Shown here in pieces: positions 1 through 54,200 of a stretch of DNA of 54,200 nucleotides. The stretch comes from an uncultured bacterium (GTDB taxonomy: Bacteria > Cyanobacteriota > Vampirovibrionia > Gastranaerophilales > Gastranaerophilaceae). Made by a program: the position numbers and the translations under genes. Each line of letters opens with the position of its first letter. The first letter of the stretch is position 1. The notes beneath the pieces are model-generated. The model ran no database searches and was not told the DNA's origin. It was given only the letters and a program-made list of their open reading frames with translations. Location of the stretch: assembly GCA_949291445.1 (NCBI GenBank), contig CASEVT010000084.1:1-54200 (forward strand). Reading direction: 5' to 3'.

Positions 1-59
1 AATTCAAACCAGACCAATAAGAAGAATTAGCAACAAACAACTAAAACAATAATTTATAT

Positions 60-1427
60 TCAATTATTCAAACTATGAATAGGCGCGGGTATTCTGCCTC
101 CCCGTTTAACAAAATTTTCAGAATTAAGCCTGCAAACAGACATAATAGGAGCTTCACCCAAAAGACCTCCATATACTGCCTTTTCACCGACATTTTTTCC
201 AGGAACCGGAATTATGCGGACGGCAGTAGTTTTTTTGTTTATCATGCCGATCGCCATCTCGTCAGAAATGATTGCAGAGATAGTAGAATCGGGTGTATCA
301 CCTGGGATTGCAATCATATCAAGCCCGACAGAACATACACAAGTCATGGCCTCCAATTTATCAAAACTAATAAACCCCTCAGAAGCCGCCTCAATCATGC
401 CTGCATCCTCAGAAACAGGAATAAAAGCACCCGACAAACCGCCGACATGAGAACTTGCCATAATACCGCCTTTTTTGACCGCATCATTCAACATAGCAAG
501 TGCGGCAGTAGTGCCATGCGCACCGGCGTGTTCAAGACCCATTGCCTGAAAAATACCCGCAACGCTGTCATTTTTCTCAGGAGTAGGTGCAAGTGACAAA
601 TCAATCACACCAAAAGGTATATTGAGCTTTTGCGCCATTTCACGTCCAATCAGCTCACCGGTTGAAGTAATCTTAAACGCAATTTTCTTAATAGTATTAG
701 CCAATTCACTAAAATCAGCACCCTCCGGAAGAGCCTCAACAGCAGCCTTAACAACGCCGGGACCGGATACGCCGATATTTAAAGCACACTCCGGCTCCCC
801 ATACCCGTGGAACGCACCCGCCATAAAAGGGTTATCCCCGGGAGCATTACAAAAACAAACTAATTTTGCAGCACCAATACCATCCTTATCGGCAGTCTTA
901 TTTGCAGTTTCTTTAATAATATGCCCCATTTTTAAAACAGCATCCATATTAATACCCGCCTTAGAAGATGCCAAATTTACAGAGGAACACACCCGTTCAG
1001 TAACACTTAATGCCTCAGGAATACTTTCGATAAGCGCAGAATCGCCTCTTGTGCAACCCTTCTCAACCAGCGCACCAAACCCGCCGACAAAATTAACATT
1101 CACCGATTTTGCCGCCTCATCCAAGACTTTTGCTAAATATACATAATCATAGTTTTTACAAGACTCACCCACCAATGATATAGGAGTCAGCGCAATTCTT
1201 TTGTTAATAATAGGAATGGAATACTCGTCCTCAATTTCATCAGCATAAGCACACAAATTTTTTGCATACTTAGTAATTTTTTCAAAAATCTTATCCCCAA
1301 CCACCCTGACATCAGTATCACAACAATCCCTCAAACTCAATGCCAATGTGACCGTTCTGATATCCAGATGATGAATTTTTATCATATTTATAGTTTCAAT
1401 TATTGATTCAGTGTTGAAAAACGACAT
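60..1427 (-). CDS. DUF711 (UPF0210, PFL-like) family protein
   Basis: A 455-residue protein of the UPF0210/DUF711 family, whose biochemical role is not established. Conserved family stretches are visible: [12 protein letters not shown] near the N-terminus, [17 protein letters not shown], a [14 protein letters not shown] segment, and a Gly/His-rich [13 protein letters not shown] loop. The length is normal for the family. I start at the ATG at 1427 (protein begins MSFFNTES), because AAAAGGA lies 8 nt upstream. An in-frame start at 1463 would overlap the preceding gene and lacks such a site. The ACT-domain gene lies directly upstream on the same strand, with 13 bp between them. This ACT-DUF711 pairing is common in Firmicutes and other anaerobes, so the two probably form one regulated unit, with the ACT protein as a possible ligand sensor (inference). 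Confidence 0.9.
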
Positions 1428-1440
1428 TAATATATTCCTT

Positions 1441-1719
1441 TTAGATAGTGTGCATCTTATCAAAGATTTGTTTTTTTTGAACCCAAACCTCCATCTGCAA
1501 TTCTTCTCCCACAGCCAAAAGTCTTTCTTTTATCTCCTTGAAAGATTTATCCGACTTTGAAATATCAGCAAGCAACACCATTACAAAATAATCTTGCATG
1601 ATAGTTTGTTTTATATCTTCGATATTAACCATATACTCAGCCAACACAGCTGTAAGTCTGGCAACAATCCCAATTTTATCCAGACCTGATATTGTAATAA
1701 TAACTTTATTTTCCTGCAT
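1441..1719 (-). CDS. ACT domain-containing protein (UPF0237 family)
   Basis: A 92-residue single ACT-domain protein beginning [17 protein letters not shown]. The [22 protein letters not shown] segment, described here by its key residues G, D, G, V, L and A, is the classic ACT beta-alpha-beta opening. ACT domains bind small ligands such as amino acids; the ligand here is unknown. The ATG at 1719 is preceded by GCAGG at a good distance. A TTG 15 nt further upstream is less likely, because the only purine-rich tract lies too close to it. The gene is first in a two-gene unit with the DUF711 gene. Confidence 0.88.
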
Positions 1720-1756
1720 AACAATACCTGCCAAATTCCTTAAACACCTTAATAAT

Positions 1757-1773
1757 ACACTATTTTAGAGTGT
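1757..1773. promoter_or_regulatory. Inverted repeat upstream of the ACT/DUF711 pair
   Basis: ACACT (1757-1761), a 7-nt AT-rich spacer and AGTGT (1769-1773) form a perfect 5-bp inverted repeat. It overlaps a TATTAT-like -10 box on the minus strand, about 35 nt upstream of the ACT gene start. This is a plausible operator position, but the arms are short and it could be chance in AT-rich DNA. Confidence 0.3.
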
Positions 1774-1839
1774 TAAAAAAATTATTACGAATTGTAACAG
1801 ATATAAAAAATATTGAAATTTGATATAAAAAAAATTTTT

Positions 1840-1845
1840 TATAAT
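1840..1845 (+). promoter_or_regulatory. -10 box of the coiled-coil protein gene
   Basis: A perfect TATAAT at 1840-1845 lies 29 nt upstream of the ATG at 1875. No convincing -35 is seen at 16-18 bp spacing. The predicted transcript would start near 1852, which excludes the upstream in-frame TTG at 1845. Confidence 0.45.
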
Positions 1846-1874
1846 TGTGTGTGGCAAAATTGAAAAGGTGTATT

Positions 1875-3188
1875 ATGACGAGTGTAAACACAGGAAATTA
1901 TCCAATTACTATTCCAGCACCGACAACAACGTCGGGGGCAAATAGTACAACCAATTCATCCTCCGCAAAAGAGTCAGAAGGACTGTTTACAAGTGATACA
2001 ACAACTGAAGAAACACAAGTAACCAGTCAAAGACAAACTCTTGAATCAGAGCTATCAAGCCTTCAAGCGCAAAAGAAGCAGCTGGAAGCTCAACTAAAAG
2101 AGTATGAGGCCTACTATGACAAACTGGAGGATAAAAAAGAACAACTGGTCGAAAAAGAAAAAGCCTTAGAAGAACAAATAAAAGGCTTAGAAGAAGAAAA
2201 GCAAAAAAACAAAGTTGACTTAGAAAAACTCAAAAAAGAATACGACCAACAAAACATCCAGCTTCTTGATTTGATTTCAAAATTGAATGACAAAATCTCA
2301 GAAACGACCGACAAATCAGCACAAGCAGTTCAGGAATTCGAAAAGAAAACTGATGAAGCAATGGATGAAGCAATGAAAAAGGTCCAATCCGGTGAACTGA
2401 AAGAAGAAGAAGTACCGGCATACATTGCACAGAAGACAGGCAATACTAATGTATTGCAGGCAATGTTAAGCAGTGGACTTGGCGTTGTTGACTCACTGAG
2501 TTCGCAAGTAAAAGGCATGATCTCTTCCATGGCAGCTGCGCTAAACACCATGAACGAAAAACAAATCAAAATACAATCCTTAAATACTGAAATTAAAACA
2601 GTACAACAGGAAAAAGAAAATACACAAGCAGCAATAGCAGTTGTAGAAGGCGAAATGACAGCTTGTCAAGAATACATGGATGAAACAAACAGCCAAATTG
2701 ACAGCGTAGATTCACAGATTGAATCGACACAAAATTCGATTTCATCCCTGCCAAGCTACGATACAACATCAAGCTTTTACAACTTTGACAATTCAACAAA
2801 CAATACAGGCAACAACCAAAATGTAGTACAAGAACCTAAAAATGACACTACTGCGACAACAAATAATAATCCTACCCAAACAAATGCAACAAACAATTCA
2901 CAAAACGGCAAACCGGAACAGCCGGTGAACGTATTTATAACGCCGGATTTTGGAGCATTTACAAGTAAAGTAGATAAAGTCGAAAACCCCGAGCCACCTG
3001 AAATAGTAATGACATCAGGTGCCAGCAACAACCCCTTCGAAATTGCAAGTACAGTCGACTACTCCGGCATAAAAACTGTTTTGGATACGATTTTGACTCA
3101 AAACACTACAAGCATACAATCAATGAAAGAAACTATCGAATCCAATAACGAAATACTTGATCAAAAGAATCAGAAAAAAGCAGCATAA
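1875..3188 (+). CDS. Hypothetical coiled-coil protein, Ser/Thr/Asn-rich ends
   Basis: A 437-residue protein of unrecognised family. The N-terminal ~60 residues are low-complexity Ser/Thr/Asn (TTTSGANSTTNSSSAKES). Residues ~55-140 form a long charged coiled coil rich in Glu, Lys, Gln and Leu. A predicted helical middle contains a hydrophobic Met/Ala patch (GMISSMAAALNTMNE), followed by a second coiled coil around 235-290. The C-terminal third is disordered Asn/Thr-rich sequence, then a short helical tail. There is no classical signal peptide and no membrane segment. The ATG at 1875 has AAGGTG upstream and lies downstream of the -10 box. It is monocistronic, with a strong terminator behind it. 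The layout resembles a filament, scaffold or secreted effector-like protein, but no function can be assigned. Confidence 0.8.
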   Translation: MTSVNTGNYPITIPAPTTTSGANSTTNSSSAKESEGLFTSDTTTEETQVTSQRQTLESELSSLQAQKKQLEAQLKEYEAYYDKLEDKKEQLVEKEKALEEQIKGLEEEKQKNKVDLEKLKKEYDQQNIQLLDLISKLNDKISETTDKSAQAVQEFEKKTDEAMDEAMKKVQSGELKEEEVPAYIAQKTGNTNVLQAMLSSGLGVVDSLSSQVKGMISSMAAALNTMNEKQIKIQSLNTEIKTVQQEKENTQAAIAVVEGEMTACQEYMDETNSQIDSVDSQIESTQNSISSLPSYDTTSSFYNFDNSTNNTGNNQNVVQEPKNDTTATTNNNPTQTNATNNSQNGKPEQPVNVFITPDFGAFTSKVDKVENPEPPEIVMTSGASNNPFEIASTVDYSGIKTVLDTILTQNTTSIQSMKETIESNNEILDQKNQKKAA

Positions 3189-3211
3189 TCGAAGTAGAAA
3201 TATACACACAA

Positions 3212-3243
3212 AAAACAGGTTCCAATCTGCGGAACCTGTTTTT
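3212..3243 (+). terminator. Intrinsic terminator after the coiled-coil gene
   Basis: A perfect 12-bp stem (3212-3223 pairing with 3231-3242), with a 7-nt loop AATCTGC and ending in a T run, lies 23 bp past the stop codon. It separates this gene from the helicase operon. Confidence 0.9.
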
Positions 3244-3245
3244 GA

Positions 3246-3274
3246 TTGGCAATTAAATACAGGTTTGATATAAT
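3246..3274 (+). promoter_or_regulatory. Promoter of the addB-like/addA-like operon; leaderless geometry
   Basis: TTGGCA (3246-3251), a 17-bp spacer and TATAAT (3269-3274) form a near-consensus sigma70-type promoter. The ATG at 3281 begins 7 nt after the -10 box, which is where transcription itself should start. No Shine-Dalgarno sequence fits between them, so the mRNA is probably leaderless. Confidence 0.7.
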
Positions 3275-3280
3275 TTTTTC

Positions 3281-5965
3281 ATGAGCGGTTGCGTGAAAAT
3301 TGTCGAATCCATCTCCAGATGTGAGAGCAGAAAAGAAATATTTAACAAAAAAACAGAAAACTGTTTGGTTTTGTCATATTCCAATTTACACGAATTTTAC
3401 GAAGAGCTTCTCAAAGATACACAAAAAAAACTTATTACAAAAAATCTTGCCGTGAATCTAATCCACTCACTGGCAAAGGAATTATTTTCAAAAGAGCGTT
3501 CTTTAAATAGTTTGTTAAATTCATTGGAATTCTTTTTTGAATTATACAAGCTATTTTCAAAATTCAGCGAAAACCTTATAACTCCTGACGAAATAAGAAA
3601 CATTATCAATACACTTGCACCAATTGATTATGCAAGAATGGTGATTATTACGGATTTATATGAAAAATATTTAACTACACTCGATGAAAATAATCTGGTT
3701 ACAACTTCAACAGCACCTGAAAACCTTTATGAAATTGCCACAACAGATAAAGACTTTTTGCTGATTGATGCACCGGAAGGAATTTCTCCGGCACATAAAA
3801 AACTATTTGAAAAACTTTTTAAACAAACAACCGTATACACAGTAAACAATAACAAACCTCCATCAAATACAACTTACTGTGCAATTATATTTGATGAACT
3901 CAAACAAGAAATAGAATTTTTAGCCTCAAAAATCAAATCCGAAGTTCAAGCCGGCAATAAATATAGCGATTACGGAATATTCGTATCAAATCAAACACTA
4001 AAAAACAGAATCACGGATATTTTTAAATCCCAAAATATCCCTATTGACCCCGAAGGTGAAAGTGACGATTATAAAAACTTCAAAAATGCGTTGATCCGTT
4101 ACTTCAACATCTTTTTGATCTTTCAAAAACTTGAACTGAAAAATCTTTCGAAAGAAGAATTTGAAAGACTAAATTACGATTCAAGAGCCTTTTTAGAAGC
4201 GGCATACGAGGAGTTAAATATCCATATTGAATCTATGTTAAATGAACTTGCTCCAAAATCGAAGGACAAATTCATGTCACTGACCGAAAATAGCGGATTT
4301 TTACTTCAGATAATTAACACTAACCTTGAAATGGCAGACAATAGTGAAAAAGATTTATTAAAAAAAATGCTGGAGGATATAAGAAAATACTACGGAGCCT
4401 TTCAAAATAACAAAATCACAGGCATAATCTCCTCCGTGGCAGAAAATTACAACCAAGAACGACTCAAAAAGCCACTTGGAATCCTTATTTCCTCTGTCAA
4501 AGAAACAGTAGATTTTTACGAAAATGTAATAAATACAAGACCCGATTTGAATGTAATAATTGAATTGATAAAAGGCAGTCGGGAAGAGACACAAGAAAAA
4601 CAAAACAAAAAAGAATGCGTAAAAATAGAACCCCTAACCTCATCTCAAAAATATAAATATGTATTAATCCCCTCGCTTACGGAAGAAGTTTTGCCATCAG
4701 CAAACAGCGCAATAAACTTCATTTCGCCGCAATCAGAAAAAATATTAACAGATCTATTGAAGAATAAATACGCACAATTCGATTACTTGATAAAACCGGA
4801 TGAACTCCACAACGAAAATGAGCGAAAAAAGTTTATTAATGCACTAAGCTGTGCAAACGAATCAATAGTTGTCACTACGCACAGCTACGAAGACAAAAAG
4901 CAATCCAACCCTTCACCATACTTTCAAGAAGTTGTAAACTTAACGAATATAATACCGCAAAGGGTTGAGCAGAACGAAAAAGAACTCAAAAGCGAAACAT
5001 GTTGCCAATCTGAACAGAAGATTGAAAATACAAAAGTCATAACAGACGATGAAATATTAAAATTGAACCCATCATCAATCAGGAACTATCAAAATTGTCC
5101 AAGAAAATTCTATTTCAAAAATCTGCTCAATCTGAAGGAACAATCTGTATTTGCGGCGAATTACGGCACAATAGTCCACGCAATATTTGAAGTTTTAAAC
5201 AAGAAAGGGCAAAACTTCTATAACAAAGAAACATGTCTTGTACTAAAGAATATATTATTTAATTCTGTTCAAGAGCCCCAAAGCGCAATAGAAGCAGGAT
5301 TCAAACAGATCGACATCGACCTGATCAATGCAACTGACAAACTCTCATTGAGGGAGATGGAGAACAATTTTGAAGATGCAATAAAAAATCTTGAAATGAG
5401 CGGATTTTTCATCTCAAAACCGGAATCCATCAGGACAGAAACATCTTTTCATTTCAAAACTGAAATTATAAAAAATGTTGTATTTGACGGCAGAATCGAT
5501 GCAATTACACAAAATGGTGAAAAATATTCACTCATAGATTACAAAACCGGTGCAGATAGGGAAAATGATCTTGAATACGAAATAAGCGATAATGGGGTCA
5601 ATTTTTTGACAAAAACAGGTAAAGTGCCGGCAAATCCAAAAGATTATCAAAATAAATATGATTACCAAATTCCAATATATTATATTGCCTGCGAAAATGC
5701 ACCTGAACTGAAAGAATTCAAAGGGAAACTGGAACGACTCGGACTACAATATATAAGACCTTCATCAAAAAACGGCGGTTGTAAATCAGACATGATTGAA
5801 GCCGACAAAATTTCAGAAAAACAAGAAAAAATTTTAAGTAATCTAAAAAATACGATCATAGACAAAATACGCAATACCACATATTTTGAAAAAGAAGAGA
5901 ATTGGAATTGTTCAAAGTGTGCATTTAAGTTTCTATGCGACAACGAGGAGAGCTCATATGACTGA
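3281..5965 (+). CDS. addB: AddB/RecB-like Fe-S nuclease subunit with degenerate helicase region
   Basis: This 894-residue protein is the likely nuclease subunit of an AddAB-type double-strand-break resection complex. A C-terminal PD-(D/E)XK nuclease is visible: GTIVHAIFE, then FDGRIDAI and LIDYKTG around residues 735-757. Its four Fe-S cysteines are one in NYQNCPRKF near residue 606 and C877, C880, C886 (C-x2-C-x5-C), as in AddB. The N-terminal two thirds align in style with the helicase-like part of AddB (VLIPSLTEEVLP, VTTHSYED) but show no Walker A GxGKT. It is shorter than the usual ~1,150-residue AddB. The next gene overlaps its end by 8 bp and supplies the ATPase. The ATG at 3281 is directly at the predicted transcription start; a GTG at 3293 is an alternative. 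Confidence 0.78.
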   Translation: MSGCVKIVESISRCESRKEIFNKKTENCLVLSYSNLHEFYEELLKDTQKKLITKNLAVNLIHSLAKELFSKERSLNSLLNSLEFFFELYKLFSKFSENLITPDEIRNIINTLAPIDYARMVIITDLYEKYLTTLDENNLVTTSTAPENLYEIATTDKDFLLIDAPEGISPAHKKLFEKLFKQTTVYTVNNNKPPSNTTYCAIIFDELKQEIEFLASKIKSEVQAGNKYSDYGIFVSNQTLKNRITDIFKSQNIPIDPEGESDDYKNFKNALIRYFNIFLIFQKLELKNLSKEEFERLNYDSRAFLEAAYEELNIHIESMLNELAPKSKDKFMSLTENSGFLLQIINTNLEMADNSEKDLLKKMLEDIRKYYGAFQNNKITGIISSVAENYNQERLKKPLGILISSVKETVDFYENVINTRPDLNVIIELIKGSREETQEKQNKKECVKIEPLTSSQKYKYVLIPSLTEEVLPSANSAINFISPQSEKILTDLLKNKYAQFDYLIKPDELHNENERKKFINALSCANESIVVTTHSYEDKKQSNPSPYFQEVVNLTNIIPQRVEQNEKELKSETCCQSEQKIENTKVITDDEILKLNPSSIRNYQNCPRKFYFKNLLNLKEQSVFAANYGTIVHAIFEVLNKKGQNFYNKETCLVLKNILFNSVQEPQSAIEAGFKQIDIDLINATDKLSLREMENNFEDAIKNLEMSGFFISKPESIRTETSFHFKTEIIKNVVFDGRIDAITQNGEKYSLIDYKTGADRENDLEYEISDNGVNFLTKTGKVPANPKDYQNKYDYQIPIYYIACENAPELKEFKGKLERLGLQYIRPSSKNGGCKSDMIEADKISEKQEKILSNLKNTIIDKIRNTTYFEKEENWNCSKCAFKFLCDNEESSYD

Positions 5966-8462
5966 TACAATTGAAAAATTGACAGATGAACTTAATGAAA
6001 AACAAAAAGAAGCTGTGCTCAATCCTTGTAAAAACTGCACAAAAATTGTTGCCGGCGCAGGCACGGGAAAAACAAAAATAATTTCAAAACGATTTACAAA
6101 ACTGGCACTCGAACTTGAGAAAGAGGGAATTAGCGAACCACATGAGAAGATTCTTGTAATAACTTTTACAGACAAAGCCGCTGGTGAGATGAAAGAAAGA
6201 ATTTTAAAAGAATTAAATGAAAACTTTGAAAATACTCTCTCAAGCAACTTCTGGATCTCCACATTCCACAGCTTTTGCAATAGGCTCCTAAAAAAGCATT
6301 CAATAGAAGCAAATTTGTCACCGTCGTTTAAACTTGCCGATGAAAAAGACCTTGAAGGGATATATGATTACATAATAAAGAGCATTAAATACGATCAGAT
6401 TTCTTCAATTAAAAATGTAAATAAAATTTTAGACGACCTAAACTTGCCTACTGATATTCTTAGCGTAGATGCAGTAGGGAAGTTGAATAAAATCGGCAAT
6501 TTAGAGAATATTTTTGAAGAAATTTTTGTACTGATAAAAAAAATAAAATCCTGCGGTTATACCCCAAAAGAGTTTTATGAAAACGCATTAACAGCCACAA
6601 AAGAATACACATCCGTCTTGAACAAGACACCGTTTAAATTTGAATCGACAGAAGAATATACACTAAATTGGGCAAGATTGTTTAAGGATTATACAGACGA
6701 ATACTGCGATTTTACAACAAAGACTTTTGATGAAATATCAAAAACAAGAGTAATTCTGGACAAATTTAAAAAACGAAAAGCTATTGACTACGGACAAGCG
6801 GAAGGGTTTCCTCAAAATTTGTTCGAAATTGAAAAACATGAAATCGAACTGATAAAAATAATCACGGCCATTTACGCAATCTACCAACATCTTTTAGAAT
6901 CACACAATCTGGCAGATTTCGACGATTTAATAAATAAAACCATAGAAATTTTAAAAACTAACGAGTTAATACGTGCATACTACAACAACTATTTCAAACA
7001 CATAATCATAGATGAATTTCAGGATACAAACGGCGCACAACTTGAATTAATCGAATTGCTTTTAAATCCCCAATCTCCTAACATTACGTTTGTAGGCGAC
7101 AGAAAACAGTCAATCTACAGTTTTCGCTACGCACAAATGGAGAATCTTGAAGTACTGCACAAATATATTGAAAATAAGTATAATCAAAAATCTTCCCAAA
7201 TAAATCTGAATACAAACTACCGCTCCAGCTCAGAAGTGCTGGAAGCAGTAAACTACGTGACAGAAACAGAATTGCAACTGCCTGATGAAAAGATATTTGC
7301 CGGCAAAAATTTTCAACAAAACAGAAAAATGGTATTCACAACAAAATTGGACGGGTTTAACAATGCATACGAACATAAAGTCGCAGAAGCAAAATACATT
7401 GCAAAAGAAATTGCAGAGCTAAAAACGAAAGATAACGCAAAATACACCGACTTCGCTGTTCTTGTAAAATCGCACAAACAAGCGGATTTAATAGAAAAAT
7501 TTCTCAAACAAAATAATATTCCCGCAATAAAAAAAGTAAACACCGGATACTTCAACGAACCGGTAGTGAAAAACACCATTGCACTCTTGAGGCTGGCGAA
7601 AAACATTAACGATGAAATAGCATTACTGAAAATTCTCACATCAGAATTTAGCGACGCACAAATTTACAACTTGAAAACAGAAATGGATAATCTGCTTCTT
7701 GATGAGTACGATTTTGAACAACTGAAAAAATTTAATTTCAACCAAAAATACACCTTATGCAAAGAAAAATTATCTCAAAACACCTTGAGCGATTTTCTCA
7801 AAAAACTCAATCAAACACTGATTGAAACAAAAAAAATCTCTTCAAATATAGTTCAAGTTTATTACAAATTAATAAAAGAAATTTCACCCTACCATAGCAC
7901 TGATGACCTTGAACGCACAAAGGCAGAAAACAACCTGAAAATTTTTGAAAAAATTCTGCTCAATTACACCGAAAAAGAAGAATATATCAGCATCGGCACA
8001 TTCATCGATTACATAGACAAAATAAAAGAGGACAAAAATTTTGAATTACCGGCAATAAATACCCGAAACACAGATGCCGTACAAATTTTGACAATCCACG
8101 CAAGTAAAGGTTTAGAATTTGAATACGTTTTTTGCACAGCAATAACAACAAACTCTAAAAACAGCGACAAATCAACCATTTCATTTGAAATGCAATACGG
8201 TACAAAACCCGGATTCGGTTTAATTTTAAATAAATACAATCAAAAAACAACTCCACAATCAGTTATATATAAAGAGTTATGGAAAAAACCGCGCGAAAAA
8301 AACGAAGAAAGAAGGCTTTTCTATGTAGCGCTAAGCCGCGCAAAAAAATACCTCAACGTACTGAGCTTTGAACCATACGGCAACAACGGTGCAACTAAAC
8401 CTGCAGAATATATCCAAAATTTAGAAGATTATTTCGATTCAAAAAAACCGATTTTTGAATAA
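5958..8462 (+). CDS. addA: UvrD/AddA-family helicase without a nuclease domain
   Basis: An 834-residue superfamily 1A DNA helicase. Motif I is GAGTGKT at residues 33-39. It is followed by TFTDKAAGEMKERI (Ia), IIIDEFQDTN (II), VGDRKQSIYSFRYA (III), NYRSS (IV), LTIHASKGLEFEYVF (V) and RRLFYVALSRAKKYL (VI) near the C-terminus. The protein ends about 45 residues after motif VI, so the C-terminal nuclease of ordinary AddA (~1,200 residues) is absent. The ATG at 5958 has GAGGAG 7 nt upstream and overlaps the addB-like stop, implying translational coupling. Together the two genes probably make one helicase-nuclease: motor here, blade in the partner. A PcrA/UvrD repair role is the alternative, but the pairing argues for recombination. 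Confidence 0.82.
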   Translation: MTDTIEKLTDELNEKQKEAVLNPCKNCTKIVAGAGTGKTKIISKRFTKLALELEKEGISEPHEKILVITFTDKAAGEMKERILKELNENFENTLSSNFWISTFHSFCNRLLKKHSIEANLSPSFKLADEKDLEGIYDYIIKSIKYDQISSIKNVNKILDDLNLPTDILSVDAVGKLNKIGNLENIFEEIFVLIKKIKSCGYTPKEFYENALTATKEYTSVLNKTPFKFESTEEYTLNWARLFKDYTDEYCDFTTKTFDEISKTRVILDKFKKRKAIDYGQAEGFPQNLFEIEKHEIELIKIITAIYAIYQHLLESHNLADFDDLINKTIEILKTNELIRAYYNNYFKHIIIDEFQDTNGAQLELIELLLNPQSPNITFVGDRKQSIYSFRYAQMENLEVLHKYIENKYNQKSSQINLNTNYRSSSEVLEAVNYVTETELQLPDEKIFAGKNFQQNRKMVFTTKLDGFNNAYEHKVAEAKYIAKEIAELKTKDNAKYTDFAVLVKSHKQADLIEKFLKQNNIPAIKKVNTGYFNEPVVKNTIALLRLAKNINDEIALLKILTSEFSDAQIYNLKTEMDNLLLDEYDFEQLKKFNFNQKYTLCKEKLSQNTLSDFLKKLNQTLIETKKISSNIVQVYYKLIKEISPYHSTDDLERTKAENNLKIFEKILLNYTEKEEYISIGTFIDYIDKIKEDKNFELPAINTRNTDAVQILTIHASKGLEFEYVFCTAITTNSKNSDKSTISFEMQYGTKPGFGLILNKYNQKTTPQSVIYKELWKKPREKNEERRLFYVALSRAKKYLNVLSFEPYGNNGATKPAEYIQNLEDYFDSKKPIFE

Positions 8463-8465
8463 AAA

Positions 8466-9110
8466 CTAAATTATTTTATCTTTCAGAGCCTTAATAGCAG
8501 CTTGTGTACGGTCTTGAACAGACAATTTTTGTAATATATTACAAACATGAGCCTTTGTAGTGTTAATAGAGACATCGAGTTTTTTTGCAATCTCTTGATT
8601 ATTAAGCCCCTCAACAATCAAAGCCAATACCTGTTTTTCACGTCCGGTAAGGTTAGTTTCAACAACAGACTCCTCATCAACCTTTGCAGGCACAGAAGAA
8701 ACCGCATCCAGAACTACTTGAGCAACTTTAGCATCAAACCACGCCTCGCCATTCAGCACGGATTTTGTAATATCAATTAATTTTTCAGGGTTAATATCCT
8801 TTGAGCAATAAGCATTAGCACCGGCACGCAAAGAATCCAACACCTCTTCACGTCGGTCGTGTGAGGTCAGGATAATCACTTTTATTGAGGGATAATGAGT
8901 CTTGATCTTCTTTGTTGCATCAATCCCGTTAATTTCAGGCAACCCCAAATCCATCAAAACAACATCTATTTTATTAGACTTGACACAATCAAATCCAATC
9001 ATAGCATTTTCCGCTTCAAAAACCACAAACTCTGAACTTTCAAATGCCGTCTTCAAAGCAAATCTGGTCAGTGCATGATCTTCAACTATCAAAAGGTTAT
9101 ATTTTTTCAT
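8466..9110 (-). CDS. NarL/FixJ-type response regulator (orphan)
   Basis: A 214-residue two-domain regulator. The receiver domain has the acidic pair E10/D11, the phosphorylation site D54 in LMDLGLPEING, T82 and K104. A LuxR-type helix-turn-helix follows around residues 150-205 (LTGREKQVLALIVEGLNNQE, then the VSINTTKAHV recognition helix). It is a cytoplasmic transcription factor that should be activated by phosphorylation. No histidine kinase lies in the window. It is the last gene of an apparent operon behind the TPR and GAF-HD-GYP genes, 3 bp after the TPR stop. It converges on the addA-like gene with only a 3-bp gap and no terminator. Confidence 0.93.
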   Translation of the reverse strand: MKKYNLLIVEDHALTRFALKTAFESSEFVVFEAENAMIGFDCVKSNKIDVVLMDLGLPEINGIDATKKIKTHYPSIKVIILTSHDRREEVLDSLRAGANAYCSKDINPEKLIDITKSVLNGEAWFDAKVAQVVLDAVSSVPAKVDEESVVETNLTGREKQVLALIVEGLNNQEIAKKLDVSINTTKAHVCNILQKLSVQDRTQAAIKALKDKII

Positions 9111-9113
9111 AAA

Positions 9114-10700
9114 TTATAATTCCGACGAAAGTTCCTTGACTACATCCTCAAAAGAAGGATTGAGATTATGTGATTTTTGAAAATCAGCCTGCGCCCCCGA
9201 CAAATTGCCTTCCTGCTTTTTAATCAGACCCGATATGTAATAATAACGATAATTCTTCTTATCGATATATTTCACAGGCCGCAAATAATCACCGGCAAGA
9301 CCGGATTGTTTGTTATCAATAGCACGTTTTGAAAGATCAAGCCAGGCATCAGTATTCATAGGATTTAAAGATAAAGCTTTCTTCAAATAATTGGTCGCAT
9401 ATATCTCGTCCGCTTGCGCAAGTTTATAATATATTTTATCGGAATTAGGCGCAATTTTAAGTGCCTTTGCAGAATATTCACTGGCTTTTTCCGGAATATT
9501 TTGCATTTTGTAGCAATATGCCAGATTGATCAATGCTTCCGAATTTAACTTATCTTTTTTCAACGCCTTCAGATAATAATCTGTCGCGTTTTTATAATTT
9601 TTTTGTGCCATATAAACATTGCCCAGTCCTATAAGAGTTTTAGGATCGTTCTTTTTAAGCTTGTATGATTTTTGATAATACTCCATAGCCTTAACAAAAT
9701 CTTGACGAGCATAATAAATATTTCCCAACTCTGTCAGTGAATGGTAATCTTTTTTGTTGACAAAAACATTCTGCTCCAGCTCTTTTATTGCGCGCTGAAC
9801 ATCGTTGCTTTTGTAGAAATAATTTGCAAGATAGAATCTGGATTTATTTCTGTCTTTGTTAGCCTTAGCCAGCACAAAATATCTCATCGCTTCGATATCT
9901 TTATTGTAATTCATAACCTGAACATTTTGAGCAAGTATGCTGTCAATCGTCTTTATCGAATCAGAAAACTTGTTATTTTCACAATAAATTTGAGCCTTCA
10001 ATTTAAGATAATTAGCGTTATTATCACTAATAGAAAGCGCTTTGTTTACAGAACTCATTGCACGCCCGTATTCTTTCAGATTCAAATAAGCACGGGCTAA
10101 AATGTAATTTGCATAATCTGATTTTTTCAAGAGTTCAGAATTCTTACTCAACTCACGTACTACCTCAAAAGCCAGATTATTAAAATAAATTTCGGTATAA
10201 CATTGAGCCAAATATATCTCTTCATCATACGACAAGGTCATTTTCGGAAAGAATACCTTCTTCATAAGCTCAATTTGATTTGAATACAAATCTCTATCCT
10301 GTATGTTGTTTATAGCTTCCTGCGAAAGCGAAAATAAACCCAAATTTGCGAATCTATATGCAAATCCCAGATTTACAAAATCATCGGATGCCGTAGCCGC
10401 AAGCACTGTTTTGTAGTCTTTATAAGCAGAAGTAATATTTCCCTGCGCATACTTTTCATTTGCCAGCGCATACAGCTTTGAATAATCATCATCCGAATAT
10501 TTAGAAGTCTCAGAACTTTGATTATAAGTAATAATCTTAAACAGATCATTTGCGAGCTCACTGTTTTTTATCTGCTTCATATTATCTTTCGTCAAAGAAA
10601 AAGACGGCATTTTTATTGCCGGCTCCGGCTCTGCAGCAAATGACGGAATACATAACAAAGACAATACTGCTATTAAATTTAGAATCGTTTTTTTATTCAT
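9114..10700 (-). CDS. Exported tetratricopeptide-repeat protein
   Basis: A 528-residue protein with an N-terminal signal peptide: MNKKTILNLIAVLSLL, then cleavage near SFA-AEPEP. It is followed by many TPR units covering roughly residues 60-525. Typical repeat elements are ALANEKYAQGN, GNIYYARQDFVKAMEYYQKS, GNVYMAQKNYKNATDYYLKA and AYCYKMQNIPEKASEYSAKA. TPR arrays bind proteins and act as scaffolds in the periplasm. The ATG at 10700 is chosen because it creates the signal peptide and has AGGA 9 nt upstream. It lies between a GAF-HD-GYP gene and a response regulator, so a signalling or envelope-assembly role is suggested, not shown. Confidence 0.85.
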   Translation of the reverse strand: MNKKTILNLIAVLSLLCIPSFAAEPEPAIKMPSFSLTKDNMKQIKNSELANDLFKIITYNQSSETSKYSDDDYSKLYALANEKYAQGNITSAYKDYKTVLAATASDDFVNLGFAYRFANLGLFSLSQEAINNIQDRDLYSNQIELMKKVFFPKMTLSYDEEIYLAQCYTEIYFNNLAFEVVRELSKNSELLKKSDYANYILARAYLNLKEYGRAMSSVNKALSISDNNANYLKLKAQIYCENNKFSDSIKTIDSILAQNVQVMNYNKDIEAMRYFVLAKANKDRNKSRFYLANYFYKSNDVQRAIKELEQNVFVNKKDYHSLTELGNIYYARQDFVKAMEYYQKSYKLKKNDPKTLIGLGNVYMAQKNYKNATDYYLKALKKDKLNSEALINLAYCYKMQNIPEKASEYSAKALKIAPNSDKIYYKLAQADEIYATNYLKKALSLNPMNTDAWLDLSKRAIDNKQSGLAGDYLRPVKYIDKKNYRYYYISGLIKKQEGNLSGAQADFQKSHNLNPSFEDVVKELSSEL

Positions 10701-10716
10701 AAAAGTAATTCCTGAA

Positions 10717-12462
10717 CTAATTTCCCGCTTTACAGTTATAGTAGTGATTAAAAATTTCAAAGAAATGTTTTTGTTCATCATTAAAATTTTCAATTTCCAC
10801 AGATACCAAAAGGTTATATAAATTATCCACCGTATAATGTGATAATTCAACCCCGTCATTGTACTCAAGCACCCAGTCGACTTCGCTCAAAAATACACGA
10901 ACGAGGTTATCCAACCTTACAGAAAAGAAAGCATCGACAATCTTTGGATCAAAATGTTTGCCGCTGCCGGTTTTGATTATATTCAGGGCATCTTTTATAG
11001 GCATTTTGTCACGGTAATGTCGTTTTGAAGTAATAGCATCAAAAACATCGCTAACCGCCAAAATTCTACCGCCTAAACAAATATCTTCACCGGCAAGTTT
11101 TCTGAAATAACCGCTTCCGTCATATTTTTCGTGGTGGCTTGATGCAATCTCCGCCACTTCCTTAAAATCATCCGAAAGATAGACCTTATTTAAAATATCA
11201 TAAGTAATTTTGACGTGTTCTTGAATATGTTTATATTCTTCATCAGTAAGTTTACCCTCTTTTTGAAGAACAGCATCACGAATACCGATTTTGCCGATAT
11301 CATGCAAAATTGCGCCATACGTAATCTTATTACGCTGCGAACCATCAATTCCCATCACATCACAAATTAATTCAGAGTACATTTTCACACGGCTGGAATG
11401 ACCTGCAGTAATTTTATCACGGGCATCGATTGAGGCTGCAAGCGTATCAATAAAATTTTTGAACAATTCTTTTTGTGTATTAATCATTTTTTGTTGAGCA
11501 TCGAACAATCTGGAATTTTCGATTGCAATACCTGCGCTTGTACCTATTGCGACGAGCAGTTCTTCATCTTCCTGTGTAAAAGTACCGCTCAACTTATTCA
11601 AAACCTGAAAAACTCCTAATATTTCGTGCTTCATATTTCTAATCGGCATACACAATATAGTACAAGTCTTGTATCCTGTGTCATTATCGACCTCAGGATT
11701 GAATCTTGGATCCTCGTATGCATCAGTAATATTAACAACCTCACCCGTTTTCACGACATAACCCGCCAGCCCCTTGTCGGCAGCAAATCGAATCTCCTGA
11801 CTTTCAACACCTAACGCAATTTTAGACCACAACTCATTCTTTTGTTTATCTAACAGAAAAACCGAACATCTGTCAGCGTTGAGAACTTTTTTTACTTCTT
11901 GAGCCATAGTTTTTAGAAGCATATCCAAATTCGTCTCAACAGCGAGTGTTCTTGCAACATTCAATAATGCCACAAGTGGTTTTTGAGTTGTCACGGAATA
12001 GTGAGTTTCTGTATTGCTGTAAAAATCTGCGTGGTTTAACAAATTCTCAATCTTATTATCCAAACTTATCTCACAAACTGGAACAGACTTTGCAACAGTA
12101 AGATTTACCACAGCTTCATAATAATTCTTATCCATCATGCACACAACGCCTCTGCAAAAATAATTCAATTTGCGTGCATATTTAGAGCCGGAATTCTCTG
12201 CCAAAAATCTTCCGTCTTCCAATATTGAAAGTGATTCCTTATAAGCTGCCGCATCAGACTTGTATTTAAGAAGTCCGATTAGAGAAAGAACAGCGCTTAT
12301 CAAATCGTAAAACTTTGTGCTCAAAAGAGCTTCATGCACATTTTTAGCTCTTTTATACAACTCAACAGTATCTTCCTTGTCAATTGAATTACAAACAGCG
12401 TTTATTTCATTTTTTAAAGCATCATAATCGCAATGCAATTGTGGTTTTAGAGACTCTTCCAT
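10717..12462 (-). CDS. GAF domain plus HD-GYP phosphohydrolase
   Basis: A 581-residue cytoplasmic signalling protein. An N-terminal helical region (~1-160) is followed by a GAF domain (~165-320, with LNADRCSVFLLD and GLAGYVVKTGEVVNI). A C-terminal HD-GYP domain (~345-520) then carries the metal-binding HDIGKIG and HHEKYDGSGY motifs. HD-GYP enzymes usually hydrolyse cyclic-di-GMP. Here the GYP tripeptide reads GYF, a known kind of deviation that may alter specificity. The ATG at 12462 is preceded by AAGGG; an ATG 15 nt upstream lacks a site. It is the promoter-proximal gene of the three-gene signalling operon running down to the response regulator and is divergent from the glycosyltransferase gene. 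Confidence 0.9.
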   Translation of the reverse strand: MEESLKPQLHCDYDALKNEINAVCNSIDKEDTVELYKRAKNVHEALLSTKFYDLISAVLSLIGLLKYKSDAAAYKESLSILEDGRFLAENSGSKYARKLNYFCRGVVCMMDKNYYEAVVNLTVAKSVPVCEISLDNKIENLLNHADFYSNTETHYSVTTQKPLVALLNVARTLAVETNLDMLLKTMAQEVKKVLNADRCSVFLLDKQKNELWSKIALGVESQEIRFAADKGLAGYVVKTGEVVNITDAYEDPRFNPEVDNDTGYKTCTILCMPIRNMKHEILGVFQVLNKLSGTFTQEDEELLVAIGTSAGIAIENSRLFDAQQKMINTQKELFKNFIDTLAASIDARDKITAGHSSRVKMYSELICDVMGIDGSQRNKITYGAILHDIGKIGIRDAVLQKEGKLTDEEYKHIQEHVKITYDILNKVYLSDDFKEVAEIASSHHEKYDGSGYFRKLAGEDICLGGRILAVSDVFDAITSKRHYRDKMPIKDALNIIKTGSGKHFDPKIVDAFFSVRLDNLVRVFLSEVDWVLEYNDGVELSHYTVDNLYNLLVSVEIENFNDEQKHFFEIFNHYYNCKAGN

Positions 12463-12536
12463 TTTTGCCCTTAACATATTCTCAATTTAATTATACAATA
12501 TTTTTTATAAATATTGAAGGATTGAATAGGATAATT

Positions 12537-13229
12537 ATGGAAAAAATTACAATAATTGTACCCGTTTACAACGAAGTAAATACCTTAGAACACATAATCC
12601 AAAAGCTTGAAGAAACATCATTCTGCGGTTTGGAAAAAGAGATTATACTGGTTGATGACTCATCATTTGATGGTTCAACAGATTTGTTGAAAAACTACGA
12701 ACAAAAATATAAAGTTTTATACCACGAAACAAACAAAGGCAAAGGTGCCGCAATCCGTACAGCTATGGAACATATGAGCGGAGATATTATGATTATTCAA
12801 GATGCTGATCTGGAATATGACCCCAACGATTATGCAGAACTTATAAACCTGATTATTGAAGACAAGGCTGATGTAGTCTACGGTTCAAGACTCTCCGGTG
12901 GAAAGCCTACTCGTTCATTTATGTTTACACATCTTTTAGGCAATAAGCTTTTAACTTTGATTACAAATCTTTTGTATAACACAACCCTAACCGATATGGA
13001 AACCTGTTACAAAGCTTTTCGCACCGACTTTTTGAAGGGAATAAAAATCAAATCCGACAGGTTTGACTTTGAACCGGAGATTACCGCAAAAGTTCTGAAA
13101 AGAAAAGCACGTATATATGAATTGCCAATATCTTACTACGGCAGAGAATACGCCGAGGGTAAGAAAATAACATGGACTGACGGAATCCACGCAATCTTAG
13201 CGCTTATTAAGTTCAGATTCACCGACTAA
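12537..13229 (+). CDS. Family 2 glycosyltransferase (DPM1-like)
   Basis: A 230-residue GT-A fold glycosyltransferase starting MEKITIIVPVYNEVNTLE. The nucleotide-sugar-binding elements are IILVDDSSFDGST and the metal-binding IIQDADLEYDP. A KGKGAAIRTA segment is typical of dolichyl/polyprenyl-phosphate sugar transferases. There are no C-terminal membrane helices, as in soluble DPM1-type enzymes. It probably transfers a sugar to a polyprenyl phosphate or to a surface glycan; donor and acceptor are unknown. The start has AGGA 5 nt upstream. Its stop codon abuts the stop of the convergent VWA gene with no intergenic base. Confidence 0.9.
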   Translation: MEKITIIVPVYNEVNTLEHIIQKLEETSFCGLEKEIILVDDSSFDGSTDLLKNYEQKYKVLYHETNKGKGAAIRTAMEHMSGDIMIIQDADLEYDPNDYAELINLIIEDKADVVYGSRLSGGKPTRSFMFTHLLGNKLLTLITNLLYNTTLTDMETCYKAFRTDFLKGIKIKSDRFDFEPEITAKVLKRKARIYELPISYYGREYAEGKKITWTDGIHAILALIKFRFTD

Positions 13230-13937
13230 TCAGTGAAGGATAACTTTGCCTTGCACCTCTTTTGTCGCATTCAAGGATTCTGAAAGACTTCTTTTCAGTT
13301 CTGCTGCTGTATTTGCCGTATAAAATTTACCCTGTGTTGCTAATGCTGCACATTTTAGCTGATTGCTGGCATCTTGATCAAATATTGTAAATGCTATTAC
13401 ATCTATAAAAATATCGTCACGTGTTTTTATCAATTCCAGTGCATAATCACATGGACTTTCATCACAATTTTCACCGCCGTCAGATAGAAGGATTATTCGT
13501 TTTTTACCGCTAAATCCGCTAAAATCATTTGCCACAGCTTGTTTTAAAGAATATGTAATAGGAGTCCAACCCGTTGGTTTCAATGAAAGCAATGTCCCTT
13601 CGATCCTGCCGGCGGAATTGTTTTCAATAGGTACAACAAGACTGCTTGCCTTGCAAGCTTGTGAAGCTAAAAAACCTCCCTTATGTCCGTATACTCTCAA
13701 ACCTACTTTCTGATTTTTGGGCATATTGGGCAACAATTCCGATATGGTATCTAAAACCATATCTATTTTTTTTACCCCGCGAAATTTCTCTGCCATGCTG
13801 TTTGAAAAATCAACTATAAACAATACCGCTTCATTATTTTCGTACGACTCTGAGGCATTTGCCTTTTGATAGTTTGGATTTGTCAAAAGTAATGTTATAA
13901 TTGTGATTGTAAAAAAAGTTGAAAGTAATCTAATCAT
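13230..13937 (-). CDS. Secreted von Willebrand factor A domain protein
   Basis: A 235-residue protein with an N-terminal signal or anchor (MIRLLSTFFTITIITLLLT, cleavage near ANA-SES) and one VWA domain. The MIDAS metal site is recognisable: DFSNS near residue 43, a downstream Thr in the PTGWTP region and LLSDGGENCD. The domain contains several cysteines (SQACK, CDESPCD, LKCAAL) that could form disulphides outside the cytoplasm. VWA proteins of this size bind protein partners in the periplasm. AAGG lies 6 nt before the ATG. It is divergent from the nitroreductase with only 29 bp between the start codons. Confidence 0.85.
   Translation of the reverse strand: MIRLLSTFFTITIITLLLTNPNYQKANASESYENNEAVLFIVDFSNSMAEKFRGVKKIDMVLDTISELLPNMPKNQKVGLRVYGHKGGFLASQACKASSLVVPIENNSAGRIEGTLLSLKPTGWTPITYSLKQAVANDFSGFSGKKRIILLSDGGENCDESPCDYALELIKTRDDIFIDVIAFTIFDQDASNQLKCAALATQGKFYTANTAAELKRSLSESLNATKEVQGKVILH
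13873..13901 (+). promoter_or_regulatory. Candidate nitroreductase promoter inside the VWA gene
   Basis: TTTGGA (13873-13878), a 17-bp spacer and TATAAT (13896-13901) face the nitroreductase gene. The predicted start near 13908 would give a leader of about 60 nt that is antisense to the 5-prime end of the VWA mRNA. The 29-bp intergenic gap is too short to hold a full promoter. Confidence 0.4.
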
Positions 13938-13966
13938 CTTGTACCTTATTATTTGGAGTAAACTAA

Positions 13967-14599
13967 ATGGAATTTTTTGACGTAATCAATACAAGAAAGA
14001 CTATCAGAAAATACAATCTTGACACACCCCCTGTTGAGGATATAAAAAGGATTATCGATGCAGCACGTCTTGCCCCCAGTGCGACTAACCGACAAAATTG
14101 GCAATTCATCGTCATTTACAATTTTGAATTAAAAACTAAAATGATTGAAGCAATCGAAGAAACCTATAATTCACTGATTGAAAAAGCTAATACTGAAGAG
14201 CAAAAATCAAAACTTAAAACATATAAAAATTACTCAATGTTTCTTGGTGCAGCGCCGGTAGTTATTGCGGCAATTGAAACACCGAAACAAAAATTTATTG
14301 AGCAAACACTATCTGAAATGGACTTTACTCAAGATGAAATTGCACAAATGAAGCCCGACTCGTCAATTCTTAGCTTAGGTGCAGCAATTGAAAACATTTC
14401 ACTCGCAGCACATGCAATGGGATATGGTACTTGCTGGATGTGCGCTCCTATTTTAGCCTATAAGAAACTAAAAGAAATCCTGAACATACCGCAGGAAAAT
14501 AACCTTATATCTCTTATTACTCTAGGCTCACCATTTGACAGCAACACATCAAGACCACTCAAAAAACCGCTTGATGATATTATGAAAATAATCAAATAA
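13967..14599 (+). CDS. Nitroreductase family flavoprotein
   Basis: A 210-residue member of the nitroreductase/NfsB superfamily, which uses FMN and NAD(P)H. The family opening TRKTIRKYNLDTPPVEDI, the FMN-phosphate-contacting RLAPSATNRQNWQF and the C-terminal GTCWMC and LITLGSPF regions are all present. The natural substrate is not predictable; enzymes of this family reduce quinones, nitro compounds or flavins. GGAG lies 8 nt before the ATG. It is monocistronic and ends in a strong hairpin terminator. Confidence 0.92.
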   Translation: MEFFDVINTRKTIRKYNLDTPPVEDIKRIIDAARLAPSATNRQNWQFIVIYNFELKTKMIEAIEETYNSLIEKANTEEQKSKLKTYKNYSMFLGAAPVVIAAIETPKQKFIEQTLSEMDFTQDEIAQMKPDSSILSLGAAIENISLAAHAMGYGTCWMCAPILAYKKLKEILNIPQENNLISLITLGSPFDSNTSRPLKKPLDDIMKIIK

Positions 14600-14602
14600 C
14601 TC

Positions 14603-14627
14603 AAAAAGGCGCACAATGCGCCTTTTT
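14603..14627. terminator. Bidirectional terminator between nitroreductase and small ORF
   Basis: An 11-bp perfect stem AAAAAGGCGCA (14603-14613) pairs with 14617-14627 around a CAA loop. T runs occur in both directions, so it can end both the nitroreductase transcript and the convergent 53-residue small gene. Confidence 0.9.
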
Positions 14628-14658
14628 CAATTCTTCTACACAAAAGATAATCCAATGT

Positions 14659-14820
14659 CTAAACCAAACCCAGCATTTTTTTGTACCAGCTGAAAGTTTC
14701 AAGTTCCAACCCGTTGAATGTAGTTTTAAGGCATTGTTTTTCCAAATATTTTTCGAATTCATCGTTAAATTTGGATTTTTTTACTTCCTTCTTCGTAGTT
14801 GATGCAGTGAGAATCGCCAT
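14659..14820 (-). CDS. 53-residue small protein, function unknown
   Basis: A short reading frame beginning MAILTASTTKKEVKKSKFND and ending in WYKKMLGLV. It is lysine-rich at the N-terminus, with an amphipathic helical middle (EFEKYLEKQCLKT) and no membrane segment or signal peptide. Evidence that it is a gene: AAAGGAGG, one of the best ribosome-binding sites in the window, sits 7 nt upstream of the ATG. A TATAAT lies further upstream, and the bidirectional terminator follows its stop. I do not recognise the family. The opposite-strand frame over the same bases has no ribosome-binding site. Confidence 0.7.
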   Translation of the reverse strand: MAILTASTTKKEVKKSKFNDEFEKYLEKQCLKTTFNGLELETFSWYKKMLGLV

Positions 14821-14884
14821 TGAACAGCCTCCTTTTACCTATTTGCCAATTTTATATAAAATCAAACAAGTTGGTTATGAAAAT

Positions 14885-14890
14885 ATTATA
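14885..14890 (-). promoter_or_regulatory. -10 box for the 53-residue small gene
   Basis: TATAAT on the minus strand lies 64 nt upstream of the small gene's ATG, with no clear -35. The 14821-14999 gap otherwise holds only AT-rich sequence. Confidence 0.35.
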
Positions 14891-14999
14891 TCACATCAAC
14901 CGTTAGTTTGCTACACTTGTAAAATATCAAAATAAAAATTTTTGCTAATTTTCAGAAAATTTTAGAGTAAATAATAATTAAGAGATATTGTTTTTATAA

Positions 15000-15719
15000 C
15001 TATATTGATTTTTTATCCTTAATCCGAAACGCAATTTGAGAAGGCGGATGCAGCATGTCGCCCACAGGCAGATAACCGTATTTTTGACGTATTCGTCTGA
15101 CCAACTCTTTTTTCTCAGGATCCGGATCGAAAAACAGCGTAGAATAAATACTAACACCATCTTTAATAATAAGCGCATCAGACTCACTAAAAATGTCACC
15201 GTATTTTTTCAAAAATGCACGATGTGCAGCGGCATTCATACCCAGATTGCCCAATTCTTCCTGTATAGAACTATCGCCGTCATTATCTTTCGCATGCCCG
15301 CACTCGTGCAATATTGCCTCCGCAAGTGCCAGTATTACCGGAAAATCTTGATTATTTTTGTACATATCATTAAGCATAATCAAGTTTTTGCTGTAATCGT
15401 ATTGAGCGTGAATATTTTTGGACGAAGTTTTTTCAAACGAAATTCTCACGTTAGACTTTTTAATAAAATCCAAAGCATCCTTGCCGGAACAAAACGGAAG
15501 CATTATCCCCATATTATTCAAGTATCTGATATCTTCAGAAGCAATTTGCAACTGTTCCAATTCATTAATAGCAGAAGAAATAGTAGGATCCTTCAGCCAA
15601 GTCAGTTGTTCAGCAAACAAAGGTTGAGGATTATTTGATGTTTGAGGATTTCGCCATTTATAATCCCTTATTTGAAAATTGCTTACAATACTATTAAAAA
15701 CCGGAGCTACTAAAGGCAC
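15000..15719 (-). CDS. Putative HExxH zinc metallopeptidase partnered with GntR-type regulator
   Basis: A 239-residue protein with a putative gluzincin-type active site: LHECGHAKDND, followed by SIQEELGNLG. The HExxH helix supplies two His and a catalytic Glu, and the downstream EE pair could supply the third zinc ligand. No signal peptide or membrane helix is apparent, so it is probably cytoplasmic. The C-terminal end contains HPPSQIAFR. The GTG start at 15719 has AGGT 7 nt upstream and lies 5 bp after the upstream regulator's stop, so the two are co-transcribed. It shares an extended motif with the TPR protein at 35521-36546. The family is unknown to me; proteolytic activity is inferred only from the motif. 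Confidence 0.75.
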   Translation of the reverse strand: MPLVAPVFNSIVSNFQIRDYKWRNPQTSNNPQPLFAEQLTWLKDPTISSAINELEQLQIASEDIRYLNNMGIMLPFCSGKDALDFIKKSNVRISFEKTSSKNIHAQYDYSKNLIMLNDMYKNNQDFPVILALAEAILHECGHAKDNDGDSSIQEELGNLGMNAAAHRAFLKKYGDIFSESDALIIKDGVSIYSTLFFDPDPEKKELVRRIRQKYGYLPVGDMLHPPSQIAFRIKDKKSI

Positions 15720-15724
15720 ACCAC

Positions 15725-16897
15725 TTACCTATCTGTTTCAAAAGTAAACGTATATTCAGGACTAACAGCGAGCCATCTGAAAGCTTGTGAACCTTCGGTC
15801 TCAGGAATATCCGTAACAAAAGTTCCGCCGTAGCGGCCTCTGGAAAATTGGACATAACCTTGTTTTGAAAGGTTTTGAAGTGCTTTTCGGATAGTATTGC
15901 TGCTAACATCGAATTTTTGAGACAACGCCTCCATAGAAGGCATTTTCTCACCGACTTCAAAAGTTTCTCTTATATAAGATTTTATAGAATTTTCAATTTT
16001 TTGATAGCTGTAATACTGTGCTTCTTCCGCCTTGGCAAAAATAGAAATTTCGTTTTCAGGTTGGAGCACATTATCGTTCGGCATCTTGATAATCGTAGTA
16101 CCATATCTGCCTCTTCGAGCCAATAATATACCTTCATCAATTAGTACTTTCATAGCATCGTGCACAGTTTTTATACTGACTTTAAGAATCTCTGAAAGCT
16201 CAAAGTGTGCCGGCAATCTGTCTCCCACCTTGTAAGTTTGACAGATGTAATCCTTTAGATCTTTTTCAACTTGTTTAACTAGAGTGCTGTTTTCATTTTC
16301 AGCATCGTCTTGTGAAAGCTGCGGCAAAGATTTTAATACCCAATTTGACTCATTAGACCGAAAAGCACGAGTTTCAAGTATTCCTATCGAACATAAGTAC
16401 TCCAGCGCCAGCCTTACTGTATTTGTTGAATGACCTATTATTGCAGAAATTTGACGTGCGGAAGGCAACGGCTCATTCAATTTCATTTCATTATCAATTA
16501 TATATTTTTTTATCTGTGCAATAACTTTTTCTCTTTTAGAAATCGATTTTCGTATAATCGGGTTAGAAGAATCTGCATTACGAATAACAGTTCCGATTCT
16601 CTGTTTTGATTCCAAATATCCGCTGTCTTCAACGTATCTTATAGCATTTTGAACAGTTCCGACACTCACTCCCAAATAATATGCCAGATCAGCTTTTTTA
16701 GGTAAAAGTGTATTCTCTTTTATTTTACCTTTTTTAAAACCGTTCACAATCCAGTCAGTTAGCCACTTACGAATTATCGAGTCTTTTGACTCAAACGAAT
16801 TTTTAAAATTCGGAATCTCTTTAGGCAGCTCGTTTAGCTCAATCCGCTTCAAATCAGCTTTCTCCAGCTTAGAAAAACTTTTTTGAAAGTTTGTCAT
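15725..16897 (-). CDS. GntR-type regulator with four tandem winged helices
   Basis: A 390-residue protein made of four consecutive GntR-like winged-helix domains at about residues 40-107, 121-185, 207-262 and 290-352. Each repeats the pattern LP-x-LS..L-VS..TV..A-..L...G. Examples are LAYYLGVSVGTVQNAIRYVE, ISAIIGHSTNTVRLALEYL, LSEILKVSIKTVHDAMKVL and LSQKFDVSSNTIRKALQNL. Domains 3 and 4 both end in an RRGRYG/SRGRYG wing. No effector-binding domain (FCD, UTRA or aminotransferase-like) follows, unlike normal GntR proteins of ~240 residues with one winged helix. GGAGG precedes the ATG at 16897. It leads a two-gene operon with the HExxH protein and is expected to bind an extended or multi-site operator. 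Confidence 0.85.
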   Translation of the reverse strand: MTNFQKSFSKLEKADLKRIELNELPKEIPNFKNSFESKDSIIRKWLTDWIVNGFKKGKIKENTLLPKKADLAYYLGVSVGTVQNAIRYVEDSGYLESKQRIGTVIRNADSSNPIIRKSISKREKVIAQIKKYIIDNEMKLNEPLPSARQISAIIGHSTNTVRLALEYLCSIGILETRAFRSNESNWVLKSLPQLSQDDAENENSTLVKQVEKDLKDYICQTYKVGDRLPAHFELSEILKVSIKTVHDAMKVLIDEGILLARRGRYGTTIIKMPNDNVLQPENEISIFAKAEEAQYYSYQKIENSIKSYIRETFEVGEKMPSMEALSQKFDVSSNTIRKALQNLSKQGYVQFSRGRYGGTFVTDIPETEGSQAFRWLAVSPEYTFTFETDR

Positions 16898-17029
16898 CAG
16901 ACCTCCACGCACACATACAATTTATTATTAAGGTTATCATATATTTTATAACAATAAAAAAACACACACAGATTTTTTGCTATTTTTTTACATTTTATTT
17001 AACCATTGTTTACATAGTTTCAATGCAAC

Positions 17030-17413
17030 CTAGACAAAAGAAACAGCTAATAGCAGGCTTATAATCAAAGTTAAAATTTGAACATTGGTATAAAAATGGA
17101 TTCGCTCATAGCTTGCGAAATGACCGATAATAAACGGCAAAAATAAAAATATAGGAAAAATCGCCGCATATACTGCATTGCCGCCATATAGATTGCTCAA
17201 AGAAAACCAGATTATCGAAATAAAATACAATACCATCACGACAGAAATGAAAACTGTGTACAATGCCATAAACTTAACTTTATTTTCAAATTTATAAAGA
17301 GCCAGCTTGCCAAACATAAAACCGAAAATCAAAATAATGTTAGTTACAATTATAGCCAACAAAGAGTCGGGCAAATATGCAAAAAGCTTGTTAATACCAT
17401 CAATTAATGTCAT
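17030..17413 (-). CDS. Small four-helix membrane protein
   Basis: A 127-residue hydrophobic protein with about four transmembrane helices: SLLAIIVTNIILIFGFMFG, FMALYTVFISVVMVLYFISI, YAAIFPIFLFLPFIIGHF and ILTLIISLLLAVSF. It has no recognisable family. Its ATG overlaps the TGA of the upstream hydrolase gene (ATGA), so translation is coupled. It is the last gene of the four-gene HAD-aminotransferase-hydrolase operon. It may anchor or export the product of that operon (inference from position only). Confidence 0.75.
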   Translation of the reverse strand: MTLIDGINKLFAYLPDSLLAIIVTNIILIFGFMFGKLALYKFENKVKFMALYTVFISVVMVLYFISIIWFSLSNLYGGNAVYAAIFPIFLFLPFIIGHFASYERIHFYTNVQILTLIISLLLAVSFV

Positions 17414-18234
17414 ACACAAACCCCTGTTTCTTCAAGATTATATTCAGAAATTCGATTCAAAAATTCGATACATTTAGCGAACACAAATTCCCTCTCATTA
17501 TCCATAACCACAAGATGATAGCTATCTTTCAACTCTATGTATTCTCTGATGCTGGAAGAAATATTTTTATAAACAAATTCAGCACTCTTAGGGCTTGTCA
17601 AATCGTCATCCTTAGCATGCATAAGAAGTACAGGCGACTTTACCTTGTGCATGTTTTTCTGAGCGACACGTGACATTTTAACCAACTCATAAATACAACT
17701 CATCGGATAATTGTCCAAAGCGACAGTATTTTTTTTCTGTAAAGCCGCAACTTTTTTTCTCAACGCTTCATTTTTTAACCCATATGGCTCACGCTCAGGA
17801 AAAGAATAATAATATCTTAAAATAGTATGCAAACCCAAAGGCATTAAAAAGTTATACCACGGAATAGTCCACCCGTCTAAAAATAAAGTTGTAGACAAAG
17901 ACAGAATCCCTTTGACATCCTTATATTCCGAAGCAATAGCCAACGCAAGCACCGCCCCCATGCACAAACCACCGAGATAGACCTCCTTATATTTTTTGGT
18001 CAAATCCCGATAATGGCTGGTAGAATCCTGATACCAATCTTCCCATCTAACGGTCTTAATACTTATCGGACTGGTACCATGCCCCGGCAGACAGTAACAA
18101 TAAACATCAAATCCGGCATCAAAAAGAGCCTTGCCGAGTTTTTTCATCTCAAACGGACTGCCCGTCATACCATGGAACAGCAAAACAGCTCTCTCATTCT
18201 CCTGTACAAACTCGAAATCTAAACTTTGAACCAA
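17410..18234 (-). CDS. Est30-like alpha/beta hydrolase with Cys nucleophile
   Basis: A 274-residue alpha/beta hydrolase of the carboxylesterase/monoacylglycerol-lipase type. The oxyanion-loop motif is LLFHGMTGSP near residues 18-27. The nucleophile elbow reads GGLCMG with Cys91 where esterases carry Ser (GLSMG in Est30). The acid is in HAKDDDLTSP and the catalytic His in DSYHLVVMD. Ser-to-Cys elbows occur naturally in dienelactone hydrolases, so the enzyme may be a thiol hydrolase or acyltransferase rather than an ordinary esterase. It lies 3 bp downstream of the aminotransferase and is coupled to the membrane-protein gene. Confidence 0.88.
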   Translation of the reverse strand: MVQSLDFEFVQENERAVLLFHGMTGSPFEMKKLGKALFDAGFDVYCYCLPGHGTSPISIKTVRWEDWYQDSTSHYRDLTKKYKEVYLGGLCMGAVLALAIASEYKDVKGILSLSTTLFLDGWTIPWYNFLMPLGLHTILRYYYSFPEREPYGLKNEALRKKVAALQKKNTVALDNYPMSCIYELVKMSRVAQKNMHKVKSPVLLMHAKDDDLTSPKSAEFVYKNISSSIREYIELKDSYHLVVMDNEREFVFAKCIEFLNRISEYNLEETGVCV

Positions 18235-18237
18235 GAC

Positions 18238-19632
18238 TTAACCTTTCGTATATCTCTCAAACAATTGGTCAATCAATTCCAAAGCCATATCAATCTGTTC
18301 ATCCGTAATATACAGTTGCGGAACCAGAGTAATAATATTCTTATAATAGCCGCCGTTATTCAGGATTATACCGCATTTTTTACCACGATAAGTAAGATCA
18401 CCCTTCAAACCGGCTTCTATAATATCGTCACAAAGCTTTTTAGCAGGAGTAAATCCGTCCTCTTCGGTAACTTCAATGCTCAATGCAAAGCCGAGTCCGT
18501 TAACCGTACCGATATTTTTATATTTTTTCTCCAGTACTTTCAAACCATCGAGGAATTTCTTACCCTTTCTGGCAATCTCTCTTTCCAGAGTTTCTCTTTG
18601 TTCTTCGAAAATAGACATCACCTCATATCCGGCACGGGTTCCGATTGGATTTGCCGCATAAGTGGAGTGAGTTCTGCCGGCAGGAAAGACTTTCGGGTTT
18701 ATCAATTCTTCTTTCGCCCACATACCTGCCAACGGATTCATACCGTTTGTTATCGATTTTGCGAAAGTCATTGCATCGGGTTTAACATCAAAATGTTCCA
18801 TTGCCCAGAGTTTGCCTGTTCTAAAGCAACCCATTTGAACCTCATCAACCATGAACAACAAATTGTGCTCATCTAAAACTTTCTTAAGCTCTTTAAAATA
18901 TCCCTTTGGCGGAACAATATAACCGCCTGTACCGAGCAACGGTTCTGCTATAAATCCGGCGAATTCACAATCTTTCGTATTAGGATCATAAACTCCGTTA
19001 TATTCGCTTTCAAAGAGTTTCGCAAATTGTTTTACGCAATACATATTGCAAGTTTCGCAATTTTTGCCGTAATGGCATCTGAAGCAATACGGAAATGGCA
19101 CAAAATGCGCCGTATCCGAGATATGACCGAAGTGTTCTCTGTATCTGTAACTTGATGTAACAGCGGTAGTACCGAGAGTTCTACCGTGATAGCCGCCCAT
19201 AAAAGCAAATAATCTGGGCTTTTTAGTATAATTTCGAACGAGCTTAATCATATCTTCGTTAACTTGAGCACCGCCGACATTAAACTGAACTCTGCCTTTT
19301 ATTCCGTAACGATCCAAATTAGCTTTTGCAATCTTCCTAGCTAAAAGTGCCTTATAATCATATACAAATCTGGAAGAAATTTGAGGCATAGTCTTGTACT
19401 GATCCAAAACTGCCTCCAATACTCTTTCATTTTTATAACCGAGATTACAACTCGAATACCACATCTGAAGATCCAAATAAGGTGTATCGTTTGAATCATA
19501 CATAAAAGAACCTTCACAGTTTCTGAATATCGTCTGATCATCGTGATAATGAACAGTATCGCCCCAGGAGCAATATTCTTTATCTATTTCTTTTATTTCT
19601 GCATCCGAGAGGCTAAATTTTGTATCGAGCAT
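18238..19632 (-). CDS. Class III (PLP) aminotransferase
   Basis: A 464-residue fold-type I, class III aminotransferase (4-aminobutyrate/ornithine/diamine group). The PLP features are the GGYHGRT loop near residue 146, D263 in MVDEVQMG and the Schiff-base lysine K292 in TFAKSITNG. A cysteine-rich insertion (CFRCHYGKNCETCNMYC, about residues 183-199) resembles that seen in some lysine- or alanine-glyoxylate-type class III enzymes and may bind a metal. The substrate cannot be fixed from sequence; an omega-amino donor is likely. It lies 11 bp downstream of the HAD phosphatase gene and 3 bp upstream of the hydrolase, clearly in one operon. Confidence 0.9.
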   Translation of the reverse strand: MLDTKFSLSDAEIKEIDKEYCSWGDTVHYHDDQTIFRNCEGSFMYDSNDTPYLDLQMWYSSCNLGYKNERVLEAVLDQYKTMPQISSRFVYDYKALLARKIAKANLDRYGIKGRVQFNVGGAQVNEDMIKLVRNYTKKPRLFAFMGGYHGRTLGTTAVTSSYRYREHFGHISDTAHFVPFPYCFRCHYGKNCETCNMYCVKQFAKLFESEYNGVYDPNTKDCEFAGFIAEPLLGTGGYIVPPKGYFKELKKVLDEHNLLFMVDEVQMGCFRTGKLWAMEHFDVKPDAMTFAKSITNGMNPLAGMWAKEELINPKVFPAGRTHSTYAANPIGTRAGYEVMSIFEEQRETLEREIARKGKKFLDGLKVLEKKYKNIGTVNGLGFALSIEVTEEDGFTPAKKLCDDIIEAGLKGDLTYRGKKCGIILNNGGYYKNIITLVPQLYITDEQIDMALELIDQLFERYTKG

Positions 19633-19643
19633 AATAATCTCCT

Positions 19644-20294
19644 TTATTTCTTCAGATAATTCAAAACGTCAATAAAAGAATCAAACTTCATCAAACCATT
19701 ATCTGCATCTTTGTTCTTCTTACAATACTCCAATAGTCTTCCCTTTGCAAACACAGTTTTGATGTTATTTGAAACGCAAAAATCCGAAACACCATCGCCC
19801 ACGTAGATTACGGACTTTTTACTATTTTTATATTTTTTTACAATGCTACACTTACACATCCCCGAAGCCGCAACACATTCAGGATTTGTATACGGAAATT
19901 CACAAACATATCTACCATTTTCAACAGACAAATGATTAGAAAAAACTTTCAAATCATAAATCCCGTTTTGTTCAAGAATAGTTTTTATAAAAAAGTCAAA
20001 ACCGTCAGAAACAATGTAAAAATCAATATTTTCTGACTTAACATACTCAATAAATTCAAAAAACGAAGGCTCAATATCAATTCCTTTTACAAAATCATCC
20101 AATTCTTTATTATCAAGCACCGGAACAAGTTGCATTTGTCCAAAAGTGCACTGTTTTGAACCAATTTTACCGTTTAACCAATCCTGCTCAAGTTCGAGCC
20201 ATTTTTTATCAGCATACAGACGTAAAAATTTATTCAGTGTATCTTCTTGTGTAATCGTACCGTCAAAATCACAGAAGATTTGATATTCGCTCAT
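19644..20294 (-). CDS. HAD-IB phosphatase (MtnX/SerB-like)
   Basis: A 216-residue haloacid dehalogenase phosphatase. Motif I is FCDFDGTIT, with nucleophile Asp and acid Asp. Motif II is IVSDGFD, and motifs III/IV are the Lys-containing stretch and VGDGVSD. The small cap and overall sequence resemble MtnX-type 2-hydroxy-3-keto-5-methylthiopentenyl-1-phosphate phosphatase and phosphoserine phosphatase. No other methionine-salvage gene is nearby, so the substrate is open. A CxC pair (GMCKCS) lies in the middle. AGAGG precedes the ATG-ATG start; I choose the second ATG. It is the first gene of the four-gene minus-strand operon. Confidence 0.86.
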   Translation of the reverse strand: MSEYQIFCDFDGTITQEDTLNKFLRLYADKKWLELEQDWLNGKIGSKQCTFGQMQLVPVLDNKELDDFVKGIDIEPSFFEFIEYVKSENIDFYIVSDGFDFFIKTILEQNGIYDLKVFSNHLSVENGRYVCEFPYTNPECVAASGMCKCSIVKKYKNSKKSVIYVGDGVSDFCVSNNIKTVFAKGRLLEYCKKNKDADNGLMKFDSFIDVLNYLKK

Positions 20295-20390
20295 CATTTA
20301 TCCTCTTATTTTTTTGAGTATAAAACAAGCAAAAAATTAGATCCAGAAATTTATTACCTTTTATTAATCTTCGCAAACTTTGCAATCTTT

Positions 20391-20420
20391 TTGTAAAAAC
20401 AACGCCGGTTATGCTATTAT
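20391..20420 (+). promoter_or_regulatory. thyX-bioB-ruvA promoter
   Basis: TTGTAA (20391-20396), an 18-bp spacer and TATTAT (20415-20420) with an extended -10 TGC immediately before it. The predicted start near 20427 gives a ~27-nt leader containing the GGGGAGGA ribosome-binding site. Confidence 0.6.
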
Positions 20421-20453
20421 TGAGGAAGAAAATAAGATTGGGGAGGACGCACC

Positions 20454-21170
20454 ATGCAAAATAACAATCAGCCGGTTGTGAAGCTAATTTGTAAACCTGA
20501 AAACCTTTTGAAAACAATTTATACAGCTTGCAGAACATGTTACAGTGCGGATTCGCCGATTAATATATATGAAAATGCAACGGATGAAGAAAAAATGCTC
20601 AAGTTAATTGAAAGAGTCATCTCATCCGGACATTATTCTACAATTGAACATATTCAAGTAACATTTGCAATATCCAATGTTTCACGTGCTTGTACACACC
20701 AGCTTGTACGACACAGACACATGTCATTTTCACAAAAATCTCAACGCTACGTTAAAGAAAAAGGACAATTCGACTATCTTACACCGGCAACAATCGAAAA
20801 AAATCCCGTTTTATTGGAAAAATACAACAAATTTATGGAACAGACCTCAAAATTTTACACCGAAATGACAGAAGCAGGAATTCCGGCAGAAGACGCCCGT
20901 TTCATCTTACCTAATGCAGCCGCAAGCTCGATTGTTGCATCATTAAATTTAAGAGAATTAATCCATCTTGCAAACATAAGACTTTGCACAAGAGCACAAG
21001 ATGAAATAAGATTAATGGTCAAAAAAATGTGCGACGCTTTGATAGCAGAAGAACCCTGGCTCAAAACCTATCTCACACCAAAATGCGAAAAGCTGGGCTA
21101 CTGTGACGAAGATAAATGTTGTGGTAGAAAGCCAAGAAAAGAAGATTTCTTAGGAGCTTTGAAAGTTTAA
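20454..21170 (+). CDS. thyX: Flavin-dependent thymidylate synthase ThyX
   Basis: A 238-residue enzyme that makes dTMP from dUMP using FAD, NADPH and methylene-tetrahydrofolate. The ThyX signature RHRHMSFSQKSQRY is present around residue 83. ISSGHYSTIEH and the C-terminal ARDEIR-like segment (TRAQDEIRLM) also match the family. The C-terminus carries an extra Cys cluster (KCEKLGYCDEDKCCGRK), which could bind metal. GGGGAGGA precedes the ATG. It is first in an operon with bioB, whose ATG follows the thyX stop with no gap. Confidence 0.96.
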   Translation: MQNNNQPVVKLICKPENLLKTIYTACRTCYSADSPINIYENATDEEKMLKLIERVISSGHYSTIEHIQVTFAISNVSRACTHQLVRHRHMSFSQKSQRYVKEKGQFDYLTPATIEKNPVLLEKYNKFMEQTSKFYTEMTEAGIPAEDARFILPNAAASSIVASLNLRELIHLANIRLCTRAQDEIRLMVKKMCDALIAEEPWLKTYLTPKCEKLGYCDEDKCCGRKPRKEDFLGALKV

Positions 21171-22088
21171 ATGTTTTCAAAAGATGAACTCTTAAGATTG
21201 TACAATCTTGAACTTAGCGAACTTTTAAAAATATCTGCTAAACATTGTACAAACACAGTTGAATTCTGTTCCCTGATCAGTGCAAGAACAGGCAAATGTT
21301 CACAGGATTGTAAATATTGCGCCCAAAGCTCGCACTATCTCACAGATATTGCGACCCACCCGCTTGTCAACATTGAGCAGGTAAAATCCGCCGCAATGAA
21401 AGCAAAAAGTCATCACGCAAACAGATTCGCAATCGTAACATCGGGCAAAACTCCCGATGAAAGTGACTTTAGCTCAATGCTTGAGATGATAAAAGAAATC
21501 AATAAAACCGGCATTAACAGTTGCGCATCGATTGGTATTTTAAATGATTCACAGGCAAAACAACTTGCACAAAGCGGGTTGAAAAGGTTTCATCACAACA
21601 TAAATACCTGTAAATCCTACCACCCGTCAATTTGTACAACGCATTCATACGAAGACAGAACTAACACAGCCTTGCTTGTAAAAAAGTACGGAATGGAATT
21701 GTGCTGCGGCGTTATCATTGGTATGGGTGAATCAATTGAACAAAGAGTCGAGATGGCGCTTGAGTTAGCTGCAATACAACCGGAATCTATACCAATTAAC
21801 ATTCTTATGCCGATTCCGCATACACCGTTTGAAAATTATCTTGATAAAATAGATGAAGAAAACATATTACGAACGATTGCGATAATTAAAATAGCCAATC
21901 CAAACTCAATCGTCAGATTCTGCGGAGGCAGAATGAGATTGTCGGAAAAAAACCAGAAATTGGCGATAAAATATTGCATAGAAGGCATATTGACCGGTGA
22001 CTATCTTACTACTACAGGGAAATCGCCCAATGAAGATATTGTAACAGTTAAAAAATTAGGAAAAAAAATAAAATGTACGACTACATAA
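21171..22088 (+). CDS. bioB: Biotin synthase BioB
   Basis: A 305-residue radical-SAM enzyme converting dethiobiotin to biotin. The [4Fe-4S]/SAM cysteines are in GKCSQDCKYCAQSSHY (C-x3-C-x2-C). The downstream ASIGIL, FHHNINTC (a [2Fe-2S] ligand Cys) and CCGVIIGMGE motifs also match BioB. It is near normal length. No bioA, bioD or bioF gene is in the window. It starts directly after the thyX stop and overlaps ruvA by 16 bp. Confidence 0.95.
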   Translation: MFSKDELLRLYNLELSELLKISAKHCTNTVEFCSLISARTGKCSQDCKYCAQSSHYLTDIATHPLVNIEQVKSAAMKAKSHHANRFAIVTSGKTPDESDFSSMLEMIKEINKTGINSCASIGILNDSQAKQLAQSGLKRFHHNINTCKSYHPSICTTHSYEDRTNTALLVKKYGMELCCGVIIGMGESIEQRVEMALELAAIQPESIPINILMPIPHTPFENYLDKIDEENILRTIAIIKIANPNSIVRFCGGRMRLSEKNQKLAIKYCIEGILTGDYLTTTGKSPNEDIVTVKKLGKKIKCTTT

Positions 22089-22705
22089 AAGGTACCCTGA
22101 TCTCAAAACAACCCGCAAGCGCTAAAGGCTCATCATTGATTATCGAAAACAACGGCATCGGATACCTTGTTAACACTACCCTCAGATGCCTTAATGACCT
22201 TAATGAGGTTGACTCGCAAATAAAAATTTATACAACCCTTGTTCACAAAGAAGACTCTATGACCTTGTGCGGATTTTCAAACAAAGAAGACCGCGACATT
22301 TTTAATATCCTTCAAAGTGTCTCCGGTGTCGGGGTTAAAGTTGCATTAGTATTGCTGGATGAATTTTCAGGATGCGACTTGATATCCGCAGTTATTACAG
22401 AAAACTACAAGGAACTGTCACGCGCTAAGGGCGTTGGACCGAAACTTGCTCAAAAAATTATTATTGAACTTAAAGACAAACTTATTAACTGGCAAAAAAC
22501 TACACCCGTTGACATCTCGGACATTAAAACGGATATCAAAATCTCTGATGAAATGATCACAGAAGTACAAGCAGTTTTGTATTCACTAGGCTACACGGCA
22601 GAAGAGACTAAACAAGCACTTAAACTTGCAGCCACAACATCAACAAAACCGGACTCATCAGAAGAACTTTTGAAAGAAGCCTTAAAATACCTTGCACAAA
22701 ACTAG
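22073..22705 (+). CDS. ruvA: Holliday junction helicase subunit RuvA
   Basis: A 210-residue junction-binding subunit of the RuvAB branch-migration complex. The N-terminal OB-fold opens MYDYIKGTLISKQP. Two helix-hairpin-helix motifs follow: LQSVSGVGVKVALVLLDE and RAKGVGPKLAQKIIIELKDK. The C-terminal three-helix RuvB-contacting domain contains EVQAVLYSLGYTAEETKQAL. It overlaps the bioB end by 16 bp in a different frame. RuvB and RuvC are not in the window. Confidence 0.96.
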   Translation: MYDYIKGTLISKQPASAKGSSLIIENNGIGYLVNTTLRCLNDLNEVDSQIKIYTTLVHKEDSMTLCGFSNKEDRDIFNILQSVSGVGVKVALVLLDEFSGCDLISAVITENYKELSRAKGVGPKLAQKIIIELKDKLINWQKTTPVDISDIKTDIKISDEMITEVQAVLYSLGYTAEETKQALKLAATTSTKPDSSEELLKEALKYLAQN

Positions 22706-22732
22706 CCCTCAAAGCGCACAACTACCGAAAAG

Positions 22733-23200
22733 CTAACTGCGCATCTTTTCGATAATAGAAGTTGTTGATTTACCCTCAACAAAACTTATAAACTCCACCC
22801 GTCCGCCGTTGGACAGAATTGCCTTTGCCTCCGGAAGGGTATCAATGGTATAATCTGCGCCCTTAGTATGCACATCTGGTTTAATTTCGCACAAAAGGTT
22901 TTGCGGTGACGATTCATCGAATAATACCACATAATCAACGCAAGAAAGCGCACACAAAATTTCAGCACGATCATTTTCGTTGTTCACAGGTCTGTCAGGC
23001 CCCTTAATTTTTTTTACAGAGCAATCGGAATTTAAACAAACGATAGAAACATCGGCAAAAGTTTTAGTTTTTTGCAAATACCGAACATGCCCGACGTGTA
23101 AAATATCAAAACACCCGTTAGTAGTAACGATTGTTTTTCCACCAGCACGCAACTTACTGAGCAAATCCGGCAAATCTTCTCTTTTAACGACCCTACCCAA
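22733..23200 (-). CDS. rfaE2: D-glycero-beta-D-manno-heptose 1-phosphate adenylyltransferase
   Basis: A 155-residue nucleotidyltransferase, equivalent to the C-terminal domain of HldE. It makes ADP-heptose for LPS inner core. The nucleotide-binding signature TNGCFDILHVGHVRYL (with the HxGH motif) is at residues ~27-42, and the KSTTSIIEKM end is typical. The gene begins with TTG at 23200, with GGGGG 6 nt before it. It overlaps the rfaE1 stop by 8 bp, so the split HldE activities are translated together. It converges on ruvA. Confidence 0.94.
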   Translation of the reverse strand: MGRVVKREDLPDLLSKLRAGGKTIVTTNGCFDILHVGHVRYLQKTKTFADVSIVCLNSDCSVKKIKGPDRPVNNENDRAEILCALSCVDYVVLFDESSPQNLLCEIKPDVHTKGADYTIDTLPEAKAILSNGGRVEFISFVEGKSTTSIIEKMRS

Positions 23201-24206
23201 AATTTGCCCCCGAATTATTATAAGCTATTTTAATAATTTCCTTTAATTGAGCGGGTTTAATAGCGAAAGTGCCGACCTTTCTGACAGCCAGAGCAGCAGC
23301 GTAATTCGCAAGCATCAACGCCTTTTCATAGTCAAAACCCCCGACAACAAGCCCCAAACCAAGAGTTGCAACAAACGTGTCACCTGCACCCGTTGCATCG
23401 TAAACATCGGTTGAATAAGACTTAAGGCTAATTTCATCAATGCCGTCAAAGTAATAAACACCCTCATCAGATAGTGTAATAATAACCTTATCGGCAAGAC
23501 AAACCCTTCTCAATTCAGCCGCAATCTCCTTAAGCGGTTTTTCAGAAGATGACTTTGTAGCGATTAAAGCCTCATCCATATTGGGAACAAGGATATCAAC
23601 GCCGGAATATTTAGAAAAATCCTGACCTTTAGGATCCATTAATATCATTTTGTCATGTCGATTTGCAAGCTTAACGATATTTTTGATAAGCGACTGAGAA
23701 AGTACACCCTTGATATAATCAGAAAGGATTATCAAATCCAATTCATCGATAACACTCTCCAGATACTCATATATCTTCTTTGAAAGAGCATCGCTAAGTG
23801 TTGAATCAACCTCAACATCAACCCGAGCAAGATATCTGTTATTTTGAGCAATTAAACGTGTTTTAACAGTCGTAGGTCTTGACTCGTCGGTTATAACGTA
23901 CTGATGGTCAATTTGGTTCTTATTCAAGATGTCCAGCAAAAGTTTACTATACAAATCCGAGCCAACAACGCCGCACAAATATACCTTTGCGCCTAAAGAT
24001 GCAATATTATTCGCAACATTCGCCGCACCGCCCGGAAGATAAGTTTTATTTTTCACTTCCAATATAGGCACAGGTGCCTCGGGAGAAAGCCTATTGGCTG
24101 TTCCCCAGAGATATTCATCAAGAATGATATCACCTATTACAAATATTTTTGCGTCTTGAAACTTATCGATCAAAGTAAAAAGACTATTTTTTAGGGTTTT
24201 GTCCAT
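23193..24206 (-). CDS. rfaE1: D-glycero-beta-D-manno-heptose-7-phosphate kinase
   Basis: A 337-residue PfkB-family sugar kinase, equivalent to the N-terminal domain of HldE. It phosphorylates heptose 7-phosphate on the way to ADP-heptose. The substrate-binding GGAANVANNIASLGAKV and the PfkB signature DATGAGDTFVATL near residue 285 are visible. It lies 1 bp downstream of the parvulin lipoprotein gene and overlaps rfaE2. The presence of both RfaE parts supports a heptose-containing LPS core. Confidence 0.94.
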   Translation of the reverse strand: MDKTLKNSLFTLIDKFQDAKIFVIGDIILDEYLWGTANRLSPEAPVPILEVKNKTYLPGGAANVANNIASLGAKVYLCGVVGSDLYSKLLLDILNKNQIDHQYVITDESRPTTVKTRLIAQNNRYLARVDVEVDSTLSDALSKKIYEYLESVIDELDLIILSDYIKGVLSQSLIKNIVKLANRHDKMILMDPKGQDFSKYSGVDILVPNMDEALIATKSSSEKPLKEIAAELRRVCLADKVIITLSDEGVYYFDGIDEISLKSYSTDVYDATGAGDTFVATLGLGLVVGGFDYEKALMLANYAAALAVRKVGTFAIKPAQLKEIIKIAYNNSGANFG

Positions 24207-24207
24207 T

Positions 24208-25338
24208 TTATTCTTTTGCCGATTTCTGAGAGTCCATCAATGCAGGATTATTTTTAGCCTGTTCCTTCAACTTCTTTTGAATTTCTTCAGGATTATATGA
24301 AGGATCGTTATAGACTATTTTAGCATTCTTTTTCAAAGTTTCAACAAATTGTTGAAGAACCTTTACCTTTTCCTGATTTTCAAGATAAGCTTTAATTTCA
24401 CCTTTTACCTTGTCAAAAGGTTCAGTGCCGGCTTTTTTCCTATCAGTAACCATTATAATATGGAATCCATAGGGAGTTTGAACAACCTCACTTATTGTGT
24501 TAGGTTTCATAGCGAACGCAGCTTTAGAAAACGGGCTTACCATTTCTTCGGCACCAAAATATCCCAAATCACCGCCCTCTTTTGCACTAACCGTATCATC
24601 AGAATTTTCTTTTGCTATTTTAGCGAACTGTGATTTGTCCTTCTTTACTTCAGCAAGCAACTTCTCAGCTTTAGCTTTTTGAGCGTCCATTTGCTCTTGA
24701 ACTTTTTTAGCAACTTCATCTTCACTCATCTTTTTGGAATCATCTGAAGCATTCAATTTTGCTTTAAGTTCCTCAGGATTTGCACTGATCAATATGTGAG
24801 AAGCTCTCACAGTATCCGGATATTGAAATTTTTCTTTGTTTTGATCGTAAAACTTCTTCGCTTCACTATCACCAACAGCTACAACTGAAAGGCTGTCCAC
24901 AAGTTTTCTGATTTTAATTTCATCCGTAAGATCTTTTTTCAACTGTGCATTAGATACACCGTTTTGTTTAAGGATTTCATTAAACTTCTCTTTTGAGCCA
25001 ATCTTATCGATGATGGATTTAATTTCATTGTTCACATCATCGTTCGTAACTTTTATGTGTCTTTTCTTAACTTCCTGATCCAGAAGTGTTTTTATAGTCA
25101 ATTCGTTAATAACTCTGTCTTTAAGCATCAAATGCAAAAAGCTGTCGGGATCTTTTTTCAGGTCGATACCCATCTGCGTAAACATTGAGCCGCCTGCTGC
25201 AGCATCGAATGCTTTTTCGTATTGTGCTTTTGTAATTTTATCGTTATTAACCGTTATAATAGTGTCATTACCCATTATACAACCGCTCAACAGCACTGTA
25301 GCAGCCAAGGTGGTGACAAATAACTTTAATTTTTTCAT
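24208..25338 (-). CDS. Parvulin-type peptidyl-prolyl isomerase lipoprotein (SurA/PrsA-like)
   Basis: A 376-residue exported folding factor. The lipobox LLSGC places the lipidated cysteine at residue 20, after a Lys-rich hydrophobic signal. A SurA-N-like helical region (~25-170) precedes a parvulin domain (~175-305). The parvulin features are VRASHILI, GGDLGYFGAEEMVSPF and TPYGFHIIMV. The charged insertion (residues ~195-240, Lys/Glu/Asp-rich) within the parvulin domain is long. It is expected on the periplasmic face, assisting folding of secreted proteins. It is 27 bp downstream of mfd and 1 bp upstream of rfaE1. I use the second of two adjacent ATGs. Confidence 0.92.
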   Translation of the reverse strand: MKKLKLFVTTLAATVLLSGCIMGNDTIITVNNDKITKAQYEKAFDAAAGGSMFTQMGIDLKKDPDSFLHLMLKDRVINELTIKTLLDQEVKKRHIKVTNDDVNNEIKSIIDKIGSKEKFNEILKQNGVSNAQLKKDLTDEIKIRKLVDSLSVVAVGDSEAKKFYDQNKEKFQYPDTVRASHILISANPEELKAKLNASDDSKKMSEDEVAKKVQEQMDAQKAKAEKLLAEVKKDKSQFAKIAKENSDDTVSAKEGGDLGYFGAEEMVSPFSKAAFAMKPNTISEVVQTPYGFHIIMVTDRKKAGTEPFDKVKGEIKAYLENQEKVKVLQQFVETLKKNAKIVYNDPSYNPEEIQKKLKEQAKNNPALMDSQKSAKE

Positions 25339-25365
25339 CAAACTCCTCTTTCTATTTAATTAAAT

Positions 25366-28300
25366 TTAATTATTTTCAATCTGATACTCATAGCTTATTT
25401 TATTTATATAATAGAATAAATCGTTCAATATGTTAAATACTTCTTTAAAACTAAGCACGGAATTATTAAAAAGCAATATAGAATTACCCTCCTGACAAGC
25501 CTTTGGGGCAATAGTATATTTTATATATTTTGTAATATTTTTGTTCAAATGTGAAGCAATAATATTCCATTCAGCTTTATTATACGGCATATAAATCCTA
25601 ATATTATCGGAGGTTTCTCTAATAACGGAGATTTTAGCAGCCGAAGCCGCCAAACGAAGATGAACGAGCTTGATCAAGTTTTCAACGGACTCCGGAATCT
25701 TAGAAAACCGATCCTTCCACTCCTCATGTATAAGCTCAAGCTCGGCGATACTTTTCACATCAGCAAGCCGTTTATATTCAATCATTTTTTGTTCTTTAGA
25801 ACCAACCCACTCATCAGGAATAAAAGCGGTTATATTAATGTCGACAATAGTATGTACAGGTTTTTCAATCTCAGTATTATTAAGCTCGTTTATGGTTTCT
25901 TCAAGCAACTGACAATACGTATCAAAACCGATATTAGCCATATGTCCGTGCTGCTTGGTGCCGAGAATATTACCAACACCTCTGATTTCAATATCACGGA
26001 GTGCAATCTGATATCCGCCGCCGAGAGTCGAAAACTCTTTTATAGCCTTCAATCTTTCAACAGCCTCGGGCGTCAGAGTTTTTTGTTGTTTATAAAAACA
26101 ATAACAATAAGCCTGCCTGTCAGAACGTCCCACACGTCCTCGCAACTGGTACAATTGAGCCAAACCAAACCTATCAGCATCATATATCATCATTGTATTT
26201 GCATTAGGAATATCCAAACCTGACTCAATTATTGTTGTACAAAGCAAAATATCATACTTATGCTCTGCATATTCAAGCATAATATTCTCCAAAGCCCGCT
26301 CGTCCATCTGCCCGTGAGCAACGGCAATTCTTGCGTTAGGTACAATCTTTTGCAACTCGGCACCGAATTCATATATCGTTTCAACCCGATTGTATAAAAA
26401 GAAAACTTGTCCGTCACGTTCCAACTCATGGTTTATTGCATTTTTAACAATCGTATCATTATACGCACCAACAAACGTTTTTATCGGCAACCTGTTCATC
26501 GGAGGAGTATTCATAACACTCATATCCTTTATTCCGGACAATGACATATACAATGTTCTTGGAATCGGAGTAGCCGACATGCTGAGAATATCTATATTTT
26601 TTCTCAACATTTTCAACTTTTCTTTGTGCTTAACCCCGAATCTATGCTCTTCGTCAATAACCAGCAACCCTAAATCCTTGAATTGAATATCATTTTGCAA
26701 AAGTCGATGAGTACCGATTACGACATCACACTCGCCTGTGAGCAACTTTTTGATTGTCTCTTTCTGCTCTTTTGCACTACGAAATCTTGAGAGCAACTCC
26801 ACTTTCACGGGAAACGGCTTAAAACGCTCGGATATTGTCTGATAATGTTGCAGTGCAAGTATTGTCGTAGGGACAATAACAGCAGCCTGTTTACCGGACA
26901 TCACAGCCTTAAAAATAGCCCTGATTGCAACTTCTGTCTTACCAAAACCAACATCCGCACAAATCAACCTGTCCATAGGTTTTTGATCTTCCATATCCGC
27001 TTTTGTCTCCTGTATCGCCTTCATCTGATCGGGAGTTTCGGTATACTCAAATGCATCCTCCATTTCATACTGCCAGACAGTATCCGGCTCAAAAGCGATC
27101 CCTTGTGCAACTTCACGTTTTGCATACAACCTGAGTAAATCTTTTGCAATGTCTTCAATAGCCTTTTTAGCCCGACTTTTAGTAACATTCCAATCGTTAC
27201 CGCCCATTCTGGAGAGTTTTGGATGCGTCTGCGCAGAGCCACGGAACCTTACCAGCAAATTAATTTGCTCTGCCGGCATATGCAACTTGTCACCGGCTGC
27301 GTATTCTATCGTCAAATAATCCTTCAATTGCCCGTCAATTTCTTGTTTTGAAAGTCCCTTGTACAAACCGACACCATGCACGCTGTGTACTACATATTCG
27401 CCCTCTTTGATATCGTTTATAGACTCTATATACTCGGCTTTTTCTTTGTAATAACTTCTTTTCTGAGACGTAATATCTTTGGATTTTTTATTAAACAACT
27501 CCTTATCAGTAAGTACTACCAATTTTAAATCAACTATCTCACACCCGCCGAGCGCAAGATTATCCGTAATATACACACCTTCTTGCTCAAAGACTTCTGA
27601 ATATGCGATCTCAAAACTGCTCAACACTTCCTCTATACGGGTTTTGTAATCGGTAGCAATAACAACTTTATTACCATCTTTCATCTTCTCTTCAATATAA
27701 GCAACAATATCCTCAATCTTAGATGAAAAACCGGCAATCAGATTGCTTTCAAACTCAACGGTAAACTCTGATTCGCCTTCAATAAAATTATCCAGAAAAA
27801 TTTTCTCCCTCGGCGCAATGCTACTTTGTAATTCTTCAACACAGGAATGCGCTTTTTCTTTAAGGGGCAAATTCAGCGATTTTGCATTATTTTCGATAAT
27901 CTGTTTATCATAATTTTGCTCAAACTGGGAATATCTGGAAAAAATCTCCGACGACTCATCCATAACAACGACAAAATCATCATCAGCCAATCCTAAAAAA
28001 CTTTTTGAATCCTTGCAAAAATAAGATTCAAAATACTCAATCCCCTCAAAGTATTTTTCAGTATCAATTTTCTCAAATATTTCATCGATTCGTTCACGAA
28101 AAATATCTTTGTTGTCATCATTCTGAGCCTCCTTAATAGCAAGAGTTAGCTCCGACTTAAATCGCTCAACACTTTTCTCATCGGGAATAAATTTATACAC
28201 AGGCAATATTTCAGCTTTTTTAATCTTCTCAATACTCCGTTGAGTTTCATTGTTGAAATATCTTATGTCAGTAACAGTATCCCCCCACAGCTCAATTCTT

Positions 28301-28851
28301 ATCGGAGATTCAGAAAATGAAAAAACATCGATTATATCGCCACGAACACTAAACTCTCCAATATCGCTTACCATCGTTACCCTTTTATAACCAAGGTTAA
28401 CCAAAGAACGAACAAAACCATCCAGATCTATCTCCTCATCAAGATTAATACTGACTAAGTTCTGCTCATAGAATTTTTTTGAAGGAAACTTCTCCAACAA
28501 CGCCCGCACAGGCACAAGCACAAGATCAAATTTAGAAGAATTGCAAATCAATTCAACCTGCTTTGCATACTTATACAAGTTGGGAGAAACTCCATCATAC
28601 AAAGAAACATCCTGATAAGGAAAAATTTCAGACCTTATACCAAAAAATTTCTCTAAATCATGCTTGTATTTCAAACAATTCTGCTCAGTAGATGTAACAA
28701 AAATTACCCTTTTAGTTTGCCCACAAAGAGCAACCACCAACAGTCGCAAAAATGAAGTCAATCCGCTTACGGTAAACGAGGATTTACGCCTCAAAAAAGC
28801 TTCAATCTTCTCAAGATTTAAAAATTTTCTTTTCTTCAAATATTCAAGCAT
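25366..28851 (-). CDS. mfd: Transcription-repair coupling factor Mfd
   Basis: A 1,161-residue full-length Mfd, which removes stalled RNA polymerase and recruits UvrA. The UvrB-homology N-terminus includes FPYQDVSLYDGVSPN. The RNA-polymerase-interacting domain spans ~490-560 (GEYVVHSVHGVGLYKGL). The RecG-like translocase has Walker A DVGFGKTEVA, DEEHRFGV and TATPIPRTLYMSL, plus the LLCTTIIESGLDIPNANT and GRVGRS motifs. The C-terminal UvrA-contacting TRCF domain is present. There is no Shine-Dalgarno, and a TAAAAT box lies 6 nt before the ATG, so the mRNA may be leaderless. It heads an operon with the parvulin and heptose genes. Confidence 0.97.
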   Translation of the reverse strand: MLEYLKKRKFLNLEKIEAFLRRKSSFTVSGLTSFLRLLVVALCGQTKRVIFVTSTEQNCLKYKHDLEKFFGIRSEIFPYQDVSLYDGVSPNLYKYAKQVELICNSSKFDLVLVPVRALLEKFPSKKFYEQNLVSINLDEEIDLDGFVRSLVNLGYKRVTMVSDIGEFSVRGDIIDVFSFSESPIRIELWGDTVTDIRYFNNETQRSIEKIKKAEILPVYKFIPDEKSVERFKSELTLAIKEAQNDDNKDIFRERIDEIFEKIDTEKYFEGIEYFESYFCKDSKSFLGLADDDFVVVMDESSEIFSRYSQFEQNYDKQIIENNAKSLNLPLKEKAHSCVEELQSSIAPREKIFLDNFIEGESEFTVEFESNLIAGFSSKIEDIVAYIEEKMKDGNKVVIATDYKTRIEEVLSSFEIAYSEVFEQEGVYITDNLALGGCEIVDLKLVVLTDKELFNKKSKDITSQKRSYYKEKAEYIESINDIKEGEYVVHSVHGVGLYKGLSKQEIDGQLKDYLTIEYAAGDKLHMPAEQINLLVRFRGSAQTHPKLSRMGGNDWNVTKSRAKKAIEDIAKDLLRLYAKREVAQGIAFEPDTVWQYEMEDAFEYTETPDQMKAIQETKADMEDQKPMDRLICADVGFGKTEVAIRAIFKAVMSGKQAAVIVPTTILALQHYQTISERFKPFPVKVELLSRFRSAKEQKETIKKLLTGECDVVIGTHRLLQNDIQFKDLGLLVIDEEHRFGVKHKEKLKMLRKNIDILSMSATPIPRTLYMSLSGIKDMSVMNTPPMNRLPIKTFVGAYNDTIVKNAINHELERDGQVFFLYNRVETIYEFGAELQKIVPNARIAVAHGQMDERALENIMLEYAEHKYDILLCTTIIESGLDIPNANTMMIYDADRFGLAQLYQLRGRVGRSDRQAYCYCFYKQQKTLTPEAVERLKAIKEFSTLGGGYQIALRDIEIRGVGNILGTKQHGHMANIGFDTYCQLLEETINELNNTEIEKPVHTIVDINITAFIPDEWVGSKEQKMIEYKRLADVKSIAELELIHEEWKDRFSKIPESVENLIKLVHLRLAASAAKISVIRETSDNIRIYMPYNKAEWNIIASHLNKNITKYIKYTIAPKACQEGNSILLFNNSVLSFKEVFNILNDLFYYINKISYEYQIENN

Positions 28852-29062
28852 ATACCAATTTTAACACATTGAAACCGTAAAAAATAAATTGGTTCGGATA
28901 ATAAACAGAAAGATTTGTAACACATAATTTTTAAAATATTAAACAAGAATTACCGCCATGACACTCATAATCACTATTCATGCCATTATGTCGGTTTTTG
29001 TCAATATAAATATCTGTAACTATTTTGTATTAATTGTTTGTCCGTCATGGGTTGTTTATTAT

Positions 29063-29074
29063 ACAATATATCTA
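29063..29074. promoter_or_regulatory. NrdR-box-like site 1
   Basis: ACAATATATCTA matches the left half of the NrdR consensus (ACACWATATATWGTGT) well and the right half poorly. It is centred 64 bp upstream of site 2. Confidence 0.25.
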
Positions 29075-29126
29075 AATCGGTGTTTTTAAAATTTTTAATT
29101 ACAATACCGATACTAAGTAAGTTTGG

Positions 29127-29138
29127 ACAATATAAATT
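29127..29138. promoter_or_regulatory. NrdR-box-like site 2
   Basis: The ACAATATAAATT segment matches most core positions of the NrdR consensus and lies ~20 nt upstream of the nrdJ start. NrdR boxes normally come in pairs a whole number of helical turns apart. Here the centres are 64 bp apart, about six turns. Confidence 0.3.
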
Positions 29139-29158
29139 ATTTGGGGAGAACTATCGAA

Positions 29159-31135
29159 GTGAGTATCGAAATGGAAGAAAAGTTAAGTTTGTCAGAGAAT
29201 GCCCTCAAAGTATTGGAAAAAAGATACCTGAAAAGAGACAAAGACGGCAAACCGACTGAAACGGCAAAAGAATTATTTTTAAGAGTAGCATCAACCCTTG
29301 CGGCAGCTGACAAACAGTTTGGTGCAAGCGATGAAGAAATAAAACAAACAACACAAAAATTTTATGATTTTATTACGCACCGTTATTTTATGCCGAATTC
29401 ACCGACACTAATGAATGCAGGCAGAGAATTGGGTCAGTTGGCAGCTTGTTTTGTGCTTCCTGTTGAAGATTCGCTCGAAGGAATTTTTGAAACGGTAAAA
29501 AATACGGCACTTATCCACAAGTCAGGCGGCGGAACAGGTTTTTCATTCTCAAGATTGAGACCCAAAAACGATGTAGTCCGTTCTACAATGGGTGTGTCTT
29601 CCGGACCGGTTAGCTTTATGGAAGTATTCAATGCAGCGACCGAAGCCGTAAAACAAGGCGGTACCAGACGTGGTGCCAATATGGGTATTTTAAGAGTTGA
29701 TCATCCGGATATTCTGGATTTTATCAATTGTAAATCCGATAATTCCAAATTGAATAACTTCAATATTTCAGTAGCAATTACCGACAAATTCATGGAAGCA
29801 TTGAAAGCCGGAGGTGACTACGAACTCATCCATCCAAGAACAAAACAGGCAGTTGGAAAACTCAATGCGAAAGCAGTTTTTGACTTGATCGTTGACGGAG
29901 CCTGGAGAAACGGAGAACCGGGGATTATATTTATCGATAATATGAATTCTGACAACCCGACACCTTTAATCGGTGAAATTGAATCGACGAATCCTTGCGG
30001 TGAAGTACCGTTACTTCCTTATGAAGCTTGCAATTTAGGTTCTATTAATCTTGGACTTATGATCAAAGGTGAAAAGGGCAATTTAAGTGTAGATTGGGAT
30101 AAACTTGCAGAAGTTACAAAGCTGGCAATCCATTTTCTCGATAACGTAATCGCAATAAACAATTATCCGCTGCCGCAAATTGCAGAAATGGTACAAAACA
30201 ACAGAAAAATTGGTCTGGGTGTTATGGGTTGGGCGGATATGCTTATGAAATTAGGCATTGCATACAACTCGGAAGAAGGAACAAAGCTTGCTGCACAAGT
30301 AATGGAATTTATTGACTACCATTCAAAAGTTAAATCCATTGAATTTGCGCAAACAAGAGGAAGATTTAACAACTTCAAAGGCAGCATATATGACGGTCAA
30401 AACTTCCTGACAAAAAAATACAAAGGTAAATCAGCAGGAATGATCACAGATGAGATGTGGGCAGAACTGGATGCACAAATTGCCAAGGTCGGAATCAGAA
30501 ATGCAACAACAACATGTATTGCACCGACAGGCACAATCTCTATGATTGCAAGCGCATCAGGCGGTGTTGAACCTTTGTTCGGGCTTGTATTCATAAGAGA
30601 CGTTATGGACGGAACAAAGCTTATCGAAGTCAACCCGATATTTGAAGCTTATGCAAAGGAACACGGATTCTATTCCGAAGAATTGATGACCAAAATATCA
30701 ATCGACGGCACACTGGCACATTGCGCAGAAGTCCCGCAGGAAGCAAAAAGAATTTTTGTCGCTGCACACGACGTATCACCATACTGGCATGTCAAAATGC
30801 AAGCAGCGTTCCAACTGCATACTGATAACGCAGTTTCAAAGACTGTAAACTTTGAAGAAAATGCGACCAGACAAGATGTAGCCGATTCTTATTTGCTTGC
30901 TTACGAAAACAACCTCAAGGGCATAACCGTTTACAGAAATAATTCAAGACAATTCCAACCGATGAATCTTGAGAAAAAAGAAGAAAAGAAAATGCCCGAG
31001 ATCAAGGCTATTGAAGAACAAATCGAAGAGCAGCATCAGGGAGAAGAACACAGATGCCCTGAATGCGGTACAGTTCTGGGATATGGTGAAGGCTGCTTCA
31101 TTTGCTTAAACTGCGGCTATTCAGGTTGTTCATAG
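29159..31135 (+). CDS. nrdJ: Adenosylcobalamin-dependent (class II) ribonucleotide reductase
   Basis: A 658-residue vitamin-B12-dependent ribonucleotide reductase, which makes dNTPs without oxygen. The catalytic barrel shows [16 protein letters not shown], the [13 protein letters not shown] loop, the active-site [18 protein letters not shown] and [17 protein letters not shown]-terminal zinc-ribbon-like tail ([20 protein letters not shown]) carries the redox cysteines. I prefer the GTG at 29159, 10 nt after GGGGAG. ATG 29171 is possible but its site would be too far, and TTG 29123 lacks one. It has no nrdA/nrdB partner in the window. It is monocistronic with its own terminator. Confidence 0.96.
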
Positions 31136-31169
31136 TTTTTTGACTTATACAATATTCAAAAATAAAAGG

Positions 31170-31195
31170 GCAGGTTTGTTGAAACCTGCTTTTTT
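31170..31195 (+). terminator. Intrinsic terminator of nrdJ
   Basis: An 8-bp stem GCAGGTTT (31170-31177) pairs with 31182-31189 around GTTG, followed by at least six T. It lies 35 bp past the nrdJ stop. Confidence 0.9.
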
Positions 31196-31265
31196 ATTTT
31201 GATAAAAGTTTTATCTAAACAGTAAACTTTTTTTAATTATTACGCAAAAACCTTTGATACCATGC

Positions 31266-31293
31266 TTGACTTGGGGAGTTGAAATGTTATCAT
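31266..31293 (+). promoter_or_regulatory. rpsO promoter
   Basis: TTGACT (31266-31271), a 16-bp spacer and TATCAT (31288-31293) with an extended -10 TGT before it. This is one of the strongest promoter matches in the window. The leader to the rpsO ATG is about 50 nt. It could host S15 autoregulation, but I cannot fold it with confidence. Confidence 0.65.
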
Positions 31294-31350
31294 TGCAGAA
31301 TAAGATTAGTTTACGCCACCAACCTAAGCTAACTTAAGAAGGAAAAGACA

Positions 31351-31620
31351 ATGTCAATAAATCTGAAAAACAAACAAGAAATCATTAAAGAACACGGCAA
31401 GAATGAAAAAGATTCAGGTTCTGCTAATGTACAGGTTGTAATGCTTACACAAAAGATCAGTGAACTTACCGAGCATTTAAAGAACAATAAGAAAGATTTT
31501 CAAGGTCGTCGCGGACTTTTGATGATGGTAGGTAAGAGAAAAAGACTGCTTACTTACATCAAGAAACAAAACCTCGAAGAGTACAGAGCATTGATTAAAA
31601 AACTCGGACTGAGAGGTTAG
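31351..31620 (+). CDS. rpsO: 30S ribosomal protein S15
   Basis: An 89-residue small-subunit protein that binds 16S rRNA early in platform assembly. The S15 hallmarks are present: the [10 protein letters not shown]-like [35 protein letters not shown], and the RKRLLTYI and [12 protein letters not shown] end. AAGGA sits before the ATG. It is monocistronic; in many bacteria pnp follows, but here a terminator and the convergent fliN gene do. Confidence 0.98.
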
Positions 31621-31633
31621 TTCAAAAGATTAA

Positions 31634-31662
31634 AAAAAACTCCCGATTCGGGAGTTTTTTTT
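31634..31662. terminator. Bidirectional terminator between rpsO and fliN
   Basis: A perfect ACTCCCG (31639-31645) / CGGGAGT (31649-31655) stem with an ATT loop is flanked by an A run on the left and a T run on the right. It can therefore end both rpsO and the motA-fliN operon. Confidence 0.9.
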
Positions 31663-31674
31663 GCTATAAGACTA

Positions 31675-32187
31675 TTACTTCAGAGCTTTAATTCTTTCCT
31701 CGGGTTCAGAGATAGAAGTAATCCGAAGCCCAAAGTTGTCCTCAATAACGACAACTTCGCCGTTAGCAATATGTTTGCCGTTAGCGAAGAGTTCAACCTG
31801 TTCACCGGCAATTTTATCCAATTCAACAATTGATCCGCGGGTAAGCTCGAGAACTTTTTTAACCGGAAGCTGGCAGCGACCCAATTCGACAGTCAATTCC
31901 AGTTTTATATCCATAAGTAATTCTAAATTCTTGTTTGTATCTGTATTAGTAGGCGTATAGCTGTCAAAAGCGGTAAACTCGACCGGACGCACCGTCACAG
32001 GCTCATCATAATTTCTGCCTGAGTCTTCAATTTTAACTTCAGTAGAAGCAGGTGCCGCATCGTCATTCTCGGGCTGTGAAATTTGCCCGACATCGACATT
32101 TTCAAAATCAGGTTCAGTCGAAATTTCTTCCGGAGCAAGCTGATTATCTTGATTAAGGTTTTCATTATTTATATTATCGTCTGACAT
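31675..32187 (-). CDS. fliN: Flagellar motor switch protein FliN
   Basis: A 170-residue C-ring protein. The C-terminal SpoA domain (~95-168) shows LELTVELGRCQLPVKKVLEL, GSIVELDKIAGEQVELFANG and GEVVVIEDNFGLRIT. The N-terminal ~90 residues are acidic and disordered, without the CheY-docking motif found in FliY-type proteins. AGGG lies 7 nt before the ATG. It is the last gene of the motA-motB-fliL-fliM-fliN operon and also contacts the export ATPase complex through FliH. Confidence 0.95.
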   Translation of the reverse strand: MSDDNINNENLNQDNQLAPEEISTEPDFENVDVGQISQPENDDAAPASTEVKIEDSGRNYDEPVTVRPVEFTAFDSYTPTNTDTNKNLELLMDIKLELTVELGRCQLPVKKVLELTRGSIVELDKIAGEQVELFANGKHIANGEVVVIEDNFGLRITSISEPEERIKALK

Positions 32188-32199
32188 TTAGAGCCCTTT

Positions 32200-33234
32200 C
32201 TATAAAAATTGTTTTAGAGTATTAACATAATCGTCGTATCTATCGGTAATTTTTACGCATACCTTATTTTTAATTTTGCCGGGACGCGCGTAGAACTTGC
32301 GCTCACCGTTCACATTGACAATCAGATCATCAGTGCACAAGTTATCCAATTTTATAACATCACCGGGTTTAAGTGCAAGAACATCAGAGAACGGGAGTTC
32401 AGTTTGACCGAAAAGCACGCTTACGTCGATAAAAGATGTATTAAGTTTTTCAATCATTTTCTTTCGTTCTTCAGAAGTTGCAATTATGCCTTTAGTTTGA
32501 AAGATATGTTGAGTAGTTAACTGATCCAAAAGGTTTTCCAAGACCGGATACGGATAGCAAATGCTTATTAACCCATAGTGTTGACGCGCAATGTGCATTT
32601 CAAAAGTGACCAATGCAACGATTTCACCGGAGGATGCAATTTGTATACCGGAATAATTGCTATCCAAACCGATGAGCGAACTTTCAACGGGAGTAATGTG
32701 AGACCAGGCATTTTCAAGAGTCTGAATACTTCTTTCGATCATTTTTTTAACAAGCGACTCTTCAATATCAGTAAGCTCACGATTATTTTGTTCAATCGAA
32801 CCGACACCGCCGAGCATTCTATCAACAATACTTGATAAAACTTCAAAACTTATACCCATTAAAATCTGACCCGGCAGGGGATTCAACTCAAAAACGGCAA
32901 GCGAAACCGGATTCGGAATAGAATTCATAAACTCATCATATGTTAACTGATCGACAGAAACAACGTCCAATTCAATTTGCATACGCAGATATCCGGTCAA
33001 AACCATAGAAAGTTGTCTGGAAAACTCGCGATGGATATCCTGCAAACCTCTCAAATGATCTTTCGAAAACTTATCGGGGCGTCTAAAATTGTATAACTTA
33101 TAGCCTCGTTTAGTTTCCTCCTGAGGTTCGGTATCTTTAAGCAGCTCTTTATCGTCGAAATCTATTACATAAGAACCGGTTTCGTCGTTTAAAGAGTTAT
33201 CTTCATCAGTTTGAGGAACTCTGTCGGAATCCAA
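32200..33234 (-). CDS. fliM: Flagellar motor switch protein FliM
   Basis: A 344-residue C-ring protein. The middle CheC-like domain (~60-245: RPDKFSKDHLRGLQDIHREF, PGQILMGISFEV) precedes a SpoA domain (~255-340: LPFSDVLALKPGDVIKLDN). The usual N-terminal LSQxEIDALL peptide that binds phosphorylated CheY is missing and is replaced by an acidic unrelated stretch. The start is TTG at 33234 with AAGGAG 7 nt upstream. It lies 12 bp before fliN and 19 bp after fliL. Confidence 0.95.
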   Translation of the reverse strand: MDSDRVPQTDEDNSLNDETGSYVIDFDDKELLKDTEPQEETKRGYKLYNFRRPDKFSKDHLRGLQDIHREFSRQLSMVLTGYLRMQIELDVVSVDQLTYDEFMNSIPNPVSLAVFELNPLPGQILMGISFEVLSSIVDRMLGGVGSIEQNNRELTDIEESLVKKMIERSIQTLENAWSHITPVESSLIGLDSNYSGIQIASSGEIVALVTFEMHIARQHYGLISICYPYPVLENLLDQLTTQHIFQTKGIIATSEERKKMIEKLNTSFIDVSVLFGQTELPFSDVLALKPGDVIKLDNLCTDDLIVNVNGERKFYARPGKIKNKVCVKITDRYDDYVNTLKQFL

Positions 33235-33253
33235 TTTGAATCTCCTTAATCAA

Positions 33254-33835
33254 CTACTGCATAATAAATTCGCCGAAACTAACTCTCATAACCTCACGTT
33301 CGCCGTCAAAGACGTCATTAACCGCATCGGTAATTTCTTGTTTAGCAAGCTCTTTACCGGCAGCAGTTGCCAGCTCGTGAGAATTTTTACTGGTCATAAC
33401 AGTTATAATCGAGTCCCTTATTGCAGGTCTGTACTGTTCCATTTCAGCGAGAAGCGGGTTAGTTTTTTCGCCGTGACCGCCGTTTGGCGCCGTCGTGTCT
33501 ACTCCATGAGGATTCGTAACTTCAATAGCGACACTGATTTTTAGGAATCTGCGAGGGTTTACGTCGCTCAAGTTCATCGTAAATTCGCCCAAATCAAGGA
33601 TAATACCTTTTTCAGGGCGGTTTAATCTTGCTTCTTCATCCAATCCCATTCCCTCTGCCGTAACAGTTTTTAGCTGCGATTTAAGCAAGTTTTGTTGTAA
33701 AAAATAATTAGCCCCGACAAAAATTCCGCATACAATTGATGTTACGATTATATTTGCAAAAATAGAACCTTTTTTTTCACTTTTATTGTCAGTAGGTCTA
33801 ATTTCGGGTTCTTTTTTAGATACAGGTTTTGTCAT
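33254..33835 (-). CDS. fliL: Flagellar basal body-associated protein FliL
   Basis: A 193-residue single-pass membrane protein. A Lys-rich cytoplasmic N-terminus is followed by one transmembrane helix (IFANIIVTSIVCGIFVGANY). The periplasmic SPFH-like FliL domain shows LDLGEFTMNLSDVNPRRFLKISVAIE and the C-terminal VSFGEFIMQ. FliL surrounds and stabilises the MotAB stator. I start at ATG 33835, with GGAG 6 nt before it; an upstream TTG lacks spacing. It lies between motB and fliM. Confidence 0.92.
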   Translation of the reverse strand: MTKPVSKKEPEIRPTDNKSEKKGSIFANIIVTSIVCGIFVGANYFLQQNLLKSQLKTVTAEGMGLDEEARLNRPEKGIILDLGEFTMNLSDVNPRRFLKISVAIEVTNPHGVDTTAPNGGHGEKTNPLLAEMEQYRPAIRDSIITVMTSKNSHELATAAGKELAKQEITDAVNDVFDGEREVMRVSFGEFIMQ

Positions 33836-33851
33836 TTTTAACTCCAACTTA

Positions 33852-34544
33852 TTAATTATTATCAGAACTTAATATTATTATATCAACTCTTCGATTTTTT
33901 GCCCGTCCTTCGGGAGTATCATTTGAAGACACAGGCATATACTCACCGTATCCTACTGCAGAAAATCTGCCTGCGGAAAATTCGTGTTGTTGAGTCAGAT
34001 ATGAAATTATATTAGTCGCTCTGGCCGTAGAAAGTTCCCAATTTGAAGGATATTTCTCTGTCATTATCGGGCTGGAATCCGTGTGCCCTTCAATAACCAC
34101 CGGATTTTCAAACGTACTGAGTGTTTGCGCTATCTTATCCAGTTCAACCTTTGCTTCCGGTTTTATTATAGCAGAACCCAGATCAAAAAGCATATTATCA
34201 TTTAACCTTATAACTATGCCTCTTTTTTCTTTAAAAAATATTACAGAATCATCGAGCTGAGAATTTGCTTTCAATTCTTTCATAACCAGCTCAGGCGGCA
34301 ATATTTCTTTATCCGAAGGATTTTGCGGCTCATCTTCCGCCGATTTTTGAGCAGCATTATGAGTTTCACTGACAAAAACTTTTTCTAACGATTTATTAAC
34401 ATCCTTAATTTTAGATGCCCCCATGGAAGATGCTGCATACAAAACCATAAACAATGCCAATAACATTGTTATGAAATCCGCATAAGAAATTACCCAGCGG
34501 TTAATATAGTCATTTGAATTTGAATAGTAATCGTGTTGATTCAT
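33852..34544 (-). CDS. motB: Flagellar stator protein MotB
   Basis: A 230-residue stator B subunit. One transmembrane helix begins RWVISYADFITMLLALFMVL and carries the ion-binding Asp23. The C-terminal OmpA-like peptidoglycan-binding domain (~110-230) shows VIEGHTDSSPI, NWELSTARATNIISYL and RAKNRRVDI. It anchors the motor to the cell wall and conducts ions with MotA. It begins one base after the motA stop. Sequence alone does not decide between protons and sodium. Confidence 0.95.
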   Translation of the reverse strand: MNQHDYYSNSNDYINRWVISYADFITMLLALFMVLYAASSMGASKIKDVNKSLEKVFVSETHNAAQKSAEDEPQNPSDKEILPPELVMKELKANSQLDDSVIFFKEKRGIVIRLNDNMLFDLGSAIIKPEAKVELDKIAQTLSTFENPVVIEGHTDSSPIMTEKYPSNWELSTARATNIISYLTQQHEFSAGRFSAVGYGEYMPVSSNDTPEGRAKNRRVDIIILSSDNN

Positions 34545-35330
34545 CTATCTTACCCCGCAATGCTCTTTCAAAGAATGGCTTTTATCGTGGTAATTCAAAT
34601 ATGCAACCAGTTTTTCCTCAATAACAATTGGGGTTTCACCCATTTGAATCGAAACTATCCCCTGCAAAATAACCTCTTTAAGTAAAACCTTTTCACGCAA
34701 ATTCAACTTCAATTTTCCGGCAATCGGTAAAAACAAAAGGTTTGCGAACCCGACCCCGTACAAAGTTGATACAAAAGCAACGGCAATCCCCTGAGCGAGA
34801 ACCTCAGGCTGCTGTATATAGCTCATAATCTGTATAAGTCCCATTACCGCACCTACAATCCCAAACGTTGGCGCATATCCGCCAAACGCCTCAAAAACAC
34901 GGGAGTTAATAAGCTCCTCTTCTTCGGTAAAAGTTATTTCTGCCTTCAAAATATCATATATCATCTGAGGATTATTATAATCCATAGAAAGTTCAATACC
35001 GCGCCTCAAAAACGGATCCTGTATATTTGACGTAAGCTCGTTTAACGAAAAAAGTCCGTTGCGCTTCGCATAATGTGCCAGATATAAAATCTCATCTATT
35101 ACTTTTATTTGCGAATGATTTTTATTAAAAAATACATCCTTGGAAGATTTTAAAGCATTAAAAAGAGTTGCGGGGCTAAAATTCAACAAAGAAGCACAAA
35201 ACGTTCCGCCAAGAACTATCAAAATAGCAGACGGCTGAAACAACGAAACCATTGCCGCAGCTTCCGACTCTTGTGTCAGAAAAATTATTACAAATGCCAC
35301 TATCAGTGCAACTAAAGCTGAAAAATTCAA
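34545..35330 (-). CDS. motA: Flagellar stator protein MotA
   Basis: A 261-residue stator A subunit with four transmembrane segments and a large cytoplasmic loop after the second. The conserved pore region AFGGYAPTFGIVGAVMGLIQIM and the following GIAVAFVSTLYGVGFANLLFLP are clear. I start at TTG 35330, because AGAGG lies 5 nt upstream and the -10 box at 35362-35367 places the transcript start near 35355. That rules out the in-frame TTG at 35360. It is the first gene of the five-gene operon. Confidence 0.95.
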   Translation of the reverse strand: MNFSALVALIVAFVIIFLTQESEAAAMVSLFQPSAILIVLGGTFCASLLNFSPATLFNALKSSKDVFFNKNHSQIKVIDEILYLAHYAKRNGLFSLNELTSNIQDPFLRRGIELSMDYNNPQMIYDILKAEITFTEEEELINSRVFEAFGGYAPTFGIVGAVMGLIQIMSYIQQPEVLAQGIAVAFVSTLYGVGFANLLFLPIAGKLKLNLREKVLLKEVILQGIVSIQMGETPIVIEEKLVAYLNYHDKSHSLKEHCGVR

Positions 35331-35361
35331 TTTTGCCTCTACTATCCCCAATACTAACAAT

Positions 35362-35367
35362 ATTATA
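35362..35367 (-). promoter_or_regulatory. -10 box of the motA-fliN operon
   Basis: TATAAT on the minus strand, about 31 nt before the chosen motA TTG. No clear -35 or sigma28-type -35 (TAAA) is seen. It helps decide the motA start. Confidence 0.45.
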
Positions 35368-35520
35368 ATTCCATACTTTTTATTATGTGAGTATCCACTA
35401 ATTAATGTATTTTATTTTAAAAACGTTAAGTTTTGTACAAGAAAAAAACGGAATTTAAGCAATTTTTTAGCTTCAGATGTTTTACAATAAAAAACGGATA
35501 GATGACCGGAATATGAAGTA

Positions 35521-36546
35521 ATGTCGCTAAGAATAAGTCCAATTAATATAAATAACCATATAAATTCATTTGCAGCAAAGCCAAAAGAAGCAGAACCGCT
35601 TGGCGCGAGCACTGTTTCTGCGGATGAATCATACAGATTGCAAGCCGATGAATATATGAAGGGCGGTTATTTTGACAAAGCGGTAAATTTGTATAAAAAA
35701 GCCCTGAGCGCAAACCCCCAAAACAATCAGGCCACTTTAAATCTTGCAAAAACATACAGACTACTTGGCGACTATAAAAGTGCAATCCCATATTTTGAAA
35801 AATCAAGTACCATCTCACCGGACGACATTGAATTGAAAACCATCCTCGGCGAATGCTACAAGTTTAACGGAGAATACAACAAGGCACTGACAAAGTTTAA
35901 GGAAGTATTGAGCATCGATCCGACGTACGACTACGCAAACAGAAATCTCCTAGATACTCAAAATTTACTGCTTGCCTGCTACAATCCGGATCAAGCACTA
36001 AAGGAACGCAACGAAACTGCTTTGAAGAATTTAAATCAAGCAGTCTATATGGCTGTGAACTTCTTTCCGAAAAAATTTGTAGAAAAACTACAGGATATTA
36101 CCGTAACTTTTGATAAAACTGAAAAAATGGGCGGACGTTCAAATATTGCTCAATATGAACACAACAAAAGAAAAATCTCGGTTATGGATGAGTACATATA
36201 CGCAAATCCCGTACTTACCGGCACATATATTGCACACGAATTTGTACACGGATACGATAATGATCCTTATACCTCTATAAGAGAAGAACAAGATGCCTAT
36301 CGGATACAAACCAAGTTTTGGCTTAAAAACGCAAAAAATATAAAAGATCCGGAAATGGATTACGTGGTAAACCTATACCAACAATCCCCCCAAACCCTCG
36401 ATAAACGGGTAGCTGAAATCTATTACCAAAGAGATCCAAACATCCCCGAAACCTCATTTAACCACCCGCCGGACAACCAAAAAGCGGCAGCAGCAAAACT
36501 CGGTACAAATTCTCAACCGCTAAAAGCCTATGACGTAATCGTATAA
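35521..36546 (+). CDS. TPR protein with C-terminal HExxH metallopeptidase-like domain
   Basis: A 341-residue protein with three to four TPR units (~36-150: KGGYFDKAVNLYKKALSANP, GDYKSAIPYFEKSSTISPDD, GEYNKALTKFKEVLSIDP). An HExxH-containing domain follows (~185-330). Its core reads YIAHEFVHGYDNDP, followed by SIREEQDAYR, giving two zinc-binding His, a catalytic Glu and candidate downstream acidic ligands. There is no signal peptide or membrane helix. The C-terminal domain shares the extended signature of the protein at 15000-15719, so they are distant paralogues. GAAG precedes the ATG. It is divergent from motA. Protease activity and substrate are unproven. Confidence 0.8.
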   Translation: MSLRISPININNHINSFAAKPKEAEPLGASTVSADESYRLQADEYMKGGYFDKAVNLYKKALSANPQNNQATLNLAKTYRLLGDYKSAIPYFEKSSTISPDDIELKTILGECYKFNGEYNKALTKFKEVLSIDPTYDYANRNLLDTQNLLLACYNPDQALKERNETALKNLNQAVYMAVNFFPKKFVEKLQDITVTFDKTEKMGGRSNIAQYEHNKRKISVMDEYIYANPVLTGTYIAHEFVHGYDNDPYTSIREEQDAYRIQTKFWLKNAKNIKDPEMDYVVNLYQQSPQTLDKRVAEIYYQRDPNIPETSFNHPPDNQKAAAAKLGTNSQPLKAYDVIV

Positions 36547-36615
36547 TCGAATACAAACAATAGATTATTCAAGAGAGCAAAGATTATGCACGAGCAGTCT
36601 TTAATCTTGCACGAA

Positions 36616-37914
36616 TTAATGCGCTTTTTTCTTAAAATTTTGGTTAAATTTTTCAACATTTTCAAGCGCAGGTGCAACCGCTTTTTCAATTATGTACTTA
36701 TGTACAAAATGGTCAATCGGGATTGCAAGACAACCCAATGCAATGAACCCACCTGCCGTCTTTAACCAGCCAAGCCGCATTTCTTTACCTTTTACAATAG
36801 GTCTTAGGGTATCACGTGCAATTTTCACCTTCTTAACAAATTTAGTTATATAATCGCGATCCTCAGGTTGCGCCATCAAATCAGAAAGAAGCTTTGCGGA
36901 TCTGTTCTTATCTCTTAACAACAATTTCAAACTATCACCCTGATAATTATCCAAAATCTGTGACTGATAAGTTTTTAACCTATCATCACCACTATTAAGA
37001 ATTTTTTTGAGGATAATTGACGGATTTTCAGCAATCAATTGTTGAACTTTAGCATCAATGTTTTTCAACGCTTTGTTATAATACTTGCGTGTCCTTGAAT
37101 CAAGCGCAGAAAGAGAGTCTTCCGTAATATTTTCCAACTTCGTTTGAAGCGAATAAATTTCATTTACTTTGTTTCTTACAAAATTGTCCACATCAGTTCG
37201 ATTGGAAGTAGCAGCAGAAACAGGTCGGCTGGAATGAGTAAAGAATCTTTTAACCTTAGCCCAGAGCCCTTCGGTTTTCAAATCTTGTTTTGTACCGGAC
37301 AGCAGTTTGTCAAAATCGTCATTCAAAATCCGATCCATGACTCTGTCAATACCTTTTCTCACAGTACCATCAGGTTTAATATAATCACCTTTAGCAAATT
37401 TGCCCTTATCAAAATCGCTCAAAATTTTTCCGTACAACTCTTCTTGAGCGCTGGCAGTAAGGTTTGAACCGTCATATTTTGTGGCTATACCGGCAATATT
37501 TTGACCCATTTTTACGGCAGCAGTAGGCAAAATTACACTGGCAAGTGCCTGAAATGTTGCCTGTTCCACAGCCTTATTAACAGAAGCCTCAGAGTAATTC
37601 CCCTCCTTACCTCTGGAATACTTATCATAAATATCAGCACCCAAATACAAAAGAGCAGGTATCCACAGCGCGACCTCAGCAGTCTTTCCCCAACCGGGCA
37701 TTGTAGATAATGCCGCACCGACTTCGTTTGCATAACCCATTGCCCTCACAGGGTACTGCGCCAGAGGATCCTCAGGGTTTTGCAACAATTCTTTTACTTC
37801 CTCTTTTTCCGTTTTCTTTTTAGTTTCAATATTTTGAAATGTCTGAGAGTATTTATTTGCGGCGTTTGCAAGAAATGTATTTACGCTTATCAATGACATA
37901 TCCCTTTCATACAT
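36616..37914 (-). CDS. Hypothetical protein with C-terminal membrane segment
   Basis: A 432-residue protein of no family I recognise. It has two short hydrophobic stretches near residues 80-95 (VALWIPALLYLGADIYD) and 125-140 (ALASVILPTAAVKMG). A Lys/Asp-rich helical middle (~145-370) precedes a probable membrane helix near 392-410 (TAGGFIALGCLAIPIDHFV). The C-terminal tail is basic. The start (ATG 37914) has no Shine-Dalgarno, and TATAAT sits 8 nt upstream, so a leaderless mRNA is likely. A second ATG 15 nt in is preceded by AAGGG but with only a 2-nt gap. It converges on the TPR-HExxH gene. Confidence 0.72.
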   Translation of the reverse strand: MYERDMSLISVNTFLANAANKYSQTFQNIETKKKTEKEEVKELLQNPEDPLAQYPVRAMGYANEVGAALSTMPGWGKTAEVALWIPALLYLGADIYDKYSRGKEGNYSEASVNKAVEQATFQALASVILPTAAVKMGQNIAGIATKYDGSNLTASAQEELYGKILSDFDKGKFAKGDYIKPDGTVRKGIDRVMDRILNDDFDKLLSGTKQDLKTEGLWAKVKRFFTHSSRPVSAATSNRTDVDNFVRNKVNEIYSLQTKLENITEDSLSALDSRTRKYYNKALKNIDAKVQQLIAENPSIILKKILNSGDDRLKTYQSQILDNYQGDSLKLLLRDKNRSAKLLSDLMAQPEDRDYITKFVKKVKIARDTLRPIVKGKEMRLGWLKTAGGFIALGCLAIPIDHFVHKYIIEKAVAPALENVEKFNQNFKKKAH

Positions 37915-37922
37915 TCGATATT

Positions 37923-37928
37923 ATTATA
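37923..37928 (-). promoter_or_regulatory. -10 box directly upstream of the 37914 start
   Basis: TATAAT on the minus strand with 8 nt between it and the ATG, so transcription should begin at or within 1-2 nt of the start codon. The -35 region is not recognisable. Confidence 0.5.
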
Positions 37929-38082
37929 ATTTCCCTAAATACAAGTTTTTGCGCTGTTGAAATAATTCTTATACAAAAATTTACAAATTCGGCTTACAAC
38001 ACAATACTAGCAAAGACAAACAGCTCTTGCAAGAAAATACTAATGTAGTATCAAATTAGATATCATCAAAAGCAGACGGAAT

Positions 38083-38994
38083 TTATTGCAAAGCCAATAA
38101 AGCAGCACCGATCATGCCTGCATTATTTTTCATTTCAGCAAGTCGAATTTTAACGGGTTGCACAACTATTTCAGAGTTAACTCTGTTTTCAAGCTCATTA
38201 ACATCAATAAACTCACCCATTCCACCGGATATAACAACACACTGCGGATCAAAGATATTAACAAGATTAACAATACCGACAAACAGATATTCCACCCACT
38301 GAGCAAAAACTTTTTTGCAGAAGGAATCATCTTTCCGCACTCCCGCAATAACATCGTAAGTTGTCAACTCCGAGGGCAATTTATCTTTGAATATGGAATC
38401 AGAGAACTCCGGCTCAGATATCGCCATATTATATATACAATTTCTTAGTCCTGTACCTGACGCATACGACTCCCAACAATCAAATCGCCCGCAGGTACAT
38501 TTTTGACGTTTATCGGCAAAAATCTTCATACTACCGCTTTCACCGCCTGCACCGGATTTACCGCGAAGCAATTTGCCTTCATTGATTATACCCGTACCGA
38601 TTCCGGTCCCAAGCGTTACTGTAATGTTATAATCGCATCCCTTAGCCGCACCGAGCTTATATTCAGCCCAAGCAGCGGCATTAGCATCATTTTCAACAAA
38701 CACTTTTTTTGATGAAATTTTAGAAAAGTCCAATGAGTTATAACCCGACGGCAAATTCGGAGTAGAACTCACAACACGGGTATTGTCACTATTGACGGCA
38801 CCGGCAGTCGCAAGTCCAATCGCATCAATTTGTGAATCATATTTTTGCGCCAAAGAACTCAGCAAAGAAAATATTTCCTGCGCAACCTTGGGTGTAGCGA
38901 CCTTTTCAGGTTCACAGCAATAATCTCCGTTTTCATCAATTATTGCATAACAAATTTTAGTACCGCCAATATCAATACTTAGAGCTTTTTTCAT
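38083..38994 (-). CDS. nanK: ROK-family sugar kinase, probable N-acetylmannosamine kinase
   Basis: A 303-residue ROK kinase. The ATP-binding phosphate loop is SIDIGGTKICYAI at the N-terminus. The sugar-binding VENDANAAAWAEYKLGA, GTGIGTGIINEGKLLRG and ESG motifs follow. The zinc motif CTCGRFDCWE has Asp in place of the usual second Gly. The gene overlaps nanE by 23 bp, so ManNAc is the most likely substrate, giving ManNAc-6-phosphate for NanE. Glucokinase or an N-acetylglucosamine kinase remains possible. The start at 38994 has AGGA 6 nt upstream. Confidence 0.82.
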   Translation of the reverse strand: MKKALSIDIGGTKICYAIIDENGDYCCEPEKVATPKVAQEIFSLLSSLAQKYDSQIDAIGLATAGAVNSDNTRVVSSTPNLPSGYNSLDFSKISSKKVFVENDANAAAWAEYKLGAAKGCDYNITVTLGTGIGTGIINEGKLLRGKSGAGGESGSMKIFADKRQKCTCGRFDCWESYASGTGLRNCIYNMAISEPEFSDSIFKDKLPSELTTYDVIAGVRKDDSFCKKVFAQWVEYLFVGIVNLVNIFDPQCVVISGGMGEFIDVNELENRVNSEIVVQPVKIRLAEMKNNAGMIGAALLALQ

Positions 38995-39679
38995 CTTTAT
39001 TCCTATTAACAAACTTTTTCGTAATCAACTGCGGACGGGTAATTGCAGATCCGATAACAACAGAATACGCACCCAACTCAAAGGCCTTATCGACCTGTTG
39101 AGGAGTCCATATCCTTCCTTCAAGAATTACCGGACAATCAACCGAATTCACCAATTCTTTTAACAATTCAAAATCCGGTTCATCAGAGACTTCAGGTGAA
39201 AATTGAGTATAACCGGACAAGGTTGTTGAGACTATATCAGCACCCAAGAGCCTTGCGCTAATCCCTTCCTGTGTTGTAGACACATCCGCCATGGCAATTT
39301 TATTATTGAGTTTTATAAATTTTATTATTTGTTTTAAATTATTTTCACCACGTGGCCGCGATGTACCATCAAACGCAATAATATCCGCACCTGCCTGTAC
39401 CAAATCTTTTGCATCTTTTATCGTAGGAGTGATATAGACGATCTCACGCCAATTAGGAGGGATTACTTCAGGTTTGGTAATCCCAATCACGGGAACCTTA
39501 AACAGTTTTTTTGCATTAACAACATCTCTGACACCGGCAACACGCAATCCAGCCGCACCGCCTTTGACAACGGATTGCATCATTGCGATTATGCATTCTT
39601 CTCTGTACAACGGCTCCGACGGCATCGCTTGTACTGACACGATCACTTTGTTTTTCAACTGTTTTAATACGTCCATCAT
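38972..39679 (-). CDS. nanE: N-acetylmannosamine-6-phosphate 2-epimerase NanE
   Basis: A 235-residue TIM-barrel enzyme converting ManNAc-6-phosphate to GlcNAc-6-phosphate in sialic acid catabolism. Family elements are VIVSVQAMPSEPL, GAAGLRVAGV, PVIGITKPE, ADIIAFDGTSRPRG, MADVSTTQEG and VILEGRIWTP. Two ATG codons are adjacent. A TTGTTT-17 bp-TATAAT promoter ends 7 nt before the first ATG, so the transcript is probably leaderless. It is followed by the ROK kinase. NanA lyase and a sialic acid transporter are not in this window. Confidence 0.93.
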   Translation of the reverse strand: MMDVLKQLKNKVIVSVQAMPSEPLYREECIIAMMQSVVKGGAAGLRVAGVRDVVNAKKLFKVPVIGITKPEVIPPNWREIVYITPTIKDAKDLVQAGADIIAFDGTSRPRGENNLKQIIKFIKLNNKIAMADVSTTQEGISARLLGADIVSTTLSGYTQFSPEVSDEPDFELLKELVNSVDCPVILEGRIWTPQQVDKAFELGAYSVVIGSAITRPQLITKKFVNRNKDEKSSKY

Positions 39680-39686
39680 TCATATA

Positions 39687-39715
39687 ATTATATCTTATTT
39701 TTCATTTTTAAACAA
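39687..39715 (-). promoter_or_regulatory. nanE promoter, leaderless geometry
   Basis: On the minus strand TTGTTT (39710-39715), a 17-bp spacer and TATAAT (39687-39692). Seven bases then separate it from the first ATG of nanE, leaving no room for a ribosome-binding site. Confidence 0.65.
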
Positions 39716-39738
39716 ATATTTCGAATCAAAAAACGTGT

Positions 39739-39744
39739 TATACT
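39739..39744 (+). promoter_or_regulatory. uvrC -10 box, leaderless geometry
   Basis: TATACT lies 6 nt before the uvrC ATG at 39751; the -35 region is weak. No Shine-Dalgarno is present. It stands back to back with the nanE promoter, inside a 71-bp divergent gap. Confidence 0.5.
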
Positions 39745-39750
39745 TAAATC

Positions 39751-41580
39751 ATGAACGAAGTAGAACAAACACTCGCAATACTGCCGGACTTAAGCGGTTC
39801 TTACCAATTTTTTGATAAAAACGGCGAAATTATTTATGTCGGTAAAGCAAAAAACCTGAAAAAACGTGTACACAGCTACTTTAACAAAAAACATGATTCA
39901 CCGAAATTAAAGGTCATGGTGCCACAGATTGCGAAAATACAATTCATAATAACAGACACCGAAGTAGAAGCTCTTATTCTCGAATCACATCTGATAAAAA
40001 AATATAAACCCAAGTACAATGTTCTGTTAAAGGATGACAAAAAATTTCCTTATTTTGTAATCACTGACGAAGAATACCCAAGAATCATTGTTGCAAGAAA
40101 GGCAAATATAAATAAGATTAAAGGCAAATATTTCGGTCCATACACTGATTCACGGGCAATGTATTCAACACTGGATTTAATCAAAAAATTATTTCCCCTA
40201 AAGCAGTGCAAAACCCCAAAATTCAAGAATCGTCCCTGTTTATACTATCAAATAGGGCGTTGTTCAGCGCCGTGTCAGAGAATGGTTACACCCGAAGAAT
40301 ACAAAGAAATCCTGAAAGGTGTTGAGCTGTTTCTCACCGGAAAACAGCACGAACTTATTAAACAGCTCAAACTGGAGATGGAGAAATACGCCGACAAACA
40401 AGATTTTGAAAAAGCTGCACGATACAGAGACAGTTATTTTGACGTACAGAAAACAATGGAACGGCAAAAAGTCGTCTCCGAAAACACAAGTATTAATCAG
40501 GATATAATTGCAATTTACTCGGAAGGCAGCCTGTTTGTTGTATCTTTACTTATGATTCGACAAGGCAGACTCACTGATAAAAAAGATTTTGAATTCACAA
40601 ACCCCATTCTCGCGAACGAACACGAAATTCTTACGACATTTTTGAAAGAATACTACACATTGTTGTCAGAACTTGAAATGCCTAATACGATAATTTTGCC
40701 TAAAATACTCGAAAAGGATGAAATAGAACTCTATTCACAATGGCTTTCGCAAAAATCAGAAAAAACCGTCAAAATATCCTCCTCGATTTCTAAAAGAAAT
40801 ATTGAAATGATTAATCTTGCACAAAAAAATGCAAAATTTTACCTTGAAAAATTAAAACTCGAAAAATTAAACGAAATACAAAGAGACTACAACGAAGTAG
40901 GAAGCTATATACAAGAAAAACTCGGATTGACAAAATTCCCATACACAGTGGAATGTTTTGATATTTCACACATACAGGGGACAAATACCGTAGCATCCAT
41001 GGTCACATTTGAAAACGGATTGCCTAAAAAGTCAAAATACAGAAAATTCAAAGTTCGCACAACAGAATCTAAACCCGATGACTTCAAATCCATGCAAGAA
41101 GTTGTCGAAAGAAGATACACAGGAAAACTCTCAGAATCATTACCAATGCCGGATTTGATAATAATTGACGGCGGCAAAGGACAATTATCCTCCGTTATGG
41201 AGGTATTTGAAAGAATCGGATTAGAAAATCAAGATGTTGTTTCACTTGCAAAACGACTTGAAGAAGTATTCAAACCTCACAAATCAACTCCGATTATCTT
41301 CCCGATAAATTCGCCAGCACTCTATTTCTTCCAACAAATAAGAGATGAAGCTCACCGATTTGCGATCACATACCACAGAAGCCTACGCGGCAAAAAAGCG
41401 ATAGAATCAACATTGGATAACATAAAAGGACTTTCTAAAAAAAATAAAGAAATACTATTGAAGGAATTTTCCGGCATAAAAGAAATTGCACAAGCGACAA
41501 AAGAAGAGCTTGCACAAAAAATCAACACCCGTGCAGCAAATTGCGTATACCGTTTTTTCAATCCTAAAGTCACAACCTAA
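39751..41580 (+). CDS. uvrC: Excinuclease ABC subunit UvrC
   Basis: A 609-residue nucleotide-excision-repair nuclease making both incisions. The GIY-YIG domain opens SGSYQFFDKNGEIIYVGKAK and continues through KYKPKYNVLLKDDKKFPY. A Cys-bearing region (LYYQIGRCSAPC) follows, then a UVR/UvrB-contact motif (EKYADKQDFEKAARYRDS). The RNase H-like 5-prime incision domain shows ECFDISHIQGTNTVASMV and IIDGGKGQLSSVMEV. C-terminal helix-hairpin-helices are present. Normal length. It has no ribosome-binding site before the ATG. Confidence 0.97.
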   Translation: MNEVEQTLAILPDLSGSYQFFDKNGEIIYVGKAKNLKKRVHSYFNKKHDSPKLKVMVPQIAKIQFIITDTEVEALILESHLIKKYKPKYNVLLKDDKKFPYFVITDEEYPRIIVARKANINKIKGKYFGPYTDSRAMYSTLDLIKKLFPLKQCKTPKFKNRPCLYYQIGRCSAPCQRMVTPEEYKEILKGVELFLTGKQHELIKQLKLEMEKYADKQDFEKAARYRDSYFDVQKTMERQKVVSENTSINQDIIAIYSEGSLFVVSLLMIRQGRLTDKKDFEFTNPILANEHEILTTFLKEYYTLLSELEMPNTIILPKILEKDEIELYSQWLSQKSEKTVKISSSISKRNIEMINLAQKNAKFYLEKLKLEKLNEIQRDYNEVGSYIQEKLGLTKFPYTVECFDISHIQGTNTVASMVTFENGLPKKSKYRKFKVRTTESKPDDFKSMQEVVERRYTGKLSESLPMPDLIIIDGGKGQLSSVMEVFERIGLENQDVVSLAKRLEEVFKPHKSTPIIFPINSPALYFFQQIRDEAHRFAITYHRSLRGKKAIESTLDNIKGLSKKNKEILLKEFSGIKEIAQATKEELAQKINTRAANCVYRFFNPKVTT

Positions 41581-41634
41581 AACAGTATAGCAGGCAACTT
41601 ATGCACGGATTTAGCATAATAAATTAATTTTTAC

Positions 41635-41655
41635 AATCTAATGAGATTAGATTTT
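41635..41655 (+). terminator. Weak hairpin between uvrC and DAHP synthase
   Basis: AATCTAAT (41635-41642), a GAG loop and ATTAGATT (41646-41653), followed by TT. It overlaps the convergent DAHP synthase stop. The stem is AT-only apart from two G-C pairs, so termination here is uncertain. Confidence 0.35.
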
Positions 41656-42684
41656 GGTTGTCAAATCCTGAGTATCAATTTGCTTATGAACAATAGGCGC
41701 AATTTTTTTCAAATCACTGTACAATTCCTTAAATTGTTCAGGATATAAAGACTGAGCACCATCACAAAGAGCCGTGTCAGGATCATAATGCACCTCAATA
41801 ATTAGCCCGTCACATCCGGCAGCAACAGCAGCACGGGACATAGGAGCAACTTTATCTCTCAAACCTGTTCCATGGCTTGGATCAATGATTATCGGCAAGT
41901 GGCTAAGTTTTTTTATAACAGGCACGGCAGACAGATCGAGAGTATTTCTCGTAACCCGTTCAAAAGTACGAATACCTCTTTCACAAAGTATGACTTCTCT
42001 GTTACCGCCTGACATAACATATTCTGCAGCCATCAACAATTCCTCAAACGTAGCGGATAGCCCACGCTTAATCATTACGGGCTTGTTAACATAACCCAAT
42101 TCTTTCAACAGATTGAAATTTTGCATATTTCTGGCACCGACCTGCAAAATATCGACATAATCTAAAAACATAGGAATCTGTGAAATCTCCATTACTTCGG
42201 AGGTAACAGCCATACCGTACTTATCAGCAACCTCACGAATAATTTTCAACCCGTCTTCACCCATACCCTGAAAAGCATAAGGTGAAGTCCTTGGTTTAAA
42301 CGCACCGCCACGCAATATTTTCACACCGATTTCGCTAAGTTTTTTTGCCGTTTCATCCATTTGCTCATAACTTTCGATTGTGCAAGGACCGGCAATAACA
42401 CCTGTATAATCACCGCCAAACTTTATACCGTTAACATCTATGACACTGTCTTGGGGCTGAAAAATACGGCTGACTAATTTGTAGCTGGAAGTTATTTTGA
42501 TAACCTCCTTTACCCCATCCAAAAGCTCAATGTCTCTAGGGTCAATAACTTTTCCACCAACTGCGCCTATTACTGTATGCAACTCACCGGTTGAAACGTG
42601 TGCATCAAAACCTTTCTTTTTTATAAACTTTATTACATTTTCAATTTGCTCTTCAGAAGCACCATGACGCATTATAACCAGCAT
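41647..42684 (-). CDS. aroF: DAHP synthase (3-deoxy-7-phosphoheptulonate synthase), type I-beta
   Basis: A 345-residue first enzyme of the shikimate pathway. An N-terminal ferredoxin-like regulatory domain (~1-70: MLVIMRHGASEEQIENVIKF, VIGAVGG) precedes the KDO8P-synthase-like TIM barrel. Barrel features are GPCTIESYEQM, RGGAFKPRTSPYAFQG, LQVGARNMQNF, PVMIKRG and IIDPSHGTG. The ATG at 42684 is preceded by AAGGG 8 nt upstream; an in-frame ATG 33 nt earlier lacks a site. The N-terminal domain usually mediates feedback inhibition by aromatic end products. It is monocistronic and divergent from dxr. Confidence 0.95.
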   Translation of the reverse strand: MLVIMRHGASEEQIENVIKFIKKKGFDAHVSTGELHTVIGAVGGKVIDPRDIELLDGVKEVIKITSSYKLVSRIFQPQDSVIDVNGIKFGGDYTGVIAGPCTIESYEQMDETAKKLSEIGVKILRGGAFKPRTSPYAFQGMGEDGLKIIREVADKYGMAVTSEVMEISQIPMFLDYVDILQVGARNMQNFNLLKELGYVNKPVMIKRGLSATFEELLMAAEYVMSGGNREVILCERGIRTFERVTRNTLDLSAVPVIKKLSHLPIIIDPSHGTGLRDKVAPMSRAAVAAGCDGLIIEVHYDPDTALCDGAQSLYPEQFKELYSDLKKIAPIVHKQIDTQDLTTKI

Positions 42685-42785
42685 AGTTATTTCCCTTCTT
42701 ATTTTTAAAAACCTCAACAGTATTGTAAAACAAAAAAATTAAATAAAAAAATAAAAGATTTTAACATCCAAAACTTTCATTGTGA

Positions 42786-42791
42786 TATAAT
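42786..42791 (+). promoter_or_regulatory. dxr -10 box close to the start codon
   Basis: TATAAT ends 12 nt before the dxr ATG at 42804, giving a leader of about 6 nt at most. No Shine-Dalgarno is present. Confidence 0.5.
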
Positions 42792-42803
42792 CATACACAG
42801 ATT

Positions 42804-43952
42804 ATGGATAGCAAGAAGAAAAAGATTTCAATCTTAGGTTCAACCGGCTCAATAGGTACTCAGGCAATCGAAGTTATCGAACGAATACCGGATTGCTTTG
42901 ATGTTCAGGCACTTTGCGGCGGTGACAATATTGATCTGCTTGTCGAGCAAATAAAAAAAATTAAACCTAAAACTGTTTGTACAAAATCTGAAAAAAATGC
43001 TAAATTACTTAAATCCGAATTTTCAAATATTAAAGTACTTTTTGGTGATGAAGGGCTCCAAGAAGTATGCTCTGACAAAACCAACGATATGATTTTGGTT
43101 GCTGTTTCGGGTAAAATAGGTTTAAAACCGACTTTGACAGCTATTGAAAATAAAATTGATATTGCACTTGCAAACAAAGAAACTCTTGTTATGGCGGGTG
43201 ATATTGTCATGAAAAAAGTCAAAGAAAAAAACATTTCGCTGCTGCCTGTTGACAGCGAACACTCCGCAATCCACCAGTGCATAAAAAACTTGAATGAAGT
43301 ATCAAAATTAATAATTACAGCATCGGGCGGACCTTTTAGAACAAAATCAATTGAAGAAATGGTCAACGCAACGGTCAAACAGACACTTGCGCACCCTAAA
43401 TGGCATATGGGCAAAAAGATTACAGTCGACTCGGCAACGCTTATGAATAAAGGGCTTGAGGTAATCGAGGCACACCATTTATTTAATATGCCCTACGAAA
43501 AAATTGAAGTCGTCGTGCACCCTCAAAGCATAGTTCACAGCGCCGTGGAATACCTTGACGGAAGTGTAATTGCACAGCTTGGATTTCCGAGCATGCATAT
43601 CCCTATCCAATATGCTCTTTCTTACCCGAATCGTCTTGAAGGGGTTGAGACAAAGAGTTTTGATTTTATAAAAGCTGCAAGATTAGACTTTGAAGAACCG
43701 GATTATACGAAATTCCCGAGCCTTAAACTGGCGTATGAAGCGGGCAAAAAGGGCGGAACTTATCCTGTTTGTCTTAATGCCGCTAACGAAGAAGCCGTTT
43801 TCGCTTTCTTGGAAGAAAAAATTCATCTGGGAGATATATATAAGATTACCGCTAAAATGCTCGATGAACACAACAACATAACTAACCCCTCAATAGATGA
43901 AATCTTTGAACAAGATAAAATCATAAGACAAAAAGTTAAATCTATGTTTTAA
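42804..43952 (+). CDS. dxr: 1-deoxy-D-xylulose 5-phosphate reductoisomerase
   Basis: A 382-residue enzyme of the MEP isoprenoid pathway. It converts DXP to MEP with NADPH and a divalent metal. The dinucleotide-binding LGSTGSIGTQAIEVI opens the protein. PVDSEHSAIHQC (metal ligands Asp/Glu), ITASGGPFR, HPKWHMGKKITVDSATLMNK and HPQSIVHSAVEY form the catalytic core. Normal length. Its stop codon overlaps the stop of the convergent fliI gene within the palindrome TTTAAA, so no separate terminator exists. Confidence 0.97.
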   Translation: MDSKKKKISILGSTGSIGTQAIEVIERIPDCFDVQALCGGDNIDLLVEQIKKIKPKTVCTKSEKNAKLLKSEFSNIKVLFGDEGLQEVCSDKTNDMILVAVSGKIGLKPTLTAIENKIDIALANKETLVMAGDIVMKKVKEKNISLLPVDSEHSAIHQCIKNLNEVSKLIITASGGPFRTKSIEEMVNATVKQTLAHPKWHMGKKITVDSATLMNKGLEVIEAHHLFNMPYEKIEVVVHPQSIVHSAVEYLDGSVIAQLGFPSMHIPIQYALSYPNRLEGVETKSFDFIKAARLDFEEPDYTKFPSLKLAYEAGKKGGTYPVCLNAANEEAVFAFLEEKIHLGDIYKITAKMLDEHNNITNPSIDEIFEQDKIIRQKVKSMF

Positions 43953-45298
43953 ATATCAACATTTGCCATCATTTGAATAATAGTATTAATGGTAGTTTCC
44001 ATCGATACCAGATCAGAAGTTCTTTGTTGCAAAAATGCATTCACCTGAGGAATCATTTGTATAGCGATGTCCAACTTGGGGTTTGAACCTGCAACATACA
44101 TACCTACATCAATCAAATCTTTATTTTCCCGATATAAAGACAAAATCCGTCGAACCTTAGAAGCCGCCTCCTGATGTTCACGTGTGGTAATAGAAGACAT
44201 AAGCCTTGAAATACTACCCAGAACATCTATAGCGGGGTAATGGTTCATTTCAGCAATTTTTCTATTCAAAAAGATGTGCCCGTCAACTATACCTCTCACA
44301 GTATCAACAATCGGGTCATTAATATCATCACCCTCCATCAAAACTGTATACAAAGCAGTAATAGAACCTCTGGGACTATTACCTGTTCGTTCCAGCACTT
44401 TTTGCAGCCATGAGAATATTGAAGGCGGATAACCTTTCATTGTAGGAGGTTCACCGATAGAAAGTCCTACTTCCCTTCCTGCCATAGCACATCTGGTTAC
44501 AGTATCGGTCATCAGAAATACTTTTTTGCCCTGATCTCGAAAATACTCCGCAACAGCAGTTGCAGCCTGCAAACACTTTTGACGAATCAAAGGCGGTTGA
44601 TCACCCGTTGAGCAAACAAGAACCGACTTTTTCATACCCAATTCACCAAGAGCATCTTCGACAAACTCTTTTACCTCACGTCCACGTTCTCCAATCAATG
44701 CAACCACGTTCACATCGGCATCAGAATTTCTGGCAATCATACCCAACATTGTACTTTTACCGACACCAGAACCGGCAAAAAGCCCCATCCGCTGTCCGCA
44801 GCCCAGTGTCAATGTAGAATCAATTGCCCTGACACCTGTTGAAAACATTTCCTTAATAATCGGACGCTCAAATGCCCCAGGTGGCGGCCCGTCTATATTA
44901 ACCCATTTTGCACTGGATGTATCCAACGGCAACCCGTCAATCGGCTCACCCAAAGGGTTAATCAACCTCCCCAAAAGAAACTCACCGACAGGAATCCTTA
45001 TAGGTTCTCCGGTAGTCTGAACAAGGCTGCCCTGACCGATTCCGGCACCATCGTATAATAAAAGCAACTGAGCAGCTTCACCCTTAAATGCCACAACCTC
45101 TGCAGCTTTTTTCTCACCTTCATACGTCTCAATAAAGCACAAATCACCGATTTTTAACCCCGGTAACTTTACTTCAACAGTTAACCCGAGCAACTTCGAC
45201 ACAGATCCTTTATATTGATACAACTGCGTTGTGTTAATGATCTGCTGAGCACGCTTTTTCATATATTCAATTGAACGTTCTTTATTTTGTTCAAGCAT
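43949..45298 (-). CDS. fliI: Flagellar export ATPase FliI
   Basis: A 449-residue F1-beta-like ATPase that powers substrate entry into the flagellar type III export gate. Walker A is FAGSGVGKSTMLGMIARN near residue 175. It is followed by ALIGERGREVKEFVED, Walker B LMTDTVTRCAMAGREVG and GSITALYTVLMEGDD. The C-terminal ERTGNSPRGS and HFPAIDVLxSISRLM-like HYPAIDVLGSISRLM also match FliI. It lies 2 bp downstream of flhA and is the last gene of the fliF operon. No FliJ gene follows. Confidence 0.96.
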   Translation of the reverse strand: MLEQNKERSIEYMKKRAQQIINTTQLYQYKGSVSKLLGLTVEVKLPGLKIGDLCFIETYEGEKKAAEVVAFKGEAAQLLLLYDGAGIGQGSLVQTTGEPIRIPVGEFLLGRLINPLGEPIDGLPLDTSSAKWVNIDGPPPGAFERPIIKEMFSTGVRAIDSTLTLGCGQRMGLFAGSGVGKSTMLGMIARNSDADVNVVALIGERGREVKEFVEDALGELGMKKSVLVCSTGDQPPLIRQKCLQAATAVAEYFRDQGKKVFLMTDTVTRCAMAGREVGLSIGEPPTMKGYPPSIFSWLQKVLERTGNSPRGSITALYTVLMEGDDINDPIVDTVRGIVDGHIFLNRKIAEMNHYPAIDVLGSISRLMSSITTREHQEAASKVRRILSLYRENKDLIDVGMYVAGSNPKLDIAIQMIPQVNAFLQQRTSDLVSMETTINTIIQMMANVDI

Positions 45299-45300
45299 TA

Positions 45301-47409
45301 TTAAGATCCCATATCATACTCAGGAATATAAGCCTCACCGATTGTATCCACCGCCTCAACCTTAATATCCGTAATCAATTCACTATATGAAATAACAACA
45401 ATAGTAGGAATATGCCGTTCAAGCAGTTGATACAAAGGCAATCTGATTCTGGGTGAACACAATATTACAGGCTGCCTGCCAACCGTCTGGTGCGCACGCA
45501 TTAATGTAGATGCAGTCGTCTCAATCAATTCTTGCACCTGCATCGGGTTCAAAAGGAACATTGTTCCAAGCTCTGTTCTTTGACAACTGTCATCAAGAGT
45601 TTTCTCCCATTCTGAGGACAATGTCAAAGCATACAATACTTTGTCTTCAGTAACATTGGAAAGACAAATCTGACGTCCCAATGCCGCACGAATACGTTCT
45701 GAAAGGATATCCGGCTCTTTTGAAAATCTTGCATAATCGCATAACCGCTCGAATATGAATATAATGTCCTTGATAGAAACTTTTTCTCGTATAAGGTTGA
45801 CAAAAATCTTACGTAAATCGCTTGTAGATATAATCGTAGGAATAAGATCATTAACAAGTGTAGGATCTTGACTCTTAACGAGTTCCATAAGTTTAAGAAC
45901 ATCAGTTTTCGTCATAACTTCATCAACATATTTTCTTACACACTCTTGCAAGTGCGTAACAATTACATCCACAGAATCGACAGCCGTCAAGTGATCATCC
46001 GGATCAATCTGTCCTTGATCTACCCAATAAGCTTGTGCCTGATAAGTAGGATCAACATTTACAATTGCATCCGGAGGAGTAGGTTTACCCGTTGCATCCC
46101 ACTGATCAGCAATAACCATGAACTTTCCGGGGTACACGTATCCTGTAGCTACGGTATTACCGCGAATTGATATCAAATACTCATTCGCATCCAGCGCAGA
46201 TGAGTCCATGATCCTTATATTCGGAATAATATAACCCAGCTCATCCGTAACACGTTGTCTTAATGCAGCAATTTTTGCAAGCAATTGACCTTCCTGATCC
46301 GGATCCGCTATCGGCAACAATCCTGAACCAACCTGCAATGCAAGTACATCGACACCCAATCTTTCATACATTTTGTTCGGGTTAACCAGATCTTGCATAT
46401 TCTGTCGAACACTTTCAAGTTGCCCTAACTGAGCTTGTACATCTTGATTAACAAGCACTGAAAATCCGGCAATCGCGATTATTATCGTAAAGAACAAGAA
46501 CGGAAACCAAGGCAAGCCCGTTACACTGCTTGTTACCACAATTAGCATTAAAAATGCACAGGCAAAAAACAAACTATACGGCTTATTCAAAATTTGAGCA
46601 GCCAAATCAAGACCCAAACTTGAACTGGCAGCAGAAGAACGAGTCATCACTATACCTGCAGCTATTGACATTAACAACGACGGCACCTGTGATGCAAGAC
46701 CGTCACCTACCGTCAATACTGTATATTTTTGAACTGCATCGGCAGCAGGCATACCGTTCAAGAGCACACCTATACACAATCCGCCAATAATGTTTATTAT
46801 AACGATTATAATACCTGCAATCGTATCTCCCTTTACGAATTTCATAGCACCATCCATTGAACCGAACAATGCTGATTCTCTTTGCAAATCCTCTCTTCGC
46901 TTAACCGCTTCTTCAGGTGATATCAAACCGGCATTAAAATCCGCATCTATTGTCATCTGCTTACCCGGCATAGCGTCCAATGCAAATCTCGCTGCTACTT
47001 CCGCTATACGTTCCGCACCTTTGGTTATTACCATAAACTGCACTATTGTAATAATTATAAAAATTACACCGCCTACAATCAGATTACCTCCGGTGACGAA
47101 TGTTCCAAATGCGTGAATAACTTCACCGGCTTCACCTTTTGCAAGAATTAACCTTGTTGATGCAATACTTAATACCAACCGGAACATCGTTCCTATCAAT
47201 ATGATTGACGGAAATGCAGCAAGCTCCAACGGCTTTTGTATATACAAAGAGATCATCAACAATACTATTCCCAGTGTTATATTCAAGCTTATTGAAAAAT
47301 TGATTACCCAATTCGGCATTTCAATCAGCAAAATTAATATCAGCATTATTACAAATACTGCTAACGAAATTTCACTTATAGGATTAGATTGTGATTGTGA
47401 TCCTGCCAA
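45301..47409 (-). CDS. flhA: Flagellar biosynthesis protein FlhA
   Basis: A 702-residue export-gate membrane protein. About eight transmembrane helices fill the N-terminal half, starting LAVFVIMLILILLIEMPNWV. The FHIPEP-family core is in FPSIILIGTMFRLVLSIAST and the charged cytoplasmic loop (GKQMTIDADFNAGLISPEEA). A large C-terminal cytoplasmic domain (~340-700) docks chaperone-substrate complexes. The start is TTG at 47409 with AAGGAG 5 nt upstream. It lies 11 bp after fliH. FlhB and FliPQR are not in the window. Confidence 0.97.
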   Translation of the reverse strand: MAGSQSQSNPISEISLAVFVIMLILILLIEMPNWVINFSISLNITLGIVLLMISLYIQKPLELAAFPSIILIGTMFRLVLSIASTRLILAKGEAGEVIHAFGTFVTGGNLIVGGVIFIIITIVQFMVITKGAERIAEVAARFALDAMPGKQMTIDADFNAGLISPEEAVKRREDLQRESALFGSMDGAMKFVKGDTIAGIIIVIINIIGGLCIGVLLNGMPAADAVQKYTVLTVGDGLASQVPSLLMSIAAGIVMTRSSAASSSLGLDLAAQILNKPYSLFFACAFLMLIVVTSSVTGLPWFPFLFFTIIIAIAGFSVLVNQDVQAQLGQLESVRQNMQDLVNPNKMYERLGVDVLALQVGSGLLPIADPDQEGQLLAKIAALRQRVTDELGYIIPNIRIMDSSALDANEYLISIRGNTVATGYVYPGKFMVIADQWDATGKPTPPDAIVNVDPTYQAQAYWVDQGQIDPDDHLTAVDSVDVIVTHLQECVRKYVDEVMTKTDVLKLMELVKSQDPTLVNDLIPTIISTSDLRKIFVNLIREKVSIKDIIFIFERLCDYARFSKEPDILSERIRAALGRQICLSNVTEDKVLYALTLSSEWEKTLDDSCQRTELGTMFLLNPMQVQELIETTASTLMRAHQTVGRQPVILCSPRIRLPLYQLLERHIPTIVVISYSELITDIKVEAVDTIGEAYIPEYDMGS

Positions 47410-47420
47410 TTTTTCTCCTT

Positions 47421-48170
47421 TTATATCTGTTTAAATGCTTCTTTCAATATATTCAATTGAGTTGATATATTGGCATCTATCAGTCCGTTTGATGTTTCTA
47501 TTATAACACCGCCCTCATCCACGGTTTTATCTGCCGTAACAAATATTTTAGCATCAACTTGTCCCGTTTGAAGGAGTTCCGGCACCATTTCTTTTGTATA
47601 TTCTACATCAGCCGGTGCTACTTTCAGTATAATCTTATTTTCATCTTTTGCCAGATTTTCCAGCGCATCATACACAATATCTTCAAGGATTGTCTTATCT
47701 GCACTTACTTCACGTTTTATTATTCTTTCTGCCGCACACAACGCTATATCAAGGATATCGCCCGACAATTTTTCACACATCTCATTTTTATATGCAAAAA
47801 AGTTATCCAATGAATCCCGAAGTTCTTCAACATCCTTTTGAGCCTTATTTATGCCTTCTTGATAACCTTCTTTTGCAGATTCTTCCTTGATAGATATTGC
47901 CTCTTCCTGAGCTCGGGAGATTAAATTTCTGTCATCAATACGCCGATAACCGCGTCTTCTGTCACCACGCCGCCTTTCGGAGCGTTGATTAAAGTCAATA
48001 TTTTGAAAATCAAAACCCTCAAATATATCCGGTTCCTCTTCCACAACAGGCTCAGGCTCTGCAAGCGGTAAACTTTCATACTCAGGCTCCTGCATCTCTT
48101 CTATATGAACCGGTTCTGGTTTTTTAGGTTCCGGCTTTTTTTCTAAGAATTTTTTTCTTTTTATTATCAT
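47421..48170 (-). CDS. fliH: Flagellar export ATPase regulator FliH
   Basis: A 249-residue FliH/V-ATPase-E-like protein. The N-terminal ~70 residues are Pro/Glu-rich, followed by an arginine-dense patch (RSERRRGDRRRGYRRID). A long helix (~85-140, EEAISIKEESAKEGYQEG) and the C-terminal FliH domain (ILDIALCAAERIIKREV, VDEGGVIIETSNGLIDANIS) complete it. It binds and restrains FliI and links it to FliN. The ATG at 48170 overlaps the upstream gene's TGA (ATGA), indicating coupled translation. Confidence 0.9.
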   Translation of the reverse strand: MIIKRKKFLEKKPEPKKPEPVHIEEMQEPEYESLPLAEPEPVVEEEPDIFEGFDFQNIDFNQRSERRRGDRRRGYRRIDDRNLISRAQEEAISIKEESAKEGYQEGINKAQKDVEELRDSLDNFFAYKNEMCEKLSGDILDIALCAAERIIKREVSADKTILEDIVYDALENLAKDENKIILKVAPADVEYTKEMVPELLQTGQVDAKIFVTADKTVDEGGVIIETSNGLIDANISTQLNILKEAFKQI

Positions 48171-49150
48171 CCCAGTTTTTCTTCCAAATATTGACAAATT
48201 ATATTGCCAACCATCGGCGCTATCTCATAATTCTTATTATCAGCCGCACCCAGTACAAATTTCTTTACCGCTGTACGTTCTTTGCCTACAATATTAGATA
48301 TTTTTGGAATATTTCCATTGTCCACTATTGCATGCAATCTTTCAAACAATCGTTCCATGTTAACTTTATGTGATTCAGGCAAACTATCTTGGATCTCTTT
48401 TATGCACTTAATCGAAACATTCGTATCAATCTTATTTTCGAGCCCATCCATTTTGGCATATTCTTCAACAATTTGAGCATCTTGTTTATCGAACTTTCCA
48501 AGCAATGCTCTTTGGCGATTTGGCGGCAATCGTTTGATTACCATTGCAAGTGTCGCCAATTTCAATATCTTATTATCACTAACCTGAGCTATCTGCTCAC
48601 GAACCTGAGCATTAGGCTGCGATTGTTGTGCCTCTGCTGCCGCGGCTTCTTGTTGCACTTGTTCTGCCATTGCATCTATATTCGAATAACTTTCAGCCTG
48701 ATTAACCTGCTCATCGGTCATTGCCCCTTTGGACTTAAGCTCTTCCAAAGCCTCAACATAAGCTCTTTTAACATGATGCTCAACTACGGCAATCATATCG
48801 CCTTGCGGGAGATTTTTTATTATAGCTTGTTTTGCTATTTCAAAAACTGTAAAAGCAATCTTTTGTAAAATTCCGTCTCTAAACTGTGGATCTACTTTGC
48901 CCTTAATCAAATCTATCGATTTATGGAATGCCCACTCTCCGATAAATTGTGTAACAATACTTGCCTGCTCCGCATTAAAATTCAGTGCAGTATCATTCGA
49001 GAGCGCCTCGCCTGCCATATAGCAAAAATTATAAACAATGTTAACTATATACTGCCTGTCAGGTCCTTGTATATCTTCGGGGATAACCTGACTCGCCTGA
49101 TCGGCAAGACTTTTTGCAAATTCTTTAAAATCGAAACCCTCTATAGGCAT
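48167..49150 (-). CDS. Protein in the fliG position; probable very divergent FliG
   Basis: A 327-residue protein between fliF and fliH, exactly where fliG normally lies and of nearly the same length. Clear FliG motifs are lacking. Residues ~1-150 form a helical domain not like the usual FliG N-domain. A Gln/Ala-rich linker (VQQEAAAAEAQQSQPNAQ) follows. Residues ~195-235 (LATLAMVIKRLPPNRQRALLGK) loosely resemble the FliG middle armadillo repeat. The C-terminal end (MVGNIICQYLEEKLG) loosely matches the last FliG helix. The charged torque helix cannot be identified. GAGG precedes the ATG. FliG is the likeliest role by position; a lineage-specific replacement is the alternative. Confidence 0.6.
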   Translation of the reverse strand: MPIEGFDFKEFAKSLADQASQVIPEDIQGPDRQYIVNIVYNFCYMAGEALSNDTALNFNAEQASIVTQFIGEWAFHKSIDLIKGKVDPQFRDGILQKIAFTVFEIAKQAIIKNLPQGDMIAVVEHHVKRAYVEALEELKSKGAMTDEQVNQAESYSNIDAMAEQVQQEAAAAEAQQSQPNAQVREQIAQVSDNKILKLATLAMVIKRLPPNRQRALLGKFDKQDAQIVEEYAKMDGLENKIDTNVSIKCIKEIQDSLPESHKVNMERLFERLHAIVDNGNIPKISNIVGKERTAVKKFVLGAADNKNYEIAPMVGNIICQYLEEKLG

Positions 49151-49230
49151 TTTCCTCGTCCCTTTTTATATGGATGACCTTGTAGTCTTTATTTGGTCAT
49201 CGTTTCCCTAACTTTTAACCTTATCAGGTT

Positions 49231-50856
49231 TTATGCTTTTTCAATCCAGCTTTTTACATGTTCTGCAATTTCATCATCACCTATATCTTCCAGTTCCGAA
49301 GTTAAAGATGATAACGCTGAATTGAGTTCAGGGATACCTTGATTTTTCTGTTCAATCATTCCCTGAGAGAGCTGAGATTGACGTTCTATCAATTCCGCAG
49401 CCTTTAAATTTACATCCCGTAATTGTTTTTCCTGCTCAAGTGCTTTTTCTCTGAGCATTTCTATTTCACGTCTTTGTTTTTCTTGAGCGGTTTTAATTTT
49501 GCCGGATAAAACTTTCAAACCGACTCCAAGTCCACCCACCAGCAGTGCGATTGCAATCCACCACGGATTTCCTGTTTGATCAGGTTTTGGCAGTGTTTCA
49601 GGCTTATCACCGGCAAGAAAAGGATCTATAGAATCTGTGAACGCAATTTCTACATTCTCCGGACGTGCTTTGGGTGATGCCGCTTTTGCTATCAACACTT
49701 TCATTTCTTCAAGTGTTGTATTTGGCGGAATTGAGCTTTCTTCTAGCGTTATGGCAATCGATATATCTTCTACCACTCCGGGTTTCAAAAATTCGTTCGT
49801 CATAACTTTTCCGACACCGTATTGTGTTTCTCTTGCTGTTCTGGAATAGCTTCTGTTTTGCGACGAATCGGCATTATTGGCAGGTAACCCGTTTGGCAAA
49901 TAAACACTTACAGCACTAATCCCTTTATTCGAATCTCTTGTTTGATCGCCAAGACCTTCTGAGAATGTTTGTTCTGTCAATGCTGTCTTTTTACTCGGAT
50001 CAAAATCTATTGTGCTTTTATCCATCGGAGCTTGTCTTAGATATGTACTTACTGTGGCTACGTAATTGCCTTTTCCGACCAATTTGTCCATTTGAGCCTT
50101 AACTTTTTGCTGCATGTACTGGTCGTTTTCTTGCAATTTCGCTAACAAATCGTCATCTGCAGTAATTATACTGTCATAGACATTACCATTTGTATCAGTT
50201 ATCGATATATTTTCTGATTCCAAACCGTTTATTGAACCTAACAACAGGTTTTTAACCGCTTTTACTTTCATTGCATCTAATTTTTCACCGCTTGGCATAA
50301 CAATTTGAACCGTTGCGGTAATCGGTTTTTGATCGGCAGAAAACATTGTTTGTTCCGGTATTGATATAAATACCGAGGCATTCTCTATCGGCGGAATTTT
50401 TCGGATCAACCGTGATAATTCACCGTTTATTGCTCTTGCAAGACGGATTCGTTTATCTTCTTTTGTCGATGTAAAATCACCCTTATCAAAGATTTCAAGA
50501 CCCACATTTTGATCCATCAACCCGCTTTTAACTATCGCTAATAGCGCCCTGTCTCTTTGGGTCATCGTATATTTTTCCATATACAAAGTAGATTTTGTTC
50601 CGTCTACTCTTCTTTTTATCTCAATACCTTCCCTTGCCAAGAGTGCTTGTATTTCTATGGCTTTGCCGAGGTTGTCAGTCGTGAGCAAATCCAACGGCTC
50701 TTTTATTACTTTTTCCTTAACCGTTTTTGCAGGATTATCAGACTTGGATGCAGACAGCGCAAATCCAAGGGTAATAAACAACGCGAAAACTACTACGAGT
50801 CCCCCTATTATCCCATACAACAATGGCTTATTCTTCGTCAAGTCTTGTAAATTCAT
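49231..50856 (-). CDS. fliF: Flagellar MS-ring protein FliF
   Basis: A 541-residue ring protein. The first transmembrane helix is IIGGLVVVFALFITLGFAL. The periplasmic ring-building domains include LAREGIEIKRR, ARAINGELSRLIRKIPPIENASVFISIPE and TATVQIVMPSGEKL. The second transmembrane helix is PWWIAIALLVGGLGVGLKVL near residue 440. The cytoplasmic tail ends DDEIAEHVKSWIEKA, like the FliG-binding ends of other FliF proteins. It is the first gene of the operon, 80 bp before the fliG-like gene. FliE, FlgB and FlgC do not precede it here. Confidence 0.96.
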   Translation of the reverse strand: MNLQDLTKNKPLLYGIIGGLVVVFALFITLGFALSASKSDNPAKTVKEKVIKEPLDLLTTDNLGKAIEIQALLAREGIEIKRRVDGTKSTLYMEKYTMTQRDRALLAIVKSGLMDQNVGLEIFDKGDFTSTKEDKRIRLARAINGELSRLIRKIPPIENASVFISIPEQTMFSADQKPITATVQIVMPSGEKLDAMKVKAVKNLLLGSINGLESENISITDTNGNVYDSIITADDDLLAKLQENDQYMQQKVKAQMDKLVGKGNYVATVSTYLRQAPMDKSTIDFDPSKKTALTEQTFSEGLGDQTRDSNKGISAVSVYLPNGLPANNADSSQNRSYSRTARETQYGVGKVMTNEFLKPGVVEDISIAITLEESSIPPNTTLEEMKVLIAKAASPKARPENVEIAFTDSIDPFLAGDKPETLPKPDQTGNPWWIAIALLVGGLGVGLKVLSGKIKTAQEKQRREIEMLREKALEQEKQLRDVNLKAAELIERQSQLSQGMIEQKNQGIPELNSALSSLTSELEDIGDDEIAEHVKSWIEKA

Positions 50857-50883
50857 TATTTAGTTTTACCTGCCTCTTTTAAG

Positions 50884-50912
50884 ATTATACTATTAATTAC
50901 GGTATAAGTTAA
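50884..50912 (-). promoter_or_regulatory. Promoter of the fliF-fliI operon
   Basis: On the minus strand TTAACT (50907-50912), a 17-bp spacer and TATAAT (50884-50889). It is a housekeeping-type promoter rather than a sigma28 or sigma54 site. The leader is about 20-25 nt and contains GGCAGG. The rest of the 50857-51061 gap shows no gene. Confidence 0.6.
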
Positions 50913-51061
50913 CACGTCATTTGAATTTTCACAGAATTTTCATCCGTTTAGATGAGACGAAATTAACTTAGTGCATGGTTTTTAATAATGATCTTTCACA
51001 AAAAGTCATGCTTTACTCTTATAATTCAAAAAAATTTAACAACCGATTGCCGCAATGAGTT

Positions 51062-52105
51062 TTACAAATACTTATTAAGCGCTTTTTTTACATCATCAAC
51101 AGAAATTTTCGTTAAGCATTGATAATCAAACTTGCATCTATTCTTTTTTTTCAAACCGCACGGTCGACAGGGCAATTCTGCAGTAAGGATCGTATTATTT
51201 TCGCCGGCTGCAGCCCATTTTTTTTCATCCATTGGTCCATATATCCCGATAACAGGCACTCCCACCGATGCTGCAATATGAAGATTCCCGCTATCGCAGC
51301 CGACTATAAGGTCACATTTTTGAATTAATGCCAGACTTTCTCTCAAACTCAATTCGCCGCAAAAGTTCAATGGTGTAATTTTCAATTCACTGCCAATATA
51401 ACCGTGAATTTCATCATACGTTGTACTATCGCCTTTTGCACCGGTATAAATAACCTGTACATTTTTTTCATTGCTCAAAAATTCAATAATTTGCGCAAAA
51501 TTTTCCCTGCTCCATTCTTTGTTTCGATTTCCGCTTGTGGCATGGACCAAAACTTTCTTCAAATTTTTGTCAGGCATTTTAGAATCCAGCAATTCCCGAG
51601 CAAAATTTGACTCCTCAGCCGTAACCCAATTTTCCAAATAATTATCCCTAACGCACACACCGTCAGCCCTTAACACATCAAGAAAGCATTCGATCTCATG
51701 TACACCCTCTTTATATTCAACGGGTTTTGTCAACAAAAAACGTCTGCACTCGGTATCAAAACCGACACGCTCTTTTATTCCTGCGGCAAAAGTCAAAAAT
51801 GCGCTGGATAAAGAGCGTTTCAGAACATATGCCTTATCATATTTTTTTTCTCGCAAAATTTTTACGTAAGACCAAAAATTTTTTTTCTTTTCTGCAGAAT
51901 TTTCATAACGATGTTTTCTTGTTGTATCAAAATAAATAAAATTATCCACATAAGGGCATTTTTCAATAATCTCACCCGACACCGGCGCAACCAACATATC
52001 GATTTGCGCATCGGGATATGAATATCGAAGATTCCGCAAAAACGGCACAGTAAGCAGTGTATCGCCTATAAACCGATACCTCACAACCAGTATTTTTTTA
52101 GACAT
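51062..52105 (-). CDS. Family 9 glycosyltransferase (LPS heptosyltransferase)
   Basis: A 347-residue GT-B, GT9-family enzyme that adds heptose to the LPS core from ADP-heptose. The N-terminal VVRYRFIGDTLLTVPFLRNL contains the usual conserved Asp. LVHATSGNRNKEWSRENFAQ is the core heptosyltransferase motif. IVGCDSGNLHIAASVGVPVIGIYGP is the donor-binding region. A Cys-rich segment (CRPCGLKKKNRCKFDYQCL) near the end is typical of the WaaF/RfaF type. It overlaps lpxK by 8 bp. The RfaE1/RfaE2 genes elsewhere in the window make its probable donor. Confidence 0.93.
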   Translation of the reverse strand: MSKKILVVRYRFIGDTLLTVPFLRNLRYSYPDAQIDMLVAPVSGEIIEKCPYVDNFIYFDTTRKHRYENSAEKKKNFWSYVKILREKKYDKAYVLKRSLSSAFLTFAAGIKERVGFDTECRRFLLTKPVEYKEGVHEIECFLDVLRADGVCVRDNYLENWVTAEESNFARELLDSKMPDKNLKKVLVHATSGNRNKEWSRENFAQIIEFLSNEKNVQVIYTGAKGDSTTYDEIHGYIGSELKITPLNFCGELSLRESLALIQKCDLIVGCDSGNLHIAASVGVPVIGIYGPMDEKKWAAAGENNTILTAELPCRPCGLKKKNRCKFDYQCLTKISVDDVKKALNKYL

Positions 52106-53144
52106 CCAAAAGTCCTTTTACATCTAAATCGGGTTTTAACTTAAGTGCAAAAACTTCAATATCATCGCCTATCAGCTCCCTGATTTTAACCGCATCTTTT
52201 TCGGTAGTTACAAGCTTTCTGCAGCAGGCTGCTTTTTTCAAATCATCAATATCACTCTGTTCGTATATATAATGATCCGGATAGTCTTTTGTTCCTTCAA
52301 GCTTAAAATCGTGATCCAAAAAACCGTAAAACTGTTGTGGCTGTCCTATTGCACTAAACGCAAAAATTTCGACACCCTTCTCCAGTTCAACACCGGTTTT
52401 AATATTATAAACATATTGAGGTACCATATTGCATAAAAAGACAGGTCGGTCGAATTTTGTTTTAAGCTCTTCGCAATATTCTTTTGCATTTTCAGAGTCA
52501 AAATTTTTGTTAACAACAACTATCTTATCAGCCCGTTTAGCCTCCCAAACCGGTTCTCTCAATGCACCCAACGGTAATACACAACCGTTAGAAAATCTTC
52601 TGTCGGCATCAACTATTAATATATTTAGATCTCTCTCCAATTTTTGATGTTGATAACCATCGTCCAATACCAATCTTGTATAATCCCCGTTCTGTTCAAC
52701 AAATTTTGCGGACTTAGAGCGGCTTGAACAAGTGACAACCATGCAATCCGGACAATTTTTTGCAAGCCAATAAGGCTCATCACCAGCCTCTGTCGCAGTA
52801 TGGTTTATCACACCATCTTTTGCAATTACATTAACCTCTTTATTTGAAAGAGTACCTTTATACCCTCTGGAGAGCAGTGCAACTTTTTCTCCTTTTGAAT
52901 CCAAATACTTCGCAATAGCTGCCGCAACCGGCGTTTTTCCCGTACCACCAGAGGTCAGGTTTCCTACTGCTATCGTATATAAAGGTGATTTATAAGTTTT
53001 AATTATGCCCCTGCTGTACAAAAAATTCCGCACACACGCCGCTATGAAATAAAATACTGATGGAATAAACAAAATAAATATAGGTATAAAATCCAGACCT
53101 TCATAGTCTTTTTTATAATGAAATTTTGTAAAAAATTGCTTCAT
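52098..53144 (-). CDS. lpxK: Tetraacyldisaccharide 4-prime-kinase LpxK
   Basis: A 348-residue inner-membrane-associated lipid A kinase that adds the 4-prime phosphate to the lipid A precursor. An N-terminal amphipathic or membrane helix (IPIFILFIPSVFYFIAACVR) precedes a P-loop GNLTSGGTGKTPVAAAIAKYL near residue 61. VLDDGYQHQKLERDLNILI and the downstream LREP motif are LpxK hallmarks. It demonstrates lipid A synthesis in the organism. It lies 10 bp downstream of the MCE gene and overlaps the heptosyltransferase. Confidence 0.96.
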   Translation of the reverse strand: MKQFFTKFHYKKDYEGLDFIPIFILFIPSVFYFIAACVRNFLYSRGIIKTYKSPLYTIAVGNLTSGGTGKTPVAAAIAKYLDSKGEKVALLSRGYKGTLSNKEVNVIAKDGVINHTATEAGDEPYWLAKNCPDCMVVTCSSRSKSAKFVEQNGDYTRLVLDDGYQHQKLERDLNILIVDADRRFSNGCVLPLGALREPVWEAKRADKIVVVNKNFDSENAKEYCEELKTKFDRPVFLCNMVPQYVYNIKTGVELEKGVEIFAFSAIGQPQQFYGFLDHDFKLEGTKDYPDHYIYEQSDIDDLKKAACCRKLVTTEKDAVKIRELIGDDIEVFALKLKPDLDVKGLLDV

Positions 53145-53154
53145 ATCTCTATCC

Positions 53155-54200
53155 TTAAAACATTAATCTAAACAACAAGAAGCGTTTGTTCAATTTTTCA
53201 GAGAACTTGCGCAGATTTTTGGATGTCTCAGCAGCGTCATCAATCGTTTGTTTTATCGTACATTTTTCCTCTGTCGTGAGACTGTTTACAGTTTCTAACG
53301 TTAATGACAAATTGTCAAGCGCTGTATTAAACTTGGTAATTGTATCATTAACCTGTGTTTTCAACTTCTCATCTTTTGTCATTTCGTTGACAAATATTGA
53401 AATCTCAGAAATATTCTTGCTTGCGACCTGTAAATTATCAAGTGTTTGCTTAGTCGTTTTATCTTCAAGAATAGTGTTTATATTATTAGACAACCTGTTA
53501 ACCGATTTTGTTGTTTCCATAAGAGTAGTTTTAAATTCTTCGTCTCCAACAATCTTATTTAAGTTATCAGTAAGAGCAATTACCTTAACCGAAACACTAT
53601 TGGTTGTATCCATAAGATTTTTCAAATCTTCACGTGAAGAGTCAATCAAAAGCTGTGTTTTATCGAGTGTTTGATTAGCTTTTATAGTCAAAATATCGAT
53701 ATTTTGAACAATATTTTTCATATCTGCAATGACATCATCTGATAAAAATGCACTCAGTTTTTCGTTAGTCTCTGTCAATGAAGCAGCCGCACGATATTGC
53801 AATTCCATAAAATCGGACAGTCTTAACGGCTCGATAATCGTAAATTTAGAATTTGTTTTCGGATAGGCAATTGACAGATTATTAGCAGAACGTATTACCA
53901 GTTTGTGCTTACCCTGACTTTGTCTAATCTCACCAACGAGCCTATCAGGAGGAATCAAACCGGGCAATGTTATTATGTAACTAACCTTATAGGCAAATTC
54001 CGTTTTAATTTCCTCTTGAATATTTATTGGCAAAGTTTTTGTTTCGATTATCTCAATTTTCTTTACCATCCCGACATCGTGCAATTTGTCACTCAATTTC
54101 ATCTGAACTTTATCGTTAACATGCAGAAGTTGAGATTTTCTTGATATCGGCAAATAAATCGTCTTCACACGCGGCGGGGTAATCTCCAAAAATTGTTCAC
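53155..54200 (-). CDS. MCE/MlaD-family lipid-transport protein, cut by window edge
   Basis: The C-terminal 348 codons of a protein whose reading frame stays open to the window edge. The usual N-terminal membrane anchor and the first MCE strand are therefore outside. The visible start of the MCE domain includes LHVNDKVQMKLSDKLHDVGMVKKIEI, described by its key V-x-M-V-K-K-I pattern. A long helical/coiled-coil tail (~130-340), full of Asn, Thr and Leu heptads (TNSVSVKVIALTDNLNKI), follows, as in MlaD/TTG2C-type proteins of bacteria and plastids. These carry phospholipids between membranes with an ABC transporter. Followed by lpxK. Confidence 0.8.
   Translation of the reverse strand, partial: EQFLEITPPRVKTIYLPISRKSQLLHVNDKVQMKLSDKLHDVGMVKKIEIIETKTLPINIQEEIKTEFAYKVSYIITLPGLIPPDRLVGEIRQSQGKHKLVIRSANNLSIAYPKTNSKFTIIEPLRLSDFMELQYRAAASLTETNEKLSAFLSDDVIADMKNIVQNIDILTIKANQTLDKTQLLIDSSREDLKNLMDTTNSVSVKVIALTDNLNKIVGDEEFKTTLMETTKSVNRLSNNINTILEDKTTKQTLDNLQVASKNISEISIFVNEMTKDEKLKTQVNDTITKFNTALDNLSLTLETVNSLTTEEKCTIKQTIDDAAETSKNLRKFSEKLNKRFLLFRLMF

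Follow-up and report, generated by a model that had tools for sequence, protein, structure and literature searches.

Minigluzincins such as selecase, abylysin and jannalysin (PDB 4qhi, 4jiu and 4jix) provide a small, soluble zinc-peptidase scaffold, and BepA-type M48 peptidases (PDB 6ait) combine a gluzincin domain with TPRs; BepA is periplasmic and carries its TPRs after the peptidase domain. In the ImmA/IrrE group (M78), represented by PprI (PDB 8sln), ImmA and PprI/IrrE inactivate transcription factors, and ImmA/ImmR and PprI/DdrO are known regulator–protease pairs. The SprT/Wss1 group likewise has a small zincin fold. Here we analysed a window of 54,200 nt (the whole stretch of DNA under study) from an uncultured bacterium and found that two of its genes, termed A and B, represent a genuine subfamily, hitherto without a name, within a fold class already known. 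Both open reading frames are as the initial annotation described them, and are laid out as follows:

35521-36546, plus strand: gene A, encoding a 341-aa soluble TPR and zincin-like protein, ATG start
35521-35625, plus strand: N-terminal low-complexity segment of A, residues 1-35 (alignment of 27 homologues)
35626-35937, plus strand: three TPR repeats of A, residues 36-139 (Pfam TPR_2 2.2e-18, three stretches)
36001-36543, plus strand: zincin-like domain of A, residues 161-341 (alignments and AlphaFold2 model)
15000-15719, minus strand: gene B, encoding a 239-aa homologous zincin-like protein without TPRs, GTG start

Residues 1-35 of A are polar and poorly conserved in the 27-homologue alignment, where a short [SN]F-x-[GA] motif often occurs. 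A linker separates the TPRs from the C-terminal domain, and TPR models match all 27 homologues, in agreement with the fusion reported initially. Protein B shares this domain but lacks TPRs, and its N-terminal part is different. A search of A for a transmembrane segment or a Sec signal found neither. Strong purifying selection acts on A (dN 0.086, dS saturated) and on B (dN 0.067, dS 2.48); both genes are maintained.

As HExxH by itself is common, A and B might be unrelated proteins made alike by chance or convergence. A single BLASTP comparison of the two gave 36% over 78 aa (E=1e-5), and HHalign of family A against family B gave P=5e-8 over 123 columns, which begin at the strand preceding the HExxH helix and extend to the C-terminal HPP region. 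When the A profile was run against its whole own genome, B was the sole match besides A (E=1.2e-6), and A genes were the next-best matches of the B profile in other genomes. These reciprocal matches, the HHalign probability and the conservation that runs co-linearly between the AQ[YW] strand and the C-terminal His already contradict chance likeness, which we regard as extremely improbable. Judged by sequence, the two domains are homologous and their likeness goes beyond a chance HExxH, as had been claimed; the profiles did not place them in two separate, already described families.

The signature common to A and B consists of hAQ[YW], then HExxH-x2-DxD-x3-S[IV]xEE, and then a His near the C-terminus. 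Its strict form is kept in 26 of the 27 A homologues and in 30 of 30 B homologues, the exception being an A homologue, L022, that has HELGIH in place of HExxH. In the translations the core appears as HEFVHGYDNDPYTSIREEQDAYR (residues 239-261 of A) and HECGHAKDNDGDSSIQEELGN (residues 138-158 of B). The conserved elements are:

36145-36156, plus strand: IAQY of A, residues 209-212, invariant; predicted to form a beta strand ahead of the active-site helix (model strand 50-53)
36235-36249, plus strand: HEFVH of A, residues 239-243, predicted zinc-binding and catalytic HExxH, kept in 26/27
36256-36264, plus strand: DND of A, residues 246-248, both Asp invariant and the middle N variable
36274-36288, plus strand: SIREE of A, residues 252-256, with S, E and E invariant; start of the following helix (model 93-110)
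36460-36471, plus strand: NHPP of A, residues 314-317, N and His invariant; paired by HHalign with the HPP of B
15294-15308, minus strand: HECGH of B, residues 138-142, strict motif in 30/30 homologues
15255-15269, minus strand: SIQEE of B, residues 151-155 (alignment of B homologues)
15042-15050, minus strand: HPP of B, residues 224-226, His invariant

This alignment refines the motif first proposed. The spacing is indeed identical in A and B, with a spacer of x3 rather than x4 (HExxH-x2-DND-x3-SI-x-EE); both Asp of the DND hold up, but its middle N is not invariant. The HPP is present in both proteins, near rather than at the C-terminus (residues 315-317 of 341 in A and 224-226 of 239 in B), and only its His is invariant across homologues. 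The upstream parallel, AQYEHNKRKISVMDEY / AQYDYSKNLIMLNDMY, occurs in both proteins and is conserved; in the strand motif of B homologues HA is invariant and Q nearly so. Because S[IL]xEExxA is also present in other small zincins of these genomes, only HExxHxxDxD together with hAQ[YW] is peculiar to A and B.

Searches of Pfam and NCBIfam with A and B, and of PHROGs with A, gave no match above cut-off beyond the TPRs, consistent with the initial view that the family has no name. Below cut-off, Peptidase_M78 (PF06114) touched 2 of 19 B members (best E 0.044) and Peptidase_M48 one of 19 (best E 0.086), neither touching any A member; SprT-like models touched 2 of 23 A members (best E 0.037). The window's own B protein drew a single Pfam model, DUF6782 (PF20573), a putative metallopeptidase family, at E=0.24 and 11.1 bits against a cut-off of 27. 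Among PDB sequences, the A1 and A2 profiles found no minigluzincin chain at E<=10 and nothing credible. The metzincin pattern HExxHxxGxxH/D does not describe A or B, in which position 8 is an invariant Asp instead of Gly and position 11 has no conserved His or Asp.

An AlphaFold2 model of the A domain (residues 161-341), built from an alignment with seven other rows, reached pLDDT 84.1 and pTM 0.80, with pLDDT >=90 at 111 of 181 residues. It places strands first, then the HExxH helix (70-86), a short loop, the EE helix (93-110) and C-terminal helices. In the A model HExxH thus lies on a helix (70-86), as in gluzincins, and the motif is kept in 26/27 homologues of A and 30/30 of B; in the alignment and predicted model of A the invariant EE pair begins the helix that follows. 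In a Foldseek search of the PDB with the A model, the top seven matches were the minigluzincins selecase, abylysin and jannalysin (probability 0.87-1.00, E 0.01-0.12); later, weak matches included ArdC, anthrax lethal factor and BepA (E 3.5). Among viral models, the matches of A were IrrE-like, SprT-like and PolyVal peptidases. The B model was poor (pLDDT 54, from an alignment that included A rows) and serves as secondary support only; it too matched minigluzincins first, followed weakly by PprI, BlaR1 and Wss1. Across both models the leading minigluzincin block had probabilities of 0.82-1.00 but E-values of 0.01-0.3. Foldseek TM-scores were only 0.3-0.6, and these modest values, like the E-values, are partly explained by targets of ~105 aa.

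Because minigluzincins are the best matches of the A and B models alike, these point to a new subfamily within a known fold class, predicted to be gluzincin-like, closest to minigluzincins and without a name in the libraries searched. The proposal of a distinct metallopeptidase-like family is therefore retained for the subfamily and not for the fold. The subfamily differs from minigluzincins in several respects: the profile searches of the PDB detected no sequence relationship, A carries TPRs, both proteins have additional C-terminal helices that include an invariant His, and the EE pair follows the second His after only 12-13 residues. BepA has the same two modules as A, but A has its TPRs first, no signal peptide and no above-cut-off Peptidase_M48 match. 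With ImmA/IrrE, A and B share the fold class (A has IrrE-like viral models among its high-ranking matches, B has PprI as a weak one, and B adjoins a regulator gene), but PF06114 is not significant. The SprT/Wss1 group gives weak matches, and in A and B HExxH is followed by invariant D-x-D and EE, not by a third His. The subfamily adds an unnamed, apparently lineage-restricted member to the smallest zinc peptidase class.

These features allow us to propose a mechanism for A. The TPR groove would bind a partner protein, and the TPRs would choose the substrate, which would be aligned along the edge strand (IAQYEH...KISV). Zinc would be held by H239, H243 and one Glu of S-I-R-E255-E256, one of the two Glu in SIREE being the predicted third ligand; because the spacer of 12-13 residues that separates the EE pair from the second His is short, D246 or D248 might take the place of this Glu. 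The zinc would activate a water molecule with E240 as general base, and the invariant C-terminal H315 may help to stabilize the transition state, a role played by a distal His in thermolysin. In this way A would cleave a specific intracellular protein, the cytosol being the simplest site of action because A has neither a Sec signal nor a membrane segment. The TPR fusion suggests a route by which so small an enzyme could gain a specific target.

The same fusion would also suit a binding role, and a zincin-fold protein that acts as a metal-dependent scaffold or binding protein without peptidase activity deserves mention in view of L022, whose HELGIH disrupts the HExxH spacing and indicates that activity may not be universal in the A family. 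With HExxH and EE kept in all 56 homologues besides L022 and the general-base Glu invariant, we consider such a loss of activity very unlikely for the family. A and B are probably specific protein-cutting enzymes, and on balance we favour the view that they form two branches of a lineage-specific, gluzincin-like zinc metallopeptidase subfamily with the mechanism proposed above. Candidate catalytic residues can now be named for genes of an uncultured gut lineage that existing libraries leave blank.

In the window, B lies 5 bp downstream of the following gene:

15725-16897, minus strand: regulator with several GntR-type winged-helix domains (Pfam GntR 3.5e-43, 4 stretches)

No recognised effector domain was seen in this multi-GntR protein. 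B is directly downstream of the regulator in genera g1, g6, g33 and g17 and, by coordinates, adjoins it in genomes G031 and, divergently, G037. By analogy, this arrangement suggests a regulator–protease relationship like that of ImmA/ImmR or PprI/DdrO. B, and by descent perhaps A, might then act in the cytosol as a peptidase inactivating some transcription factor, with the upstream multi-GntR regulator as the target of B. The spacing of a few bases in the window, the adjacency in several genera and the weak resemblance of the B model to PprI and BlaR1, both of them acting on repressors, agree with this idea. It fits less well with the regulator being a single-copy core gene (143/146 genomes of the family) while B is accessory (~41/146), with the two being unlinked in genera g16, g18, g22 and g27, with A having no such regulator neighbour, and with PF06114 reaching just the two B members; we therefore regard it as rather doubtful. 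A broader proposal, in which B and the core multi-GntR protein form a new regulator–metallopeptidase switch in Gastranaerophilales and A is a TPR-targeted counterpart cutting another specific cellular or exported partner, is in our judgement unlikely. If B does act on its neighbour, the two would constitute a regulator–protease pair outside the ImmA/IrrE and BlaR/MecR types.

In the homologue collection, which covers 146 genomes of the same family, A is found in 25 and B in ~41 (the search matched 44, of which three weak matches were discounted, two of them on A genes). Among 292 genomes of the phylum, strong matches to A or B came from one family and, within the same order, from a single genome of another family, and a single-sequence search of genome contigs returned six relatives, those with informative titles being labelled Gastranaerophilales or Candidatus Adamsella avium. 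No relatives were found on viral contigs (A and B) or among phages and plasmids (A). On these matches the subfamily is apparently lineage-restricted, seen here in one order, Gastranaerophilales as judged by record titles. The lineage also contains further small zincins that are more distantly related (L092-L104, L107), most with signal-like N-termini; HEAIHQDEFASLNEETYAW together with a signal-like N-terminus is found in one group of them, HESVHHENTKTYEEEVRAW in a second and an EF-hand in a third, and their peptidase parts had no Pfam match above cut-off.

The neighbours of A are not conserved between most genera examined. A motA gene lies beside A only in the window and in L009, whereas G019 lacks this neighbour despite belonging to the same genus, and a flagellar role of A suggested by this neighbour was rejected because it is shared with L009 only. 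A 432-aa protein without a Pfam match also adjoins A (36616-37914, minus strand), and among the neighbourhoods examined only L009 shares it. Elsewhere in the window is a larger set of genes:

43949-50856 and 31675-35360, minus strand: second FlhA-type export apparatus, with the FlhA-type gate at 45301-47409

It comprises FliI/SctN-, FliH/SctL- and FliF/SctJ-like genes together with FliN, FliM, FliL, MotB and MotA. The FlhA, FliI and FliF scores fall under the flagellar and injectisome equivalog cut-offs alike, and FliI passes solely the broad FliI/YscN model. FHIPEP is present in 145 of 146 family genomes and flagellin in only 59; three genomes without a flagellin match (G006, G073 and G010) keep the FliF-X-FliH-FlhA operon, with FlhA 83-85% identical. 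Such gene sets have been read as incomplete flagella (PMC4040986; PMC3787301 for MEL.A1).

The presence of this second gate in nearly all relatives raises the question of whether the type-III-like apparatus exports A as a substrate, making it a secreted peptidase that works outside the cell. A has no Sec signal, and its polar, poorly conserved N-terminus with the recurring [SN]F-x-[GA] resembles those of other proteins of its own genome, G000, in which the motif is mildly enriched at N-termini (4.3% vs 1.5%, p=0.004). G032 shows no such enrichment, and for this reason the motif is kept as a lead only. A is commoner in flagellin-positive genomes (19/25 vs 40/121, p=1e-4), but when genera are compared the association lacks significance (p=0.12). 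As the window and L009, but not G019, are the only cases of A adjoining motA, and a cytosolic location is common for TPR proteins, we consider export of A distinctly improbable and retain cleavage inside the cell as the preferred reading. Other, unrelated N-termini follow the pattern of A (35521-35580), with M-x-I, a polar stretch and [SN]F[KG][GA] (L150, L152, L154, L166); from sequence, the pattern could be a sorting signal or chance.

Between the FliF- and FliH-like genes, a conserved 327-aa protein (48167-49150, minus strand) had no Pfam or NCBIfam match and is also present in flagellin-negative genomes. Near the second FlhA locus of flagellin-negative genomes, and elsewhere too (L122), are small proteins with MG[LM]xxSQxR-like starts, which are possible substrates of the second FlhA apparatus:

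L168, 2585-3559 and 4870-5202: MG[LM]xxSQxR-like proteins
L170, 19580-19906: MG[LM]xxSQxR-like protein
L171, 1131-1457: MG[LM]xxSQxR-like protein
L122, 3536-4216: MG[LM]xxSQxR-like protein
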